A DNA stretch of 56,942 nt from positions 1 through 56,942 of the forward strand of contig NZ_LXYR01000033.1 in assembly GCF_001650195.1 (NCBI RefSeq). The letters are read 5' to 3'. Under the pieces are notes generated by a model. The model had not been told where the DNA came from. It did no database searches and saw nothing but the letters and a program-made list of their open reading frames with translations. This stretch comes from Phormidesmis priestleyi BC1401 (GTDB lineage Bacteria; Cyanobacteriota; Cyanobacteriia; Leptolyngbyales; Leptolyngbyaceae). The translations under genes and the position numbers were made by a program. Of this stretch, positions 1 to 56,942 are shown one piece after another. Position 1 is the stretch's first letter; every line of letters starts with the position of its first letter.

Positions 1-39
1 CACCCATAGTTCATCTCATGCCAAACCTATTCCCTGATA

Positions 40-595
40 TCACTTCACTACTGAACAGGTACTAAGTTTGTAATAGTTGTTTACAAACACTCTCTTAACG
101 GCTCGTACTACATTCATTGCAGCAGCTGTCACAATATGCTGTAAGTGCGTTTTCGCCAGTCCAACCTATCGACAATGACGCACCTGGAATCCTCGTACCG
201 CTTGAGAAATTGTTCCTTCAATGGCTGCTCGAATTGCAATCTGCTGTTTGAAGGTTTCGGTTGTTTGCCGTTCTCTTGCCCGTTGCAATGCCGCATATTC
301 CTCTGGCAATTTTAAGCTCAACTCACGCGGTGCTCGTTTAGAGTGAGTAGACTGAGAACGAACGGGACAAGCGGAGCAGTCACGCGAACTAAAACTGACA
401 GGGATGATAGGATTTCCATAATTATCCCGTCCATCCTTCTAGCCTTGGCTGCGGTTTCCACGAGGACATGTCGCGGACTCGCCTGCTGTACAAAGGCGGG
501 ATGCAAATAAGTCATTACATAAGGTTTTGTGGTTGACATGACTCGGCTGGAACTTCTTGTCAGGGTTGCTTAAAAGCGCCTTGCGATTCCCACAG
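40..595 (-). pseudogene. Decayed IS1182-like transposase, C-terminal part
   Basis: Reading the minus strand in one frame through two TAG stops gives a transposase-like C-terminal region. It contains a CPRGNRSQG segment, then a cysteine pair RDCSACPVRSQST, then AIRAAIEGTISQAVRGF and GLAKTHLQHIVTAAAMNV near the end. These blocks are typical of IS1182-type DDE transposases. The N-terminal catalytic part is missing, at least within this window. One TAG sits where QG(W)KDG would be expected and the other after RHCR. The short open frame on the same strand at 318-539 is a shifted frame of this relic. The gene cannot make a functional protein. Family assignment is from remembered motifs only. Confidence 0.65.
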
Positions 596-649
596 GAAGG
601 GTCAAGGCAAAGGGGAAGGGGGTCTAGAGTCGGGTCAGTTTGTTCCGCT

Positions 650-1015
650 TCATCCCTCCCAGACGAGCGATCGCCAATCTGCTGGAATTACCCCCGCCCG
701 CAGTGCCCCACTGATCATGCCTCGATGGGCTGGACTCGCCCTCAGCACATGACAACGGCGGCACAATACCCGCAGATTCTCATCCCTATGACTGCCCCCT
801 CGCGACACCTCCACAATGTGGTCGATGTGCGCCACCTCGATCGCTACCGAGTACAGCGGTTCCTCTCGACAGTAGGGACCCTGACACCGACCCCGATCGC
901 GCACCCAAATCCGCTCTCGCGTTTCCTGCCACAGTTCCCTGGGTGGTCGTCGAAGTCGTCTCATCTCCCCTCTGTCTCCCCTTCCATGCCGTGCCGTGTC
1001 CGCGCCTGACCACAC
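650..1015 (-). CDS. HNH endonuclease
   Basis: This 121-residue protein has an HNH nuclease core: GRCQGPYC supplies the first cysteine pair, VAHIDHIVEVSRGG carries the metal-binding histidines, and ENLRVLCRRCH closes the motif with the asparagine and second cysteine pair. Proteins of this family cut DNA with one metal ion per active site. A shorter start at the methionine near 964 (MRRLRRPP) leaves the domain intact and may be the real one. It is the last gene of a minus-strand series that begins near 2412. The target is unknown. Homing, restriction or phage-type packaging roles are all possible. Confidence 0.8.
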   Translation of the reverse strand: MWSGADTARHGRGDRGEMRRLRRPPRELWQETRERIWVRDRGRCQGPYCREEPLYSVAIEVAHIDHIVEVSRGGSHRDENLRVLCRRCHVLRASPAHRGMISGALRAGVIPADWRSLVWEG

Positions 1016-1066
1016 CTTGTCACACCGACCCTAACCACACCAACCCTTGCCTTGCCGTGTAAACTT

Positions 1067-1666
1067 CTACAGTTGCTTCACCTCAAACGTCAACACCTCA
1101 AACCGCCCATAGCCGATTGCTCGTCCATCTCCCAACCCCACCAGCTTCCCGGCATCGATCGCCACCGCCTCTAGCTCGTTGCGCGAGACGATCGTTTTGT
1201 CCCAGTGCAGCAGAAACTGACAGTTCCAGCCACTGGAGGCGGCGACGCGGTAGCGCACGTTCTTCGCGCCCTTTTTGCTCATCCCACCCGTGATGCTCAT
1301 GAATACATAGACCAACTCATCTGCTTCCTCGGAATAGAACAGCGGCGTTTCGGGTAGATAGCGATCCACCAGAATTCGCCGTTCCGATAAGGTCAAGGTG
1401 GACGCGATCGCGCTGGTCAGATTGCCGCGATTGCGTTTGGTGAAGCGTCCGGCATCGCGCAAGCAGCCAAAGAGATAGCTGGGCAGCAGATAAAGCTGAC
1501 GGGTCTCTGGAATGGTTAAGACACTGCGCTGCCATTCGGTGGGGTCATTCCCGGCGGTGCCGCTGCGTTCTTGGCGTTGCCCAAACTCAGGCGAGGGATG
1601 CAGGTGATTGAACAGCAGGGGACGGGTGCCCTGGATGGAGACGGTCGCTTGGAGAAGATTGCCCAT
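1067..1666 (-). CDS. Unknown protein with RAMP-like glycine loop
   Basis: I do not recognise a named family for this 199-residue protein. It opens with a strand-rich segment (LLQATVSIQGTRPLLFNH) and ends with GLGDGRAIGYGRFEV. That G-rich loop resembles those near the C-terminus of RAMP-fold Cas proteins. No CRISPR array or other cas gene is visible, so the resemblance may be chance or may reflect a distant RRM-like fold. It lies 51 bases upstream of the HNH gene in transcription order, so the two are probably cotranscribed. An AT-poor gap of 141 bases separates it from the HTH gene behind it. Confidence 0.6.
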   Translation of the reverse strand: MGNLLQATVSIQGTRPLLFNHLHPSPEFGQRQERSGTAGNDPTEWQRSVLTIPETRQLYLLPSYLFGCLRDAGRFTKRNRGNLTSAIASTLTLSERRILVDRYLPETPLFYSEEADELVYVFMSITGGMSKKGAKNVRYRVAASSGWNCQFLLHWDKTIVSRNELEAVAIDAGKLVGLGDGRAIGYGRFEVLTFEVKQL

Positions 1667-1807
1667 AAGCGGTAGAACGCGAGAGGAGCGTGACGTGTGG
1701 TGTGTCTTCTCATTAAAAAGGCTGGCTCCTCGACCCGTCTAGCAAACCCTGTCAGGCTGACAACGGGAAAAGCTGCCTTACAGAGAGGTGCGATCGTCTG
1801 CCCTGCT

Positions 1808-2101
1808 TCAGGGTCTGTCTAAGCGGCACCAGCGCTGAATCACACTGGGCTGGAGACGGTCACTGTTCGACCACAGTAGATGAATCTCTGCCAATCGACG
1901 ACAGAACCGTTCAGCAGGCTCACGCCGACTTTCCCCTGATGAAAACCAATGCTCGATCGTGCTGCGTGATGCTCCTGTGAGGGCGGCTAACTCACGGTAG
2001 GAGACTTCCCAAAGTTGGGTGAACACCAAGGGTGGCAAAGGAGGTGGACAATTCTCGTAGAGGCGGAACAGCTCCCACTGCCGCTGGGAGGGACGGGTCA
2101 C
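1808..2101 (-). CDS. Small helix-turn-helix protein
   Basis: The 97-residue product contains a clear HTH at about residues 34-53 (YRELAALTGASRSTIEHWFS), so it probably binds DNA. Its start codon overlaps the stop of the preceding gene (2098-2412) by four bases, an ATGA arrangement that implies translational coupling. The C-terminus (LQPSVIQRWCRLDRP) has no recognisable motif. It may regulate this small operon or serve as a plasmid accessory DNA-binding protein. Confidence 0.65.
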   Translation of the reverse strand: MTRPSQRQWELFRLYENCPPPLPPLVFTQLWEVSYRELAALTGASRSTIEHWFSSGESRREPAERFCRRLAEIHLLWSNSDRLQPSVIQRWCRLDRP

Positions 2102-2412
2102 GGGGAAGCCTCCAAGCGATCTCCTGCGGTTGGGTTAGGAGTGACTAACTCCAAGTCGTCCTCAAAGCCCCAATCGCTAGTAATCCCATCTATATAGGAG
2201 GGGCTGGAGGTGTCCAGCGCGATCGCATAGTGATAGCCAAGCGCCCTGATGCTTCCCTCACTGCCAAAAACAATGCCCACTACACGTCCATAGTCACCAG
2301 TGGGAACACAAGCCCACTTTACCGCTTGCCCTAATTGAAATTTTGGTATTGGCAGCGGCTTAGGTATTTGCTCTGAAAGAACTACAGGGGGGCTTGATAG
2401 CTGCTTCTCCAT
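2098..2412 (-). CDS. Hypothetical protein, first gene of small operon
   Basis: This 104-residue protein contains a compact beta-rich stretch (FQLGQAVKWACVPTGDYGRVVGIVFG) that recalls SH3/KOW-like barrels, followed by an acidic C-terminal part. No catalytic motif is visible. It heads the minus-strand series and overlaps the HTH gene by four bases. The upstream 75 bases separate it from the divergent RHH-like gene at 2488, so the two promoters probably share this gap. Confidence 0.55.
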   Translation of the reverse strand: MEKQLSSPPVVLSEQIPKPLPIPKFQLGQAVKWACVPTGDYGRVVGIVFGSEGSIRALGYHYAIALDTSSPSYIDGITSDWGFEDDLELVTPNPTAGDRLEASP

Positions 2413-2487
2413 GATCTTTGCCTTGGATATAGAGAGATATTCAAAACTTTCTCAGCGAAAGCGGTGATCATAAATTAGCATAAGCTT

Positions 2488-2733
2488 ATGACAAAAAACA
2501 TAAAATACCATAAATGCTCTGATCTATCTGATCAAACACTAAACTGTATGGCAGACAAGATCGAGGAAGAAGAGTTGGTCAAGCGGATAACGGTCACCTT
2601 AGACGACGAAACGCACCACATCTTGCAAAAGTGGGCAGACGACGAAGCCAGATCTGTCCCGAATCTGCTTGCCTGGTTAGCTTTAAAGGCTGCCAAGGAG
2701 CATGACCAGGGAAAGCACAGGGATGGCAAATAA
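2488..2733 (+). CDS. Small ribbon-helix-helix protein
   Basis: The central segment VKRITVTLDDETHHILQKWA, followed by a second helix ending in LLAWLALKAAKE, fits a ribbon-helix-helix DNA-binding fold of the CopG type. Such proteins are often antitoxins or plasmid copy-control repressors. An internal methionine at about 2548 (MADKIEEEE) would give a 61-residue protein that still holds the whole domain and may be the real start. No toxin gene follows directly, so a copy-control or regulatory role near the plasmid backbone is as likely as an antitoxin role. Confidence 0.6.
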   Translation: MTKNIKYHKCSDLSDQTLNCMADKIEEEELVKRITVTLDDETHHILQKWADDEARSVPNLLAWLALKAAKEHDQGKHRDGK

Positions 2734-3370
2734 GTGAATGCTCAAAAAGGAGATGAAGCAATGAGTTCTCTTAAGTGACCACTTGAAAATTGATCAGATC
2801 TGACCTTCTACTTTGACCCCTCTTGATACTAAACACTACGGATGGAGGTTTTGAGCTTAAAATAGGGTCGTGTTTGCTATCTGTTGGGCAGTTCGCGCAT
2901 ACTATGTTTTGCGTTACACTACCTCATCCCGATTAAAAGGGTAAACGTTGTCTCGTAGGAGTAAAAGAAAATGCTGATTGTATCGAGGAGGTTGCCTAAA
3001 AACGTTTGAACCCCCAACTGTTAGTACCAGTCAGGGGTCGCACGAAGTATTCATATTTGAAGTCACCGATTTAGGAGCACACAGGGCGGAGAGCGAAGCC
3101 TAGGAAACTTTCTTCCGCTATGTGTTATTCGGTCTGTAGCTTGGATAACCCGACAAGGGAATCCATCTCCTACATGACGATTCTTCGCCATGCCAACAAA
3201 TTCTAACATCTTGGGATCAAGTTGCAAGTCCCAGAAATAGTTTTGTATAGATTTTTTGCCTGAGCGACGACATCCTTGGTGACTTTCTGACCCGAAACAC
3301 ACGAAAGTATTCATCAGGAGTCTGTCATGACCAATTTAGTGGGATACGTGCCTGAGCTAGGAGGTGCGGT
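2734..3370. other. Gene-poor region upstream of rep
   Basis: These 637 bases precede the replication-protein gene. I see no convincing gene. An 83-codon minus-strand frame at 3063-3314 has no recognisable domain and I do not call it. A weak inverted repeat (CCCCAACTG ... CAGTCAGGGG) lies at about 3010-3037, and AAGTATTCAT occurs at about 3046 and 3305. The position suits an origin or rep control region, but no clear iteron array is visible. Confidence 0.3.
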
Positions 3371-5350
3371 ATGATCGCACCCGCTTACAAACCTGTTCTG
3401 CCGCAATTTGAATTTGTCCGCGAGTGGGACGATCAATTTCTTGCCTTATTTCCCCATCGGGGAGACTACCTCTGGGCAGAACATCCAGAGCCGAAGAAAA
3501 GACCAGAGTGGAAGACTGAAAGCACTCACCTGCTCACAGATCGCATGATCCAAAAAGGTGAATACTTATACGGAGTGCGGTTTGGCAGCACGACGAAGTA
3601 TCTGCTCATTGACATCGATATCCGCAGTGCCTACCACCCCAACAGAGATTTACTGGCGATCGCCCGCCTTGTCGAGGCACTTGAGCCATTAGGGTTGGTT
3701 GAGTACGTTGGGGTCTCTAGCTCTGACAGCGAGGGGTTGCACCTATATTTCCCGTTTGAAGAAGTCGTCCTGTCTTGGGCAATCGCCTTAGTCGCTAAGA
3801 CCTTGCTAGAGAGTAAAGGCTTCAAACTGCGAGGGGGGCAGCTCGAAATCTTTCCCAATCCGAAGGGCTATTCTGACTTACCGATCAACTACAACGGGCA
3901 TCGACTACCCGCTCAACAGGGGTCGTATCTTCTAAACAAAGACTGGGCACCCGTCTTTACGTCTCAGCACGCATTCGTTCTAAACTGGCAGTTTGCGGCA
4001 CGAAGAAACCAGGTGTCTGCCCGTGAAGTGGAGCGCCTTGCCAAACTCGCACAGCGCAAAAACTACGGTAAGAAAATCAAAACGCGGGGTCGAAAGTATC
4101 TCAGTGATCTCAACAATGATATTGAGCCTGGATGGACAGGTTCAGGGCAAACCCAATTCCTGCTTGGAAAAATCGCAAATCGAGAACGGGTATTTCACCA
4201 TGCACTATTTGGCGGTAGTCCTCTAGAAAGTCAAGCATTGGCAGACCGAATAGTTGAAGTGGCTCAAGCTCTCCCTGGCTATGCTGAGTTTTGTGGGCAT
4301 CAACACGAGATTGGCAAGAAGGCAAAAGAGTGGGCGAGGTCAGCCGAGCAACGGTATTACCCGTATGGGTCTGATCAAAACCTGCTGGAGTCCCTGGAGA
4401 AACCACTAGAAGACAGAAAGCCAACCTGGAATGAGCAGCAATCCCAGGAAGCCCGCGATCGCATTAAACACGCGGTTGGTGATCTCTTAGAAAACTGCGC
4501 ATTACCTGCACAAGCCACAGCTCGACGGAGAGCGCTTAGAGATTACGGAATCGGGAATGTCACCTTGGATAAATATCGCAGCCTATGGCATCCCAAAAGC
4601 CTAGAATCCTCTCTAGAAAAGGAATACCACCCTGTTGAGGTAGATTGTGATAATTCTGAGAGCCTAGAATCCTTGCTAGATATGCAATCCCACCCCAAAC
4701 CCACCAATAAGCTTTATCACATTTCTGCTTCTGCACCCCCAGTGCAGGAAGCAGAAGAGATAACAATTCCAAGTGTTGGGGGGTGCGGGGGGTTTTCCAC
4801 AGGGGAGTCGGGTGAAGCGGATTCACATCTTGATTTCGCTTCAGAAGATCAACAAGCCACAGATTCTGAAGCCCCTTTGAGTGGACCTGCGTTCGTTTGG
4901 CAGATTTTGAACCAACTTGCTGTGAAAAGGCAGCAATCCAAACGAGATCGAATGATCGAATCGTCAATCCCGGATGAACATTACTTTGATAAGAAAAATG
5001 AGCAGTTTGAACTGCTTGATACGTCTCCACTGTTGATTCCACCCGCTGATGGGCATTCAAGCTCCGATGATTTACCCAATGCCTCTGTTGTCCCAGAGCG
5101 TGAATTGGATCTCAATGTGGAAAAATTCTTAACGGCATCTAATTCCGAAGTTGAAGATGTCGGAGATCTGATTGCGGGAATTCAGATTCAGGTGCAAAAA
5201 CTTGCTTGGTCACCCATTCAAACTAAAGCGTGGGTTGCAGAACATTTTGGAGGTAGAAGCCGGTGGCAACTAACTGGTGACGAATTAGTTTTGTTACTGC
5301 ATCAACTACAAAGTGCGGCTCGGACTTCTTTTGATGGTGAGACAAGTTAG
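3371..5350 (+). CDS. Primase-like plasmid replication protein (AEP fold)
   Basis: The 659-residue product has the three spaced signatures of an archaeo-eukaryotic-type primase in its first 180 residues: YLLIDIDIRSAYHP (metal-binding DxD), SDSEGLHLYFPF (catalytic histidine) and LEIFPNPKGY (third acidic residue). Such proteins start replication of many cyanobacterial plasmids by laying a primer at the origin. The middle is basic and helical. The C-terminal third (about residues 400-600) is low in complexity and acidic, which suggests a flexible linker, and includes an imperfect internal repeat of SLESSLEKEYHP and SLESLLDMQSHP. A ribosome site AGGAGG lies just upstream of the ATG. With parA/parB 0.8 kb downstream, it argues for a plasmid backbone. 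Exact family was not verified. Confidence 0.7.
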   Translation: MIAPAYKPVLPQFEFVREWDDQFLALFPHRGDYLWAEHPEPKKRPEWKTESTHLLTDRMIQKGEYLYGVRFGSTTKYLLIDIDIRSAYHPNRDLLAIARLVEALEPLGLVEYVGVSSSDSEGLHLYFPFEEVVLSWAIALVAKTLLESKGFKLRGGQLEIFPNPKGYSDLPINYNGHRLPAQQGSYLLNKDWAPVFTSQHAFVLNWQFAARRNQVSAREVERLAKLAQRKNYGKKIKTRGRKYLSDLNNDIEPGWTGSGQTQFLLGKIANRERVFHHALFGGSPLESQALADRIVEVAQALPGYAEFCGHQHEIGKKAKEWARSAEQRYYPYGSDQNLLESLEKPLEDRKPTWNEQQSQEARDRIKHAVGDLLENCALPAQATARRRALRDYGIGNVTLDKYRSLWHPKSLESSLEKEYHPVEVDCDNSESLESLLDMQSHPKPTNKLYHISASAPPVQEAEEITIPSVGGCGGFSTGESGEADSHLDFASEDQQATDSEAPLSGPAFVWQILNQLAVKRQQSKRDRMIESSIPDEHYFDKKNEQFELLDTSPLLIPPADGHSSSDDLPNASVVPERELDLNVEKFLTASNSEVEDVGDLIAGIQIQVQKLAWSPIQTKAWVAEHFGGRSRWQLTGDELVLLLHQLQSAARTSFDGETS

Positions 5351-5363
5351 GTTGATCTGAAAA

Positions 5364-5951
5364 CTACAGATGCTGAAGTTCTAGCAGTACAGCCGTGTAA
5401 TCTTCGTTAGTCAATTTGCTGCTGGGTTTTGCCGTAACTTCCTGAATAAATACCTTAGTCTTCCCAGATTTCCACTTTAGCCGTTTGGCATGACGGGCGA
5501 TCGCCTCGATCGCTAAATTGTGCGGGATAGAGTAGCTAACCATTGCTTCTCTGAGCAAGACTGGTTCTTCTATGAAATTCGTTAGGTCTGGGCGAAGGTA
5601 CCAATCTGCCTGAGTTTTGTCAAAAGCTGGGGGTGGTGCAGTGAAGTAAATTGCGTCTAGTTCGTTCTCAACTTGCAGCCAACCAATGGTTCTTGCCAGG
5701 AACAACCACTCCTCTTCATCCGCGTTGAGCGATCTAGCTTGATTTAGTTGGAGGCTACCTAAAGGGTTATATACGCCAGCTCGCCAAGCCAAAGCCTGTT
5801 TTTCAGCATTGACTCGCCAGTCTTCTTCCAGAGAGGTTTGAATTTCCGGTTGCACATCACATTGGCGCATATCAGGAGTCTGAACCTTCTGTTCTGAAGA
5901 CTTCTTAAAATTGCGGCGTTTTGATTGTGTGACACCAAATCCCCTTGACAT
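5364..5951 (-). CDS. Hypothetical protein between rep and parA
   Basis: I do not recognise this 195-residue protein. The N-terminus is basic (QSKRRNFKKSSEQK). The middle has NADEEEWLFLARTIGWLQ, and the C-terminus carries IEAIARHAKRLKWKSGKTKVFIQE, a basic amphipathic helix that could contact nucleic acid. It is convergent with the replication gene, 13 bases from its end, and divergent from parA. The location suggests a plasmid maintenance or copy-control role, but nothing in the sequence proves it. Confidence 0.5.
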   Translation of the reverse strand: MSRGFGVTQSKRRNFKKSSEQKVQTPDMRQCDVQPEIQTSLEEDWRVNAEKQALAWRAGVYNPLGSLQLNQARSLNADEEEWLFLARTIGWLQVENELDAIYFTAPPPAFDKTQADWYLRPDLTNFIEEPVLLREAMVSYSIPHNLAIEAIARHAKRLKWKSGKTKVFIQEVTAKPSSKLTNEDYTAVLLELQHL

Positions 5952-6132
5952 TGGTTCTTCCCCAAAGTGCCGACTGTAAGGTAATGTTACTACTTGCTAA
6001 TGATGATCTATTCTTTGTTTGCCCTTTTGCCTATCATGGCATACCGATCGCAAATGATAGCTTGTGACGGTCAACCTCGACTATTATTTCTTTGTGAGAA
6101 CAGAGTGAGAAACCAAGGCGCGTGATTTTTCA

Positions 6133-6855
6133 ATGGCTCAAACTCGGATTGCTGTAGCTGCCCGGAAGGGTGGTGTGGGAAAAACATCGATCGCCTGCGG
6201 ACTTAGCTCTGTGATGGCGAGTCAAGGTAAGCGAGTATTGGTAATCGATCTAGATCCGCAGTCTAATGCTGCTTATGTATTGGGCACAAATCCGACTGCA
6301 CCGGGAACTGCCGACCTGCTTTCTGGAGGGTCACCAAGGGCACTGGAGGCATCACCGGATCTGTATGTGTTGCCGGGTGGACCAGACTTAGCCGGACATA
6401 CGATTCAGTCTTTAGACCCGGAAGATCTGGCAGATGCAGTGACATCGATGGACTATGACGTATTGATTTTTGATTGTCCGCCAGGGGTTGAATATCTGGA
6501 GCGATTAGGATTGGTAGCAGCGGACGTTGCCCTGATTTGCACCGATGCTCATCCTTTGGCAGTGATGGGCGCTGGGCGAGTCATCAATGAACTGAAGCTA
6601 CGGCAACAGAAGGGAAGGCGTGGGGCAAAGCGATGGGCGCTGGCGCTCAGTCGGATCGATCTGCGCCGCTCGATGGATCAATCCCTGGATCAACAGTTGG
6701 CGACTGCCTATCCAACCATTGATCGTTTCATTGTTCACCAGGATTCCGCAGTCTCCTGGGCGGGAGCGGAAAGGGTTCCGCTGATGAAATATGATTCAAA
6801 CTGTAAGGCTGCAAAAGATTTAAAAGCGATCGCAAACTGGGTGTTCAATGGCTAG
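6133..6855 (+). CDS. parA: ParA partition ATPase
   Basis: The 240-residue protein begins with a deviant Walker A motif (ARKGGVGKTSIACGL). It then shows Walker A-prime LVIDLDPQSNA and Walker B-like YDVLIFDCPPGVE. This is a small ParA/MinD-type ATPase without an N-terminal HTH, as in type Ib-like or Soj-like partition systems. ParA forms an ATP-dependent gradient on the nucleoid and moves the ParB-bound plasmid copy. Its last eight bases overlap the start of parB, so the two are translationally coupled. The 180-base gap upstream could hold the partition promoter or the centromere site; I could not define one. Confidence 0.92.
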   Translation: MAQTRIAVAARKGGVGKTSIACGLSSVMASQGKRVLVIDLDPQSNAAYVLGTNPTAPGTADLLSGGSPRALEASPDLYVLPGGPDLAGHTIQSLDPEDLADAVTSMDYDVLIFDCPPGVEYLERLGLVAADVALICTDAHPLAVMGAGRVINELKLRQQKGRRGAKRWALALSRIDLRRSMDQSLDQQLATAYPTIDRFIVHQDSAVSWAGAERVPLMKYDSNCKAAKDLKAIANWVFNG

Positions 6856-7669
6856 ACGGCGGAATAGTGCAGATTTATTTGCGGAGGCGACTGCCACGGC
6901 GGACGCAATTCATGAACAAGACCAAGCAGCGGCTGCCAAGTCTGAGCAGGAGCGATCCCAAAAGACGAAACTGCCGCTGAGTCAGATTCGAGCGAGAGAA
7001 ACCGATACCCGTCCTCTTGACCCTCAGCATGTGACGAATCTAGCCGAGTCGATCGCGGCTCTAGGGTTGATTGAACCTCTCGTTGTAGATGTGAAAGGTG
7101 TTTTGCTGGCGGGTGGGCATCGTTTAGCGGCACTTCACGCACTCCAGGAAACCAACCTAGAGATTTACGATCAGCAGTTTCCAGACGGGCAAATTCAAGT
7201 CCACATGCTGGGGTTTGACGCAGACCAGGAGCCGGAGCGCGCGCTTCAGGTTGAGCTGGCGGAGAACGAAAAGCGAGTAAACTACACCCGTGACCAGATC
7301 GCGCGACTGGCTGAACGATTGCGATCGCTCAACTATCGAGAAATTCGAGGTCGCCCTAAAGAAGGGGAAAAGGCATTAGGTCCTGCCCTAGCGGTAGCGA
7401 TCGGGGTTTCGGCTCGTTATGTCCGCAAAGTGTTGAGTGAACAGAGGCAGGAAGGGCGAGATGAGAAAAATAGGAACTCAGTTCCTATTATCCAAAAGTT
7501 GAGGCTGCTGAAGAAAATTGAGGCAGCTTTGAATGAACTGAGCGAGTTGCCAGAATCAGAGCAGATTGGGCGATCAGAGAGGGCACTAATCAAGGCACTA
7601 CCCGAGTTTCTAGCTAATGTGAAAGGGTCTGTCAAAGATATTGACTCTGCTGTTCATCAACAGAAGTAG
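6848..7669 (+). CDS. parB: ParB-like partition protein
   Basis: This 273-residue protein carries the ParB/Spo0J N-terminal nuclease-like fold: LPLSQIRARETDTRPLDP, then LAESIAALGLIEPLVV and LLAGGHRLAALHAL (box II-like GGHR). An HTH region follows (NYTRDQIARLAERLRSL ... AIGVSARYVRKVL). It binds a centromere site and stimulates ParA. It overlaps parA by eight bases and ends 18 bases before the YhcG-like gene. The C-terminal dimerisation region is short and charged. Whether it hydrolyses CTP, as canonical ParB does, cannot be told from the sequence. Confidence 0.88.
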   Translation: MARRRNSADLFAEATATADAIHEQDQAAAAKSEQERSQKTKLPLSQIRARETDTRPLDPQHVTNLAESIAALGLIEPLVVDVKGVLLAGGHRLAALHALQETNLEIYDQQFPDGQIQVHMLGFDADQEPERALQVELAENEKRVNYTRDQIARLAERLRSLNYREIRGRPKEGEKALGPALAVAIGVSARYVRKVLSEQRQEGRDEKNRNSVPIIQKLRLLKKIEAALNELSELPESEQIGRSERALIKALPEFLANVKGSVKDIDSAVHQQK

Positions 7670-7687
7670 GCTGGAAATAGTCAATTT

Positions 7688-8776
7688 ATGCCAAAGCAAA
7701 CTTCTCTTTTCCCAGATGACTACGACGACTTTTTCCGAAGCTTGAAGGAACGGATTCGTTCTACTCAGGTGAAGGCAGCTTTGGCTGTCAACCGGGAGTT
7801 GGTGCTGCTTTATTGGCAAATTGGGCGTGAAATTCTTCAGCGTCAGCAGAATGAAGGTTGGGGCGCAAAAGTGATTGAGCGGCTTGCCAGAGACTTGCGC
7901 CTCGAATTTCCTGAAATAACTGGATTCTCGCGTACCAACCTTCTTTATATGAGAGCTTTTGCCGAAGCTTATCCCGATGAACAATTCGTCCACCAGCTTG
8001 GTGGACAAATTCCCTGGAAGCATAACTGTGCGCTTATAGACAAGGTGAAAGACCCAGCGCAACGGATCTGGTACATTCAAAAGACGATCGAGAACAGTTG
8101 GAGTCGAAACGTTCTCATCCATCAAATTGAGGGCGATTTGTATAGCCGTCAGGGTGGTGCGTTGACGAACTTTCAAGAAACGCTTCCCGCTCCCCAATCC
8201 GATCTCGCTCAAAGTCTTCTGAAGTCAGAGTACAATCTTGAGTTTCTTGGTTTTCGGGAGAGAATCCTTGAACGCGATTTAGAACGTGCTCTGCTCGGAC
8301 ACATGCAAAAGTTTTTACTGGAACTAGGGGTTGGCTTTGCATTTGTCGGGAGTCAATATCGGCTTGAGGTTGAGGGAGATGAGTTTTTCGTCGATCTCCT
8401 TTTCTACCACCTCGCCCTGAGTTGTTTTGTGGCGATCGAGCTAAAGACAACTGACTTCAAGCCTGAGTATTCTGGACAAATCAACTTCTACGTCAACGTC
8501 ATTGATGATAAATTACGCCGTCCCACCGATAACCCGACGATCGGAATCATTCTTTGTCGCTCCAAGAAGAAATCGATCGTTGAGTACGCGCTTCGGGGCA
8601 TGAACCAGCCCATTGGGGTTTCGACCTACCGCACTACAGCGGGGCTTCCTGAAGAATTTAAAGCACAGCTTCCGTCTATTGAAGATTTGCAGCATGAGAT
8701 TGCATCTGTGGTTGAGGAGTTAGACCGGGATGCAGACCCAGAACAAGCTGATGATTCGAGCTTCGACCCAAGTTAA
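7688..8776 (+). CDS. YhcG-type PD-(D/E)XK nuclease (DUF1016)
   Basis: The 362-residue protein matches the two-part YhcG family. The N-terminal DUF1016 region (VNRELVLLYWQIGREILQRQ, then FSRTNLLYMRAFAEAYP) is followed by a C-terminal PD-(D/E)XK nuclease. In the nuclease, the catalytic aspartate lies in FFVDLLFYH and the ELK triad in FVAIELKTTDFKPEYSGQIN. YhcG proteins occur in defence islands and type I restriction loci and probably cleave DNA. The gene follows parB by 18 bases and may be cotranscribed with it. It converges on drmC with only three bases between stops. Confidence 0.88.
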   Translation: MPKQTSLFPDDYDDFFRSLKERIRSTQVKAALAVNRELVLLYWQIGREILQRQQNEGWGAKVIERLARDLRLEFPEITGFSRTNLLYMRAFAEAYPDEQFVHQLGGQIPWKHNCALIDKVKDPAQRIWYIQKTIENSWSRNVLIHQIEGDLYSRQGGALTNFQETLPAPQSDLAQSLLKSEYNLEFLGFRERILERDLERALLGHMQKFLLELGVGFAFVGSQYRLEVEGDEFFVDLLFYHLALSCFVAIELKTTDFKPEYSGQINFYVNVIDDKLRRPTDNPTIGIILCRSKKKSIVEYALRGMNQPIGVSTYRTTAGLPEEFKAQLPSIEDLQHEIASVVEELDRDADPEQADDSSFDPS

Positions 8777-8779
8777 AGC

Positions 8780-9583
8780 TCACAGCCCTGGTATTTTTTG
8801 AAGAATCTTCTGAGTGACTAACATCTCAAACTGAGAACGAATCGCTCTTGCGGCAACTCGATTAGAAATTAAGACCCCTGCCTCAATATTGCGTTGATGA
8901 GCTGCTTCTGTGAAATTGGCTGAGGTAATAAAGACTCGCTCGTCGTCTACTACTACGCATTTAGCGTGCAGGCAAGCATTTGTATGGGTAGACAGTTCGA
9001 GTGCCCTTGGGTCATGAAATACGTCTGGTAATCGCTGTCCTATCCAAACGTGTTTGCGGAAGTTCTCTGCAAATTGCCGCAGCAAGGTAGAAGCGGGTGT
9101 TTTATCGTTGTACTGCCGCTTGACGTTCAGAAACATGCGGACGCTGAGTTGAGGGTTGGCATTCATCCGATCGACTAGTGGGCGAAATAGCTCATGACCT
9201 TTAGCTCCCTGATCGATCGCAAAACTAGAAATAAGAACGCTGTGACGGGCGCTACTAAACAACTCCCGTGCCACCACTGCGGTATCTCTACTTTCAGTTC
9301 CAAGTGATTCGGGACCTGTCCACACTAAATCAACCTGCTCTTGTTTTTGATGAGAGATCGCCCGCTCTTGTGCCAGCAGTTTCAGCATATAAGCCATGTG
9401 CGCTGTGCTCATTCCTTGCTGGCGTAGCTTATTAAGCTCGATCGCGATGATGGCTCCAAGTTCGTCTGGAACGTAGTTGGCTAAAGAGAAGGGGTGAACC
9501 GGAAAACTGAGCCGTTCCATCTCCAGCGCGGCTGCCAAGCCACTTAAAGCAGGACGGCTCAGGCTTAGAAAAGGAGTCATCAT
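8780..9583 (-). CDS. drmC: DISARM DrmC, phospholipase D-like
   Basis: The 267-residue protein has one clear PLD motif in its C-terminal half: the HxKx4D core is in CLHAKCVVVDDERVFITSANF, with the downstream asparagine of the motif present and an EAGVLI strand following. A second, less obvious half starts at SVLISSFAIDQGAKGHELF. In DISARM, DrmC is the PLD-domain component and is reported to be dispensable for some phages. The start codon overlaps the end of drmB by four bases. It is the last gene of the long minus-strand operon, and the order drmA-drmB-drmC matches the known core. Confidence 0.88.
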   Translation of the reverse strand: MMTPFLSLSRPALSGLAAALEMERLSFPVHPFSLANYVPDELGAIIAIELNKLRQQGMSTAHMAYMLKLLAQERAISHQKQEQVDLVWTGPESLGTESRDTAVVARELFSSARHSVLISSFAIDQGAKGHELFRPLVDRMNANPQLSVRMFLNVKRQYNDKTPASTLLRQFAENFRKHVWIGQRLPDVFHDPRALELSTHTNACLHAKCVVVDDERVFITSANFTEAAHQRNIEAGVLISNRVAARAIRSQFEMLVTQKILQKIPGL

Positions 9584-11472
9584 TGCAGGGTATCTGGGAA
9601 GAATTCTGCCCCCAGTCCTGCCACTGTGTTGATCACCAATGCCCGATCGAGCATCTCATTGCGACGTTCGCAGGAGGTTTCAGCAATCAGGAGACAGCCG
9701 TGACAGGCTGCCCCATGCAACAGTCGGTCTTCTTGTTCATCATTGGGTTGATGCTGGGCGCAAACTGGGTCATTTGAGCATAAACGCCCGTACTCCAAAG
9801 CTTTGCCCAGATGATACTCAATGCGCCTTCCCACCTCAACGAGTCCGCCGAGCGTCCCTTCTGAACCAGAGGTTCCTGTGTGCAGCAAGATGCCGTAGCC
9901 AATCTTGTCGAAGGCATAAATCCGTTCACGAATGGCACTAGAAGCATAGCCACAATCGAGTGACACTGCGGTAATGAGTAGATGAGAGAGCGAGTGCAGC
10001 ATGATGTAAGCTGCACCTGGAAATTGCGCTTTATCGCGGGGAATGCCTCTGGTGTCTAACCACTTGTAGAATCCCTGTTCTAATTTATCAGCACGGGCTT
10101 TTACATTCGGTTGCTTGAGCCATTGCTCGATCGCTGACTTTTTGAGACTGATGAAGACCCCTTCGCCCAGGTTCTCGATCGTTGGCACCCACTTTGGCTC
10201 AAAGTCTAAGTCTGCCCTGCGGATATTGATCGCTAAGTCATCGATCTCTCCCTCAATGTTGGGCATAGCGGCTTCAAATCGAGTAAATCCAATCAGCGCA
10301 ACGACTTCGCGCAGGCGATGCACTAAAACGACGCGATCAATGGACGATCGCCACTTTGAATCGAGTGTATCGAGGCGAAGGGCATAGCCCTGGAACTCTT
10401 GATTACTAGAGGGAATCTCTTTGCCCATTTCTTCGGGACAGGTCAGTAAAGCCTCTAGTTCCACCTGCTTAATACTTTTTTCTGGAGTCGTCAGTCCACT
10501 TTTACGACGCTTAATTTCTGTCCAAACTGTATTGGCTCCAAACTCAGAGAGGTCAGCAAATTTAGGCTTCTTGAGTTCTTTTTGAATATCTGCCAGATCT
10601 TCGGCATATTGCAAATCCTCCTCATAAAAGCGATCGACTGCCTTCTTGAGTTCAGCCTCCTGATCCGGCATGGAAATGACACTGAGGATTTGGGTGAAAT
10701 AGGCATTGCTGGCAGAACGCACCAGCAGACGGTTGTACTCTGGTTGATTTGTGGCAATGGGTTCGCCAGCGCTGTTGATGACGTGCCCTACACAATTTTC
10801 TTGACCGCGTGGACCGAGCCAAGGGCGATGCCCCTGACACTTTCCTAGCACTTTTGAATCTTTTAGCTTTGCTTCGGAAAGCGGTCGGCGTTTGCCACAT
10901 TCACAGCGCACAAAGATTTCTTCAAAGTCACTTCCAGAACCGCCTTCATCTAGCCAAAGGGGTCTGCGGCAGATGGTCTCAAAATCGTTGTGAGCAAACG
11001 CATACCAGTTGATATCGCTCAGATGTCCATTGGTACAGGCTTGGACAAAGCGAACGGGGACTGCCTGAACTTGTTTGCCCTCAAATTTCAATCCATCTTT
11101 GACCGCACTCCAGGAAACTAACGGGCGGGTGCGGTAGACTTTTCTATTAATTTCAGATGTTCTGTCCACTTGAGCTAGAAACCACGTCGGAAAGACGAAG
11201 GCATCGATCCCAGTCATGGCGGCTTGAGGATCGTTGGACTGTTGAGGTGGGCTATAGAGTTGAATGTCTTGCCCATCTGGAAGCCCTAAGCTTTTTGAAA
11301 CTTTATAGCGCAGACGATCTTCCCGAACAAACTGGCGATCGCCCTTCCAATAGGTCAGCCCAGAAATCACGACGGAGCGCGTGGGCAAATCAACCATTGA
11401 GCCAGGACCAAAGGTGGTCAGAACCTGGCTTTGGCGCAATTCGCCGCTCGGTTTGCGTTTCTTTTCACTCAT
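9580..11472 (-). CDS. drmB: DISARM DrmB (DUF1998)
   Basis: The 630-residue protein starts with GELRQSQVLTTFGPGSMVDL, a hallmark opening of DrmB. It ends with a DUF1998 domain carrying cysteine pairs that likely bind zinc (RLCSNDPVCAQHQ and HGAACHGCLLIAETSCE). An internal CECGKRR segment adds another metal site. DrmB forms a complex with the DrmA helicase that loads on incoming phage DNA. It overlaps drmA upstream and drmC downstream by four bases each, so all three are translationally coupled. Length is in the usual range. Confidence 0.92.
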   Translation of the reverse strand: MSEKKRKPSGELRQSQVLTTFGPGSMVDLPTRSVVISGLTYWKGDRQFVREDRLRYKVSKSLGLPDGQDIQLYSPPQQSNDPQAAMTGIDAFVFPTWFLAQVDRTSEINRKVYRTRPLVSWSAVKDGLKFEGKQVQAVPVRFVQACTNGHLSDINWYAFAHNDFETICRRPLWLDEGGSGSDFEEIFVRCECGKRRPLSEAKLKDSKVLGKCQGHRPWLGPRGQENCVGHVINSAGEPIATNQPEYNRLLVRSASNAYFTQILSVISMPDQEAELKKAVDRFYEEDLQYAEDLADIQKELKKPKFADLSEFGANTVWTEIKRRKSGLTTPEKSIKQVELEALLTCPEEMGKEIPSSNQEFQGYALRLDTLDSKWRSSIDRVVLVHRLREVVALIGFTRFEAAMPNIEGEIDDLAINIRRADLDFEPKWVPTIENLGEGVFISLKKSAIEQWLKQPNVKARADKLEQGFYKWLDTRGIPRDKAQFPGAAYIMLHSLSHLLITAVSLDCGYASSAIRERIYAFDKIGYGILLHTGTSGSEGTLGGLVEVGRRIEYHLGKALEYGRLCSNDPVCAQHQPNDEQEDRLLHGAACHGCLLIAETSCERRNEMLDRALVINTVAGLGAEFFPDTLQ

Positions 11473-14400
11473 TTACTTTCGTCCTCCACGCTCATGCCGT
11501 ATGGATCACGTACCCACAGGTTGACGGTTGCTTCCACCTCCCGCAAACTGCGATACGCCTTAAATTTCTGTCGTTCTAAAGGTTCTTTATCAGTGTCTGG
11601 GTTTAAGGCATCGAGCAATAATGGAGGCGCTAAATCGGCTTCTTTCTGATATTGCAGTCGCTTGTCGCGATCGGCAATCTGCTTCCAAGTATCAATCAGG
11701 TCTAGCACCTGTGCCCTCACCTGTTGTCGTAGTGTACTCGTCGCTGTCGCGTCTAAGTCTGGACTGTGAGCCTCGGCTCGACTGACAATCGTTTCAACCA
11801 CTCCATCGATCGCATTCTGTTGGCTACCAATATTTGAAGCTCCTAAAGCCGCAGTCATTTCTGGAATACTGAGACGAGCCAGCGCCACAACTACGCCTGC
11901 CAATCCTCGATCAAGGGCGCGGGGTGAAAATGGCGTGACGCTAGTAGCTTCCACAGCCCGATAGAAACTGTTATGCCAGCTTTGGAACCGCTCGTAGTGA
12001 GAGCGATCTCGCGGGCGATGGACATTCAGCAAGGTCACGACTAAACCCGGTTTCTTTGCCTCTCGACCGACTCGACTGGTCGCTTGGATGTATTCAGCCG
12101 CCGTTTTGGGTTGCCCTAGTACCACCATCAGTCCTAATCGCACGATATCCAGACCGACCGAAATCATATTGGTGGCAAGTGCAACATCAACACGCTCATC
12201 CTCGTGGAAGGGGAGTGCTAGGCGACGCTTCGTGTTCGCAACTTTATTCGTGCTGACCCGCGACGTGAGTTCTTCAGGTTCATCGTCAATCTTGCGGTTG
12301 AGGAAGTAGCTAACCATCTCTCCGTGTCGTAAGCGATCGCCGTATTTAGCGAGTCGAGAACTGACCTCATCTTCCACGATTCGACGGCTACCTCCCAGTT
12401 CGCGCAGAGAGTTGAAGTATCCTAACAAGGTCATGTAAGGGTCAGCAGGATTGTCTTTGTTGCGCTTGCCGCCTTGTTCGACATACTGCTTGTAAGCGGT
12501 TGCCATTAATGCCAGGTAGGTTCTCAGCAAAACCACTTTGAGGCTGCGCCCTTGAGCCGCAACTCCCAGATAGAGCCGTCCAGGGACTTCAAAATCGGTT
12601 CTGGCAAAAAAAGAATCATGTCGATCGGGGCTAGGTGGTGGAAAAATATCGACATGGCTGCGTCCAAAAAGTGCCTGAATTTGGCGGCTGGCTCGGCGAA
12701 CGGTTGCGGTTGACGCAATGATTTTGGGGCGAATCAGCTTGTCGTTTTCGGTGTAAGAGCAAAGGGTGTCGATCGCCGTTTCATACAGCCCAACCATTGT
12801 GCCTAACGGACCCGATATCAAATGCAATTCATCTTGAATCACTAGATCTGGAGGGGGTAGGTAATGCTCCATTCGCTTGCCTGAGACGGTTGGATCTCCA
12901 GCGCTATAAAACCCCTCGCCCTCGTTGTAGTGAGTAACACGCCCGAAGAGTGCGCCCGTTTGCCCAATCCAAGGAAGTGCTGCAAACTTGTCCACTGTGG
13001 CGATCACAAAGCAGGGTAATCGTCGATAGATCGGCTCATCCACAGCAAGAATTGGGAGTGGATTACGGCTGCGGAAATCACAGTCTCGGTTAACGCAAGC
13101 CACCGTAAGATTCTTTGGGGTGTCTTCGCTGGGGTGTAGCTGAAAGGAGTTAGCAGAAAACTTTTCTCCACACCAGGGACAACGCTCTAACGGAATCGGG
13201 GAGGGCTTGCTTTTGCTGTCCCGTTTAAATGCGAGGGTGCGTTCACGGGCAGAGTACTCATCTTTATCGCCCCGCTTGCCCATTTTGTTGGGGGTAGCGC
13301 TTTGACCCACCCAAAGCCCGATTTCAAACGGTAACTGACCTAATTTAGCTGGGTCTTTCTGTCGTTCTAGTTCTAAAGCGCAGATGAGACGAGCTGCCCG
13401 CTCCAATTGGTCAAGGGTGAGCAAGCGGAGGGTGTAGCGCATCAATACACTCATTCCCGACGAGCGGATTCCTGGATGTTTGAGTCGGCGCAGTACCAGC
13501 GTAAATGCTGCCAGTCCCAAATAAGCTTCGGTTTTGCCGCCACCTGTGGGAAAAAACAGGAGATCGACGATTTCTCGATCGCGGTGGTCAGGTTGAGCAA
13601 TGCTGTTTAGGTTGAGGAGAATAAAGGCAAGCTGAAAGGGTCGCCATTCAGGAGGATCGAAGCTATCAGGCGGTGCGCCTCGGTCTTGACTGAGTTGACG
13701 GCGACGGGCAGTCTCAATGACCCGATTAGCGATCTGAAAGGCTTCTAGGATGATTGTGTCATTCAAGGCGTGAAGACCAGATTCAATGCGATCGCAGGCG
13801 CGGTTGGCATCGTTCAACAGTTGAGCAACTTTTTCAGCATAGGGGGAAGCGATCGGGGCATCGCGCTGAGCCGCAATCCAAGTGCGATATTCTGTCACCA
13901 TTGGACTCAACATTTGTTGAATCACGGCGGCACTTTCGGCATCGGCTAGGGCTTTCATGCCCAGCTTTACATCTGCGATCAGAGCGGGTTCGACTCTGGG
14001 CACGTTGGCAGTAGGAATCCAGGTGGTGCAAACTTCTGTGCAATGACCTGAATGCGTTGAATGAGCGAGGGCTGAGACGTTGTGACCGACCGCAAACTCA
14101 TAGTCATGGCGATATTGAAGGCTGGCAACGGCTTCATCCCAATCGTCGCTATCGATGCCTCGCAGGTCTGAGCGGGGTACAAAGCCTTCTTCGCACTGTA
14201 CAGTCAGGCAGGTTTGAAAGGCGAAGGTCGTATCTTTCTCGCTAAACTGCATCTTGCGATAGTTCACGACAAAAATGGATACTGAAAGGGTGCCCGCTGT
14301 AAATCGATCGTCGTGGACTGGGCGACCGTTGATGACTAACGCTAACCCACTCCCGCCAGGAATCTCAATTTCAAAAGAATCTTCAGTGGCAGCAATTGGC

Positions 14401-14864
14401 ACAATAAGCGTTGCTGTTTGAGGAATGCGCTTCCATCCCTGGGGCTTGCGTTTCTTTTTGTCGTTTGGCTCCTGCTCGGGAATGTCTTCCACCAGTTCGA
14501 CGGGAAGATAGTCGCCCCAATGGATCGTGGTTTTCAGTTCTTTTGTTTGCTGCGAAATTAGAAAGCTTAGCCCCATCGATGAAGGGAATAAGGCCTTGCG
14601 GGCTGCGGCAGCTTCGGGAGTTTGGCTATCTTCGCTAGAGTCGCCTGTACCAATCTCATCGGAGGTTCCGTCTGCGGTGGGATCAGAGCGATCGTCTGGT
14701 TTTGCCCCAAAGGGAGCCAGGAAACCTGTGAGATACCACTTGGACGGGGCTTGGATCAGCACTTCTTCAGTGCGATCGAGATCGACAGGTATGGGACCTA
14801 CCAGATCAAGCTGGAGGGCATCGACCAGAGTGGAGCGAATTTCAGCGGAGGTGAGTTGGGGCAC
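11469..14864 (-). CDS. drmA: DISARM DrmA helicase
   Basis: This 1131-residue protein is an SF2-type helicase. Walker A is LFFPTGGGKTEAYLGL, and the DEAH-like box is VIQDELHLISG. Motif III-like IASTATVRRASRQI and the C-terminal motifs ATNMISVGLDI and IQATSRVGR are all in place. A zinc-finger insert (RCPWCGEKF ... CVNRDCDF) lies between motifs I and II. In DISARM the DrmA-DrmB complex recognises unmodified DNA with a 5-prime overhang and is autoinhibited by a loop in DrmA. It is preceded by a 97-base gap from the SF1 helicase and overlaps drmB by four bases. It looks intact. Confidence 0.93.
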   Translation of the reverse strand: MPQLTSAEIRSTLVDALQLDLVGPIPVDLDRTEEVLIQAPSKWYLTGFLAPFGAKPDDRSDPTADGTSDEIGTGDSSEDSQTPEAAAARKALFPSSMGLSFLISQQTKELKTTIHWGDYLPVELVEDIPEQEPNDKKKRKPQGWKRIPQTATLIVPIAATEDSFEIEIPGGSGLALVINGRPVHDDRFTAGTLSVSIFVVNYRKMQFSEKDTTFAFQTCLTVQCEEGFVPRSDLRGIDSDDWDEAVASLQYRHDYEFAVGHNVSALAHSTHSGHCTEVCTTWIPTANVPRVEPALIADVKLGMKALADAESAAVIQQMLSPMVTEYRTWIAAQRDAPIASPYAEKVAQLLNDANRACDRIESGLHALNDTIILEAFQIANRVIETARRRQLSQDRGAPPDSFDPPEWRPFQLAFILLNLNSIAQPDHRDREIVDLLFFPTGGGKTEAYLGLAAFTLVLRRLKHPGIRSSGMSVLMRYTLRLLTLDQLERAARLICALELERQKDPAKLGQLPFEIGLWVGQSATPNKMGKRGDKDEYSARERTLAFKRDSKSKPSPIPLERCPWCGEKFSANSFQLHPSEDTPKNLTVACVNRDCDFRSRNPLPILAVDEPIYRRLPCFVIATVDKFAALPWIGQTGALFGRVTHYNEGEGFYSAGDPTVSGKRMEHYLPPPDLVIQDELHLISGPLGTMVGLYETAIDTLCSYTENDKLIRPKIIASTATVRRASRQIQALFGRSHVDIFPPPSPDRHDSFFARTDFEVPGRLYLGVAAQGRSLKVVLLRTYLALMATAYKQYVEQGGKRNKDNPADPYMTLLGYFNSLRELGGSRRIVEDEVSSRLAKYGDRLRHGEMVSYFLNRKIDDEPEELTSRVSTNKVANTKRRLALPFHEDERVDVALATNMISVGLDIVRLGLMVVLGQPKTAAEYIQATSRVGREAKKPGLVVTLLNVHRPRDRSHYERFQSWHNSFYRAVEATSVTPFSPRALDRGLAGVVVALARLSIPEMTAALGASNIGSQQNAIDGVVETIVSRAEAHSPDLDATATSTLRQQVRAQVLDLIDTWKQIADRDKRLQYQKEADLAPPLLLDALNPDTDKEPLERQKFKAYRSLREVEATVNLWVRDPYGMSVEDESK

Positions 14865-14961
14865 AGACAGTAACCTGATTGAGAGTAGGTGATCTAACGG
14901 GGCAGAATATCATCTAGACGAAGATGGAGGTGGGGTAGTAGCTGCTTCAGGTACAGACTAA

Positions 14962-17610
14962 TTAAATCAAGTCCCTGAGGCTGGCTTTTCCCTTACAACC
15001 AGAGGCACTACAGGCTAAGAAGATGCTGCCGTTGGAGGCATTACGTACCCCCTTGAAAGCAGAGCGGCAGATGTTACAAACACGGCCCATCATCTGAGCG
15101 TATTGAGTGGCGTCTGTAGCGCTAACGTTCCTACCCTGGCGAGGATGTTTCAGACAGCTAACACGAGGCTGACCGTAGTCGTTGATTTGAACCCAAAGAG
15201 GCGAGTTGCAAAGCTCACAAGAGCCAAACGTATCCTCAATAGGCTTAGGAGCAGGGCCAGCACCGTCTGGAACAAGTTCTAGGAAGTCGTACAATAGTGT
15301 AACTGTTTCGGGTAAGGCCACCTTGAAAACAGGCGCTTCCGCTCCAGGGTTGGTATAAACCCACAAAACTTGCCCGTCAAGACCAACAATACCCATGTTG
15401 CTAAAGGATTTGTTACACCATACTCGTCTGTTGGAGATTTTCCCTGTGATTGCTTCTGCTTCCGGGCCACGAGCAAATACTTGTAGACCTCGATTGACGT
15501 TTAAATAGAAGTGTTGGCTGGGCTTGAGCTGTACCGGCCAGTCAATGGCAACTGATTTTTCAGCAGCCTTAAGGTCAGCATGAATATCTGCTTGGGCTGC
15601 CTTAGCATTGGGGTAAACTTTGACGTTTGGTAGTGTAAAGATCCAAGGTTCTGTATTGGAAGCGTCCGTAAAGCTTAATGGGTGGACTTCAGCTCGGCTA
15701 CGTAGCCGGTCAATAAATTTGCGGAAGATGTTGGATGAGTCGAGCTTAACTTTCAGGAAGTCGTCATTGAAAAGACCAATGAACTTACCCTCTGCTCGGC
15801 TGATGGCTACGTTGGCAAGGCGAGCGGCGGTGCTCTGGGAACCACCGACTAACAGCTTGCTCGCTTTTTTCATCTGGTGGCTGTCAACGGCATCGAAGAC
15901 AATCACATTTTGCTCAGAACCCTGGAAGCGGTGAACCGTTGCGGCTTTGACGTTCTTTTGACCAGTTTCTCTGAGGATGCGGTGTATTAGGCGGGCCTGG
16001 GCGCTGTACGGGGTAATAAGGCCAATACTTTGAGTGCCAGCAATTTGGGCTTGGTAGGTGATGTCTGCGGCGATGAGGGCCGAAATCAAGTTGAAGCGGC
16101 TGCGGTGATCTTCACTGAAACAAAACGCTGAGGCGTGGCTGAGATCATAAAAGACGATGGATTGACCCACGTTGGGCGCAGCATGAACGATCGCCTCGGT
16201 TCGTTCTCTCACCCCTTCTCCATCCTCTAGCTGATTCTTGTAGAACAGTTCATTTGGGATGGCAGAAATGGAGGGGTGCATCCGGTACTGGGTTTTGAGC
16301 AGTATCAGGCGTTCGTCTGGAGTGCCACGGTTAACGCTGTCAATAACCCTCGCTTCGTCGAAGATGTCGCGCTGGAGAAACTCTTCGGCATTGCTGGTTT
16401 TAGCTTGAGAAACGGGAGCTAGCTGACGAAAGTCGCCAAAGATAGCAATGCGTTTTTTCGCCAGGGTCGCACCGTAAGCACAGTGAGGAATGTAGGCCAT
16501 ACTGGCTTCATCAATGATGACGGCATCAAACTGGCGCTCGAAGATCTCTTTGGCGATCGTTGCCTTCGATAACGTGCAACCCACCACCATGCCCTTCGCT
16601 ACGAGAACCGATTGGTACTCCCGTAACAGCTTTTTGAGAGGCTGTAGCTGCTTGCGAATCTGGGCGATCTGATCTTTAAGCTGGTTTTTGATAAGGGTGC
16701 TTAGACCAGAGGCACGGGATTCTTTCGTGAGATGTTCGCGCTGTTTCTCCAGCGTTTCGATTTGCTCAATCAGTCGGGGCTGTTGCTGTCTGACAATGCC
16801 GCGAGCATTCAGCATCGGGTATTGCCGATAGATGTCAGGGGTCGGGATGCCGAAGCGCAGCACCATCCCTTCTCGATAGTAGCTGGACTGGCAGAGATAC
16901 TTGGCCACGCTCTTCATCGCAGTATCGACGGCGGCATTGCTGTGTGCCAAGACGAGAACGGACTGACCAGAGTGGACAAGGGATGCGACCGCTAGGCCCA
17001 GCGTGCTGGTTTTACCCGTACCCGGAGGCCCCCAGATAAAGCTCACCGGATGCTGGAGAATGTGGGTGACCGCCGCTGCCTGGTGGATGTTGTAGTGAAG
17101 GCTTAGCCCAGTTTCTGACTGAATGCGGGGGGCAAACTGACTGAACTGTTCATGGCTAGTGCGGGCAGCTTTGGGGCTGGCAATCAGTAAAGACTCAGCC
17201 AGTTTGCGGTTCGCTGTAATGCTAATGGTGGCAGTTGTAAGGCGGTCTTGCAGGGCTTTGAGCAAAAACCAGGGTTCAGTGTTGAGCTTGGCTTTTTTAA
17301 TGTCGTCACCGATGTCATCTTCTAGGGCAACGAGTAGGTCAAAGCCCTCCACGGAGACCAGGATACCGGGGTACTTGGTCTTCTGATAATGCACATCGAT
17401 GGGTGCATCTTCTGGGAAGCGGATTTCGGTATCGGTGGTGAAGGAATAGAGATGCTCACTGTTACGTCTGCCAAGATAGTGACCATCAGTAATGGGAGTC
17501 ATTGAGCCGCCAGCGCTCCGCAAAGCCTTGATTTCGTCTTCAAGAGCTTTGTGGAAGTCTTGCTGGTAGCTTCTGAATGTAGCGCTGCGAGGGGTAGGGT
17601 TGGCAACCAT
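14962..17610 (-). CDS. SF1 (DNA2/NAM7-like) helicase with PLD-like region and zinc ribbons
   Basis: The 882-residue protein carries a full superfamily 1B helicase core: FIWGPPGTGKTSTLGLAV, AVIIDEASMAYIPH, GDFRQLAPVSQ, TQYRMHPSIS and VHRFQGSEQNVIVFDAVDS. Before it lies a 100-residue N-terminal domain (ITDGHYLGRRNSEHLYSF, then FTTDTEIRFPEDAPID) that is duplicated in the gene at 21428-22288. After it, around residues 680-790, comes a PLD-like region whose expected HxK is degenerate (FSNMGIVGLDGQVLWVYTN). Two zinc-ribbon cysteine sets close the protein (CELCNSPLW and CNICRSAF ... CSASGCKG). Fusion of this helicase class with a PLD region recalls Mokosh type II defence proteins, but I cannot verify that. 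It lies in the DISARM operon. Confidence 0.82.
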   Translation of the reverse strand: MVANPTPRSATFRSYQQDFHKALEDEIKALRSAGGSMTPITDGHYLGRRNSEHLYSFTTDTEIRFPEDAPIDVHYQKTKYPGILVSVEGFDLLVALEDDIGDDIKKAKLNTEPWFLLKALQDRLTTATISITANRKLAESLLIASPKAARTSHEQFSQFAPRIQSETGLSLHYNIHQAAAVTHILQHPVSFIWGPPGTGKTSTLGLAVASLVHSGQSVLVLAHSNAAVDTAMKSVAKYLCQSSYYREGMVLRFGIPTPDIYRQYPMLNARGIVRQQQPRLIEQIETLEKQREHLTKESRASGLSTLIKNQLKDQIAQIRKQLQPLKKLLREYQSVLVAKGMVVGCTLSKATIAKEIFERQFDAVIIDEASMAYIPHCAYGATLAKKRIAIFGDFRQLAPVSQAKTSNAEEFLQRDIFDEARVIDSVNRGTPDERLILLKTQYRMHPSISAIPNELFYKNQLEDGEGVRERTEAIVHAAPNVGQSIVFYDLSHASAFCFSEDHRSRFNLISALIAADITYQAQIAGTQSIGLITPYSAQARLIHRILRETGQKNVKAATVHRFQGSEQNVIVFDAVDSHQMKKASKLLVGGSQSTAARLANVAISRAEGKFIGLFNDDFLKVKLDSSNIFRKFIDRLRSRAEVHPLSFTDASNTEPWIFTLPNVKVYPNAKAAQADIHADLKAAEKSVAIDWPVQLKPSQHFYLNVNRGLQVFARGPEAEAITGKISNRRVWCNKSFSNMGIVGLDGQVLWVYTNPGAEAPVFKVALPETVTLLYDFLELVPDGAGPAPKPIEDTFGSCELCNSPLWVQINDYGQPRVSCLKHPRQGRNVSATDATQYAQMMGRVCNICRSAFKGVRNASNGSIFLACSASGCKGKASLRDLI

Positions 17611-17706
17611 GGATGTTCTGCCTTTTCTGCATTGAGGAGTTATGAGCTATGGGTTGGGGGCAGATGCGGGTTGTCAGCAGTTGAAAGCGGTGAGGCACTA
17701 AAGCGA

Positions 17707-19428
17707 CTAGGCAACGATCGCGGGCGGAGGTGCGAAGGCGGGTTCATCCAATCGCCAGAGTTGTTTTAATCGACCTACGAGTTCAGTCTGTCGCTGTTCA
17801 ATCACTGCAGGAGTCCAGTCTGTTGTGTTCAATACCTGGGTAGTGATGGCGAAGGGAGCCACGCCATGTCTACCGGTGAAGTACTTGCGCTTTTTCGTGG
17901 CAAAGTCAAAGTTTTTGGCACTGCTATTTTTGTAGCCTGACAGCAGTGCCAGGTTTCCTAAGCGATGGACGTAGTGTTGACGATCATTAGCGTCGGGGAA
18001 CCACTCTAGCCACTGACTACCAGAAGGCGGATTTTGGGGAAGAATGTGCTCGACGGTAATACGGGGCAATGCGTACACTGCTTCGCCACCAGAGAGATAG
18101 GTGTCGAGGCGAAGCAATACATAGAGACGAATTTTAGTGTCTAAGTAGAGTGGACCATTCAGTCTTTGAACAATAGCTGTACACTCTTCAGCCGTAAGAT
18201 TTAAGGGCGAATTTGGCTGAGTGATGTCCAGATCTTTTTCAATCCAGGTTAGGAGATTGCTGTAGCGCTTCATGCGCTCGTTGATATCGGCTCGCTGAAT
18301 CATGAGACCAGCGGCTAGGCGATCTAGGTCTTTGAAAAACGTGAGCAGTTGCGCTGGCTGGTGGCGATATTTGGATAGATAGGCGATCGCAGGTGGCAAC
18401 CAATCGGCATTATCAATACGATTCAGGTATTTGAAGTAAGTATTGATGGCTTCGGCGTGCTGATGGCTTTCATAGCAGCAATCTTGAATATCGGCATAGG
18501 CTTGGGCTGCTGGACATAGCACCTCATCAATGAAGTTAATGGGGGTTTCGCTGGGCTTAACTTGCTCTCGCACTTCTTTTAGGACTGAATCTTTTTGCTT
18601 GGCTTTGCGGTAAATCATCCGAATATGGGAGAACAAGTCTTGGAAGGTATTGCGTCCTAGCTTGACTTCAATGTCTTCCCAAAGTCGGTTGTATTGCTCT
18701 TGCTGGTCTAGGGGAATTTTGCCAATGATCTCAGATTTAAGGATGTCAGTAACAGACAAATCTAATCCACGATCGTTCAGGACGGAGAAGATGCGGTAGG
18801 ACGAGTCCATATCGGGGGTGGAAACGACAACTAGCAGGCATCCTGTAATGACGAATTGGGTTAACCGGATGCACTGATGCTCTGGCAGCTTCTGTAAGCG
18901 CTTGAGTAGATGCAGGGCATTATCGCGGATGCGAGCCTGACTATCGGGGAGAATAGCATCCTTCAGTTTGGCTAATTTGTTAAGCCCCTCTTCATCCTGG
19001 ATGTGCTCACGAAAAAATTGTGCGTCTCGATCTCGCAGGGTCAGCCGATAGCGGTTTGGGGTTGCTTTAATAACGTTGCCTTTCTCATATAGGTAAGCAG
19101 TCAATGCCTTGGCAACTTCTTCTGGAACAGTTTCCCGCAAAACAGACAGAAGAATGGTAAGGGTTGTCAGGCGCTGCTGTCCATCGACAACCTCGGCTTT
19201 AGTGGAATCGTTTGACTTGATGAGAACAATACTGCCCAGAAAGTAGGGACTGAGTTGATCGATAGGAACGTTGCTGTCTCCCAAAAAATCCAGCAGATCA
19301 TCGAGTAGAGCTTCTGCCTGCTCAGTTTCCCAGGCGTAGGGGCGCTGGTATAGGGGAATTGAGAAAACAAAGTCATCGCAGAAGATTTTCTCGATGGGAT
19401 ATTCGGCACCGTGGATTTTGGTTGGCAT
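17707..19428 (-). CDS. GmrSD-type DUF262/DUF1524 nuclease
   Basis: The 573-residue protein joins an N-terminal DUF262 domain (FSIPLYQRPYAWE and the nucleotide-using VVDGQQRLTTL motif) to a C-terminal DUF1524 HNH domain (ITVEHILPQNP, then RLGNLALLSGYKNSSAKNF). This is the architecture of GmrSD type IV restriction enzymes, which cut DNA carrying modified cytosines and use nucleotide hydrolysis. In DISARM-bearing DNA it would add defence against modified phages. It lies 96 bases upstream of the SF1 helicase in transcription order and is part of the operon or an insertion in it. Key motifs look intact. Confidence 0.88.
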   Translation of the reverse strand: MPTKIHGAEYPIEKIFCDDFVFSIPLYQRPYAWETEQAEALLDDLLDFLGDSNVPIDQLSPYFLGSIVLIKSNDSTKAEVVDGQQRLTTLTILLSVLRETVPEEVAKALTAYLYEKGNVIKATPNRYRLTLRDRDAQFFREHIQDEEGLNKLAKLKDAILPDSQARIRDNALHLLKRLQKLPEHQCIRLTQFVITGCLLVVVSTPDMDSSYRIFSVLNDRGLDLSVTDILKSEIIGKIPLDQQEQYNRLWEDIEVKLGRNTFQDLFSHIRMIYRKAKQKDSVLKEVREQVKPSETPINFIDEVLCPAAQAYADIQDCCYESHQHAEAINTYFKYLNRIDNADWLPPAIAYLSKYRHQPAQLLTFFKDLDRLAAGLMIQRADINERMKRYSNLLTWIEKDLDITQPNSPLNLTAEECTAIVQRLNGPLYLDTKIRLYVLLRLDTYLSGGEAVYALPRITVEHILPQNPPSGSQWLEWFPDANDRQHYVHRLGNLALLSGYKNSSAKNFDFATKKRKYFTGRHGVAPFAITTQVLNTTDWTPAVIEQRQTELVGRLKQLWRLDEPAFAPPPAIVA

Positions 19429-19606
19429 GGTAAGTGTTTAGAAGGAGTTTGGCTAAGACGAACTATTTTTGATTCAATAAGCAAAATAACGACTAAAGCG
19501 GACGGAGCTGAATCGCTTTTACACTTAGCTGTTTTTACACTTAGTAAGCATAAACATGAGTGCTCTCAACACTTTTCCACGGCTGTGCACTGCTAAAAGC
19601 TTCATC

Positions 19607-21046
19607 TCACTGAGCGACGTTATCTCGTTGATACGCGACTTTGGCGATTAATCCTGCAACAACGGCATAGAAAACAAGCCACAGTACGTGAAGCAAAAGA
19701 TGCTTGTCATAAGCCATTCCTGCACCATACTGAATAATCTGCCTATAGTGAAAGAATGGAGATAAAACAATTAAATCCTTCACATAGCTTGGATCTTGGA
19801 TAGGAACTAAACCACAAGAAAAAATTCCAAATGGAATTAAGATCCCAGCGATCGAGTCAAGGGCTTTAGGAGGTATGACATAACCTAAAGTGATGCCGAT
19901 AATTGCGAAGGGAATAATTCCGAGTAGCAGCCCAGCACTCAGGGTCAGCCATTGGGTAAGGGACTGATGTAGGTCAAACTTGAAGATGCCAATTGCAAAA
20001 ATAATAGAAAGACTTGCGATTAGAACCAGCATTGTCATGACAAGTTTGGCAGCAAGGTAGATGCTTGGCGGCAATAGTGTCACCCTAAGAAGCTTTAACC
20101 ATCCCTCAACACGTTCAATGGCAATACGCTTTCCTAACCGCTCAACTGAAAAGATTAGAAGGCTCATCGCACTGAAGAAAATTAGCCCCTTTTGGATCAT
20201 TGCCATGTCTTTCTCAAGTGGCAATATCGCAGCCAAGCTTGAAAAGAGGAAGACACCTGCAAGGTAGGTAGGAGTTCTGAGAAGCTGTAGAATTTCTGCC
20301 CCAACCTGCTTTATTAGCATCTGAAAAGGATTGGCAGATTGATAAGAGAGTGGAGTATCTGACGACACCTCAGTCTGTATTTCTTGTGCGGGCTGTTTAT
20401 CGTAGGTCAGCTTTCTATTTGCAAGGGTAATAATGTGGGTAGCAAGGTTCTGCAACTTGTCTTGCTCAGATTGGCTATGAGTAACCATGAGGATGCTTAC
20501 ACCGCCACTCTTGCAACGTTCAACCTGATCCCAAAATACCTTCTGACCTTCCACATCTAAATTTTTAGTTGGCTCGTCTAAGATCAGCAGCTTAGGATTA
20601 CCAACGAGTGCGATCGCAAAATAAAGTCGCTGTTTTTGCCCACCCGCTAAATCGCTGGGAAAGGCATTTTGCTTATTAGTCAATCCAACGGTTTCAAGAA
20701 CGTCTTTGGTAGAAAGCGGATTAGGGTAGTAGCTTCTGACAAGCTCAATCAGTTCTCTGACTTTCAAGCTATTCGGTGGCGTAACTTCCTGAAAGACAGT
20801 ACCGATCTGCAACTTAGATTTTGGAGAGTGTGGTGATGTGCCAAAGAGCTGAACACTGCCGCTATCGGGGTCTTGCAAGCCAAGGATGATTTTGATTAAG
20901 GTACTTTTTCCTGCACCGTTGGCACCACGCAGGACAACAAAATCACCTTGACGCACCGTCAAGTCAATATTCTGTAGAATCGTTTGTCTACGAAATAGCC
21001 CCTCTTGAAATCCTTTGCTGAGGTCTTTTATCTCGATGAGATTCAT
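19607..21046 (-). CDS. ABC-2-type exporter, ATPase and permease fused
   Basis: The 479-residue protein has an N-terminal ABC ATPase (Walker A GANGAGKST, signature LAGGQKQRL, Walker B LLILDEPT, switch THSQSE) fused to a C-terminal ABC-2-like permease with about six membrane segments from residue 245 onward. Such half-transporters dimerise and export lipids, drugs or peptides. The linker around residues 210-235 is polar. It sits downstream of two small membrane-protein genes on the same strand, 25 bases from the nearer, so the three probably form one unit inside the DISARM operon. The substrate is unknown. A product of the small genes is a possible cargo, but this is inference. Confidence 0.85.
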   Translation of the reverse strand: MNLIEIKDLSKGFQEGLFRRQTILQNIDLTVRQGDFVVLRGANGAGKSTLIKIILGLQDPDSGSVQLFGTSPHSPKSKLQIGTVFQEVTPPNSLKVRELIELVRSYYPNPLSTKDVLETVGLTNKQNAFPSDLAGGQKQRLYFAIALVGNPKLLILDEPTKNLDVEGQKVFWDQVERCKSGGVSILMVTHSQSEQDKLQNLATHIITLANRKLTYDKQPAQEIQTEVSSDTPLSYQSANPFQMLIKQVGAEILQLLRTPTYLAGVFLFSSLAAILPLEKDMAMIQKGLIFFSAMSLLIFSVERLGKRIAIERVEGWLKLLRVTLLPPSIYLAAKLVMTMLVLIASLSIIFAIGIFKFDLHQSLTQWLTLSAGLLLGIIPFAIIGITLGYVIPPKALDSIAGILIPFGIFSCGLVPIQDPSYVKDLIVLSPFFHYRQIIQYGAGMAYDKHLLLHVLWLVFYAVVAGLIAKVAYQRDNVAQ

Positions 21047-21071
21047 GGTTGCGTGTCCTAAATTGGTTTCC

Positions 21072-21383
21072 TTAGAAGAAGAAATCTTGAATCAACCACC
21101 AAATAGCCACTCCAGCAGCGGCAGCAGGTATTAGGGGTACCCCTAGCAGAGTCAGCGCAACAAGTACAATTGCCCCCCCTGCAAAGGGAATCGGATCGGG
21201 GAATGGCGGAATTACATGATCCGTAACGATGTTGAATTTGATCAATACGATGAAGATGGCTCCAAAAACCAGCAGGGCAAACCCTGCTTTTAGTATCCGG
21301 TTTGCGAATGTGGGGAAGTCAAACTGCCGATTCTCTGAATTCTCTAGGGTAGGTTCTTGAGTATTGGTCAATGGGTTATCCAT
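21072..21383 (-). CDS. Small two-segment membrane protein
   Basis: This 103-residue protein has a polar N-terminus (about 30 residues), one membrane segment (AGFALLVFGAIFIVLIKFNI), a proline-rich loop (VIPPFPDPIPFAGG), and a second hydrophobic stretch rich in Ala, Gly and Val that ends in WWLIQDFFF. There is no cleavable signal of standard form. It belongs to no family I recognise. Lying between the chimeric membrane protein and the ABC exporter, it could be a transporter subunit, an immunity-type protein or an exported peptide precursor. Confidence 0.55.
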   Translation of the reverse strand: MDNPLTNTQEPTLENSENRQFDFPTFANRILKAGFALLVFGAIFIVLIKFNIVTDHVIPPFPDPIPFAGGAIVLVALTLLGVPLIPAAAAGVAIWWLIQDFFF

Positions 21384-21427
21384 CGTGATTCTCTAAGTTA
21401 TTCAAGTGCGGCTCTTTGTTTCAGTAC

Positions 21428-22288
21428 TTAATTGCCTAACGACAGGAGGATTTCTGCAGCGATCCATACAGCGAATCCTACGCCCGCTGCAACGATAACA
21501 GGTGCTTCTATGACTGCAAGTCCTATAACTGCTGCAGAGCCAGCAACAACTCCTATGATCTGTTTGCCTACGTCAGAACCATCAGTCTTTTTATCTTTGT
21601 TACCCTTGTTATCTTGATCTGGATCTCCTTCATCTCCTCGTGTGGGCTTTATAACCACAGGGTCAGGGACTTTTTTTGGTTTAGTTTGACCCCCATCTAT
21701 TGGTTTAGCAGGTGGGGTTTTATCAGTCCTTTGCTCGGGAGTGCTTGGTTTTACGACCAAACATTCTTTAGAAATATTTGTCCATTCCAGGAGTGGTATG
21801 CAAGAGTTCTGCAGCAGGATTGTATGCGTAGTCAATAGTGACGCACAGAAGACCAACATAATAGTGCCCAGAAGCCTTACTGCATTCTGTTTGAGATAGA
21901 CGAGCCAAACCGGTTCATTAGTTACTTGCATAAGTTTGAACAATCTTGGAATGAGGTTGGTGGAACCGGAGAGTAACTTGGCGGAGAATATTACTCGCAT
22001 TCTCTTAGTCTTCCCATTTCTGCTCTCGATCGACAGCAAAATGCCCGGATAGCGTTGTTTCTGATGCACCAGATCGACGGGTGTATCGTCGGGGAAGCGA
22101 ATTTCGGTATCAGTGGTGAAGGAATAGAGATGTTTTCCATCACGTTTACCCAGGTGGCGACCGTCGGTGATCGTGGTCGTTCGCTCACTCAGCTTTCGCA
22201 AGGACTGGATTTTGTCACTGAGCGCTTGGTGGAATTGCTGCTGATATCTTGTGAACGGTGAAGTAGCGGTTGCTTTTACGGAAATCAT
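21428..22288 (-). CDS. Chimeric membrane protein with helicase-derived N-terminus
   Basis: The first ~95 of 286 residues repeat the N-terminal domain of the SF1 helicase at 14962-17610. Shared blocks include ITDG..LG.R, HLYSFTTDTEIRFP and QK..YPGIL.S.E. The underlying DNA is also visibly similar (for example GGTGAAGGAATAGAGATG on the plus strand in both). After about residue 97 similarity ends. The rest has one membrane segment (LLGTIMLVFCASLLTTHTILL), a proline/lysine/aspartate-rich linker, and an Ala/Val/Gly hydrophobic C-terminus (IIGVVAGSAAVIGLAVIEAP). Its ATG overlaps the stop of the preceding drmMI fragment by four bases, the position where an intact helicase copy would begin. It looks like a recombination product that has stayed open. 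Confidence 0.75.
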   Translation of the reverse strand: MISVKATATSPFTRYQQQFHQALSDKIQSLRKLSERTTTITDGRHLGKRDGKHLYSFTTDTEIRFPDDTPVDLVHQKQRYPGILLSIESRNGKTKRMRVIFSAKLLSGSTNLIPRLFKLMQVTNEPVWLVYLKQNAVRLLGTIMLVFCASLLTTHTILLQNSCIPLLEWTNISKECLVVKPSTPEQRTDKTPPAKPIDGGQTKPKKVPDPVVIKPTRGDEGDPDQDNKGNKDKKTDGSDVGKQIIGVVAGSAAVIGLAVIEAPVIVAAGVGFAVWIAAEILLSLGN

Positions 22289-23526
22289 GTATTGGTGGTT
22301 TCTTCTGCACTGTTAAACAGAGGCAAATCGCCATAGGCAGAGGCAGATTCACGATCGGCTGTTCTAGTGTTTGCGGCAACTTTACGTCGAGGGGGACGAC
22401 CTAATTTCTCTTCCTCAGCTCGATCGCGGTTTAGTTCTAGCAGGCGGGCGAGAACTCGATCGTGGATGGTTTCTGACCAGCGATAGCGCCAGGGCTTTTT
22501 GCGTTTGCTGCTTCCTTCTTCGTCGTCTTCGTAGTCGAGCCGGAATTCGCAATCAGTGGGGATGTCTTGCCAACCATAGGCATCGAGGACGGCTCGATCG
22601 CACTCGGCATGAAGTTGGCGCAGTTTGAGGATGTCGGGATTTGTCTCGTCGGGGTCGTGGAAGCGGTTGTAGGTGGTGGTGAGTCCCTGGTTGTGGCGCA
22701 CCATGAGATCGGCGCGAAATTCGTAGTAAGTTTTGCCTGCGGCTTCGAGGGTGGGGTTTGTTTCCCAGTCGAGAGGGAAGGGGAAGGTTTCAAAACAATC
22801 GGAAGGTGTGTAACGAAGTCGATCTTCCAGCGATGAGCCGAAGAACCTTGCCCAAATTTCGTGAATGCGAGATTGGAGAATGCAGAAGGCGTAGTAGGTT
22901 TCTAATGGAAAAACTACTAATGATTCAGAGTAAATAACTCCGCTTGGTATAAAAGTAAAAGAGCCATGTTGACCAACGCGAGAAATGACTAACACCCGAT
23001 CGCACTGTTCGATCTCTCTAAACAATGCTGGTGTATATCTTCCCCATAGCCACCATCTAGTTTTACGTCTTAGAGCATCACCGTTATTACCTAATTCTTG
23101 GCGAGAAGGCTTAACTTTCTCTTCTACGATCGCCATCAAATCAGGATATGATCGCGCCTCTTCCTCTTTCATATCGCCAAAATTAATCACATAGCGATGA
23201 TGCGAATGAGTCGGGCTAGTGTTGACTTCTTCGCCGCCAATGTAGGGAAAAATGCGCTCTTGATTGCGCGGATCTCGATCGATTAAGCGGTGCATTTCAG
23301 CAATGGGTGTAGCATCGGGATTCGTATCATCAAATGTGAAACCCATGCCTAAAACAATGCTGCCTTGAAAACTCTTATTTGCATTGGCTAACAGCGTGGC
23401 TGGGTCATCATTGCCGCCCTGATCAAACAAAAAAGCAGTGATTTTTTCAACAGGTTTGCCGTCAAGCTGAATGGGGATGGATGCTGGAAAACTCAAGGCT
23501 TGACCGGAGGGGATTGGGCGGTTCAT
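22285..23526 (-). CDS. drmMI: DrmMI methylase, separated C-terminal part
   Basis: This 413-residue frame is the C-terminal part of the DISARM class 1 adenine methylase. It continues where the fragment ending near 24275 stops. Segments such as FQGSIVLGMGFTFDD, PYIGGEEVNTSP and ERLRYTPSDCFETFPFP-like (here DRLRYTPSDCFETFPFP) are typical of the substrate-recognition part of these long N6-adenine methylases. No catalytic motif I or NPPF is present here. A start ATG overlaps the stop of the DUF5615 gene by four bases, so it may still be translated as a separate polypeptide by coupling. Whether it can pair with the N-terminal part is unknown. Confidence 0.8.
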   Translation of the reverse strand: MNRPIPSGQALSFPASIPIQLDGKPVEKITAFLFDQGGNDDPATLLANANKSFQGSIVLGMGFTFDDTNPDATPIAEMHRLIDRDPRNQERIFPYIGGEEVNTSPTHSHHRYVINFGDMKEEEARSYPDLMAIVEEKVKPSRQELGNNGDALRRKTRWWLWGRYTPALFREIEQCDRVLVISRVGQHGSFTFIPSGVIYSESLVVFPLETYYAFCILQSRIHEIWARFFGSSLEDRLRYTPSDCFETFPFPLDWETNPTLEAAGKTYYEFRADLMVRHNQGLTTTYNRFHDPDETNPDILKLRQLHAECDRAVLDAYGWQDIPTDCEFRLDYEDDEEGSSKRKKPWRYRWSETIHDRVLARLLELNRDRAEEEKLGRPPRRKVAANTRTADRESASAYGDLPLFNSAEETTNT

Positions 23527-23915
23527 GGGCGCGAATACTCCCGGATGGTGAAGACAGGTTGACCAGAGCCACGTTGATTTTGTTGCAGTACCCTCAGTAA
23601 GCGATTTTGTAAGGTTTCTTGGGTGGTGAGGTAGTTGTGAAGCACCTCTCCGATTCCCTGGAGATCTTTGTCATCTTTGCAAACCACGATGCCGCCATGC
23701 TCGACTCCACTGCGGTGCAACGCCAGAAAATCATCCCGATTTAGGGTAATGATGGCTCGGTTATCGGCTGTGGCTGTGGTCAACACTTGCTCATCTGGAA
23801 TCCCTTGATTAGCATTCCCCGCCTCATAGGAAGTTAAAACATCGTGCCCTAGCCGTCGTAATGTGATGACCAACTCGGCAGGCAGGTTTTCATTGGCATA
23901 AAACCTAAATGTCAT
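23523..23915 (-). CDS. DUF5615 PIN-like toxin candidate
   Basis: The likely start is the methionine of MTFRFYANENLPAELV at 23915, giving 130 residues; the longer open frame upstream has no homology. The conserved acidic positions of the PIN-like DUF5615 fold are visible: the N in ANENLP replaces the usual D, and IPDEQVL and LNRDDFLALH carry acids. Such proteins are proposed RNase toxins paired with DUF433 antitoxins. The gene overlaps the DUF433 gene by 11 bases and the downstream drmMI fragment by four. It sits inside the drmMI gene, an unusual place for a toxin-antitoxin pair. Confidence 0.8.
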   Translation of the reverse strand: MTFRFYANENLPAELVITLRRLGHDVLTSYEAGNANQGIPDEQVLTTATADNRAIITLNRDDFLALHRSGVEHGGIVVCKDDKDLQGIGEVLHNYLTTQETLQNRLLRVLQQNQRGSGQPVFTIREYSRP

Positions 23916-24240
23916 CCCAAGCCTCCTCACTGTGGTGAGAAGTGATGAGAGCGTCAATTTCCGCTGTATGAGTCCGGTAATACATTCGAGCCGCCAGTAA
24001 ATCAAAGGGCGTTAAGCCAGGGAAGTTCCTCAGCAGTGCCTCCTCATCCATCCCTTGCTGACTGAGAGAAATCAACGTCCACACTGGAATTCGCGTATTC
24101 CGAATACAGGCATACCCTCCGGCGACACCCAGCGTTTTTTGCACGGTCTTAGTCACCAGAGACTCCTGGAATAAGGCATAATCCTCCGGGGATAATGCGG
24201 CGATCGCCTCTGCCAGTGATTCTGCTAATTTCGCATTCAT
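23905..24240 (-). CDS. DUF433 antitoxin candidate
   Basis: The start at 24240 (MNAKLAESLAEAIAAL) has a strong ribosome site, AGGAGGG, eight bases upstream, which decides it over longer frames. The 111-residue product has the DUF433 core GVAGGYACIRNTRIPVWTLI, then LLRNFPGLTPFDLLAARMYY, an HTH-like fold that usually precedes a DUF5615 partner. It should neutralise and autoregulate the toxin encoded next. Its upstream DNA is the truncated methylase frame, so transcription probably comes from the DISARM promoter or from a promoter inside drmMI. Confidence 0.82.
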   Translation of the reverse strand: MNAKLAESLAEAIAALSPEDYALFQESLVTKTVQKTLGVAGGYACIRNTRIPVWTLISLSQQGMDEEALLRNFPGLTPFDLLAARMYYRTHTAEIDALITSHHSEEAWDDI

Positions 24241-24255
24241 AACGGTGTCCCTCCT

Positions 24256-24458
24256 GAGCGATCGTCCTGCTTCCAAATATGCACCACGCTCACAACCACC
24301 GCTGCTAATCCGGGCCATTTATATCGCCGCGTCGCACTGTAAATGATGCCGCCATTGTTGCAAATAAATCGGAGTCCAGTGCTGCGGGTGTCTCCTTGGG
24401 CGATCGTATTCGTCGCAATTAGCCCCAACGCTCCGCCATAGCGCAATAGATCAAACGA
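24256..24458 (-). pseudogene. drmMI middle segment after the in-frame stop
   Basis: After the TGA at 24459-24461 the same reading frame continues as methylase: SFDLLRYGGALGLIATNTIA, then QGDTRSTGLRFICNNGG and PGLAAVVVSVVHI. Homology fades at about 24275, just before the ribosome site of the DUF433 gene. The stop is one base from an arginine codon (CGA to TGA). This segment joins the N-terminal protein to the displaced C-terminal part and shows that drmMI was once continuous. Translation of it would need readthrough or internal initiation. Confidence 0.8.
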
Positions 24459-27095
24459 TCAGCGGAAGAAATGAGCGACCAAATCTGAGTTACCGTGAGA
24501 TTCAGGATGAATTTCTCGGAGCCAGGACAGGTAGCCTTCTGGATGAGCATTAATCAGCGTGTTTTTCCCTGCAAAAGGCGGGTTTCCAGCAATGGCATCA
24601 AACCCTGGGTTTTCTCTTCTAAACACTTCAGGAAATTCTGTTTCCCAGTGAAAAGGAGACACTGGCTTTTCAAAATGCTTAGTTATGCTTGCAATAAGTT
24701 CTAGCTCAGAACGATCAATAACTCCTGATCTCCACAAATGAACCTTTGTAGCAAGCTCTTTAGTAATTTTCTTGGCATCTCTTTTTGATTTAGAAAGATT
24801 AGTAAGAAATGCAGCTAGAGCTACATCACTCATCAATTTTTCATCACTCAAGTCATCTGAGTTACTTCGTCTTGAGGTAAAGAAAGAAGCAACTGCCACA
24901 TCGCTTAGAATTAGGTTCTCGTGAGACTCCAAGTTCGATCGTGTTAAGTAATCTCGCTTCTCTTCCTCAGATTTCTCATTCACAAACGCAATCAAATCTC
25001 GGTAAAACTGCGATTTTTGACTGTTTTCTTGCAGCATATCAATTAGACCTGCATTGTTTAGGTCGCTGGCTGCCAAAAACCGACTTAGCTGAGGCTTTTC
25101 AACTCCTACCAGTGAGTCACCACACTTCAACTTATGATCTAGAAACGTGAATGGCAGATTCTTTTCTAGCGTCACTAGCCACAGCGACAGCCGCGCCAAA
25201 TATACTGCAAACGGGTTTTTATCCACCCCATACAAACAGTGCTGCGCTACCTTCCGTCGAGCCATTACTACATCCTCGATCGTCTCCGTCATATCCACAG
25301 GCTTGCCGTGAGTATTCCAAGCCTCCACCAAGTGATCTGCCAACTGCCGACAGGCTTCCACCAAAAACGCCGCCGAACCCATCGCCAAATCGCACACCTT
25401 CAACTCCAGCAACTGCTCTGGTGTGGGATGCTCTCCTAAATTCTTCAGCACAGGCTCCAGCGTCTTCTCCACGATCGGCTGCGTCAACTTTCGAGGCGTG
25501 TAGTGAGACCCCGATCGCCGCCGTTCCTCTCCCGGTTGCAGAAACAGACTGCCTGTTGCCAACAAATTCGGGGTTCTGGGTGACACCCTACGACCGATCG
25601 CCGCCACGATCGCCTCTGCGGTTTGTGCGTCCTTCAGCGCATTTCCTTTTAGCTCACACTCTGCCTCTTTTAGCAGCTTGGCGCGATCGGCAGGTTTTGC
25701 CGCCAAAATTGCATCGACGTTCACCACCACATCTTTCGGGCGCACTGCAATCGATCGTCCGGCGGCAATCTGCACCTCGTAACCCATAATCGCCTCATAC
25801 ACCGAGCCAATTTGCTCCACGTCCAACGCCCGATACGAAAGCCGTTCGCCATCCAGCATCAGCAGCTTATCCAACATTCGATACACCACCCCATCCGAGA
25901 TGCGAGGCGCTTCTAACCTGCCATAGGTTGCAAACTGAGAACCGGGTGGACGACCTTCGAGATAAGGATACTCATCTGGGTCAAACAACTGCCCCCGCCG
26001 TGCTGGAAGATACTCAGGAGTTGCCCCGCCCCCGTCATACACCAGCCGGAACAAACTTAACAGCGCCGCCCAAGCTCCGTAGCGTTGGTCGATCGTATCA
26101 GGATAGCTACCCGCATCTTCGCGCAGCTTTTCATACAGACCTGACACTGCATAATGACGCTGATAGACCTCATCATCCGGCATCAGTCCTTCATCTTCGG
26201 CATACAGCAAAAACACCAGTCGCATCAGCGTCGCAATCAGTCCGCCATAGATATGCTGCGGATCAGTTTGAGCAACGGCACTGAGCAACTTTCCATTCAT
26301 CGCTGCATCTGCCGATTGAAACCCTCGCAGCAGTTCCCACAGCGCATCCAAAACCTGCCCAGACAGCTTGGTTGAAACCTCTGCCTGATAGCTGCGGCTT
26401 TCTTCCAACAGTCGAGTCAGGCGTTGATTCTCCGGCACATTAAACAGCCGATCTTCGCCCAGCAGCAGATCCAGCGCACCCAAAATCAGTCGCCCCGGCA
26501 CTTCGGTCATCGCCTGAATCGGGAACGTCAAATAGCCCGACGATTCACCACTCGGCGCATACACCAACCGAATTTCAGCCCCATTCACCAGCAGCCCCGC
26601 AAACACCCCCGTCTCCCGCAGCAACCGTTCAAACTTTGCCTGAATGCTGGCTTTCCAGCCCTGCGCGGTGGGATCATCTCCATCAAACGGCAGCCCAGGC
26701 GCAACTTCTTGAATCAGCAAAACCCAGCGATCGCTATCTGGATCGCGCACCGCATAAGTCGGTTTCAGCGTCTCCCCATAGCTAGGCAACGCCACCGATA
26801 GTTCATCCGGCAAAACTACCTGTCCCGGCGTACCTACCAAATCTTTGTCACGCCAGCCCAAAACCGTTTGAGTAAATGCCGGAAAGTCAGCAATCCAAGC
26901 GATCGCCTCATCTTTGTGACGCGGCAAAACCTCAGTCGAAATCACGGTCGAGAGCCGCTCTTGCAAATCGACCAGCCTGCCGCGATCGATGACCGCCTGT
27001 GCCTTGATCAACGCCGGAGGAGAAACGACCAACCCGACTGGCTGAAGCAGTCCCAACCATTCTTTGTGTCTGAGGATATCTAAATCAGTTGCCAT
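24459..27095 (-). CDS. drmMI: DISARM DrmMI adenine methylase, N-terminal part
   Basis: This 878-residue part of the class 1 DISARM N6-adenine methylase contains the S-adenosylmethionine motif (VCDLAMGSAAFLVEACRQL) and the catalytic NPPF box (FDAIAGNPPFAGKN) close to its C-terminus. Around residues 715-765 there is an internal repeat (LSDVAVASFFT, MSDVALAAFLT). In class 1 DISARM, DrmMI marks host DNA so that DrmABC acts only on unmodified DNA. Here it ends at a premature TGA and its C-terminal part lies beyond an inserted toxin-antitoxin pair. Both catalytic motifs are retained, so activity is possible but doubtful. It starts 12 bases after drmD. Confidence 0.88.
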   Translation of the reverse strand: MATDLDILRHKEWLGLLQPVGLVVSPPALIKAQAVIDRGRLVDLQERLSTVISTEVLPRHKDEAIAWIADFPAFTQTVLGWRDKDLVGTPGQVVLPDELSVALPSYGETLKPTYAVRDPDSDRWVLLIQEVAPGLPFDGDDPTAQGWKASIQAKFERLLRETGVFAGLLVNGAEIRLVYAPSGESSGYLTFPIQAMTEVPGRLILGALDLLLGEDRLFNVPENQRLTRLLEESRSYQAEVSTKLSGQVLDALWELLRGFQSADAAMNGKLLSAVAQTDPQHIYGGLIATLMRLVFLLYAEDEGLMPDDEVYQRHYAVSGLYEKLREDAGSYPDTIDQRYGAWAALLSLFRLVYDGGGATPEYLPARRGQLFDPDEYPYLEGRPPGSQFATYGRLEAPRISDGVVYRMLDKLLMLDGERLSYRALDVEQIGSVYEAIMGYEVQIAAGRSIAVRPKDVVVNVDAILAAKPADRAKLLKEAECELKGNALKDAQTAEAIVAAIGRRVSPRTPNLLATGSLFLQPGEERRRSGSHYTPRKLTQPIVEKTLEPVLKNLGEHPTPEQLLELKVCDLAMGSAAFLVEACRQLADHLVEAWNTHGKPVDMTETIEDVVMARRKVAQHCLYGVDKNPFAVYLARLSLWLVTLEKNLPFTFLDHKLKCGDSLVGVEKPQLSRFLAASDLNNAGLIDMLQENSQKSQFYRDLIAFVNEKSEEEKRDYLTRSNLESHENLILSDVAVASFFTSRRSNSDDLSDEKLMSDVALAAFLTNLSKSKRDAKKITKELATKVHLWRSGVIDRSELELIASITKHFEKPVSPFHWETEFPEVFRRENPGFDAIAGNPPFAGKNTLINAHPEGYLSWLREIHPESHGNSDLVAHFFR

Positions 27096-27107
27096 TGTTC
27101 TCTCTCC

Positions 27108-30100
27108 TCAACTAGACACGGGCCATAGGTAAACAATACCGACTGGCTCAATTCTCTCAGCCTTGACCTGATAGGTTTGCCGAATCCGCTCCGGCTCACT
27201 CAAAATCTCCGTTTCAAGCTGCGCTACCCGCACTTCCCAATGTCGGCGATCGGACTCGATTTGCCGCATTTCTTCAGCATTGAAAAATGACAACTGCTGC
27301 GTCTCGTATTGTTTGAACTGCTTGAGGATGCGCTCTCGCTGCTCTCCCAACAGAGTCTTCATCTCCGCAGCTTCCTTTTCACCCCGCTGCTCCAATTTAC
27401 GTTTAGCGCGATCTGTGAGTTCAGTCGCACGGCGTTCTAGATGCGTTAGCAAATCTTCTACGTCTCTCGCAGTGTGTGCCTTGAGCCGATCGACGATCGC
27501 TGGCGGCACGTCTCGAAGCCTGGGATGCGCCAACGAATCTTCTAGAATTTGTAGGACATCTTTCTTCTCAGTTTCTCCCAATGGGCGCAGTCGTCCTCTG
27601 CCCCGTGCGTCTGGATCAATCCACTCTGCTGCCACCGAAATAATTTCATCATGTAACCGGGCAGCCCGATCACCATACAGCGACAGCCTGCCCAAAATCA
27701 GCACCCGTGGAATCGGATCATCTGTTCGGCAAACACAAGCCCGCGTCAGCTCGTCATGAAGAAACCCCTGCGACAGAAACCGCCCCAGCAGTCGTTGCAC
27801 AATTCGATGCTCTAAATGCAGATGCACCACTTGACCATCGAGCGAACCCGGATCGCGAAAAACGATCGGACGAATCGGGGCTTCCCGCCGCCAATCCCAA
27901 AGCTTCTGCGTTTTTTGTCGAGGTGATCGTAAGGTATCTAACGTTGTTGCCCAAGTCGGATCGGCTCCCGCTTGCTGGTCGAGTGCAGGAACAGACCACT
28001 GGCTACGATCCTCATCCTCGATCACAGCAGTAGCATTAATCGGCTTTAGCGGCTCAGATCCCATAATTTCTAAGGCAACCGAGAGCGTGTCTCGAAAATG
28101 GCGATCGTCTAACCCCAGCCATACCTTTGAGTCTTTCAGCATAGTTTCCAGTTCGACCTGCTGCTGCCTCAGCTTGTCTTGCCGCACTCGAATCGCCTCT
28201 AGTTCCTCTTTGATGGCGTTGCCGTGCTGTTTCGATTCTTCATCGGGCTGATCTGCGGCGTTGATCGCAGTCGTCAGCTTTTGCACTTCAGCTTGCCGAA
28301 TGCCTCCATCCAGCAACTTGGTCACATTCTTCTCAACCACAGGCGACAAACTGCCCACTTCTTGCTGAATTCTCTTAGTCTTTTGCACCAGCACATCCAG
28401 CACTCGATCTTCCACTCGCTGCGACAGGACAAAATAATGGCATCGGACTTCGCTTTCGCGCTGAAGCTTACGATCAATGCGCCCATTGCGCTGCTCCATT
28501 CGGCTCGGATTCCAGGGCACGTCGAAGTGAAACAAATCCGCGCAATAGTTCTGAAGATTAATTCCTTCCCGCGCTGCATCGGTCGCAATCAAAATTCTTA
28601 ACGGATGCTGGGCAGGATCGCTATTGAACGCCTGTTTGATGAACTCCCGTCTCTCTTCACCCATGCCCCCGTGAAAGGTATCAATGCGATCTGAAGCTCG
28701 ATCGGAGCGGGCAATAATTTCACTCAACCGTTGTTCTAGATAGCGCTTGGTGTCAGTGTACTCGGTGAAAATCAGCACTCGTCGCTCCAGCCACTTTGCA
28801 CCTGACGCATTCAGCTCTGGACAAAGGTTCTGACGAATCCACTGTTCAAGTTGCTTAACCTTGCTATCGGGTAGATGACGCACCTGTTCAGCGATCTGAG
28901 TCATCTCCTCTAGTAAATCTAACTCTTGCTGCGAAATTTCACCAGCCGCCTGGGTTGCTTTTTCCATTTGGATGGCTTCTTCCTTCAGCACTTCATCTTC
29001 ATCCAGATTCGCTCGATCGTCATCTGCCCCTGGCGACTCTTGCAGGAGCGCGAATCCCTTTGAAATGGGCTGCTGTTTTGCTTGCCGGGTGAGCGCAGTT
29101 CGATGAACCCGCAACGTTTTGGCAAACGCCTCGATCGAAGAGAGCAATCGCTTCTGAAGCGAAGTCAAGACTAGCATCGCGGTCGTTTGAGTTGATTTGG
29201 GTGCATCCTTTAACCGTTCCTCACGGCAGGTTCGATACTGCTGGAGCAACCGCGACAATAGCAACTCCGGAGCATCTTCCGGCAAACCGTCGATCGCTAC
29301 AGGAATCACTTTCCGTTCGGGAAAATCTGCACTGTTAATTTCGCGCAAATCTTGCTTGAGCCGTCTAACCATCACATCATCCAATAGCTTCTTGCTGCGA
29401 ACGGGCACCCCCCGACAGAACCGCTGTGGATCGAGAATCTCCAGCAGCGCCGCAAAACTATTGGAGTGCCCATTGTGAGGGGTCGCTGATAAAAATAGTT
29501 TGTGCTCAAACCGGGGAGCCAAATCCCGTACCGTGCGAGTGAGTTGAGAATCGATCGCGTACCGAGAAGCGCTGGCTGGAGCTGCATTGTGTGCTTCGTC
29601 TAAAATCAGCATCGACCCGGCTGAAAACTCTTGGAGCCAATCTCGCAAGGGTGCGGCATAAGCTTCATCCCGCAAGAGCGAGTGAGAAATAATAAATCGC
29701 GTGTGAGTCTTCCAAGGATTGATGCCATAACCTCGTTCACGCCGCTTGGAGGCAACGAAATCGCGATCATAAACAATAAATGTCAACCCAAATCGGCTTT
29801 CCATCTCATCTTTCCACTGGCGCACCACCGAGGGCGGACAGGAAATGATGACGCGCTTAATCTTTTGCCGCATCAGCATTTCGCGGAGGATGAGACCTGC
29901 TTCGATCGTTTTCCCCAATCCCACATCGTCGGCGATAAACAAATTCACGCGCGGCATTTTCAGCGCTTTGCGTAACGGTTCTAGCTGATATGCCTTGACT
30001 TCAATCCCGGCTCGATAAGGAGCCTGAAACAGCCTTGGGTCTGTGGAAGTAACGCAGTTCCAGCGCAGCGCATGCAGGTAAGCTGAAAAGTAGCGTGGAT

Positions 30101-30335
30101 TATCAAAGCCTCGACTCGCCACCGATTCCCAGGATGATGCTTCTAGAATTTGAGCATCAATTTCCCGTTCCCAAAAAACTTCTAGCGCCTCGCCTTGAGC
30201 ATCGTCTTCTAGACAGGCTAAACGCACTCTCGTATCCCCAGTTGGCGAATCAGGCAAGATTACGTCTTCAACCAAATATTGACGAGAACGCACCCGAATA
30301 ATTTGACCAGGTTCGAGAAGTGCTGACGACATCAT
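27108..30335 (-). CDS. drmD: DISARM DrmD, SNF2-like helicase
   Basis: The 1075-residue protein has a complete SNF2/Rad54-like ATPase core: ADDVGLGKTIEAGLILRE (motif I), MLILDEAHNAAP (motif II), FLSATPHNGHSNSF (motif III), then TDAAREGINLQNYC and QRNGRIDRK (motifs V, VI). A long charged, helical region follows from about residue 690. DrmD defines class 1 DISARM together with DrmMI. It is the first gene of the minus-strand operon and is divergent from the WYL-regulator gene, 90 bases away. It appears intact. Confidence 0.92.
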   Translation of the reverse strand: MMSSALLEPGQIIRVRSRQYLVEDVILPDSPTGDTRVRLACLEDDAQGEALEVFWEREIDAQILEASSWESVASRGFDNPRYFSAYLHALRWNCVTSTDPRLFQAPYRAGIEVKAYQLEPLRKALKMPRVNLFIADDVGLGKTIEAGLILREMLMRQKIKRVIISCPPSVVRQWKDEMESRFGLTFIVYDRDFVASKRRERGYGINPWKTHTRFIISHSLLRDEAYAAPLRDWLQEFSAGSMLILDEAHNAAPASASRYAIDSQLTRTVRDLAPRFEHKLFLSATPHNGHSNSFAALLEILDPQRFCRGVPVRSKKLLDDVMVRRLKQDLREINSADFPERKVIPVAIDGLPEDAPELLLSRLLQQYRTCREERLKDAPKSTQTTAMLVLTSLQKRLLSSIEAFAKTLRVHRTALTRQAKQQPISKGFALLQESPGADDDRANLDEDEVLKEEAIQMEKATQAAGEISQQELDLLEEMTQIAEQVRHLPDSKVKQLEQWIRQNLCPELNASGAKWLERRVLIFTEYTDTKRYLEQRLSEIIARSDRASDRIDTFHGGMGEERREFIKQAFNSDPAQHPLRILIATDAAREGINLQNYCADLFHFDVPWNPSRMEQRNGRIDRKLQRESEVRCHYFVLSQRVEDRVLDVLVQKTKRIQQEVGSLSPVVEKNVTKLLDGGIRQAEVQKLTTAINAADQPDEESKQHGNAIKEELEAIRVRQDKLRQQQVELETMLKDSKVWLGLDDRHFRDTLSVALEIMGSEPLKPINATAVIEDEDRSQWSVPALDQQAGADPTWATTLDTLRSPRQKTQKLWDWRREAPIRPIVFRDPGSLDGQVVHLHLEHRIVQRLLGRFLSQGFLHDELTRACVCRTDDPIPRVLILGRLSLYGDRAARLHDEIISVAAEWIDPDARGRGRLRPLGETEKKDVLQILEDSLAHPRLRDVPPAIVDRLKAHTARDVEDLLTHLERRATELTDRAKRKLEQRGEKEAAEMKTLLGEQRERILKQFKQYETQQLSFFNAEEMRQIESDRRHWEVRVAQLETEILSEPERIRQTYQVKAERIEPVGIVYLWPVSS

Positions 30336-30364
30336 TTTTCCTTAACACACACTGCTACTGTCAT

Positions 30365-30387
30365 CTATCTAACCTGAGACCAGATAG
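30365..30387. promoter_or_regulatory. Inverted repeat between drmD and WYL gene
   Basis: CTATCT and AGATAG flank an 11-base spacer in the 90-base gap between the divergent drmD and WYL-regulator genes. The site is suited to binding by a dimeric regulator such as the WYL protein itself. The arms are only six bases, so chance cannot be excluded. Confidence 0.4.
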
Positions 30388-30425
30388 AATTTCCGGGGAA
30401 ATACTCAAAAGGTTGCCATAAAACC

Positions 30426-31352
30426 ATGATGGCATCCATAATAGAGAGTGGCAAGTACAAAGTGTACGTACAAAAAGTTATGGGGCGGAAAGGGCAGTCT
30501 ATTACCCTCCCGGTGTCAGAGCAGGACAAAGCTCAGCTAGAGGCGATCGCTCGTGAGCAAGGAATGCTGTGGGGTGAGCGTCCTAATATTTCCCGCTTAA
30601 TGGAAGCGATCGCCCACCGAGAATTGTTAATTGGTCGTAACAATGGCTGGTCAGAAACTCGCATCAAAGCGTTGCAGCAATCCATTCAAGCTCTGATTGA
30701 TGCTGGACATCCTGACTCTGCCCAAATCATCATTCAACTTCTGCTCGAACGAAGTGAACTGCCAAATCTCCTGCGAAGTGAGTTTGAACGTTCTCTGAAT
30801 AAGACTCTTGCCCCTTGGCGGTTAGAAGTTGACCAATATATTCGTCTTCAAACTCCCTTTCAGCTCACCTATCAGGATGCCGCAGAGCGCTCCTGGGGAT
30901 TTACAATCCGACATGCCAAAATTGTTTCCTACGAGCGGCGACAATATCTGGAATGCTGGTGTGAAGAAACCGAAGGAAGCCGGGAATTACCAGAACTACA
31001 GCATAACTGGACGTTGCGAATAGACCGGATTCTTGATGCAGCCCTAAGCCCTATCTCAGGTCAATGGCGTTCTAATCTAGATGAACTTGAAGTCGAAATT
31101 CATTTGCTTCGAGGATTAGCCTTTGCCTACGAATCAAAGACTTCTGACATTCACAATGAGTGGTTAAGCGATCGTGATCCACCCGTTCGACGAGTTGTGA
31201 GAAAAGTTTCAAATACCTTTTGGTTTTTTCGCGAAGTATTTCGCTACGGAGAAGACTGCATCATTGTGGCACCAGAAGCGGTGAAGAGCGGCTTTAGACA
31301 GAAGTTGCAGCTTCTGTATGAATACTATGGCTTGCTTGAGATGCGTTCTTGA
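30426..31352 (+). CDS. WYL-domain transcriptional regulator
   Basis: The 308-residue protein has an N-terminal DNA-binding region (SITLPVSEQDKAQLEAIARE, PNISRLMEAIAHREL). Its central to C-terminal part is WYL-like (FTIRHAKIVSYERRQYLECW and LQHNWTLRIDRI). WYL proteins such as BrxR and CapW control defence operons from a divergent position. This one is divergent from drmD, so a role as the DISARM operon repressor is the natural inference. The N-terminal part looks more like a ribbon-helix-helix protein than a winged helix, as in some cyanobacterial WYL proteins. Confidence 0.8.
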   Translation: MMASIIESGKYKVYVQKVMGRKGQSITLPVSEQDKAQLEAIAREQGMLWGERPNISRLMEAIAHRELLIGRNNGWSETRIKALQQSIQALIDAGHPDSAQIIIQLLLERSELPNLLRSEFERSLNKTLAPWRLEVDQYIRLQTPFQLTYQDAAERSWGFTIRHAKIVSYERRQYLECWCEETEGSRELPELQHNWTLRIDRILDAALSPISGQWRSNLDELEVEIHLLRGLAFAYESKTSDIHNEWLSDRDPPVRRVVRKVSNTFWFFREVFRYGEDCIIVAPEAVKSGFRQKLQLLYEYYGLLEMRS

Positions 31353-31370
31353 TAGTAACGGAGTTCAACT

Positions 31371-31697
31371 TCAAGTTTCAACTTCGGGTGCCGTCATCAG
31401 AAAAGCTGCCTGACGATCGATCAACGCTTGCAGCATGGAAAGTTGCTGTTCTAGTTCAGCGATCGCCTCCCTTCGTCGAATCCTGGCTCTCCAGTCGCGG
31501 TACTTTTCACTCCCTGCCTTGCCCAAGTGCTGGTTTTTGTGTTGAGGATTCTTGCTGCTGAGCTTGTAGTAAAGATGTTCACCCTTTGGTGCAGGGCTGA
31601 TCCAGACATTGAGTGGAGCCACACTCCCAGAGTCGCGAATAGTTTGGATGAGTTGGAGGAGGCGATCGTGCTCTGCTTCCAGATGAGGGCTGCTCAT
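31371..31697 (-). CDS. Hypothetical coiled-coil protein
   Basis: This 108-residue protein is of unknown function. It has a central segment with aromatic and basic residues (GEHLYYKLSSKNPQHKNQHL) and a C-terminal predicted coiled coil (REAIAELEQQLSMLQALIDR). The pattern is reminiscent of small DUF6788-like plasmid proteins, but I would not assign it. It is convergent with the WYL gene. Its start codon lies three bases from the first 32-bp palindrome, so that site may lie in its promoter or leader. Confidence 0.5.
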   Translation of the reverse strand: MSSPHLEAEHDRLLQLIQTIRDSGSVAPLNVWISPAPKGEHLYYKLSSKNPQHKNQHLGKAGSEKYRDWRARIRRREAIAELEQQLSMLQALIDRQAAFLMTAPEVET

Positions 31698-31700
31698 TTT

Positions 31701-31732
31701 ATTCTGTCGATTTGCATCTAGATCGACAGAAT
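31701..31732. repeat. 32-bp palindrome, copy A
   Basis: Eleven-base arms ATTCTGTCGAT and ATCGACAGAAT surround a 10-base centre TTGCATCTAG. Copies B, C and D at 31747, 33939 and 38414 share the arms but have different centres. The layout suits a dimeric repressor site or a tyrosine-recombinase core site. Confidence 0.85.
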
Positions 31733-31746
31733 TATAAGAGTAAAAT

Positions 31747-31778
31747 ATTCTGTCGATCTAGATGCAAATCGACAGAAC
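31747..31778. repeat. 32-bp palindrome, copy B, inverted relative to A
   Basis: The arms are ATTCTGTCGAT and ATCGACAGAAC; the centre CTAGATGCAA is the exact reverse complement of the centre of copy A. The two copies are 14 bases apart, so the pair can also fold into one long hairpin. Confidence 0.85.
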
Positions 31779-32008
31779 AGAATTTTGCTTGATTTAGGAT
31801 GCGTAAAATCTCTCAACTGATGATGCAACCTCACATCTGGTCATTTTGATTCCATGAATCTTGCTTTTGAGTTGCATTTACTGCCGAGTTTCCCCTGCCG
31901 GCAGACAGGCAGGAGTCTCTGTCACATTGACAGAATTTGCAGCCCGAATGCTTGGTAACCGAATATAATTCTTTGTAGTGAGCTAATGTACTATTCGCCC
32001 CAAGTGCC

Positions 32009-32284
32009 ATGACGACAGCCCAGCAGACTGGATATAGGCTGGATCGAGAAGAACTGCTGCGGATTCGCGATCGCAAATTGTTGACGAGCGATCGGGATTA
32101 CCTATTCTTTGCCTTACAAATTGATTATCCCAGCAAGCTGAATCCGAGTGTGGATGTCACAGCATTTTGCGAGCGCTGGGATCTGAGCATCGGGAACTTT
32201 TATAAGGCGTTGGGGGATTTGAAGAACAAGGGCGTAGTTATAGACTTGACTAACCATCTAAATTTGCAGATGCAGCAGGAGTAA
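32009..32284 (+). CDS. Small winged-helix-like protein
   Basis: The 91-residue product has a helix-rich DNA-binding look: an N-terminal charged helix (DREELLRIRDRKLLTSDRDY), then FCERWDLSIGNFYKALGDLK, which reads as the recognition part of a winged helix, and a short strand KGVVIDL. It may be a regulator of the adjacent defence genes. It lies between the palindrome pair (A, B) and the CapH-like gene, and a strong inverted repeat sits on its stop codon. Confidence 0.6.
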   Translation: MTTAQQTGYRLDREELLRIRDRKLLTSDRDYLFFALQIDYPSKLNPSVDVTAFCERWDLSIGNFYKALGDLKNKGVVIDLTNHLNLQMQQE

Positions 32285-32300
32285 TTCTTAGGAATTACTC
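32279..32300 (+). terminator. Inverted repeat at the end of the winged-helix gene
   Basis: GAGTAATTC and GAATTACTC form a perfect 9-base stem with a TTAG loop, overlapping the stop codon of the upstream gene. It lacks a run of T residues, so intrinsic termination is uncertain; it may instead be an operator. Confidence 0.45.
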
Positions 32301-32461
32301 TATACAAGATGGGCTGAGCGTAGGTCAAACACCAAGCTGGATGTGGCAGAGATTTGTACTTGAGGGCAAGGTAAATTTTCAGCAGGGTAGCTGCCTTACG
32401 GTTGCATGATACGCTGATCAGCAGATGAGCTGTAATGAAATGAAGGATTAGAGGGCTACCC

Positions 32462-32782
32462 ATGACTGGGATAACCTTTGGGCATTTTGTTGCAGATGCC
32501 CGTAAGAAACTAAACATGACGCAGAAGGAGCTTGCAGCGAGTATCATGCGCGAAGATGGCTCCCCGATTTCGCCTCAGTATTTAAATGATATTGAACGCG
32601 ATCGTCGAAGCCCATCATCAGATCACCTGGTTCAGCAGTTTGCTAAGGTTCTTGAACTGAGTGCCGATTATCTGCATTACTTGAACGGTCGCTTTCCAGA
32701 GCAAGAGCGGCAGGAGCAATTGACAGAAGATCAATTCAGTAAAAGAATGTTGGCTTTCCGCAAGGGGAAGGAGGCAAAGTAA
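32462..32782 (+). CDS. CapH-like HTH repressor
   Basis: The 106-residue protein is an XRE/Cro-type HTH: ARKKLNMTQKELAASIM, then SPQYLNDIERDRRSPSSDHL, a classic recognition-helix layout. It lies 12 bases upstream of an ImmA/IrrE-type metallopeptidase gene. Such HTH plus peptidase pairs (CapH and CapP) repress and derepress CBASS operons, the peptidase cleaving the repressor after DNA damage. Synteny with the CBASS genes downstream supports this role. It is longer than the smallest CapH proteins, and generic phage-type regulation by a similar pair is an alternative. Confidence 0.75.
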   Translation: MTGITFGHFVADARKKLNMTQKELAASIMREDGSPISPQYLNDIERDRRSPSSDHLVQQFAKVLELSADYLHYLNGRFPEQERQEQLTEDQFSKRMLAFRKGKEAK

Positions 32783-32794
32783 GCAACCAAGCTT

Positions 32795-33511
32795 ATGGTC
32801 AAGTATATTTCTGACAAGACAGGTCGTTTTCCTTTACGCCCGCATTATCAACAGAAAGAGATCGACGATGAGTGTGAGCAGGTCGTCACCGTCTTTCTTC
32901 AATCACTGTATGGTGTGGTGGAGTTTCCTATCTCCACAGATGATATAACCCGGTTAATTGAGCAGAGAGTCCATTATCTTGACCCTTATGCTGACTTGTC
33001 GGAATTTGGGGCGGATGTAGAGGGGCTAACCGAGTTTCATCCAGGTGATAAGCCAACAGTGCAAATATCTAGCAGGCTTACGGAAGATGACCGGCGCGAG
33101 AACCGCCTCCGTACTACTTTGACTCATGAGTTTGGGCATGTCCACTTTCATTCACCCCTGTTTGAAAGAGATCATGATCAATTGAGCCTGCTTTCTGTTG
33201 ACCCACAGCAAAACATCGTTGTCTGCAAGCGCGACAGGATTTTGGATGCACCATCCTATGACTGGATGGAATGGCAAGCTGGATATGCCTGTGGTTCATT
33301 CTTGATGCCTAAATCTCATTTAATACGTTGCGTTGGTGAATTTGCTGCTGGAGTGAATGTAATTTATCCGATCGAGACAGCCAGTCAATCGGGATGTGAT
33401 CTGATTGAATTGGTAGCGGAACGATTCCGGGTGTCGAGAGACGCGGCCAGAGTACGACTATCCCGGTTGAAATATTTAGGCAAGGGGCAGGGACAAACGC
33501 CCCTTTTTTAA
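32795..33511 (+). CDS. CapP-like ImmA/IrrE zinc metallopeptidase
   Basis: The 238-residue protein contains the zinc-binding HExxH motif in TTLTHEFGHVHFHSPLF and a downstream WQAGYACGSFLMPKS segment that matches the ImmA/IrrE fold. The C-terminus has a winged-helix-like end (VAERFRVSRDAARVRLSRLK). These peptidases cleave HTH repressors in response to a signal; in CBASS the signal is reported to be single-stranded DNA. It is coupled to the HTH gene by position and is followed by the DUF3892 gene and the CBASS core. Confidence 0.82.
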   Translation: MVKYISDKTGRFPLRPHYQQKEIDDECEQVVTVFLQSLYGVVEFPISTDDITRLIEQRVHYLDPYADLSEFGADVEGLTEFHPGDKPTVQISSRLTEDDRRENRLRTTLTHEFGHVHFHSPLFERDHDQLSLLSVDPQQNIVVCKRDRILDAPSYDWMEWQAGYACGSFLMPKSHLIRCVGEFAAGVNVIYPIETASQSGCDLIELVAERFRVSRDAARVRLSRLKYLGKGQGQTPLF

Positions 33512-33544
33512 GAAATTATTACGCAGTGGTCGAAATCTGTATTT

Positions 33545-33889
33545 ATGAAGTACGCTAATAAGCGTATCAGCATATCAGCTAATCCGCGAGGGATAGAAAT
33601 GGCTTCTGCTCATGAAATCAAGTGCATTAACAAGTCTGACCGTATAAATCCACACGAGCGCATTGCTGCGATTGGCTGTGTAAATGCAGACGGTTCAACG
33701 TGGAAATTGACTCGGGAACAGGCCGTTGCTGGAATTGAGCGAGGCGAATGGACATTCTTCGTAAAAGTTCAAAACCAGATTGCGAATGTAGTTGTAGCAG
33801 TCAGCCGATTTGGCAACAAGTATCTCAAGACCGTTGCTGATGGCGAACACCCCAACAATCTGTTGTCGTTGTATGAGTGCCGATACTGA
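33545..33889 (+). CDS. DUF3892 protein
   Basis: The pattern HEIKCINKSDRINPHERIAA, WKLTREQAVAGIERGEW, and the closing YLKTVADGEHPNNLLSLYEC matches the DUF3892 family, small proteins of unknown function often found beside defence and mobile genes. A start at 33600 (MASAHEIKC) fits the family's usual beginning better than 33545. It sits between the regulatory pair and the CBASS effector, 49 bases before palindrome C, and may be a stray accessory gene or a sensor. Confidence 0.75.
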   Translation: MKYANKRISISANPRGIEMASAHEIKCINKSDRINPHERIAAIGCVNADGSTWKLTREQAVAGIERGEWTFFVKVQNQIANVVVAVSRFGNKYLKTVADGEHPNNLLSLYECRY

Positions 33890-33938
33890 TAGACAAAGTG
33901 CGATCTCTAGTGCCTGCAAGCTGAGGGTCTAGTTGTGA

Positions 33939-33970
33939 ATTCTGTCGATTCACATTTTGATCGACAGAAC
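33939..33970. repeat. 32-bp palindrome, copy C
   Basis: The arms are ATTCTGTCGAT and ATCGACAGAAC with centre TCACATTTTG. It lies 192 bases upstream of the likely capV start, in the region where a promoter of the CBASS core genes is expected. Confidence 0.8.
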
Positions 33971-34007
33971 TTCAAAGGTTCATCCGCTTTCCGGTACTGT
34001 TGCATTG

Positions 34008-34055
34008 CATCCCACATATAGTGTATTTCTCTGAAAAAACGCTACATGTGGGATG
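34008..34055 (+). promoter_or_regulatory. Long hairpin upstream of capV
   Basis: CATCCCACATATAG and CTACATGTGGGATG can form a 14-base stem with one G-T pair and a 20-base loop containing GAAAAAAC. It sits between palindrome C and the CapV gene. It could be an attenuator, a leader hairpin or a second operator. There is no T-run directly after it, so a simple terminator is unlikely. Confidence 0.5.
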
Positions 34056-34161
34056 ACAATCCCTTTCTCCACTTGTTACGCTGTAGTACAAGTAGTCGCC
34101 CTGAGATTTCAGGATCTGGCTAGCTCAGGTGTCTGGCATTCTACCCTACGTTCTAGCAAGC

Positions 34162-35184
34162 ATGATTCAGTCTTCTCACTCAGTTGATTTAAATTCACAG
34201 ACCTTTAGAGTTTTGTCGATCGATGGGGGAGGCATCAAAGGACTATACTCTGCTCGCATTCTGGAACACTTTGAAGAGAGGTTTAACTGTCACATTGCGG
34301 ATCACTTCGACCTAATCTGTGGCACATCGACAGGAGGGTTAATTGCCCTTGGGCTGTCACTTGATGTTCCGGTCAGCCTCATCAGCAATCTTTACTACAG
34401 GCGGGGCAAGCGCATCTTTCCCCAACGCAACAGTCTATTAAGTTCGCTGAAACAGCTTCTTTTACGAAGCAAATACGATAACCAGGAACTTAAAGCAGCA
34501 CTGCAAGAAATTTTTGGAAACCGCACCCTCGCTGACTCACGCTGTCTACTGTGCATTCCTGCATTCTCGTTAACGGATGGTAGACCCTTCATTTTCAAGT
34601 ACGACCATCCCGAGGGCGACTTATGCCGAGATTGCCGGACGAGGTACGTTGACATCGCTTTGGCAACCAGTGCTGCTCCTGCTTATCTACCGATCGTCAG
34701 CATCGACAACTACGATCGCAAGCAGTTCATTGATGGCGGCGTTTATGCCAATAACCCAACCCTGGTTGGTGTGGTAGAAGCGCTTCGGTATTTTGTTGGC
34801 GCTGGAAAGAGATTTCAGAAACTGATGGTGCTGTCGATCGGTTCTTTAGAGCCAAATCCTGGAAGGCGCTTCGTCGCCAAGCACAACCGCTCAGTCATTG
34901 ACTGGAACAAGGATTTGATTTCTACCTTTTTCGAGGGGCAGGCATGCTTGACCAGCTATTTTGTGGAAACTCTAGCTCAACATTGTGGCTCTCCCTTTGA
35001 CTACGTTCGGATACCGAGTGCGCCATTGTCCTCGGCACATGCACGGATCATCAACATGGACAACACATCTAGCGAAACCCTGCAATTGATCTCTCAAATG
35101 GGCAATGATCAGGCACTGTTCTGGGGCAGAAAACCAGAAGTCACTCAATTCTTCAAGTCCCGCAAACAGTACATCATTCGGTAA
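34162..35184 (+). CDS. capV: CBASS effector CapV, patatin-like phospholipase
   Basis: The 340-residue protein has the patatin fold: the oxyanion hole FRVLSIDGGGIKGLYSARIL, the nucleophile LICGTSTGGLIALGLS and the catalytic aspartate FIDGGVYANNP. In type II CBASS this phospholipase is switched on by a cyclic nucleotide and degrades the membrane of an infected cell. I prefer the ATG at 34162 because it lies close to the conserved domain; a GTG at 34129 is also open. It is followed by the CD-NTase gene after four bases. No truncation is seen. Confidence 0.9.
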   Translation: MIQSSHSVDLNSQTFRVLSIDGGGIKGLYSARILEHFEERFNCHIADHFDLICGTSTGGLIALGLSLDVPVSLISNLYYRRGKRIFPQRNSLLSSLKQLLLRSKYDNQELKAALQEIFGNRTLADSRCLLCIPAFSLTDGRPFIFKYDHPEGDLCRDCRTRYVDIALATSAAPAYLPIVSIDNYDRKQFIDGGVYANNPTLVGVVEALRYFVGAGKRFQKLMVLSIGSLEPNPGRRFVAKHNRSVIDWNKDLISTFFEGQACLTSYFVETLAQHCGSPFDYVRIPSAPLSSAHARIINMDNTSSETLQLISQMGNDQALFWGRKPEVTQFFKSRKQYIIR

Positions 35185-35188
35185 TTCT

Positions 35189-36163
35189 ATGGCAGACTGT
35201 CACGCATCATTTTTAAGCTTCAATACTGTCATTGCCCTAGACTCAACCCGGAAAGGGCAATTACGTAAGTCTCGTAATGCAGTCCGTGAGCGCATTAGAC
35301 GCTTCTTCCGAGAAAAGAAGAATGGCTTCTTTCCCAAGTTCCACGGACAAGGGTCGTTTATGATGAATACCATCATTTACCCACTTGATGGTGAGTTCGA
35401 CGTAGATGATGGCATTTATTTCTTAGTCGATCGGAAGCCTACCTACAGCGTTAGCACTTTCCACGATTGGATTTACACAGCCGTGGATGGGCACACCCAG
35501 CAAAAGCCAGTCGATAAACAAACCTGTGTCAGACTCGTGTACGCAGGTCAGTATCATCTAGATTTGCCCATCTACTACGTGATCGAGGGGCAATGTCCAC
35601 GGCTGGCACATAAAAGTAAGGGGTGGATCGATAGCGACCCTAGGGACTTTATCAAATGGTTTAATGAGCAAACTGACGAAGACGGTCAATTGAAACGGAT
35701 TGTACGCCACCTGAAGGCTTGGAGCGACTACAGGTCTGGAGAGTTACCAAGTGGTTTAATCTTCACCATCTTGGCAGCCAACAACATCAGTTTTCACGAT
35801 AGGGATGACGTAGCGTTCTATCAAACTCTGGTAAACATCAAAAACAGCTTGGACAAAAATTTTGTCTGCTACCGCCCGACCACTCCTACCGATGAGGACT
35901 TGCTGGTAAATTACAGCAAAACCAACAAAGATTATTTTTTGGGGCAGCTTGACAGTTTCATTGCGTCTGCCGAGAAAGCCCTGAGTGATAAGACCAACCA
36001 GAAGGATGCTTGCAAAGCATGGCAGCGGCATTTCGGCGATCGCTTTCCCTGTGACCTTTCCCAATTTACCAGCGATAGTTTGCTTGAACCAGCCTTTGCA
36101 GCGGCAGCCCTGACCTTTCCCAATCGCCCTGTTGTTCCAAAGAAGCCAGGGGGTTTTGCGTGA
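35189..36163 (+). CDS. CBASS CD-NTase (DncV-like cyclase)
   Basis: The chosen ATG at 35189 gives 324 residues starting MADCHASFLSFN. The nucleotidyltransferase core is intact: HGQGSFMMNTIIYP (glycine-serine motif), GEFDVDDGIYF (paired metal-binding aspartates) and YHLDLPIYYVIE (third aspartate). It should make a cyclic di- or trinucleotide on phage infection. The C-terminus ends in KKPGGFA. A small terminal residue of this type is what Cap2 is known to activate and conjugate in type II CBASS. It overlaps the cap2 GTG start by four bases and follows capV. Confidence 0.9.
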   Translation: MADCHASFLSFNTVIALDSTRKGQLRKSRNAVRERIRRFFREKKNGFFPKFHGQGSFMMNTIIYPLDGEFDVDDGIYFLVDRKPTYSVSTFHDWIYTAVDGHTQQKPVDKQTCVRLVYAGQYHLDLPIYYVIEGQCPRLAHKSKGWIDSDPRDFIKWFNEQTDEDGQLKRIVRHLKAWSDYRSGELPSGLIFTILAANNISFHDRDDVAFYQTLVNIKNSLDKNFVCYRPTTPTDEDLLVNYSKTNKDYFLGQLDSFIASAEKALSDKTNQKDACKAWQRHFGDRFPCDLSQFTSDSLLEPAFAAAALTFPNRPVVPKKPGGFA

Positions 36164-37932
36164 TTGACATCTGGTTTCTTCGAGATTTGCAGAGGTTAGC
36201 CAAAGAACGGGCAGCGATCGCCGAACTGGAGGATCAGGTTCAGTGGTTGCAGGGAATAAATTGGACATTAGGCAGTAATTTGGCAGTAGAGGCAATCATC
36301 CATGCTCATGGGTATGATTACGCCGTGAAAATGATCTACCCAACACTCTTTCCAGAGGTTCCTCCCGAAGTTTACCCGCAGAATGCCCAGGAACACTGGT
36401 CTACCCATCAATATCTAAACGGTGCGCTTTGTCTAGAGTGGCGACCTGATACATGGCATTCTGATATCACCGGTGCACAAGTTCTCGAAAGTGCTCACAC
36501 TCTGCTCAGTACAGAAAATCCTCGTGGCACAGGAGAACAGCATGTTGTACCAGTACAACACGAGTTTTCTACGGGCCAGATTTTGCGAGGAAGCTACATT
36601 CGCGCCTATATTGCTGAGGATGTTTATACTTATCTAGCCGAGCTGCCGCTGTCGAGCGTTGGATTTGTAAATTGTTGGATGCACTGGCAAAGCCAGTCTT
36701 TCACAGTCTTTCTACAAGGCTTTCAACTTGATAATGAACTGCCTGCGTGGTGCGATACATCAATTCCTAAGATGCTAAATTGCACACAAAAGAAAGGATT
36801 TTTCTTCAAGACAACATACACATCTGAAAATATAAATCAGATTAAGAACTTAGATGACTTGAAAACCATTCTTGCACAAGAAAAACACGTTTTTGATGAA
36901 ATTGAGAGTGAATGGTTGAAATGTTCAAGAGAAAGCTTATTTTGCAATGTTCTCATTGATGTAGACAATCATATTCACTGCTTCCTAAAAATTTCAGCAG
37001 GCAGTGAAGATCTGTCAAAAGTGTCGCTGCTTTGCTCAGATTTCACAACACATAATCCACGGGTACCTATAGAATTGCACAACTTGTCTGGCAAAACTAT
37101 CGGTATTGTAGGTGTAGGCTCAGTTGGTAGTAAAATTGCAATTTCTCTAGCACGCTCAGGAGTAGAAAAGTTTTATCTAATTGATGAAGATGTTTTTCTG
37201 CCTGGTAACATCTGCCGTAATAGCCTCGATTGGAGAAACGTGGGTGAGTACAAGGTTCATGCCGTAGCAGGAGCTATTGCCTACGTCTCTGCCACTGCCC
37301 AAGTTGACGTTGCAACGTTGAACTTGGGTTGTCAAGAATCCAGCTTGCCATTGGATCGCGTTTTGCGACGCTTGGGTCGTTGCGATCTAATCATCGATGC
37401 AACGGCTAATCCAAAAGTATTCAATTTGTTGGCGCTCGTTGCCAAATCCTCTGCTAAACCATTGGTGTGGGGCGAAGTTTTTGCAGGTGGTATTGGGGGA
37501 ATGGTTGCTCGCAGTCGTCCTGACCAAGAACCTGAGCCGCAGACAATGAAGGCTGCATTTTACGAATTCTTGTCAATGCAGGATGTCTCGCTTCCATTAA
37601 CCCTAAATGAGCCATACCGTCTCGAAAATCAAGTGGTAGGTGTTTTAGAGGCTTCCGATGCAGACGTTAATATTATTGCAGGTCATCTCACCCAGTTGGC
37701 AATCGATACGCTGCTCTTTAAAGAGCCGTCATCATTTCCATACTCAATGTACTTAATTGGCTTACAGAAGGAGTGGATCTTTAAAGCTCCGTTTCATACG
37801 ATTCCCATTGACACTACGAGTCTTAATCTTCAGGAAGAGAGCGATTCTGTTTTGCCTGAAACCGTCTTCGAAGAACTCGACTTTCTAAAGAGGTTGCTGG
37901 AGGGAGAAGACAATGCAGATTCATCTGCCTGA
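36160..37932 (+). CDS. cap2: CBASS Cap2, fused E2-E1 conjugating enzyme
   Basis: The 590-residue protein starts at GTG overlapping the CD-NTase stop. The N-terminal half is E2-like, with the candidate cysteine in LNGALCLEWRPDTWHSDI. The C-terminal half is an E1/ThiF fold with the nucleotide-binding KTIGIVGVGSVGSKIAISLA and the acidic LIDEDVFLPGN. Cap2 links the cyclase C-terminus to target proteins and primes the system. Base composition changes: the middle (about 36740-37060) is noticeably AT-rich compared with its neighbours. It overlaps cap3 by 20 bases. Confidence 0.9.
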   Translation: MIDIWFLRDLQRLAKERAAIAELEDQVQWLQGINWTLGSNLAVEAIIHAHGYDYAVKMIYPTLFPEVPPEVYPQNAQEHWSTHQYLNGALCLEWRPDTWHSDITGAQVLESAHTLLSTENPRGTGEQHVVPVQHEFSTGQILRGSYIRAYIAEDVYTYLAELPLSSVGFVNCWMHWQSQSFTVFLQGFQLDNELPAWCDTSIPKMLNCTQKKGFFFKTTYTSENINQIKNLDDLKTILAQEKHVFDEIESEWLKCSRESLFCNVLIDVDNHIHCFLKISAGSEDLSKVSLLCSDFTTHNPRVPIELHNLSGKTIGIVGVGSVGSKIAISLARSGVEKFYLIDEDVFLPGNICRNSLDWRNVGEYKVHAVAGAIAYVSATAQVDVATLNLGCQESSLPLDRVLRRLGRCDLIIDATANPKVFNLLALVAKSSAKPLVWGEVFAGGIGGMVARSRPDQEPEPQTMKAAFYEFLSMQDVSLPLTLNEPYRLENQVVGVLEASDADVNIIAGHLTQLAIDTLLFKEPSSFPYSMYLIGLQKEWIFKAPFHTIPIDTTSLNLQEESDSVLPETVFEELDFLKRLLEGEDNADSSA

Positions 37933-38368
37933 AACCAGCGCCCAAAAACTGATTAAAGCTTTGAAACGGGCGGGTAGCAGGGAAATTGGCGGTATTTTGA
38001 TGGGCGAGTATTTGTCGCCGCAAGTGTATCAGATTGTTGAGCTGACAATTCAGAAGCAGCCGGGAACACTTGCTTCCTTTCTGCGGTTGCCTCGTTCAGT
38101 ACTGCGCCCTCTCCAAAGGTTCTTCCAGAGAACGGGCAATCAATTCACTCGCTTCAATTACTTAGGGGAATGGCATTCGCACCCTCTGTACTCTATTGAA
38201 CCTAGCAGTGTTGACTGCAACTCCATGTGGGAAGTCGTTTCAGATCCTGACGTAGGAGCCAACTTTGCTGTTTTGTTGGTAGTAAAACTGAATGAGATCG
38301 AGCAGTTAGAAGGCGGTGTTACGATTTTTCTTCCAAATCGCCAATTGTTTAAAGGTGAACTTATTTAG
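37913..38368 (+). CDS. cap3: CBASS Cap3, JAB deconjugating peptidase
   Basis: The 151-residue protein has the JAMM/JAB zinc site: an upstream glutamate in REIGGILMGEYLS and the EWHSHPLYSIEPSSVD motif (HxHP, seven residues, then SxxD-like). Cap3 removes cyclase conjugates formed by Cap2 and so sets the level of priming. It overlaps the end of cap2 by 20 bases and is the last gene of the core operon. Palindrome D follows 46 bases after its stop. Confidence 0.9.
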   Translation: MQIHLPETSAQKLIKALKRAGSREIGGILMGEYLSPQVYQIVELTIQKQPGTLASFLRLPRSVLRPLQRFFQRTGNQFTRFNYLGEWHSHPLYSIEPSSVDCNSMWEVVSDPDVGANFAVLLVVKLNEIEQLEGGVTIFLPNRQLFKGELI

Positions 38369-38413
38369 GAGCCTCATAACTCAAAAAGTGAAAATGCAAG
38401 GATCAGACATTAA

Positions 38414-38445
38414 ATTCTGTCGATTCAAATCTAAATTCGACAGAA
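38414..38445. repeat. 32-bp palindrome, copy D
   Basis: The left arm is ATTCTGTCGAT as in the other copies; the right arm TTCGACAGAA carries one change, and the centre is AT-rich. It lies between cap3 and the small tyrosine recombinase, so copies A/B and D bracket the CBASS locus. Confidence 0.75.
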
Positions 38446-38746
38446 AGTCTGAGCGTTACAATCTTGCTTGTTTCCTAAACCTATAAGTTTTACTAAACTC
38501 ATGAGCTTCAAGGAAGTTGGGTTATCGAAAAAATCAGTATTTGAGGGTGATACATTAACTTATTGATCTTTCCTAATGTAGACCTGGCTGAACATTCGTA
38601 CTGCTTCAGCCGTGAAAATTAATCGCTACGACCAGTCCAAAATCCTCTCGCCACAGGAGATCGCTTGATTGTTTGATGGCAAGGTGGGGTTGGTTTCAAA
38701 TCTGAAGCTATCGCAGCGGCTGGTTTCGGGTGAAAAAGGGGAAGGA

Positions 38747-39292
38747 ATGGAGGCGGTCGCCTTCCTGTCGTTGCTCTCTTATGTAGAGAGGTTACCGACG
38801 GAGCGAGATCGCGCCTTGTTTGGTATCTGCCTCTACACGACTGCACGGATTAATGAGGCGTGTTTGCTGCACACCGCTGATGTGTATGGGACAGATGGGC
38901 GGGTGCGCGATCGCATTACCTTCCGGCGAGGTACAACAAAGGGGAAGCAGGAGACGCGATCTGTCCCCATGTCGCCGGAGTTGAGACAATTGTTGGAGGG
39001 GTATCGGAGTGAGAAACCTTACCTCTTTCCAGGTCGCTGGGGGAGAGGTCATATTTGCCCGGAGTCTGCCGATGCCATTTTACGGTCAGCCTTTAAGCGG
39101 TTGGGGATTGAGGGAGCTAGCACTCACAGCTTTCGGCGCACGGCGATTACTTGGATGCACAACGAAAGGGTTCCTATCAAGCACATTCAGTCAATCTCTG
39201 GGCACAAGAGCCTATCAGCGTTGCAGCGGTATATCGGTGTGACGGAGAAAGATAAGGAGATGGCGATCGCTACACTAAGCTTTCGATCGTAA
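38747..39292 (+). CDS. Small tyrosine recombinase
   Basis: I place the start at the ATG at 38747, which follows a purine-rich GGGGAAGGA ribosome site, giving 181 residues. The catalytic set is present: arginine in YTTARINEACLL, a lysine-bearing beta turn (RRGTTKGKQETRSVPM), HSFRRTAITW (HxxR), SGHKSLSALQRY (histidine and tyrosine). There is no N-terminal arm-binding or core-binding domain, as in small FimB-like or transposon-type integrases. An 18-base gap separates it from the repeat element at 39311. It may recombine those ends or the 32-bp palindromes nearby. Confidence 0.85.
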   Translation: MEAVAFLSLLSYVERLPTERDRALFGICLYTTARINEACLLHTADVYGTDGRVRDRITFRRGTTKGKQETRSVPMSPELRQLLEGYRSEKPYLFPGRWGRGHICPESADAILRSAFKRLGIEGASTHSFRRTAITWMHNERVPIKHIQSISGHKSLSALQRYIGVTEKDKEMAIATLSFRS

Positions 39293-39310
39293 ACTGCATC
39301 TATCAAGTAA

Positions 39311-39433
39311 CAATACTCCGGACATTTTTCGAGACAGAGGCTGAAACTCGTATTCCACCGTTAGTATTTGCCTCAGTGGTGATGCTGAAACTCGCATTCC
39401 ACCGTTAGCGAATTAAAATTGTCCGAACTATTG
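39311..39433. mobile_element. Short inverted-repeat element, 123 bp
   Basis: The ends CAATACTCCGGACAT and ATTGTCCGAACTATTG are imperfect inverted repeats. Inside lies a 25-base direct repeat (39340-39364 and 39384-39408, beginning GCTGAAACTCG and ending CCACCGTTAG) with one mismatch. It shares its left end with the element at 42544-42729. It lies between the small recombinase and the Argonaute gene. Confidence 0.65.
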
Positions 39434-39444
39434 AAGTAAGAGAG

Positions 39445-40881
39445 TTACATATAGTAACTGTAGCTAATCTGCGGCTCATCATCTCCAGGGCGAAGATATT
39501 TCATTATTTGCCCAACCTTACGAGAACAGGCTAGTGTAATCGGGTACTTCCCGTCAAATTGGGTGTTATTCCAATTCATTTTAGTAAGTCCCAGGATTTC
39601 CCTACAAATTACTCCAGCAGATTCATCAGCCTTAACGATACGAATATCAAGGGGTTGAGGAATGTATTTTCCTGTGTATGTCCTATAGTACTCAACAGAT
39701 CCACGTGTGTATAAAAGATGATTTTCCTCATCAAATTCAATGTGCATACCGCGATACACTGGATACTCACTGCCACGCAATAAGCGCAAATCGCTGTCAA
39801 GGATTGTGATGAAATCAACGCTGCGAACTCCTAATTCGTAAGCGGCAGCCTCAAAACCCTCTATCTCTTCTTCTGTATACCTTGAAGACTTGTGCAAAAC
39901 CAAGCGACTGGGAGAACTGTTCATGGCTATATCGTATTCATTGAGTGCTCGTTTAAGAAGGTTATAGGCTTGCTCCTCTTTAAGGTTGGGACGACGATCG
40001 TCTTTATTAAGATCAACTGGGGTTCCACGAAGAATAACGTTTTGACCCAATTCATCAAAAATTTGAGCCAAGCTGGTATTCAAAACGCTGCCATCACGAC
40101 TCCGGTAGAAGCTAATGCCTACGAAACAAACTTGTGGACGATTTATATTAGTAATTAGCTTCCAGGGTACAGTCTGGCTAGCTTTGTAATATAGTGCTGT
40201 ACAGAAGTTCCATGCCTTTGTGGCGTCATCTTGTTGTCCCTTAGCATTTGAATCAAGTGATATCTCACGGATGATTTGAATCGGTTTGCCAAGATGCATC
40301 GTTCTTGCCTTTAAAGCCCGTCGAAAGTTAACTTCTAGTTCATCTTCCTTTTGCTCTTCATCAGTTTCTTCAATAGACTCTGCTACATCAGGCAGTCCTG
40401 ATGAAAAAATCTTGTCATACAATTTTGTTGGAACAACACAAATGATGACATCGATGGTTCGGTTCTGTGCCAAGAACTTAGCAAGACGATAATACATTTC
40501 TACAGATGCTTCTACTCTTTCATTCCAAGTAGCGAGCTTCAAGATGCTGCTAATATCAGAATTAGAAAGCGAGCGTGTAATCTCCTCATCAATAACTAAC
40601 TGAGCTTTATACCCGTCATCTAAGTTGAACCCACAAAAAGGAACCCTTAGATTAGGTTGGCGGCTTTCTGGAGGCGCATCAATTCGATTAGCACAGCGAT
40701 CAATCCATGTGTAAAGTTTGGAAAGAGCATCGCTCGTTCCAATGGCACCTACAAAAATCCTTTCCCTTCGTATTTTCAACCTCGTGTCGTAAACATCATG
40801 AGTTGTGATGCCGGCTCTAGGACAGACATGGGAACCTTGACCGAAATCCAGTAATGGTTCTTGAATTTGGTGTAATTTCAT
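39445..40881 (-). CDS. Short prokaryotic Argonaute (MID-PIWI)
   Basis: The 478-residue protein reads as a short pAgo, with MID and PIWI domains but no PAZ or N domain. Typical blocks are TALYYKASQTVPWKL, CFVGISFYRSRDGSVLNTS, AQIFDELGQNVILRGTP, SRLVLHKSSRYTEEEIEGF and the C-terminus ISYSYYM. The first catalytic aspartate of PIWI is replaced (VGISFY), so slicing is not expected, as in other short pAgos. Such proteins use guide RNA to sense invading DNA and activate the partner effector. The partner gene (40884-42377) ends two bases before this start codon. Confidence 0.88.
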   Translation of the reverse strand: MKLHQIQEPLLDFGQGSHVCPRAGITTHDVYDTRLKIRRERIFVGAIGTSDALSKLYTWIDRCANRIDAPPESRQPNLRVPFCGFNLDDGYKAQLVIDEEITRSLSNSDISSILKLATWNERVEASVEMYYRLAKFLAQNRTIDVIICVVPTKLYDKIFSSGLPDVAESIEETDEEQKEDELEVNFRRALKARTMHLGKPIQIIREISLDSNAKGQQDDATKAWNFCTALYYKASQTVPWKLITNINRPQVCFVGISFYRSRDGSVLNTSLAQIFDELGQNVILRGTPVDLNKDDRRPNLKEEQAYNLLKRALNEYDIAMNSSPSRLVLHKSSRYTEEEIEGFEAAAYELGVRSVDFITILDSDLRLLRGSEYPVYRGMHIEFDEENHLLYTRGSVEYYRTYTGKYIPQPLDIRIVKADESAGVICREILGLTKMNWNNTQFDGKYPITLACSRKVGQIMKYLRPGDDEPQISYSYYM

Positions 40882-40883
40882 GT

Positions 40884-42377
40884 CTAAAGTAACAACTCCA
40901 TCTGCTCTGTGTTGTCGCTATCCTCATCGCTATTTGTTCTTACAGGCAGCCAATCTTTATCAATTAGGGCTGGTGCATTTTCAAAAGTTATGAGGTCGCC
41001 GAAGGACAGAAATGGATATCGCTCATATTTATGAAATAAGTCAGAAGATTTCTCTGTTTTAAGAAATGCAGTAATAAAACGTAAATGATTACATACGCTC
41101 TTATCGTTCTCTTTACGCTTTAACCAGTCAAGATTTTTTTTGGCAAAGAATGACTTTCGATAACCATCAAAACTAAAGAACCAATCTGGAACGATACTCA
41201 AATACCACTTATTCCCAAATCTTATATATCTCGTTCTAAATCCAAAGTGTTTACATGAGAGAATTTCATCTGGCTTGTTATTTTTCATAACCCGCTCATA
41301 AACTGTTCGATGATAAGTAGACCCTTTGTCGTACCATTCTTCCTTTCGCTCAGAGTTATTATCAACTTCAGTAAATATAAACAACTTCTCTTGGTGCTGC
41401 CAAACAACGTCAAGATGATAGAGCTTTTGCTGTAAACATCTACCAAGAAGTGACTTAAAAACGTTTTCGTAATTATTGTCTATCTCATAAAACTCTTGCG
41501 AATTTAGAGGCGTTACTGTTCCTAAATCAATGATTGCTGTTATGGGAAGATCTTGATCTCGTAAATCGTGAAATGTCACTACTTTTCCTTCATGGCACGT
41601 CCAGTCTACCCCAAATTTCATTCCAGACTGCTTCAAAGCAGCAGCAGCTATGTCTCTTGTCGATGCACTTCGTTTGAGCGGTCGGTTAGTATCTTTTGAG
41701 TTTTTGATAACCTGCTCACGGTTTACTGCCAAATCTGCAATATAAATCAGACTTGGAAACTGTAATCCTAGAAGATTTAGGTAAACTTTTTGAGTTTCTT
41801 GTGTGGTAGTCTCTTTGATTAGTGGAGTTGTTCCATTCTCAACTGCGAAAGAGATATCTTGGTTTCCAAAATTAGCTTCTAAAATGTTACGAATTCGCTG
41901 AAGCTGATCGATTTGGAAACTGGAAATTCGCTTAATAAGATCTCGATAGTCTAGAATATCCGTTTTCACGTTGAACTGAATTTTACCTTGAACAATTTTC
42001 TGAAAACCTTTTTCTGAGTAGCTTTTCTGTTTCTCTGTCAAAATATAGATTTGCACTCTATCAAAAGTGTTGAAAAGTTTATGCTCTACAAAGCCATGCA
42101 AGGTATGCTTGATTTTGTCACTACCTGGAGTGGCAGTAACCTGAATTGCAACTTTTGCAGTTTCATCGCCTAAGTCGATTGCAGGATAGTTCAACCCTTC
42201 AGAATCATTAAGATTTTTGAGATCTCGATACCCAAAAACCTCCTTAAATATAGGAATTAGAATGGTTTCAGAAATTCGGTTGATATCAGTTCTACTTATT
42301 GCGTTATGCCCCTTAACTTGCGTCACAAAAACAGAGAGTAATTCGATGATGCGGTTTTGATGGTCTTGTGATCGCAT
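40884..42377 (-). CDS. SMEK-like/APAZ effector partner of the short Argonaute
   Basis: The C-terminal ~300 of 497 residues are an APAZ domain, the Argonaute-binding part of short pAgo partners: FPSLIYIADLAVNREQVI, FGVDWTCHEGKVVTFHDL, PITAIIDLGTV and CLQQKLYHLDVVW. The N-terminal ~170 residues read as a SMEK-type domain: TDINRISETILIPIFKEV, NYPAIDLGDETAKVAIQVTA, FDRVQIYILTEKQKSY, DILDYRDLIKRI. SMEK domains are found on NACHT/STAND-like proteins and their activity is unproven; the D ... QVT pattern hints at a PD-(D/E)XK-related fold. It is the upstream gene of a two-gene operon and should be the toxic effector. Confidence 0.82.
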   Translation of the reverse strand: MRSQDHQNRIIELLSVFVTQVKGHNAISRTDINRISETILIPIFKEVFGYRDLKNLNDSEGLNYPAIDLGDETAKVAIQVTATPGSDKIKHTLHGFVEHKLFNTFDRVQIYILTEKQKSYSEKGFQKIVQGKIQFNVKTDILDYRDLIKRISSFQIDQLQRIRNILEANFGNQDISFAVENGTTPLIKETTTQETQKVYLNLLGLQFPSLIYIADLAVNREQVIKNSKDTNRPLKRSASTRDIAAAALKQSGMKFGVDWTCHEGKVVTFHDLRDQDLPITAIIDLGTVTPLNSQEFYEIDNNYENVFKSLLGRCLQQKLYHLDVVWQHQEKLFIFTEVDNNSERKEEWYDKGSTYHRTVYERVMKNNKPDEILSCKHFGFRTRYIRFGNKWYLSIVPDWFFSFDGYRKSFFAKKNLDWLKRKENDKSVCNHLRFITAFLKTEKSSDLFHKYERYPFLSFGDLITFENAPALIDKDWLPVRTNSDEDSDNTEQMELLL

Positions 42378-42543
42378 AGACGAGGTTCATCGAAAAGGAC
42401 GTAGAAAGAGGAAATTCATTGATAGCATTTGCTCATGATCCTTCTCGGCAATAGAAGATCTACTCAACGAGACACAGATATCTACTGAGATTAGGCTTTA
42501 AAACTTGCCCCACAAGGACTTGACCACATTTTAGCCCTGTTGC

Positions 42544-42729
42544 TTTAAACAATACTCCGGACATTTTTTTGAACGGTTCCACAAGGCTTTCAGAGTTTAT
42601 GGTTCAAGGATCGAGCTATTTTTTCAGAGTTAGCTCTGCCTCTGACTTGGAAAAAAAGATCTTGTCCACGGCAGAATAAGGGTTTGAGCCTTAAAATCTG
42701 CTCAAATTTTGTCCGGAGTATTGTTTAAA
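42544..42729. mobile_element. MITE-like element, 186 bp
   Basis: Perfect inverted ends TTTAAACAATACTCCGGACA face each other across 186 bases, with no gene inside. The end core CAATACTCCGGACA is the same as in the element at 39311. The right end lies at the 3-prime end of the RHH gene and supplies its stop codon. The two elements bracket the Argonaute operon. Confidence 0.8.
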
Positions 42730-43105
42730 AGTGGCACCCAATAGCACTTATAGGTGCTAATTTACCAGATATTGTTAGTCCAAGCAGCATCACCTGTCGA
42801 GGTCGAATGATTTGACCTGTAATCGCGCACTGCTCTTCTTGTTGAGCGATCGCCTTAAAGGTGGCTCGAATATCCGACATGGATAACCGTGGGGGATGAG
42901 AGGGCGATCGCTCATGTCTAGCCACGCGAGATTGTTCCCCATCAGGCGCTGGCTGCTGCCCCACAAACTGCCAAAGCACTTCCCGAATCAGGGTTTGATA
43001 CCCTTGTTCACCAGAAAGCTCCCGCAATCGCTCCTTCAGTTCGGGTTCCAGTCGGATACTCGTCACCTGCATTTCCGAAGTGCTACCCCGTTTGCGTGTA
43101 TCCAT
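42725..43105 (-). CDS. Ribbon-helix-helix protein upstream of the tRNA array
   Basis: The 126-residue protein opens with an RHH DNA-binding unit (EMQVTSIRLEPELKERLREL, then LIREVLWQFVGQQ). The C-terminal part (SMSDIRATFKAIAQQEEQCA ... RPRQVMLLGL) is of unknown function. Its last codons enter the inverted end of the MITE-like element, which provides the TAA stop, so the original C-terminus may have been longer. TGTAGTA/TACTACA boxes upstream of its start recur at the tRNA-array promoter, which makes it the prime candidate for an autorepressor that also controls the array. Confidence 0.7.
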   Translation of the reverse strand: MDTRKRGSTSEMQVTSIRLEPELKERLRELSGEQGYQTLIREVLWQFVGQQPAPDGEQSRVARHERSPSHPPRLSMSDIRATFKAIAQQEEQCAITGQIIRPRQVMLLGLTISGKLAPISAIGCHF

Positions 43106-43146
43106 AACCGGACATCCTAAATTTCAATCAAGGGTGGACAATCTAA

Positions 43147-43196
43147 TACTACAAGTGTAGTATATAAATATTTGGATTTGTATTACAAATACTACA
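43147..43196. promoter_or_regulatory. TACTACA/TGTAGTA operator region
   Basis: TACTACA (43147) and TGTAGTA (43156) form an inverted repeat two bases apart, and a further TACTACA lies at 43190. The AT-rich TATATAAATATTTG between them suits a promoter. It lies 42-91 bases upstream of the RHH start codon. Confidence 0.6.
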
Positions 43197-43203
43197 GCCT
43201 TCC

Positions 43204-43422
43204 ATGATACGCATCCTTCACTCCACCTTAAGCAGCGCCATGCAGTGCCGACCGCCTCACGGTCTAGGCAGAGCAGCGGCGCTGTTTGCGTTTGAGGGGA
43301 CGTATCGGTTTAGCGGCGGTAAATCCGTCAGCGAAGGCATTGATAGCAACATCGCCGGACGACTCAATCCGGATCAATTCACTAGCAGCGGGAGGTGCAG
43401 GGCAATCCTGACACCTACATAG
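43204..43422 (+). other. Possible leader or 72-codon ORF
   Basis: A 72-codon frame begins ATGATACGCATCC and is followed by a strong intrinsic terminator at 43444. I recognise no domain. It could be a small protein, a non-coding RNA or a leader of the HNH gene. Confidence 0.25.
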
Positions 43423-43443
43423 GGAAACCCATATCCACTTCCC

Positions 43444-43483
43444 AACCCCCGCTTCTGGTGCTCAGAGGCGGGGGTTATTTTTT
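43444..43483 (+). terminator. Intrinsic terminator upstream of HNH gene
   Basis: AACCCCCGC and GCGGGGGTT form a perfect 9-base GC-rich stem, followed by ATTTTTT. It ends a short plus-strand transcript or acts as an attenuator, since the HNH gene starts 13 bases later. Confidence 0.8.
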
Positions 43484-43496
43484 GAGGAGAAAACTG

Positions 43497-44027
43497 ATGC
43501 AGACCGAACAGCGACAGAAAATTCCAATACTCCAGAACCAGGTTGTGGTGTTCTCCAAGAACTACCTACCCCTGGCGCGAATCAACATTAAACGGGCGAT
43601 CGTGCTTTTGGTTACCGGGCAGGCAGAGACTCTGGAGTTCAGCAGCACCCAGCAATGGGAAGTACGCTCTCCCAGTGTCGTACTACAAATCCCAGATCAC
43701 ATCCGGTTGACCAGTGGCAATCCAGAGCGGCACTGGAAGCTTCCTCCAGTCAATCGTCGGGAAGTCTTCCGCCGCGATAACCACACCTGTCAGTACTGTG
43801 GCAGTACCAAGCACCTAACGCTGGATCACGTCATTCCCCGCTCAAAAGGCGGACTCCATACCTGGGACAACGTAGTGACCGCCTGCGGAAAGTGCAATTC
43901 ATGCAAAGGCGATCGCCTCCTACATGAAACCGGAATGGTACTCGAAACCAAACCCAAGGCACCGATGCATCCAGCGATCGCCTTCGCCGAGCAGTTTTGG
44001 AAAGACCAGCAGCCTGTTGACACCTGA
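43497..44027 (+). CDS. HNH endonuclease upstream of the tRNA array
   Basis: I place the start at 43497 (MQTEQRQKIPILQ), which has a GAGGAG ribosome site eight bases upstream; longer frames would cross the terminator. The 176-residue protein has the HNH core: HTCQYCGSTKHLTLDHVIPR, SKGGLHTWDNVVTACGKCN. The N-terminal half (VVVFSKNYLPLARINIKRAI) is the domain usual in cyanobacterial HNH proteins. It may be a mobile or restriction nuclease. The alr0857-like gene follows after 28 bases and probably shares its transcript. Confidence 0.88.
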   Translation: MQTEQRQKIPILQNQVVVFSKNYLPLARINIKRAIVLLVTGQAETLEFSSTQQWEVRSPSVVLQIPDHIRLTSGNPERHWKLPPVNRREVFRRDNHTCQYCGSTKHLTLDHVIPRSKGGLHTWDNVVTACGKCNSCKGDRLLHETGMVLETKPKAPMHPAIAFAEQFWKDQQPVDT

Positions 44028-44055
44028 CCTCAAGCCTAAAGAGGAGGCATGACCG

Positions 44056-44442
44056 ATGTTGAAGCTGAACTACACCGACGTTGGGCTGTACATGGAGCGG
44101 ACCATGACCAACCCCGAACTGTTGATTGCCCAGCAAGTGCTTCTGGCACTGCGGTTAGGGCGATCGTTCCATGTTGAACCCGGTTGTGCCTCCTTTCTGC
44201 TGCCTGCTGATATTCCTGAACTGAAAGTGCTGGAGATGGCACTACATCGGGAGTATGGCTCAGTAGTCACCCTCATTGCTGTAGATGAGGAGTTTGTCGA
44301 AGTCGGGCTGAGCGGAAGCTGGATTGCCGAGGACAAGGACGCTCACGAAGGGATGTTCTTGACGATGATGAGCGATCGCACTGAATTCCTGATTTACAAA
44401 CTGTGGCGGATGAGTGAAGCCCGCATTTCCTCCCTAGCGTAG
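44056..44442 (+). CDS. alr0857-family protein
   Basis: The 128-residue protein (MLKLNYTDVGLYMERTM, VLLALRLGRSFHVEPG, CASFLLPADIPELKVLEM, SDRTEFLIYKLWRM) resembles a conserved cyanobacterial family of unknown function that I know as alr0857-like. No catalytic motif is visible. It is the last protein gene before the tRNA array, 28 bases after the HNH gene. Confidence 0.6.
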   Translation: MLKLNYTDVGLYMERTMTNPELLIAQQVLLALRLGRSFHVEPGCASFLLPADIPELKVLEMALHREYGSVVTLIAVDEEFVEVGLSGSWIAEDKDAHEGMFLTMMSDRTEFLIYKLWRMSEARISSLA

Positions 44443-44513
44443 TGGGGAAACCCAGTAGGAGATGGCGATACGACCATTTCTTTCCCGATCGCCCTCTTGC
44501 CTAGAAAAAAAGT

Positions 44514-44598
44514 TGTAGTACGGGGTTGACAACTTGTAGCACGTTTGTAGTATAACTGTAGTATCAACACTACAACCTCTTACAAAGGCTCTGTAGTA
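44514..44598 (+). promoter_or_regulatory. tRNA-array promoter with TGTAGTA boxes
   Basis: TTGACA (44526) and TAGTAT (44549), 17 bases apart, form a good sigma-70-type promoter before the first tRNA. TGTAGTA boxes occur at 44514, 44546, 44557 and 44592, a variant TGTAGCA at 44535 and an inverted CACTACA at 44568. They cover the -35, spacer, -10 and the start region. The same box occurs at the RHH gene. Confidence 0.65.
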
Positions 44599-44634
44599 AA
44601 CCCTGCGAACCTTGAAAACTGAATCGCCACCTTT

Positions 44635-44711
44635 GGGGGTGTAGCTTAGTCCGGCTTAAAGCAGTCGCGCGCCCGTGCGAAAGATCGTGGGTTCAAATCC
44701 CATCTCCCCCG
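44635..44711 (+). tRNA. tRNA-like, anticodon unclear
   Basis: The acceptor stem GGGGGTG/CTCCCCC has one mismatch. D and T arms are present. The anticodon arm gives a six-base loop (CGCCCG) rather than seven, so the anticodon cannot be read with confidence. No CCA end is encoded. It may be degenerate. Confidence 0.6.
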
Positions 44712-44717
44712 CCTTGT

Positions 44718-44791
44718 AGCATCGTGGACGAATAGAGAAGTCGCCGTGCCTCTCAAGCATGGAGAAGCGGGTGCAACTCCCGTCGATGCTC
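44718..44791 (+). tRNA. trnE: tRNA-Glu (CTC)
   Basis: Seven-base acceptor stem AGCATCG/CGATGCT, anticodon loop CTCTCAA, T stem GCGGG/CCCGT. CCA is encoded. Confidence 0.9.
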
Positions 44792-44796
44792 CCAAT

Positions 44797-44891
44797 GAGG
44801 ATGTAGCTCAGATGGACAGAGTGCTTGTTTCCGAGACAAGTGGTCACAGGTACCGCTTCGCGGAAGCAAGCTACGATCCCTGTCATCCTCG
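44797..44891 (+). tRNA. trnR: tRNA-Arg (CCG) with insertion in the T loop
   Basis: Acceptor GAGGATG/CATCCTC and anticodon loop TTCCGAG are normal. The T loop, bases 44851-44878, is 28 bases long instead of seven because of an insertion with a GCTTCGCGGAAGC hairpin. Function is doubtful unless the insertion is tolerated or removed. Confidence 0.8.
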
Positions 44892-44896
44892 CTCGT

Positions 44897-44975
44897 GGGA
44901 ACGGATTGGCATCACTTGCTCCGAAACCAACAAACGGACGGTTGCAGGATTGGGGTTCAATTCCCCACGTTTCCA
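44897..44975 (+). tRNA. tRNA-like, anticodon unclear
   Basis: Acceptor GGGAACG/CGTTTCC (one G-T pair) and T arm TGGGG/CCCCA with encoded CCA are sound. The anticodon arm is irregular, with AACC/GGTT around an 11-base stretch, so no anticodon can be assigned. Confidence 0.6.
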
Positions 44976-44981
44976 CCAAAT

Positions 44982-45054
44982 CTCCAGGTCGCCAAGTGGG
45001 AAGGCGTTGGTCTGCAAAACCGACTACTCGTGGGTTCGATTCCCACCCTGGAGT
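44982..45054 (+). tRNA. trnC: tRNA-Cys (GCA)
   Basis: Acceptor CTCCAGG/CCTGGAG, anticodon loop CTGCAAA, T arm GTGGG/CCCAC. CCA is encoded. Confidence 0.92.
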
Positions 45055-45062
45055 CCAATCAT

Positions 45063-45134
45063 TGCAGCGTAGCTTAATGGCAAAGCCCCAAGCTCATAAC
45101 TTGGTCATTGCGGGTTCAACTCCCGCCGCTGCGA
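45063..45134 (+). tRNA. trnM: tRNA-Met-type (CAT)
   Basis: Acceptor TGCAGCG/CGCTGCG, anticodon loop CTCATAA with stem CCAAG/CTTGG. A CAT anticodon could also be Ile2; the sequence does not settle this. Confidence 0.88.
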
Positions 45135-45139
45135 CCCAT

Positions 45140-45210
45140 GCACAGATGGTGTAACGGCAACATCGCGGTCTCCAAAACCGTTGTTCGAGGTTCAAATCCT
45201 CGTCTGTGCG
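45140..45210 (+). tRNA. trnW: tRNA-Trp (CCA)
   Basis: Acceptor GCACAGA/TCTGTGC, anticodon loop CTCCAAA, T arm CGAGG/CCTCG. No CCA end is encoded. Confidence 0.92.
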
Positions 45211-45232
45211 TTGTCGTGCCCTAATCGAAGAA

Positions 45233-45307
<75 letters not shown>

Positions 45308-45337
45308 AACAGCTTTTTCAACTTGCACGGCATACCT

Positions 45338-45411
45338 GGTGCAGAAGCGAAGTGGTCGAGCGGCACGTCTTTCAAGCGTGTGATTAACGGGTTCAAGTCC
45401 CGTCTGCACTG
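45338..45411 (+). tRNA. trnE: tRNA-Glu (TTC)
   Basis: Acceptor GGTGCAG/CTGCACT, anticodon loop CTTTCAA, T arm ACGGG/CCCGT. CCA is encoded. Confidence 0.9.
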
Positions 45412-45447
45412 CCAAACTTGCTCATCCTTGAGAGCAAAAACAAACAT

Positions 45448-45529
45448 AGGTCGGCTCGCCTATCAGCGTGGGCAACTGTCTGTAAAACAGCCGCTTCTTG
45501 CGTTGCAGGTGCGACTCCTGCCCGACCTA
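45448..45529 (+). tRNA. trnY: tRNA-Tyr (GTA)
   Basis: Acceptor AGGTCGG/CCGACCT, anticodon loop CTGTAAA and a long variable arm as expected for bacterial tyrosine tRNA. CCA is encoded. Confidence 0.92.
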
Positions 45530-45537
45530 CCAATCAT

Positions 45538-45618
45538 GGAGAGTAAATCGATCAGGAGATCGACGCTGTTTGCTAAACAGATGGATGAACAATTGTGGTT
45601 CGAGTCCACTGCTCTCCG
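45538..45618 (+). tRNA. trnS: tRNA-Ser (GCT)
   Basis: Acceptor GGAGAGT/GCTCTCC, anticodon loop TTGCTAA and a long variable arm. Confidence 0.9.
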
Positions 45619-45623
45619 CCTCT

Positions 45624-45698
45624 GAGAACGTGGTGTAACTGGATGAACACATCGGTCTACGAAACCGAAGAGTGAAGGTTCGATTCCTTCCGTTCTCG
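45624..45698 (+). tRNA. trnR: tRNA-Arg (ACG)
   Basis: Acceptor GAGAACG/CGTTCTC, anticodon loop CTACGAA on TCGGT/ACCGA. CCA is encoded. Confidence 0.92.
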
Positions 45699-45706
45699 CC
45701 AATGAT

Positions 45707-45789
45707 GGAGGGCACCGCTGAATGGTCGGCAACTGGTCTTGAAAACCAGGGTAGTCCTTGGGCTAGGGGTTCGATTCCTCTATCCTCCG
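45707..45789 (+). tRNA. trnS: tRNA-Ser (TGA)
   Basis: Acceptor GGAGGGC/ATCCTCC with one mismatch, anticodon loop CTTGAAA, long variable arm. Confidence 0.88.
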
Positions 45790-45794
45790 CTTGT

Positions 45795-45867
45795 GGGAAG
45801 TTGGTGAAGCTGGTGCTCACGTGCCGCTGAAGACGGCGAGAAGGCAGTTCGATCCTGTCACTTCCCA
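45795..45867 (+). tRNA. trnF: tRNA-Phe (GAA)
   Basis: Acceptor GGGAAGT/ACTTCCC, anticodon loop CTGAAGA on TGCCG/CGGCG. Confidence 0.9.
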
Positions 45868-45872
45868 CTCAT

Positions 45873-45944
45873 TGCCCCATAGCTCAATGGCGGAGCGGGC
45901 GGCTGTTAACCGCACGGTTGCAAGTTCGACTCTTGCTGGGGCAG
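45873..45944 (+). tRNA. trnN: tRNA-Asn (GTT)
   Basis: Acceptor TGCCCCA/TGGGGCA, anticodon loop CTGTTAA. CCA is encoded. Confidence 0.92.
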
Positions 45945-45952
45945 CCATTCAT

Positions 45953-46026
45953 TGCCGAGTGGACGACATGGAAAGTCGCTGTGACTCTGAATCACGGAGA
46001 TGCTGGTTCGACCCCAGCCTCGGCAT
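45953..46026 (+). tRNA. trnQ: tRNA-Gln (CTG)
   Basis: Acceptor TGCCGAG/CTCGGCA, anticodon loop CTCTGAA on GTGA/TCAC. CCA is encoded. Confidence 0.9.
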
Positions 46027-46035
46027 CCAATTCAA

Positions 46036-46108
46036 TGCCCTGTGGTGTAACTGGCAACATCCCGCTCTTTGAAAGCGAAGATTCCAGGTTCAAACCCTGG
46101 CGGGGCAG
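46036..46108 (+). tRNA. trnQ: tRNA-Gln (TTG)
   Basis: Acceptor TGCCCTG/CGGGGCA with a T-G pair, anticodon loop CTTTGAA on CGCT/AGCG. Confidence 0.9.
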
Positions 46109-46109
46109 T

Positions 46110-46156
46110 TGGGAGGTAAACAGTCGCCTGGGTCAATCCTCTGTATTCCTCCCATT
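46110..46156 (+). pseudogene. Truncated tRNA remnant
   Basis: TGGGAGG and CCTCCCA could pair as an acceptor stem, but only about 33 bases lie between them, with no complete anticodon arm. It reads as a tRNA that lost its centre by deletion. Confidence 0.5.
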
Positions 46157-46160
46157 TTTC

Positions 46161-46235
46161 ACTCCTGTAGCCCAACCGGAAGAGGCGGCTGTCTCAAAAA
46201 CAGTCAACGCGCGGGTTCAAATCCCGCCAGGAGTA
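46161..46235 (+). tRNA. trnL: tRNA-Leu anticodon (CAA), class I body
   Basis: Acceptor ACTCCTG/CAGGAGT, anticodon loop CTCAAAA, six-base variable loop. CCA is encoded. It is the second CAA gene of the array. Confidence 0.85.
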
Positions 46236-46240
46236 CCAAT

Positions 46241-46317
<77 letters not shown>

Positions 46318-46325
46318 CCAACTAT

Positions 46326-46401
46326 CGGGATGTAGCTCAGCTTGGTTGAGAGTTACCGCTTTGGAAGCGGAAGGTCGTAGGTTCAAATCCTACCATCCCG
46401 A
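46326..46401 (+). tRNA. trnP: tRNA-Pro (TGG)
   Basis: Acceptor CGGGATG/CATCCCG, anticodon loop TTTGGAA. CCA is encoded. Confidence 0.92.
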
Positions 46402-46407
46402 CCATTT

Positions 46408-46481
46408 GCCCTTGTGACGGAACTAGCAGACGTGCTGGCTTCAGAGACCAGATTTTGTGGGTTCGACTCCCACCAAGGGTA
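46408..46481 (+). tRNA. trnL: tRNA-Leu anticodon (CAG), class I body
   Basis: Acceptor GCCCTTG/CAAGGGT, anticodon loop TTCAGAG, short variable loop although the D arm (CTAGCAGACG) is leucine-like. Confidence 0.82.
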
Positions 46482-46486
46482 CTGAT

Positions 46487-46559
46487 GCTCCTGTGGCGGA
46501 AGGGAAGACGCTCTAGACCGAGGATCTAGGTTTTGTGGGTTCGATTCCCACCGGGAGTA
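46487..46559 (+). tRNA. trnL: tRNA-Leu anticodon (GAG), class I body
   Basis: Acceptor GCTCCTG/CGGGAGT, anticodon stem CTAGA/TCTAG, loop CCGAGGA with C instead of U at position 33. CCA is encoded. Confidence 0.82.
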
Positions 46560-46563
46560 CCAA

Positions 46564-46638
46564 GCACCGAAGGCGGAAGTGGTGGACGCGCACGCCCGAT
46601 AAGCGTGTTATTAGCAGGTTCAACTCCTGCTCGGTGTA
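46564..46638 (+). tRNA. trnI: tRNA-Ile (GAT)
   Basis: Acceptor GCACCGA/TCGGTGT, anticodon stem CACGC/GCGTG, loop CCGATAA with C33. CCA is encoded. Confidence 0.85.
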
Positions 46639-46646
46639 CCAAACAT

Positions 46647-46718
46647 CTGAGTGTGGTGCAGTGGGAGCACGTCGGTTCGGGGAACCGGAGGTCGTAGGTT
46701 CAATCCCTACCACTCAGA
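46647..46718 (+). tRNA. trnP: tRNA-Pro (GGG)
   Basis: Acceptor CTGAGTG/CACTCAG, anticodon loop TCGGGGA with C33. CCA is encoded. Confidence 0.85.
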
Positions 46719-46724
46719 CCATTC

Positions 46725-46797
46725 GGGTCGTTAGCTCAACGGTTAGAGTGGCTGCCTTTTAAGCAGACAGATCAGAGTTCAAATCTCTGACGACCCA
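46725..46797 (+). tRNA. trnK: tRNA-Lys (TTT)
   Basis: Acceptor GGGTCGT/ACGACCC, anticodon loop CTTTTAA. CCA is encoded. Confidence 0.93.
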
Positions 46798-46807
46798 CCA
46801 ACGCTTC

Positions 46808-46880
46808 GGGTTGTTAGCTCAGTTGGCAGAGCAGCCGCCTCTTAAGCGGAAGTGCATAGGTTCAAACCCTATACAACCCA
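46808..46880 (+). tRNA. trnK: tRNA-Lys (CTT)
   Basis: Acceptor GGGTTGT/ACAACCC, anticodon loop CTCTTAA. CCA is encoded. It resembles the preceding lysine gene and probably arose by duplication. Confidence 0.92.
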
Positions 46881-46886
46881 CCAAAT

Positions 46887-46960
46887 GCCCCTGTGACGCA
46901 ATTGGCAGACGTGTCCGGCTTAAAACTGGAATCTTGCGAGTTCGAGTCTCGCCGGGGGTA
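46887..46960 (+). tRNA. trnL: tRNA-Leu anticodon (TAA), class I body
   Basis: Acceptor GCCCCTG/CGGGGGT, anticodon loop CTTAAAA on TCCGG/CTGGA, short variable loop. Confidence 0.83.
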
Positions 46961-46961
46961 T

Positions 46962-47034
46962 AGCGGGGATAGAGCAAGAGCGGCTCGGCAGTCTCATAAG
47001 CTGCGATCGGTGAGTGCAACTCTCACCCCCGCGT
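46962..47034 (+). tRNA. trnM: tRNA-Met-type (CAT)
   Basis: Acceptor AGCGGGG/CCCCGCG with a mismatch at the first pair, anticodon loop CTCATAA on GCAGT/GCTGC. CCA is encoded. It is the second CAT gene of the array. Confidence 0.82.
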
Positions 47035-47040
47035 CCAAAT

Positions 47041-47112
47041 GCAGGTGTGATGTAACAGGAAACATGAGGCTCTCGTACAGCCTTCATGCAGGTTCAACTC
47101 CTGTCGCCTGCT
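47041..47112 (+). tRNA. trnT: tRNA-Thr (CGT)
   Basis: Acceptor GCAGGTG/CGCCTGC, anticodon loop CTCGTAC on AGGCT/AGCCT. CCA is encoded. Confidence 0.9.
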
Positions 47113-47118
47113 CCAGAT

Positions 47119-47190
47119 GCAGACGTGGTGTAACTGGCAACACAGGAGCTTGGTACGCTCCCAATATGGGTTCAACCCCCATCGTCTAAT
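47119..47190 (+). tRNA. trnT: tRNA-Thr (GGT), acceptor stem damaged
   Basis: Anticodon loop TTGGTAC on GGAGC/GCTCC is sound, but the acceptor GCAGACG/CGTCTAA has lost its first two pairs. Probably decaying. Confidence 0.75.
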
Positions 47191-47200
47191 CCTTTGATAT

Positions 47201-47273
47201 CGGAGCATAGTCCGATTGGGAAGGCTCCTGTCTTACAAACAGGCTCATGTAGGTTCGATTCCTACTGCTCCGA
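47201..47273 (+). tRNA. trnV: tRNA-Val (TAC)
   Basis: Acceptor CGGAGCA/TGCTCCG, anticodon loop CTTACAA on CCTGT/ACAGG. Confidence 0.92.
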
Positions 47274-47276
47274 TTT

Positions 47277-47349
47277 GCCGTCATAGTTCAACTGGCAGAA
47301 CGGCCGTCTTGTAAGCGGTTGGTTGCGGGTTCAATTCCTGCTGGCGGCT
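47277..47349 (+). tRNA. trnT: tRNA-Thr (TGT)
   Basis: Acceptor GCCGTCA/TGGCGGC, anticodon loop CTTGTAA on GCCGT/GCGGT. Confidence 0.9.
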
Positions 47350-47355
47350 CTGTAA

Positions 47356-47427
47356 GCGATCGCGGTGCAGCGGCAAGCACCCCTGGCTTCCAACCAGGAG
47401 ACACGAGTTCGAGTCTCGTTGATCGCT
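47356..47427 (+). tRNA. trnG: tRNA-Gly (TCC)
   Basis: Acceptor GCGATCG/TGATCGC, anticodon loop CTTCCAA on CCTGG/CCAGG. CCA is encoded. The acceptor contains the HIP1-like GCGATCGC octamer. Confidence 0.92.
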
Positions 47428-47434
47428 CCAACTC

Positions 47435-47506
47435 GCGATCGTGATGTAGCGGCGAGCATCTGAGTGCGCCACACTCAGCGCATGGGTTCGAGTCCCATCG
47501 ATCGCT
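47435..47506 (+). tRNA. trnG: tRNA-Gly (GCC)
   Basis: Acceptor GCGATCG/CGATCGC, anticodon stem TGAGT/ACTCA, loop GCGCCAC with C33. Confidence 0.85.
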
Positions 47507-47511
47507 CTTAT

Positions 47512-47583
47512 AGTCCTGTAGCTCAACGGTAGAGCAAGCGCTTTACAAGCGAGAGGTTGTAGGTTCGAGTCCTATCAGGACTA
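47512..47583 (+). tRNA. trnV: tRNA-Val (TAC), second copy
   Basis: Acceptor AGTCCTG/CAGGACT, anticodon loop TTTACAA on an anticodon stem with only three good pairs. CCA is encoded. Confidence 0.82.
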
Positions 47584-47591
47584 CCAATCAT

Positions 47592-47664
47592 GGGAGTGTC
47601 GCCTAATGGATAAGGCAACCGTCTTCTAAACGGTTCCATGCAGGTTCAAATCCTGCCATTCCTG
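47592..47664 (+). tRNA. trnR: tRNA-Arg (TCT)
   Basis: Acceptor GGGAGTG/CATTCCT, anticodon loop CTTCTAA on ACCGT/ACGGT. Confidence 0.9.
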
Positions 47665-47668
47665 CCTT

Positions 47669-47740
47669 GGGGTCGTAGCTCAATGGCGGAGCAAGTTCCT
47701 TGCAAGAACGAGGTTATCGGTTCAAGTCCGATCGACTCCA
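47669..47740 (+). tRNA. trnA: tRNA-Ala (TGC)
   Basis: Acceptor GGGGTCG/CGACTCC, anticodon loop CTTGCAA on GTTC/GAAC. Confidence 0.92.
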
Positions 47741-47746
47741 CTGATG

Positions 47747-47821
47747 GTGCCTAAAGTCGAAATGGTTGAGACACCAGCCTGTGAAGCTGGGCATTAACAG
47801 GTTCGAGTCCCGTTAGGCACC
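47747..47821 (+). tRNA. trnH: tRNA-His (GTG)
   Basis: Acceptor GTGCCTA/TAGGCAC, anticodon loop CTGTGAA on CCAGC/GCTGG. The base before the stem is G, as needed for histidine identity. It is the last tRNA of the array. Confidence 0.9.
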
Positions 47822-47929
47822 CTTAAGATGATGAACGTTACGCCTCACCCACTGCTAGTAGCTTCTCGGACCCAACTAATAACTTCTAAACGGTCGGTGT
47901 GCAGGCGGATTGTCAGACCTCAACTGAAA

Positions 47930-48532
47930 TTAATAATCAAGCTCTACACCAAGAATCTCCCGTGCTCCAGTGACAGGATTAATGCGATATGTAGTTCTGC
48001 TTCCGTTTCTGACTTTCTCTTGAATCTGAGATGTTGACTGGTTATATACAGTTACAATTTGGGGAGTAGATGTATCCTTGAAATCTATGCTGAGAAACTG
48101 TTTTCGGATGCTGTGCATTTCAGGCTTGTCAAGAATTGCAGTAATTCTCTCTAAGTGAAATAGCTCAACAGATATATTCTCAGCAGATTCGTGGAGTTCT
48201 TGACGCTCTGCAAGCCGGAGTTCTTGATTAGTTACAAATGCCAATGCATCTGCGTTATTAGTCTTTACACCCTTTAAATCACTGAGAAATTTATCTTGTA
48301 TGTCTTTAAAATCTTTTTGACCTCTTGGAAAGTAGACAGCCATGATCCACTGCTGACCATTTTTCTTGCAAAGAGCGTCTCTTTTGCCATCTTTACCGCC
48401 TAATGGATGGCTAGGATCTAAGCTTTCATAACCTTCATGGAGTAGGATTTGTGCTGCTAATCGCTCTGAAGGAGCCTGACCATTTGTCCACTCACGTAGC
48501 CTGTGCCACGTCTCATCCCATCTATTAGGCAT
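47930..48532 (-). CDS. Nuclease-like protein (PD-(D/E)XK-related)
   Basis: The N-terminal half of this 200-residue protein has the pattern of restriction-like domains seen at the front of defence ATPases: LAAQILLHEGYESLDPSHPL, GGKDGKRDALCKKNGQQWIM and AVYFPRGQKDFKDIQDKFLS. The aspartate of GGKDGKRD fits a PD-(D/E)XK fold, although the usual (E/Q)xK is not clear. The C-terminal part (QIVTVYNQSTSQIQEKVRNG) is different and short. A larger partner is absent, so it may be a stand-alone nuclease or a truncated defence protein. It is convergent with the tRNA array. Confidence 0.6.
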   Translation of the reverse strand: MPNRWDETWHRLREWTNGQAPSERLAAQILLHEGYESLDPSHPLGGKDGKRDALCKKNGQQWIMAVYFPRGQKDFKDIQDKFLSDLKGVKTNNADALAFVTNQELRLAERQELHESAENISVELFHLERITAILDKPEMHSIRKQFLSIDFKDTSTPQIVTVYNQSTSQIQEKVRNGSRTTYRINPVTGAREILGVELDY

Positions 48533-48899
48533 ATCGCTTCAATCCCTATCTTCCTAAAATCTGACGAAATTCTGCTGGATGCTGTATGTCCACTACTTAC
48601 TTACCACCTTCCACATAACCCTAAAATAGCTGCTTTCTATTTTAAGGGGGATTTCCTATCACTAGATTCAGAGGTCAACAACGACAGTGCAGACCATTGC
48701 TCGTCCCCTCTTTTCTAACCTGCTCTTGCCCTTGCGGCAATGTCTCAGGGCTGATCTAGGGTGAACTGAGTGCAGTCAGAGGAAGTTGTAGCAACGGAGT
48801 TACCCTCAGCAGTTCATTCCCCCACTCCGCTAGTCTTCAAAATCAGGCGTGACGTTCCTGGTCGAGTAGAGAGGACTCCTGGACCGTTTGGGTATCGGT
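48533..48899. other. Intergenic region without recognised gene
   Basis: About 370 bases separate the nuclease-like gene from the next minus-strand operon. I see no convincing gene, RNA or repeat. A 71-codon plus-strand frame here has no recognisable content. Confidence 0.4.
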
Positions 48900-49562
48900 T
48901 CAGGCGCGTTTGATCCAAACGGCATCGCAATAGAACTCACCCAATTGCTGCAACTCAAATTTGCCAAACAGTAATCCCAGCCAGACTTCGACTCGCGTCA
49001 ATCCCAAACCTTGGCATACGTCGATGAAGTGAATTTGCTCGATGGGCATCGCCTGTAGCCAGTGATCGATCGCGGCGACCCATTGAGCCACGTCTTCCGA
49101 GTGAGCGATCGCCAAAACGTTTTGCTGTTGCAGTTCTTTGTCTTCTGCCTCCCACTGGTCGATCATCGCCAACACGGCTGCCTTCTCGACTGGAGCTGCA
49201 ATCGAACCTTGGGGTACCCCGGGCGATTTCGTCCGCTGTTTTCGGACAGGTGCTGGCTCCATCAGATCGCTCAAGTCCACCGCCATCGTCTGCCGCACCA
49301 CATCCGCAAAGAAGCCCTGCTCCACGATCGGGTCACGAGAGGACTCTTCCCACTGCGTCATCAACACCCCTGATCGCGCCGCACACACCTCAGCCATCTG
49401 CAGCAAGGCATCGCCAGCAAACCGTAACCGTTCGGCTTCCGGTAATTGTGCCGCTGCTGCCTCCACGGCATCCAGCATCTGAACCAGGTCGATCGCCTCC
49501 GGCATCTGCTGCGCCTGGTGCAACTGATCCCACAGATCCAATTCCAGTTGCCTCGTCGTCAC
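48900..49562 (-). CDS. Hypothetical helical protein
   Basis: The 220-residue protein is helix-rich and alanine-rich (MLDAVEAAAAQLPEAERLRF), with a basic linker (PAPVRKQRTKSPGVPQ) at about residue 105. The C-terminal domain (IDVCQGLGLTRVEVWLGLLF) looks helical and compact. I do not recognise it. It is the last gene of a four-gene minus-strand operon and overlaps the gene before it by four bases. Confidence 0.55.
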   Translation of the reverse strand: MTTRQLELDLWDQLHQAQQMPEAIDLVQMLDAVEAAAAQLPEAERLRFAGDALLQMAEVCAARSGVLMTQWEESSRDPIVEQGFFADVVRQTMAVDLSDLMEPAPVRKQRTKSPGVPQGSIAAPVEKAAVLAMIDQWEAEDKELQQQNVLAIAHSEDVAQWVAAIDHWLQAMPIEQIHFIDVCQGLGLTRVEVWLGLLFGKFELQQLGEFYCDAVWIKRA

Positions 49563-50098
49563 CTATCACCTCCTGTCTCGACAAACCGAAGATGCTCCGC
49601 GTGGTAGGAACAGGGACGAATCGGACACTGCGAGATCGCGTGCTGCTCCTCACGGGCAAATCGCTCGAACCCACCGCGCCGCCCGTTGCCATACTGCTGG
49701 TAGAGTGCCTCTAGGAGTTGCCGAGCATAGTCCTTCACCAATCTGGGCGGCAGCCCAAACGTGTGCTGCGGCTGCGTCAGCGCGATCGGCTTCTCTCCGA
49801 CCCACAACTCCGCACACATCGCGTGAATCACAATCTCATCGTGGGGCTGACGTGGCTTTTCGACATACGTGTGCAGGACGACAAACGAAACGATTGGAAT
49901 CGGCACAATCACTTCCTCAAGCTGCGGCTGCCGCCGAACGCGATCGCCCCTGCCTTTGCGGTAGTACGATCGCCGACTATGGCACACACTGTCATTCCAG
50001 CAGCCATCGCCGCCCTCAGCCGCATCATGCAGCTTGCGTGCTTCGATCGTCGTCAACAAACTGCACGCCCAACACTTCTCGCAGGTGCGCCGTCCCAT
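49559..50098 (-). CDS. Cysteine-rich hypothetical protein
   Basis: The likely start is the methionine at 50098 (MGRRTCEKCWACSLL), giving 179 residues. Paired cysteines (CEKCWAC, then CWNDSVCHSRRSYY) suggest a zinc-binding N-terminus. The middle carries a repeated beta-strand pattern (VIVPIPIVSFVVLHTYVE), and the C-terminus has FERFAREEQHAISQCPIRPC with further cysteines. It may bind nucleic acid. It overlaps the following gene by four bases. Confidence 0.6.
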   Translation of the reverse strand: MGRRTCEKCWACSLLTTIEARKLHDAAEGGDGCWNDSVCHSRRSYYRKGRGDRVRRQPQLEEVIVPIPIVSFVVLHTYVEKPRQPHDEIVIHAMCAELWVGEKPIALTQPQHTFGLPPRLVKDYARQLLEALYQQYGNGRRGGFERFAREEQHAISQCPIRPCSYHAEHLRFVETGGDR

Positions 50099-50103
50099 GA
50101 GTG

Positions 50104-50490
50104 CTAACCCTGTTCCGGCTGCAACAAACCCGATCTCTCCAGCATCTGACCGCGCCACTGCTCAACGATTACCGCCACCCGTGATCGCTCACCCGCGTCT
50201 TGCCAAATCGACTGCCAATGATGCTTCCAACCCGTCACTTGCCGACCGAGCCGCAGCAACTCCTCAGCCAGTGCCAGATCTGACTCGCTGTGCATCGGGT
50301 TGAGTGTTGTAATCGTCCACTCGGTGAAATACTGGCACATCTCTAAGCTGGCGATCGCCACCTGCGCTCCCACCGCGTCACCTTCACGCAAATTACTTCT
50401 GATCCGTGCCAACTCCGAAGCCAAATTGCCTATCTGACGCGATTGATCGAGCCTCAGATAACTATCTTTCCGGGTATCCAGATTCTTCAT
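50104..50490 (-). CDS. Hypothetical helical protein
   Basis: The 128-residue protein is predicted mostly helical (SRQIGNLASELARIRSNL, then AIASLEMCQYFTEWTITTLN). No family is recognised. It overlaps the DUF5674 gene by four bases and is followed after five bases by the cysteine-rich gene, so it belongs to the same operon. Confidence 0.5.
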   Translation of the reverse strand: MKNLDTRKDSYLRLDQSRQIGNLASELARIRSNLREGDAVGAQVAIASLEMCQYFTEWTITTLNPMHSESDLALAEELLRLGRQVTGWKHHWQSIWQDAGERSRVAVIVEQWRGQMLERSGLLQPEQG

Positions 50491-50831
50491 GATGCTTCGA
50501 CTCCCAAAAGCTTAAGAACGATCAAGTCCACCTGTTCACGAATGCGCGGGTCGAGAATTTCCATCGAATTGTTCAGACGTGGACGAATATTGATAATCGA
50601 CTCATAAGTAATGCGGCGACGCAACGACATCCAATCACAGCCCCAGATATTTGCCTGCACACTGCCATCGTCCAGCAAAACCTGCTCACAATCATAGTGC
50701 GTGGCTCCACCACCTGCCAGGACTTGGCGTTCAATATCGACAGCCAGCTTGATATAGATTCCCAACTCCTCCAGCATCTCGGCAGTCTGGGCAGATGTCA
50801 CTTGCGATCGAATCAGGTGAATGGGCATCAA
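50487..50831 (-). CDS. DUF5674 family protein
   Basis: The 114-residue protein matches DUF5674: AEMLEELGIYIKLAVDIERQ, VLAGGGATHYDCEQVLLDDG, then SVQANIWGCDW and INIRPRLNNSMEI. The family has unknown function and is common in cyanobacteria and mobile DNA. It is the first gene of the four-gene operon, divergent from the XerC/D-like gene. Confidence 0.8.
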   Translation of the reverse strand: MMPIHLIRSQVTSAQTAEMLEELGIYIKLAVDIERQVLAGGGATHYDCEQVLLDDGSVQANIWGCDWMSLRRRITYESIINIRPRLNNSMEILDPRIREQVDLIVLKLLGVEAS

Positions 50832-50930
50832 GCGAACAGCTTACAATCAGGCAGTTTTAGTCGAGCGTAGCCTCCCTATCATAAAGCGAAATTTGACTAC
50901 GATCGCTCATCTACCGCTATTATTCTGAGA

Positions 50931-50943
50931 ATACTCTGATAGA
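50931..50943. promoter_or_regulatory. Palindrome in divergent promoter region
   Basis: TATTCTGAGAATA is a perfect 13-base palindrome in the 161-base gap between the divergent DUF5674 operon and the recombinase gene. It suits a small repressor, but is short. Confidence 0.35.
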
Positions 50944-50992
50944 GATAAGGGCAATTATCTGTACCTGAAATTCATCTAACTTTTGCGTCGCC

Positions 50993-51994
50993 ATGACCCC
51001 ACCTCCTGCTGACCCTGTTTTACCAATCGTGATTGTGCCCCTCGAGGGCGGGAAAATGCAGGAGCCTCGGCGGGAGGACCCTCCAGACTTACGGCACTGG
51101 CAAATCGAGGAGTTTCTACGCCAGACCGGAAAGGCAGACAATACCCAACGCACCTATCGAGGGCAGTTAATGCGGTTTGCTGCCTGGTGCAACCAGTCGT
51201 GGCTGGAGGTATCGCCCAGCGATATTGGCAAATATCGACGGGAACTGAAGCTGAAGGGGTTGAAACCAACTTCGGTGAATCAAGCCCTCAATACGCTGCG
51301 CTCGTTCTATAGCTGGTTGCGCCGCAGCAATGGCTACCCGATGAATCAGCCATTGCCAACGGACGCGATCGACCTGGAGCGGCAGCCCGAACCCCAGGCA
51401 GCGCATATCAAGGCGGAAGACTTAAGTGAGATTTGGGCGGTGCTGGAGTTGGATGAGCGGACACGAGTCCGCGATCGGGCGATTATTGCCGTCCTGAGTC
51501 ATGGGCTGCGGGCATCGGAGGTTTCGGCGCTGAATGTGGAACACTGGAACGGCAAGATTTTGACGGTGTATCGATCCAAAGGGCAGAATGTGAGTGAAGT
51601 GCCGTTGAACCGAGAGGCGAGAGGGCATCTGGAGGCTTATCTGGAGTGGCGACGGCAGCAGGGCGAGGCGTTTGAACCAGCGCCAGAAAGTCCGATGTTT
51701 TTAGCGCAAGACCCAAAGAGCGTCGGGAAACGATTGGGCTATCAGGGGTTGCACAAGATGGTGAAAAGATTGGGGGCGATATCAGGGGTGGAAGGTATTC
51801 ATCCCCATCGGTTCCGACATACCTTTGGGACGGAGGTGACGCGCCGAGGCGTTGACCCGCTGTTTGGCAAGGAGTTGATGGGGATTAAGAGCGACCGGGT
51901 GTTTCAGCGCTACACCAAAGGGGTGTTTAAGCAGGCGGCAGCAGAGGCGTATCTCAAGGCGATCGGCGAGAGCGATGACCCCCATCAGGAATAA
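50993..51994 (+). CDS. XerC/XerD-like tyrosine recombinase
   Basis: The 333-residue protein has an N-terminal core-binding domain (RTYRGQLMRFAAWCNQSWLE) and a full catalytic domain: VLSHGLRASEVSALNVEHW (first arginine), VYRSKGQNVSEVPLN (lysine), HPHRFRHTFGTEVTRRGVD (HxxR with following H), then MGIKSDRVFQRYTKG (tyrosine). The usual histidine before the tyrosine is replaced by lysine, a tolerated variant. It could resolve plasmid multimers or integrate the element. A later start at 51056 (MQEPRRED) also preserves the domain. Confidence 0.88.
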   Translation: MTPPPADPVLPIVIVPLEGGKMQEPRREDPPDLRHWQIEEFLRQTGKADNTQRTYRGQLMRFAAWCNQSWLEVSPSDIGKYRRELKLKGLKPTSVNQALNTLRSFYSWLRRSNGYPMNQPLPTDAIDLERQPEPQAAHIKAEDLSEIWAVLELDERTRVRDRAIIAVLSHGLRASEVSALNVEHWNGKILTVYRSKGQNVSEVPLNREARGHLEAYLEWRRQQGEAFEPAPESPMFLAQDPKSVGKRLGYQGLHKMVKRLGAISGVEGIHPHRFRHTFGTEVTRRGVDPLFGKELMGIKSDRVFQRYTKGVFKQAAAEAYLKAIGESDDPHQE

Positions 51995-52296
51995 CTACTT
52001 GAGAACCTCTACAGACGTGTCGAAGGGTTGGTTCTCAAGCCATCCTTCTCGTCTCGTGCTCAGCGTCAGGACGACTAAGTTGTACATTCCAACCGCCAAC
52101 AGCTGCTTCAGTTGTCCTAATCTGTCAGGGACTCTGAATCACTATCCCTCCTTTGTTTTACACTTGAACGCGCTTTGCTGGAACCAAGCTTTCAGGCTCG
52201 CAAAGATGTAAATTAACTTGTTAATGAATCTATGTCTCAAAATGCGGCAAGTTCAACGGGTTCTGAGACAATAGGAGTACGTTAGAACTCTCAACA
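51995..52296. other. Intergenic region before resolvase relic
   Basis: About 300 bases without a recognised gene. TGTCTCA (52233) and TGAGACA (52264) form an inverted repeat that could be part of a res or transposon end for the decayed resolvase that follows. Confidence 0.4.
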
Positions 52297-52878
52297 ATGC
52301 TGATTGGCTACGAACGGGTTTCCACAGACGACCAAAACCTGGCACTGCAACATGATGCTTTGCAAGCCGCCGATTGCGAAAAAATCTTCTCGGACAAGAT
52401 GAGTGGGGCAAACGCAGACCGCCCTGGCTTGAAAGAAGCTTTTGAGTTTGCTAGAAAAGGGGACACGATCGTGGTCTAGCGACTCGATCGCTTAGGTCGA
52501 TCGCTGAAAGATTAGATTGCCCTAGTCGAAGAATTGGAGAGCCGCAAGATTGGGTTGCGGTCACTTCAAGAGAACATCGACACCACGACCAGTGGAGGAA
52601 AGCTGATCTTTCACATGTTTGGCGCATTGGCAGAGTTCGAGCGCAACCTGATTCGAGAACGAACTCAGGCGGGATTACAAGCCGCGAGAGCCAGAGGGCG
52701 CAAAGGCGGACGACAACAAAAGCTCACGTCTCAGCAAATTGAAATTGGACGATCGCTCTCCACAGACCCAACGCGCTCAGTGACAAGCATCTGTGAACAC
52801 TTAGGAATCAGTCGCCCCACCTTCTACCGCTACATCCACACCGTGGAAAAGCCAGAGCTAATCCCAAAAACAACGTAG
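52297..52878 (+). pseudogene. Decayed serine resolvase (Tn3 type)
   Basis: A resolvase frame starts MLIGYERVSTDDQNLALQHD, with the catalytic serine in YERVSTDDQN. It runs through two TAG stops: one at 52477, where IVVWRLDRLGRS would be expected, and one at 52513 in LKD(x)IALVEELE. It then continues with ENIDTTTSGGKLIFHMFGAL, EFERNLIRERTQAGLQAARA and an HTH (SVTSICEHLGISRPTFYRYI) to 52878. The frame is otherwise intact. It is recently inactivated, since no frameshift has accumulated. Confidence 0.88.
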
Positions 52879-53190
52879 GTTTGGCTCTAGCTCCGGGCTG
52901 AAAATGACAGCAAGTTCGTGCGCTGTGAACAGAAGGTCAGAGAGTGGATCGAACGGTCTGGCTTGTCTCCTTACCAAATGAAAAAACAGAGTCAAGAGAG
53001 TTGGGACAGGGCAACTTTGATGCATTTGGCGGTGCCACGAGGAGGGTCGTTAATTTAACTCATCAGCTTGGCTTATGCCACTCATCAGAAGTTAGACATG
53101 CCAGGAAGGTATACATTACTTAACAAAGACGTTAATGTAATGCCATACATCCCGTTCCACTCGGAACATACCACCCCGCAATTATTCACC

Positions 53191-54273
53191 ATGACCACAA
53201 CGATTCAGAGACGCGAAAGCGCCAGCTTGTGGGAGCAGTTCTGCTCCTGGGTAACCTCCACCGACAACCGGCTGTATGTAGGCTGGTTCGGAGTCATCAT
53301 GATTCCCACCCTATTGTCCGCCACCATCTGCTTCATCACCGCCTTCATCGCCGCGCCCCCCGTTGACATTGACGGCATCCGCGAGCCAGTAGCCGGCTCC
53401 CTGATGTACGGCAACAACATCATTTCTGGTGCCGTCGTTCCCTCCTCGAACGCCATCGGCTTACACTTCTACCCAATTTGGGAAGCCGCCTCTCTAGACG
53501 AGTGGCTGTACAACGGCGGTCCTTACCAGCTAGTCGTCCTCCACTTCCTGATTGGCATCTTCTGCTACATGGGACGGGAATGGGAACTTTCTTACCGCTT
53601 AGGCATGCGTCCTTGGATCTGCGTCGCATACTCAGCGCCCGTAGCAGCAGCGACCGCAGTCTTCTTAATCTACCCAATTGGACAAGGCTCCTTCTCCGAC
53701 GGTATGCCCCTCGGCATCTCTGGCACCTTCAACTTCATGTTGGTCTTCCAGGCTGAGCACAACATCTTGATGCACCCCTTCCACATGTTGGGCGTAGCCG
53801 GAGTGTTTGGCGGCAGCTTATTCAGTGCCATGCACGGCTCCTTAGTCACCTCCTCATTAGTGAGAGAGACCACCGAAAACGAATCGCAGAACGCCGGATA
53901 CAAGTTTGGACAAGAAGAAGAGACCTACAACATTGTGGCAGCGCACGGCTACTTCGGTCGGTTGATTTTCCAGTACGCCTCTTTCAACAACAGCCGCTCA
54001 TTGCATTTCTTATTAGGTGCATGGCCAGTGGTGGGGATTTGGTTCACGGCATTGGGCATCAGCACGATGGCGTTTAACCTGAACGGGTTCAACTTCAACC
54101 AGAGCATCATTGACTCACAGGGTCGAGTGATTAGCACCTGGGCTGACGTGATCAACCGTGCCAACTTGGGAATGGAAGTGATGCACGAGCGGAATGCCCA
54201 CAACTTCCCGCTTGACCTCGCTTCAGGTGTTGCGGCTCCGGTTGCAATGTCTGCTCCCTCCATCAACGGTTAA
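53191..54273 (+). CDS. psbA: Photosystem II D1 protein
   Basis: Starting at the ATG at 53191 ([20 protein letters not shown]) the protein is 360 residues, the normal cyanobacterial D1 length. An upstream in-frame ATG at 53068 adds a non-homologous tail and is rejected. Residue 130 is glutamate ([11 protein letters not shown]), the high-light or D1:2 form rather than glutamine. The tyrosine 161 region ([11 protein letters not shown]), His118 (VLHFLIG) and the processing-site region NFPLDLASG are present. D1 is the reaction-centre subunit that is turned over fastest under light. The gene is well expressed by codon style and stands alone, 312 bases after the resolvase relic, with a strong terminator behind it. 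Confidence 0.97.
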
Positions 54274-54305
54274 TCGCTGCTGGATACTCTAGAGTCCGAT
54301 TCATG

Positions 54306-54338
54306 AAAAGCCCTTCTCACGGATGAGAAGGGCTTTTT
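54306..54338 (+). terminator. psbA: Terminator after psbA
   Basis: AAAAGCCCTTCTC, a six-base loop and GAGAAGGGCTTTTT form a perfect stem with a T-run. It can work in both directions and lies between psbA and the convergent gene at 54369. Confidence 0.92.
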
Positions 54339-54368
54339 AGTGAGCATTCTGGCAACGTCTCAAACTCC

Positions 54369-56522
54369 TCAGCCCTTGAGGCAGAAACCAACCGAGTCCT
54401 GGTTGTAGTTGCGTGCGGTGCCACTATTGACATTGGTGCGATCCGAAACCCTGATGATCAACGCATAACCACAGGGCTTCATGCCAGTGGTGTTGAAGCT
54501 GTAAGTGCCAGCCATTACCCCTGGATCGGCAATGACACCGCCTGCGAATACCGATACTCCTGATGCTGGTATCGGCAGGACACCCATGGCCGGACCAGAG
54601 GGCTCGACTTGGAAGGAAAAGCTATGGAAGTGTTCGTCCTTAGCTGTGTAGGTACCGGTAAAGGTGGTTCCGAGCGGGAAATCAGCACACTCGCCACCAA
54701 CCCCCAAATCGATCGTCAGATCGACCTCCGGGGCCCTGTTGTCGACGTGTACAGCAACTTCGTTGCCGTGGATGTCGTTAGCCGGGTTGCCGTCAGTGCT
54801 GAGATCAAGCCGGATGACGAATGTCTTACCGTCTTCTGCCGAACCTGTAAACCAGCGCAGAAGCACATTGCCATCGATGAAGTGGTCAGAAGCGTAGTCC
54901 TCGTAGGGGTAGTAGCCAAGCGCGTCGGCGTGGATGATGTGGTTAGAGTTGATAATCAGAGGCGGGAAGGTGACCAGAGTCAGCCTAAGGCCCGTTGGCT
55001 CGTTAGTTAGTGGCACGTACGAGGTATCGGGTGCTCCCTGCGGCTTGATCAACACTCGGTACTTGCTAGCCGCAGTACCGCCGACAATCTTGCCACTGAG
55101 GTTGATCATGCCGCCAAATGGACTGTTCTGAGCGAGGAATCCGGTCTCAATCCCTATTCCAGTAGCGAAGCCGATGCTATTGATATCGCTGGTGGCGATG
55201 TCGCCGACCGATGACAGAACCGGAAACTGACCCTGAATCACGTCGCCCGGCAGGATGTGGATGACGGTTTCCTCACGGTTACCCCAAACAGGTACGTAGT
55301 TAGGGCTAGCACAGGGAGCGGGCACCTGCCACGATAAGATGGCACGGATTCGCACTAACCTAGCCCCCTTGTTACAGGGCTGGCGATATTTCGCCAGATC
55401 GACCTTGAGGAAAACAGAGTATTCCAGACCCTCGCGGGGAACTTCAGCAAAGTCGTTAACCTTGACGCTGGCTGTGCCGAGACAGGTCTCGAACGTGCCG
55501 TTGCCGTCGAAGTCGCCCCAGAAGGTCACGTACTCGGTACTGCCAGCAGTGCAAGGTCCGCCCGAGTAACCGTTGGGCTTCTTGACGCGGAGGATACCGA
55601 CCAGCGTGTCCTGGTTGGTGTCATAGCCGATGCACTCCAGCTCCTCGTAGAAGACCGAACCATCCGTGGGGAACAGCAGATCGGGGAGTTTATCAAAATC
55701 GATGCCTAGTCCGAGCAGCGGATTCTCGAAGTCTTTCGCCATTAGCAAATCGGAGATTCCTGCCTTAAAGACTGTCTGGTGCAGTTCGGCAAAGGCAAAG
55801 CGATGCGGTTCGACCTCTTTACCTGCGTAGTCCTTCGCCAGCTGGCTCGCCGATAGTGGCTTCAGTTGTGCTCCCTGAATCGGTTGGTCGAGGTCGACAG
55901 CTAGCTCTAAGTTTGGCTGTACCTCTAGCTTCACCGCCGCGAGCAGGTCCTTCAGCGGGAACCACCGGAAGCCTTCCACCTCAATGTGGGTATTGTGGAT
56001 ATCGCCCCACACTGGCTTAAAGTTGGGGTCTGGTGGGGGTGGCACATCCCAGGAAAGGATGGCACGGCAAAGAATTAAATTATCCTGGAAGCAGAACTTG
56101 CGTGGCGGATCGATGCGCCGCGTCACAGCGTATTCAAGTCGTCCGTTGTTTTCCGGGACATCGTAGGCGGTGAAGCTGGACAGTCCCTGATCCTGCCAGG
56201 TAGCGCCATTGTCGAACGACAGGAAAAATCGCACGTATTCGAGCGTACCCCTGGAACAGATACCGCCACCGTAGCCGTTCGACTGCTTGACGTAGATAAC
56301 AGTATGTAACCGCTCAAGTTGTGGGTGATACCCAACGCAACCGATCTCCTCATAAGTTTTGTTGACAATCACCTTGGCAACTGACTGGAAGGAACTGTTA
56401 TCGAGGTTCCCAAAGTAGTTGGGGTTGCCGAGGACGAGCGTGCGGAACTGTCTACGGAACTTTTCAACCTCAGCGGTTGGATTGGACTGATCGTCCTGGG
56501 ACTGAATTTCTGTGGTCGTCAT
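54369..56522 (-). CDS. Large protein with duplicated beta-rich domain
   Basis: I do not recognise this 717-residue protein. Two related domains of about 125 residues are seen. The first (about residues 57-184) has EEIGCVGYHPQLERLHTVIY, SNGYGGGICSRGTLEYVRFF and FKPVWGDIHNTHIEVE. The second (about 290-420) has EELECIGYDTNQDTLVGILR, PNGYSGGPCTAGSTEYVTFW and YVPVWGNREETVIHI. Each has paired cysteines and reads as beta-sandwich. The last third contains further beta-strand repeats and an acidic, calcium-like loop (DLSTDGNPANDIHGNEVAVH). There is no clear signal peptide. It may be an extracellular or cell-surface protein. It is convergent with psbA. Confidence 0.6.
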   Translation of the reverse strand: MTTTEIQSQDDQSNPTAEVEKFRRQFRTLVLGNPNYFGNLDNSSFQSVAKVIVNKTYEEIGCVGYHPQLERLHTVIYVKQSNGYGGGICSRGTLEYVRFFLSFDNGATWQDQGLSSFTAYDVPENNGRLEYAVTRRIDPPRKFCFQDNLILCRAILSWDVPPPPDPNFKPVWGDIHNTHIEVEGFRWFPLKDLLAAVKLEVQPNLELAVDLDQPIQGAQLKPLSASQLAKDYAGKEVEPHRFAFAELHQTVFKAGISDLLMAKDFENPLLGLGIDFDKLPDLLFPTDGSVFYEELECIGYDTNQDTLVGILRVKKPNGYSGGPCTAGSTEYVTFWGDFDGNGTFETCLGTASVKVNDFAEVPREGLEYSVFLKVDLAKYRQPCNKGARLVRIRAILSWQVPAPCASPNYVPVWGNREETVIHILPGDVIQGQFPVLSSVGDIATSDINSIGFATGIGIETGFLAQNSPFGGMINLSGKIVGGTAASKYRVLIKPQGAPDTSYVPLTNEPTGLRLTLVTFPPLIINSNHIIHADALGYYPYEDYASDHFIDGNVLLRWFTGSAEDGKTFVIRLDLSTDGNPANDIHGNEVAVHVDNRAPEVDLTIDLGVGGECADFPLGTTFTGTYTAKDEHFHSFSFQVEPSGPAMGVLPIPASGVSVFAGGVIADPGVMAGTYSFNTTGMKPCGYALIIRVSDRTNVNSGTARNYNQDSVGFCLKG

Positions 56523-56942
56523 TGCTGGTTTACTCCAATTGGATTGACTTGCAGACTCTTGCTTTGAAGTGCCTAATTACTAGTACTTGCGTCCTCTGTA
56601 GGTCAGATCTGTGGTGTCCTAATTGAAATGTTTAGACAAGAGATTTAGTGGAGTTGGTTTACTAGAAGCGATATGGCAGGTGTAGTGTTCCTGCCGTGCG
56701 ACCTCACTCAACTATCTCTATCGCCCTGTGCCATTTCGTGCCTCAAGAATTCGCGTTGTTCACACCACATCCGGTGCAGCACCTCTAGCGGTACTTTACT
56801 CTTTGTGTTCGTTCCCACTCTAATGAACCTAATGGAAGCGGAGAATTACCGGAATGGAGGGCTGGGGAACCCTTAAAGCCCCTGTCTTTTAAGCATGGGG
56901 ATGTAAAAGGGGTTCCCGCGTGGCGGTCACGCCACAGAGTCT
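56523..56942. other. Right end of window, no recognised gene
   Basis: About 420 bases follow the large protein. A 67-codon plus-strand frame (56673-56876) has no recognisable content. A short minus-strand frame at about 56715-56835 reads VPLEVLHRMWCEQREFLRHE but is unassigned. The hairpin at 56865-56917 is listed separately. Confidence 0.4.
56865..56917. repeat. Nested hairpin, possible IS200/IS605 end
   Basis: An outer stem GGGAACCC/GGGTTCCC encloses an inner stem GCCCCTG/CATGGGG with a loop containing TCTTTTAAG. This is the shape of the hairpin ends of IS200/IS605-type elements or of guide-RNA scaffolds beside tnpB. No tnpB or tnpA gene is visible before the window ends. Confidence 0.5.

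Follow-up and report, generated by a model that had tools for sequence, protein, structure and literature searches.

Organization of the tRNA array module

The window, by which we mean the whole 56,942-nt stretch of P. priestleyi DNA that was analysed, contains a module in the order trcR, small ORF, HNH, alr0857 family gene and tRNA array. On the minus strand at 42725..43105 lies a gene for a 126-residue TrcR homologue of the RHH repressor type, assigned by homology and placed in a separate clade. Divergent from it on the plus strand is an asr0855-like small ORF of 72 residues (43204..43422), recognized by frame conservation and homologues, and between the two lie a palindromic predicted operator (43146..43163), where the -10 elements of the two predicted promoters also lie, and a predicted TrcR box on the minus strand directly 5′ of the small ORF (43190..43196; motif match and module alignment). 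These are followed on the plus strand by a terminator-like hairpin that separates the small ORF from HNH (43444..43476; 15 pairs and a T-run), an HNH endonuclease gene of the alr0856/all8564 type (43497..44027; Pfam HNH_5, 6e-15) with a further predicted TrcR box on its minus strand (43681..43687; motif conservation), an alr0857 family gene (44056..44442; NCBIfam NF045647, 3e-42) and, by motif matches, a predicted array operator with boxes over TTGACA/TAGTAT (44514..44598).

The tRNA array itself (44635..47822, plus strand) comprises 33 tRNAs within 3.2 kb according to ARAGORN, preceded by a single predicted promoter. In Rfam, 29 array tRNAs exceed the gathering score, and the scan matched tRNAs alone and no other RNA family; a count of 38 tRNAs, as given in a preliminary description of this DNA, was not reproduced by either program.

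Among the aligned modules, from which L086 was left out, the small ORF keeps its start codon and reading frame. As its length changes in steps of 3, we favour a protein product over a pure RNA leader, with the qualification that differences per codon position (0.126/0.089/0.178 in the family, 0.141/0.207/0.225 on plasmids) give no clear coding constraint. The hairpin at 43444-43476 is common to the 28 aligned modules, and the ribosome site of HNH lies directly behind its T-run, so that it could be an attenuator. Adjoining the module at 39445-42377 are a SMEK-domain protein (40884-42377) and then a 478-residue protein, possibly a defence pair.

Homology of the RHH protein to TrcR

In Anabaena PCC 7120, TrcR (all0854) binds and represses the promoter of its own gene as well as the trn operon of 26 tRNAs, where its footprint lies at TGTAGTAT over the -10 TAGTAT, and deletion of trcR raises asr0855, alr0856 (HNH) and alr0857 by 9.2-, 7.2- and 8.5-fold, as described in PMC10272220 (2023). 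The array-linked protein of P. priestleyi is a homologue of this repressor by sequence: it matches the A2 profile with an E value of 8.5e-52 over positions 1-107 of 109, is 54% identical to a second TrcR of the same genome, and contains both the conserved strand MxVTSIRLE and the C-terminal block. The strand residues VTSIR are invariant across 43 aligned homologues, array-linked and chromosomal alike. RHH models of Pfam match the array-linked protein below the cut-off only, and an AlphaFold monomer built with 43 homologues is weak (pLDDT 66.7), with two helices and a low-confidence strand; a Foldseek search of the PDB with this weak model gave no significant match.

A MITE-like element lies 3′ of trcR (about 42550..42723); the genome contains 34 matches to it, of which 20, the window copy included, are near full length. 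TTTAAA is present on both of its flanks, and the trcR stop codon falls in the flanking sequence. When the flanks are joined by removing the MITE and one TTTAAA copy, the same 126 residues and the same stop are read. The preliminary description had taken the 3′ end of the RHH gene to be lost or altered here, and repression perhaps to be relaxed as a result; since the element lies behind the stop, with the frame unchanged and the conserved C-terminal block present, damage by the MITE is rejected and a relaxation from that cause is unsupported.

TGTAGTA boxes over the trcR and array promoters

The window holds 13 exact copies of TGTAGTA against 2.42 expected (sd 1.54; maximum of 8 in 100 shuffles), and 8 of the 13 fall within 43147-44598; these boxes are genuine and much more frequent than chance would predict. 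In the shared trcR and divergent promoter region they form a near-perfect palindrome, ATACTACA-AG-TGTAGTAT, at 43146-43163, with a third box at 43190 that is an exact TACTACA at the same place in 27 of the 28 aligned modules, L084 being the exception. The palindrome reads ATACTACAAGTGTAGTAT on the plus strand and, on the minus strand, ATACTACACTTGTAGTAT, which differs little from the published motif ATACTACACTTGTATTAC of TrcR; the 5.55 Mb genome has just two sites for the pattern TACTACANNTGTANTA, one 5′ of each TrcR gene. The operator at the promoter of the array-linked trcR thus matches the published motif.

The array promoter consists of TTGACA (44526), a spacer of 16 nt and TAGTAT (ending at 44553). 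It carries four exact boxes at 44514, 44546, 44557 and 44592 and two variants, TGTAGCA at 44535 and an inverted CACTACA at 44568, the boxes at 44535, 44546, 44557 and 44568 being linked by 11-bp steps. Two boxes at such a step, written as TGTAGTAN{3,5}TGTAGTA, have the array promoter as their sole site in the genome. Both earlier readings, that boxes stand in the RHH promoter and that six or more, counting variants and one in inverted orientation, cover the -35, the -10 and the start region of the array promoter, are borne out; the additional box at 43681 within HNH had escaped notice.

Phased boxes at other cyanobacterial arrays

We examined 52 distinct array promoters, taking the largest tRNA run per locus and boxes within 800 nt, L128 and L108 having been dropped because they share their promoters with L004 and L063, respectively. 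At least one direct exact box is present in 49 of the 52 and a phased pair in 43, compared with 4.5% for any box and 0 of 10,400 for phased pairs in shuffled promoters. By group, any box and a phased pair are found at 12/12 and 11/12 arrays with array-linked TrcR, at 13/13 and 12/13 plasmid arrays, and at 24/27 and 20/27 arrays of the chromosomal group. The nine arrays that fail to show a phased exact pair (L121, L085, L017, L039, L049, L063, L174, L212 and L214) mostly have few tRNAs, L017 and L049 excepted; three of them (L017, L063, L214) have no direct box at all, and in L121 and L085 the paired boxes are separated by 42 and 44 bp.

Same-direction pairs less than 60 bp apart number 78 once one identical box region is dropped, and every one of them is phased, at 10-12 (30 pairs), 20-23 (17), 32-35 (17) or 42-46 bp (14), which places the paired boxes of array promoters, as judged from their spacing, on one face of the helix. 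Genomes with TrcR have paired boxes in 46 of 102 cases, those without it in 7 of 284 (p 1e-23), and the corresponding counts for a reversed control pattern are 10 of 102 and 25 of 284 (p 0.84); the p-values for this association are too small because the genomes are related and not independent. TrcR genomes are also larger, and one of five hand-picked genomes of the same class, of at least 4.5 Mb and without TrcR, has paired boxes. In stretches of 10-12 kb each, three plasmid tRNA arrays from other phyla, those of Paenibacillus, Mycolicibacterium and Acidiphilium, have no box. On the plasmid of Mycolicibacterium sp. TY66 (L253), an HNH endonuclease gene lies within the tRNA array at 5286-5780.

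Two TrcR lineages and their linkage to arrays

A profile search finds TrcR in 102 of 386 genomes of the phylum and in 41 of 42 of the own family, Leptolyngbyaceae. More than one match is seen in own-family genomes (G000, G060, G185) and in G357, where the matches are one gene in two pieces, or broken. The second TrcR of P. priestleyi, on contig C17 (L135), adjoins an alr0857-like gene, with neither HNH nor an array within the 20 kb examined. The two kinds of protein differ in the linker from the helix end to the conserved Cys, which by pattern (4 of 198 rows unparsed, two of these array-linked) measures 47-56 residues in the long-linker rows, all from Leptolyngbyaceae, versus 30-33 residues in 182 other rows and 40 in a single further row; the array-linked linker is 15-24 residues longer than that of the usual type. 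In a tree of 59 rows, built on few columns, the 12 array-linked rows are split from the rest by a branch whose support is 100/99, and the stem branch of their clade is long (0.53). From linker and tree, the array-linked TrcR is a separate, longer-linker clade, seen in the own family only.

This lineage, or a fragment of it, is carried by 16 distinct loci, two of which (L126, L130) end at a contig border. Of the 14 with enough sequence, 12 have 22-34 tRNAs alongside, and the remaining two, L098 and L120, lack an array but retain the small ORF and part of HNH. Seven of the 12 array-linked copies look complete, so the gene is not always intact beside its array: L127 is cut by a stop, L084, L121 and L131 are fragments, and the start codon of L123 is ambiguous. 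The usual chromosomal TrcR adjoins an array at 13 of 100 loci taken from the phylum sample, always in the order trcR, HNH, alr0857-like gene, array. L010 and L138, with 4 tRNAs about 10 kb away, did not count as array loci.

At the 13 Nostocales plasmid arrays (L085-L097) the likeness to our module extends to the asr0855-like ORF, HNH, phased boxes and array, but neither TrcR (0/13) nor an alr0857-like gene lies within about 6 kb. P. priestleyi itself has a second array on contig C31 (G000:C31, L255:9800-13123), with 14 tRNAs behind a shortened array-type HNH that has the same inner box, and with a TTGACA/TAGTAT promoter overlain by TGTATTA, TGTAGTA and TGTAATA in 11-bp steps. No TrcR lies beside it, so control in trans would be needed at least once in this genome.

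A conserved box within the HNH gene

The HNH codons GTA CTA CAA at 43681 spell TACTACA. This inner box is found in 25 of 26 distinct array-type HNH genes (L127 has GTG) and in 0 of 88 other HNH genes, and no 7-mer among the 480 windows is better conserved (26 of 27 rows); its neighbours and TGGGAAG, the latter containing the single-codon Trp, are conserved to an equal degree. Ten further HNH genes (L255-L264), outside the 26/88 count, have the box at the conserved place in five cases (L255, L256, L257, L260, L262) and elsewhere in the gene in L263; those without it (L258, L259, L261, L264) show no array in the stretch examined. The simplest reading of this pattern is a putative operator. That the box is kept by protein sequence or shared descent instead appears rather unlikely to us: VLQ is indeed conserved at the protein level in array-type genes, chromosomal HNH genes carrying other residues there, yet the codons are degenerate and GTA CTA CAA is fixed in 26 of 27 rows, against 36% agreement at third positions of shared V/A/G/P/T codons between family modules and plasmid HNH genes. 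The lac operator O2 offers a parallel, as it too is located within a coding gene that lies downstream of its main operator; the likeness is one of position, the operator role of the HNH inner box being putative.

A model for silencing of the array

We propose that this is a long array of the Anabaena kind, silenced by a module-encoded repressor of the TrcR type two genes upstream and relieved by disturbed translation, a reading that we hold to be about 85% probable on the grounds of sequence and of analogy with Anabaena. TrcR dimers would bind TGTAGTA half-sites spaced by 10-11 bp across the -35, the -10 and the start of the array promoter, as well as the palindrome over the shared trcR and asr0855-like promoters, and would thereby keep the array, the small ORF, HNH, the alr0857-like gene and trcR itself silent. 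When translation is disturbed the level of TrcR would fall and the silenced genes would switch on, by analogy with Anabaena, where antibiotics that stop elongation lower TrcR protein. Silence of the array and its induction by translational stress are published for Anabaena only (PMC10272220). Repression by the RHH protein of both the array and its own gene, as the preliminary description proposed, is a very probable prediction in view of the TrcR homology, the match to the operator motif and the boxes over the -10 hexamers. The novelty then claimed for an array-silencing repressor does not stand, repression of the trn array and of itself by TrcR having appeared in 2023 (PMC10272220). The likeness between the two systems includes a self-regulated RHH-type repressor, the box TGTAGTAT over the -10 TAGTAT and the asr0855/alr0856/alr0857 neighbours, whose order is unchanged; they differ in that the Anabaena trcR is chromosomal and trn lies on the delta plasmid, whereas P. 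priestleyi has a second TrcR of another clade in the array module (PMC10272220 for Anabaena).

Which of the two copies acts on the array is the main point on which alternatives must be weighed. The array-linked copy is inferred to bind the same boxes, and either or both copies may control the array. Silencing by the chromosomal TrcR of C17 alone, with the array-linked copy a redundant cargo in the course of loss, would agree with the missing TrcR within about 6 kb of the plasmid arrays and at the second array of this genome, and with the three fragments, one stop and one ambiguous start among the 12 array-linked copies; we nonetheless regard it as doubtful, since the window copy is intact, with strand residues unaltered and the genome's best palindrome as its operator, and since 7 of the 12 copies look complete. 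The array-linked copy might also modulate the chromosomal TrcR, for example through mixed dimers, rather than act as a repressor in its own right; its DNA-contact strand is the same, its linker longer by the residues given above and its stem branch long, but it retains a full operator of its own and we think this improbable. The description of the repressor as dedicated is right in part: a separate TrcR clade does neighbour arrays, but this genome also contains another TrcR, as well as a second array that has none next to it.

It could be argued that the boxes reflect promoter composition or chance phase, as TAGTAT is itself a -10 hexamer and one box per promoter could arise by promoter drift. 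The lack of any phased pair in the shuffled promoters, an association with TrcR that the reversed pattern does not share and the TrcR footprints in Anabaena (PMC10272220) speak against this, and we find it scarcely credible. In sum, the known mechanism is very probably present here, and what is new is the array-borne TrcR lineage together with the phasing and the inner box. None of these three was described in the papers searched, which were mostly open-access; linkage of arrays to trcR goes unmentioned in the sections of PMC10272220 consulted, where "adjacent" occurs 0 times, and no other paper on TrcR and arrays turned up in a search that was thin on subscription literature.

TrcR control, found in one Anabaena strain, would then be the common rule for cyanobacterial tRNA arrays and would account for the entry of a mobile array into a cell that it leaves undisturbed, with an operator design, half-sites phased at 10.5 bp and an operator inside a gene, that is sharp and testable. 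More speculatively, arrays in Leptolyngbyaceae may travel self-silencing, with their own TrcR lineage and the HNH operator, a loop joining both promoters and opening when translation fails; we put this forward tentatively and consider it unlikely. The inner box lies about 490 bp from the operator of trcR and the small ORF and 865 bp from the array promoter. If such an arrangement is true, the own TrcR lineage would keep the array switched off in whichever new host it reached. A protein resembling the C-terminal half of TrcR also occurs in Nodularia phages (9 records), and the one phage stretch examined (L251) lacks any tRNA but carries isolated boxes at 3729 and 3808.
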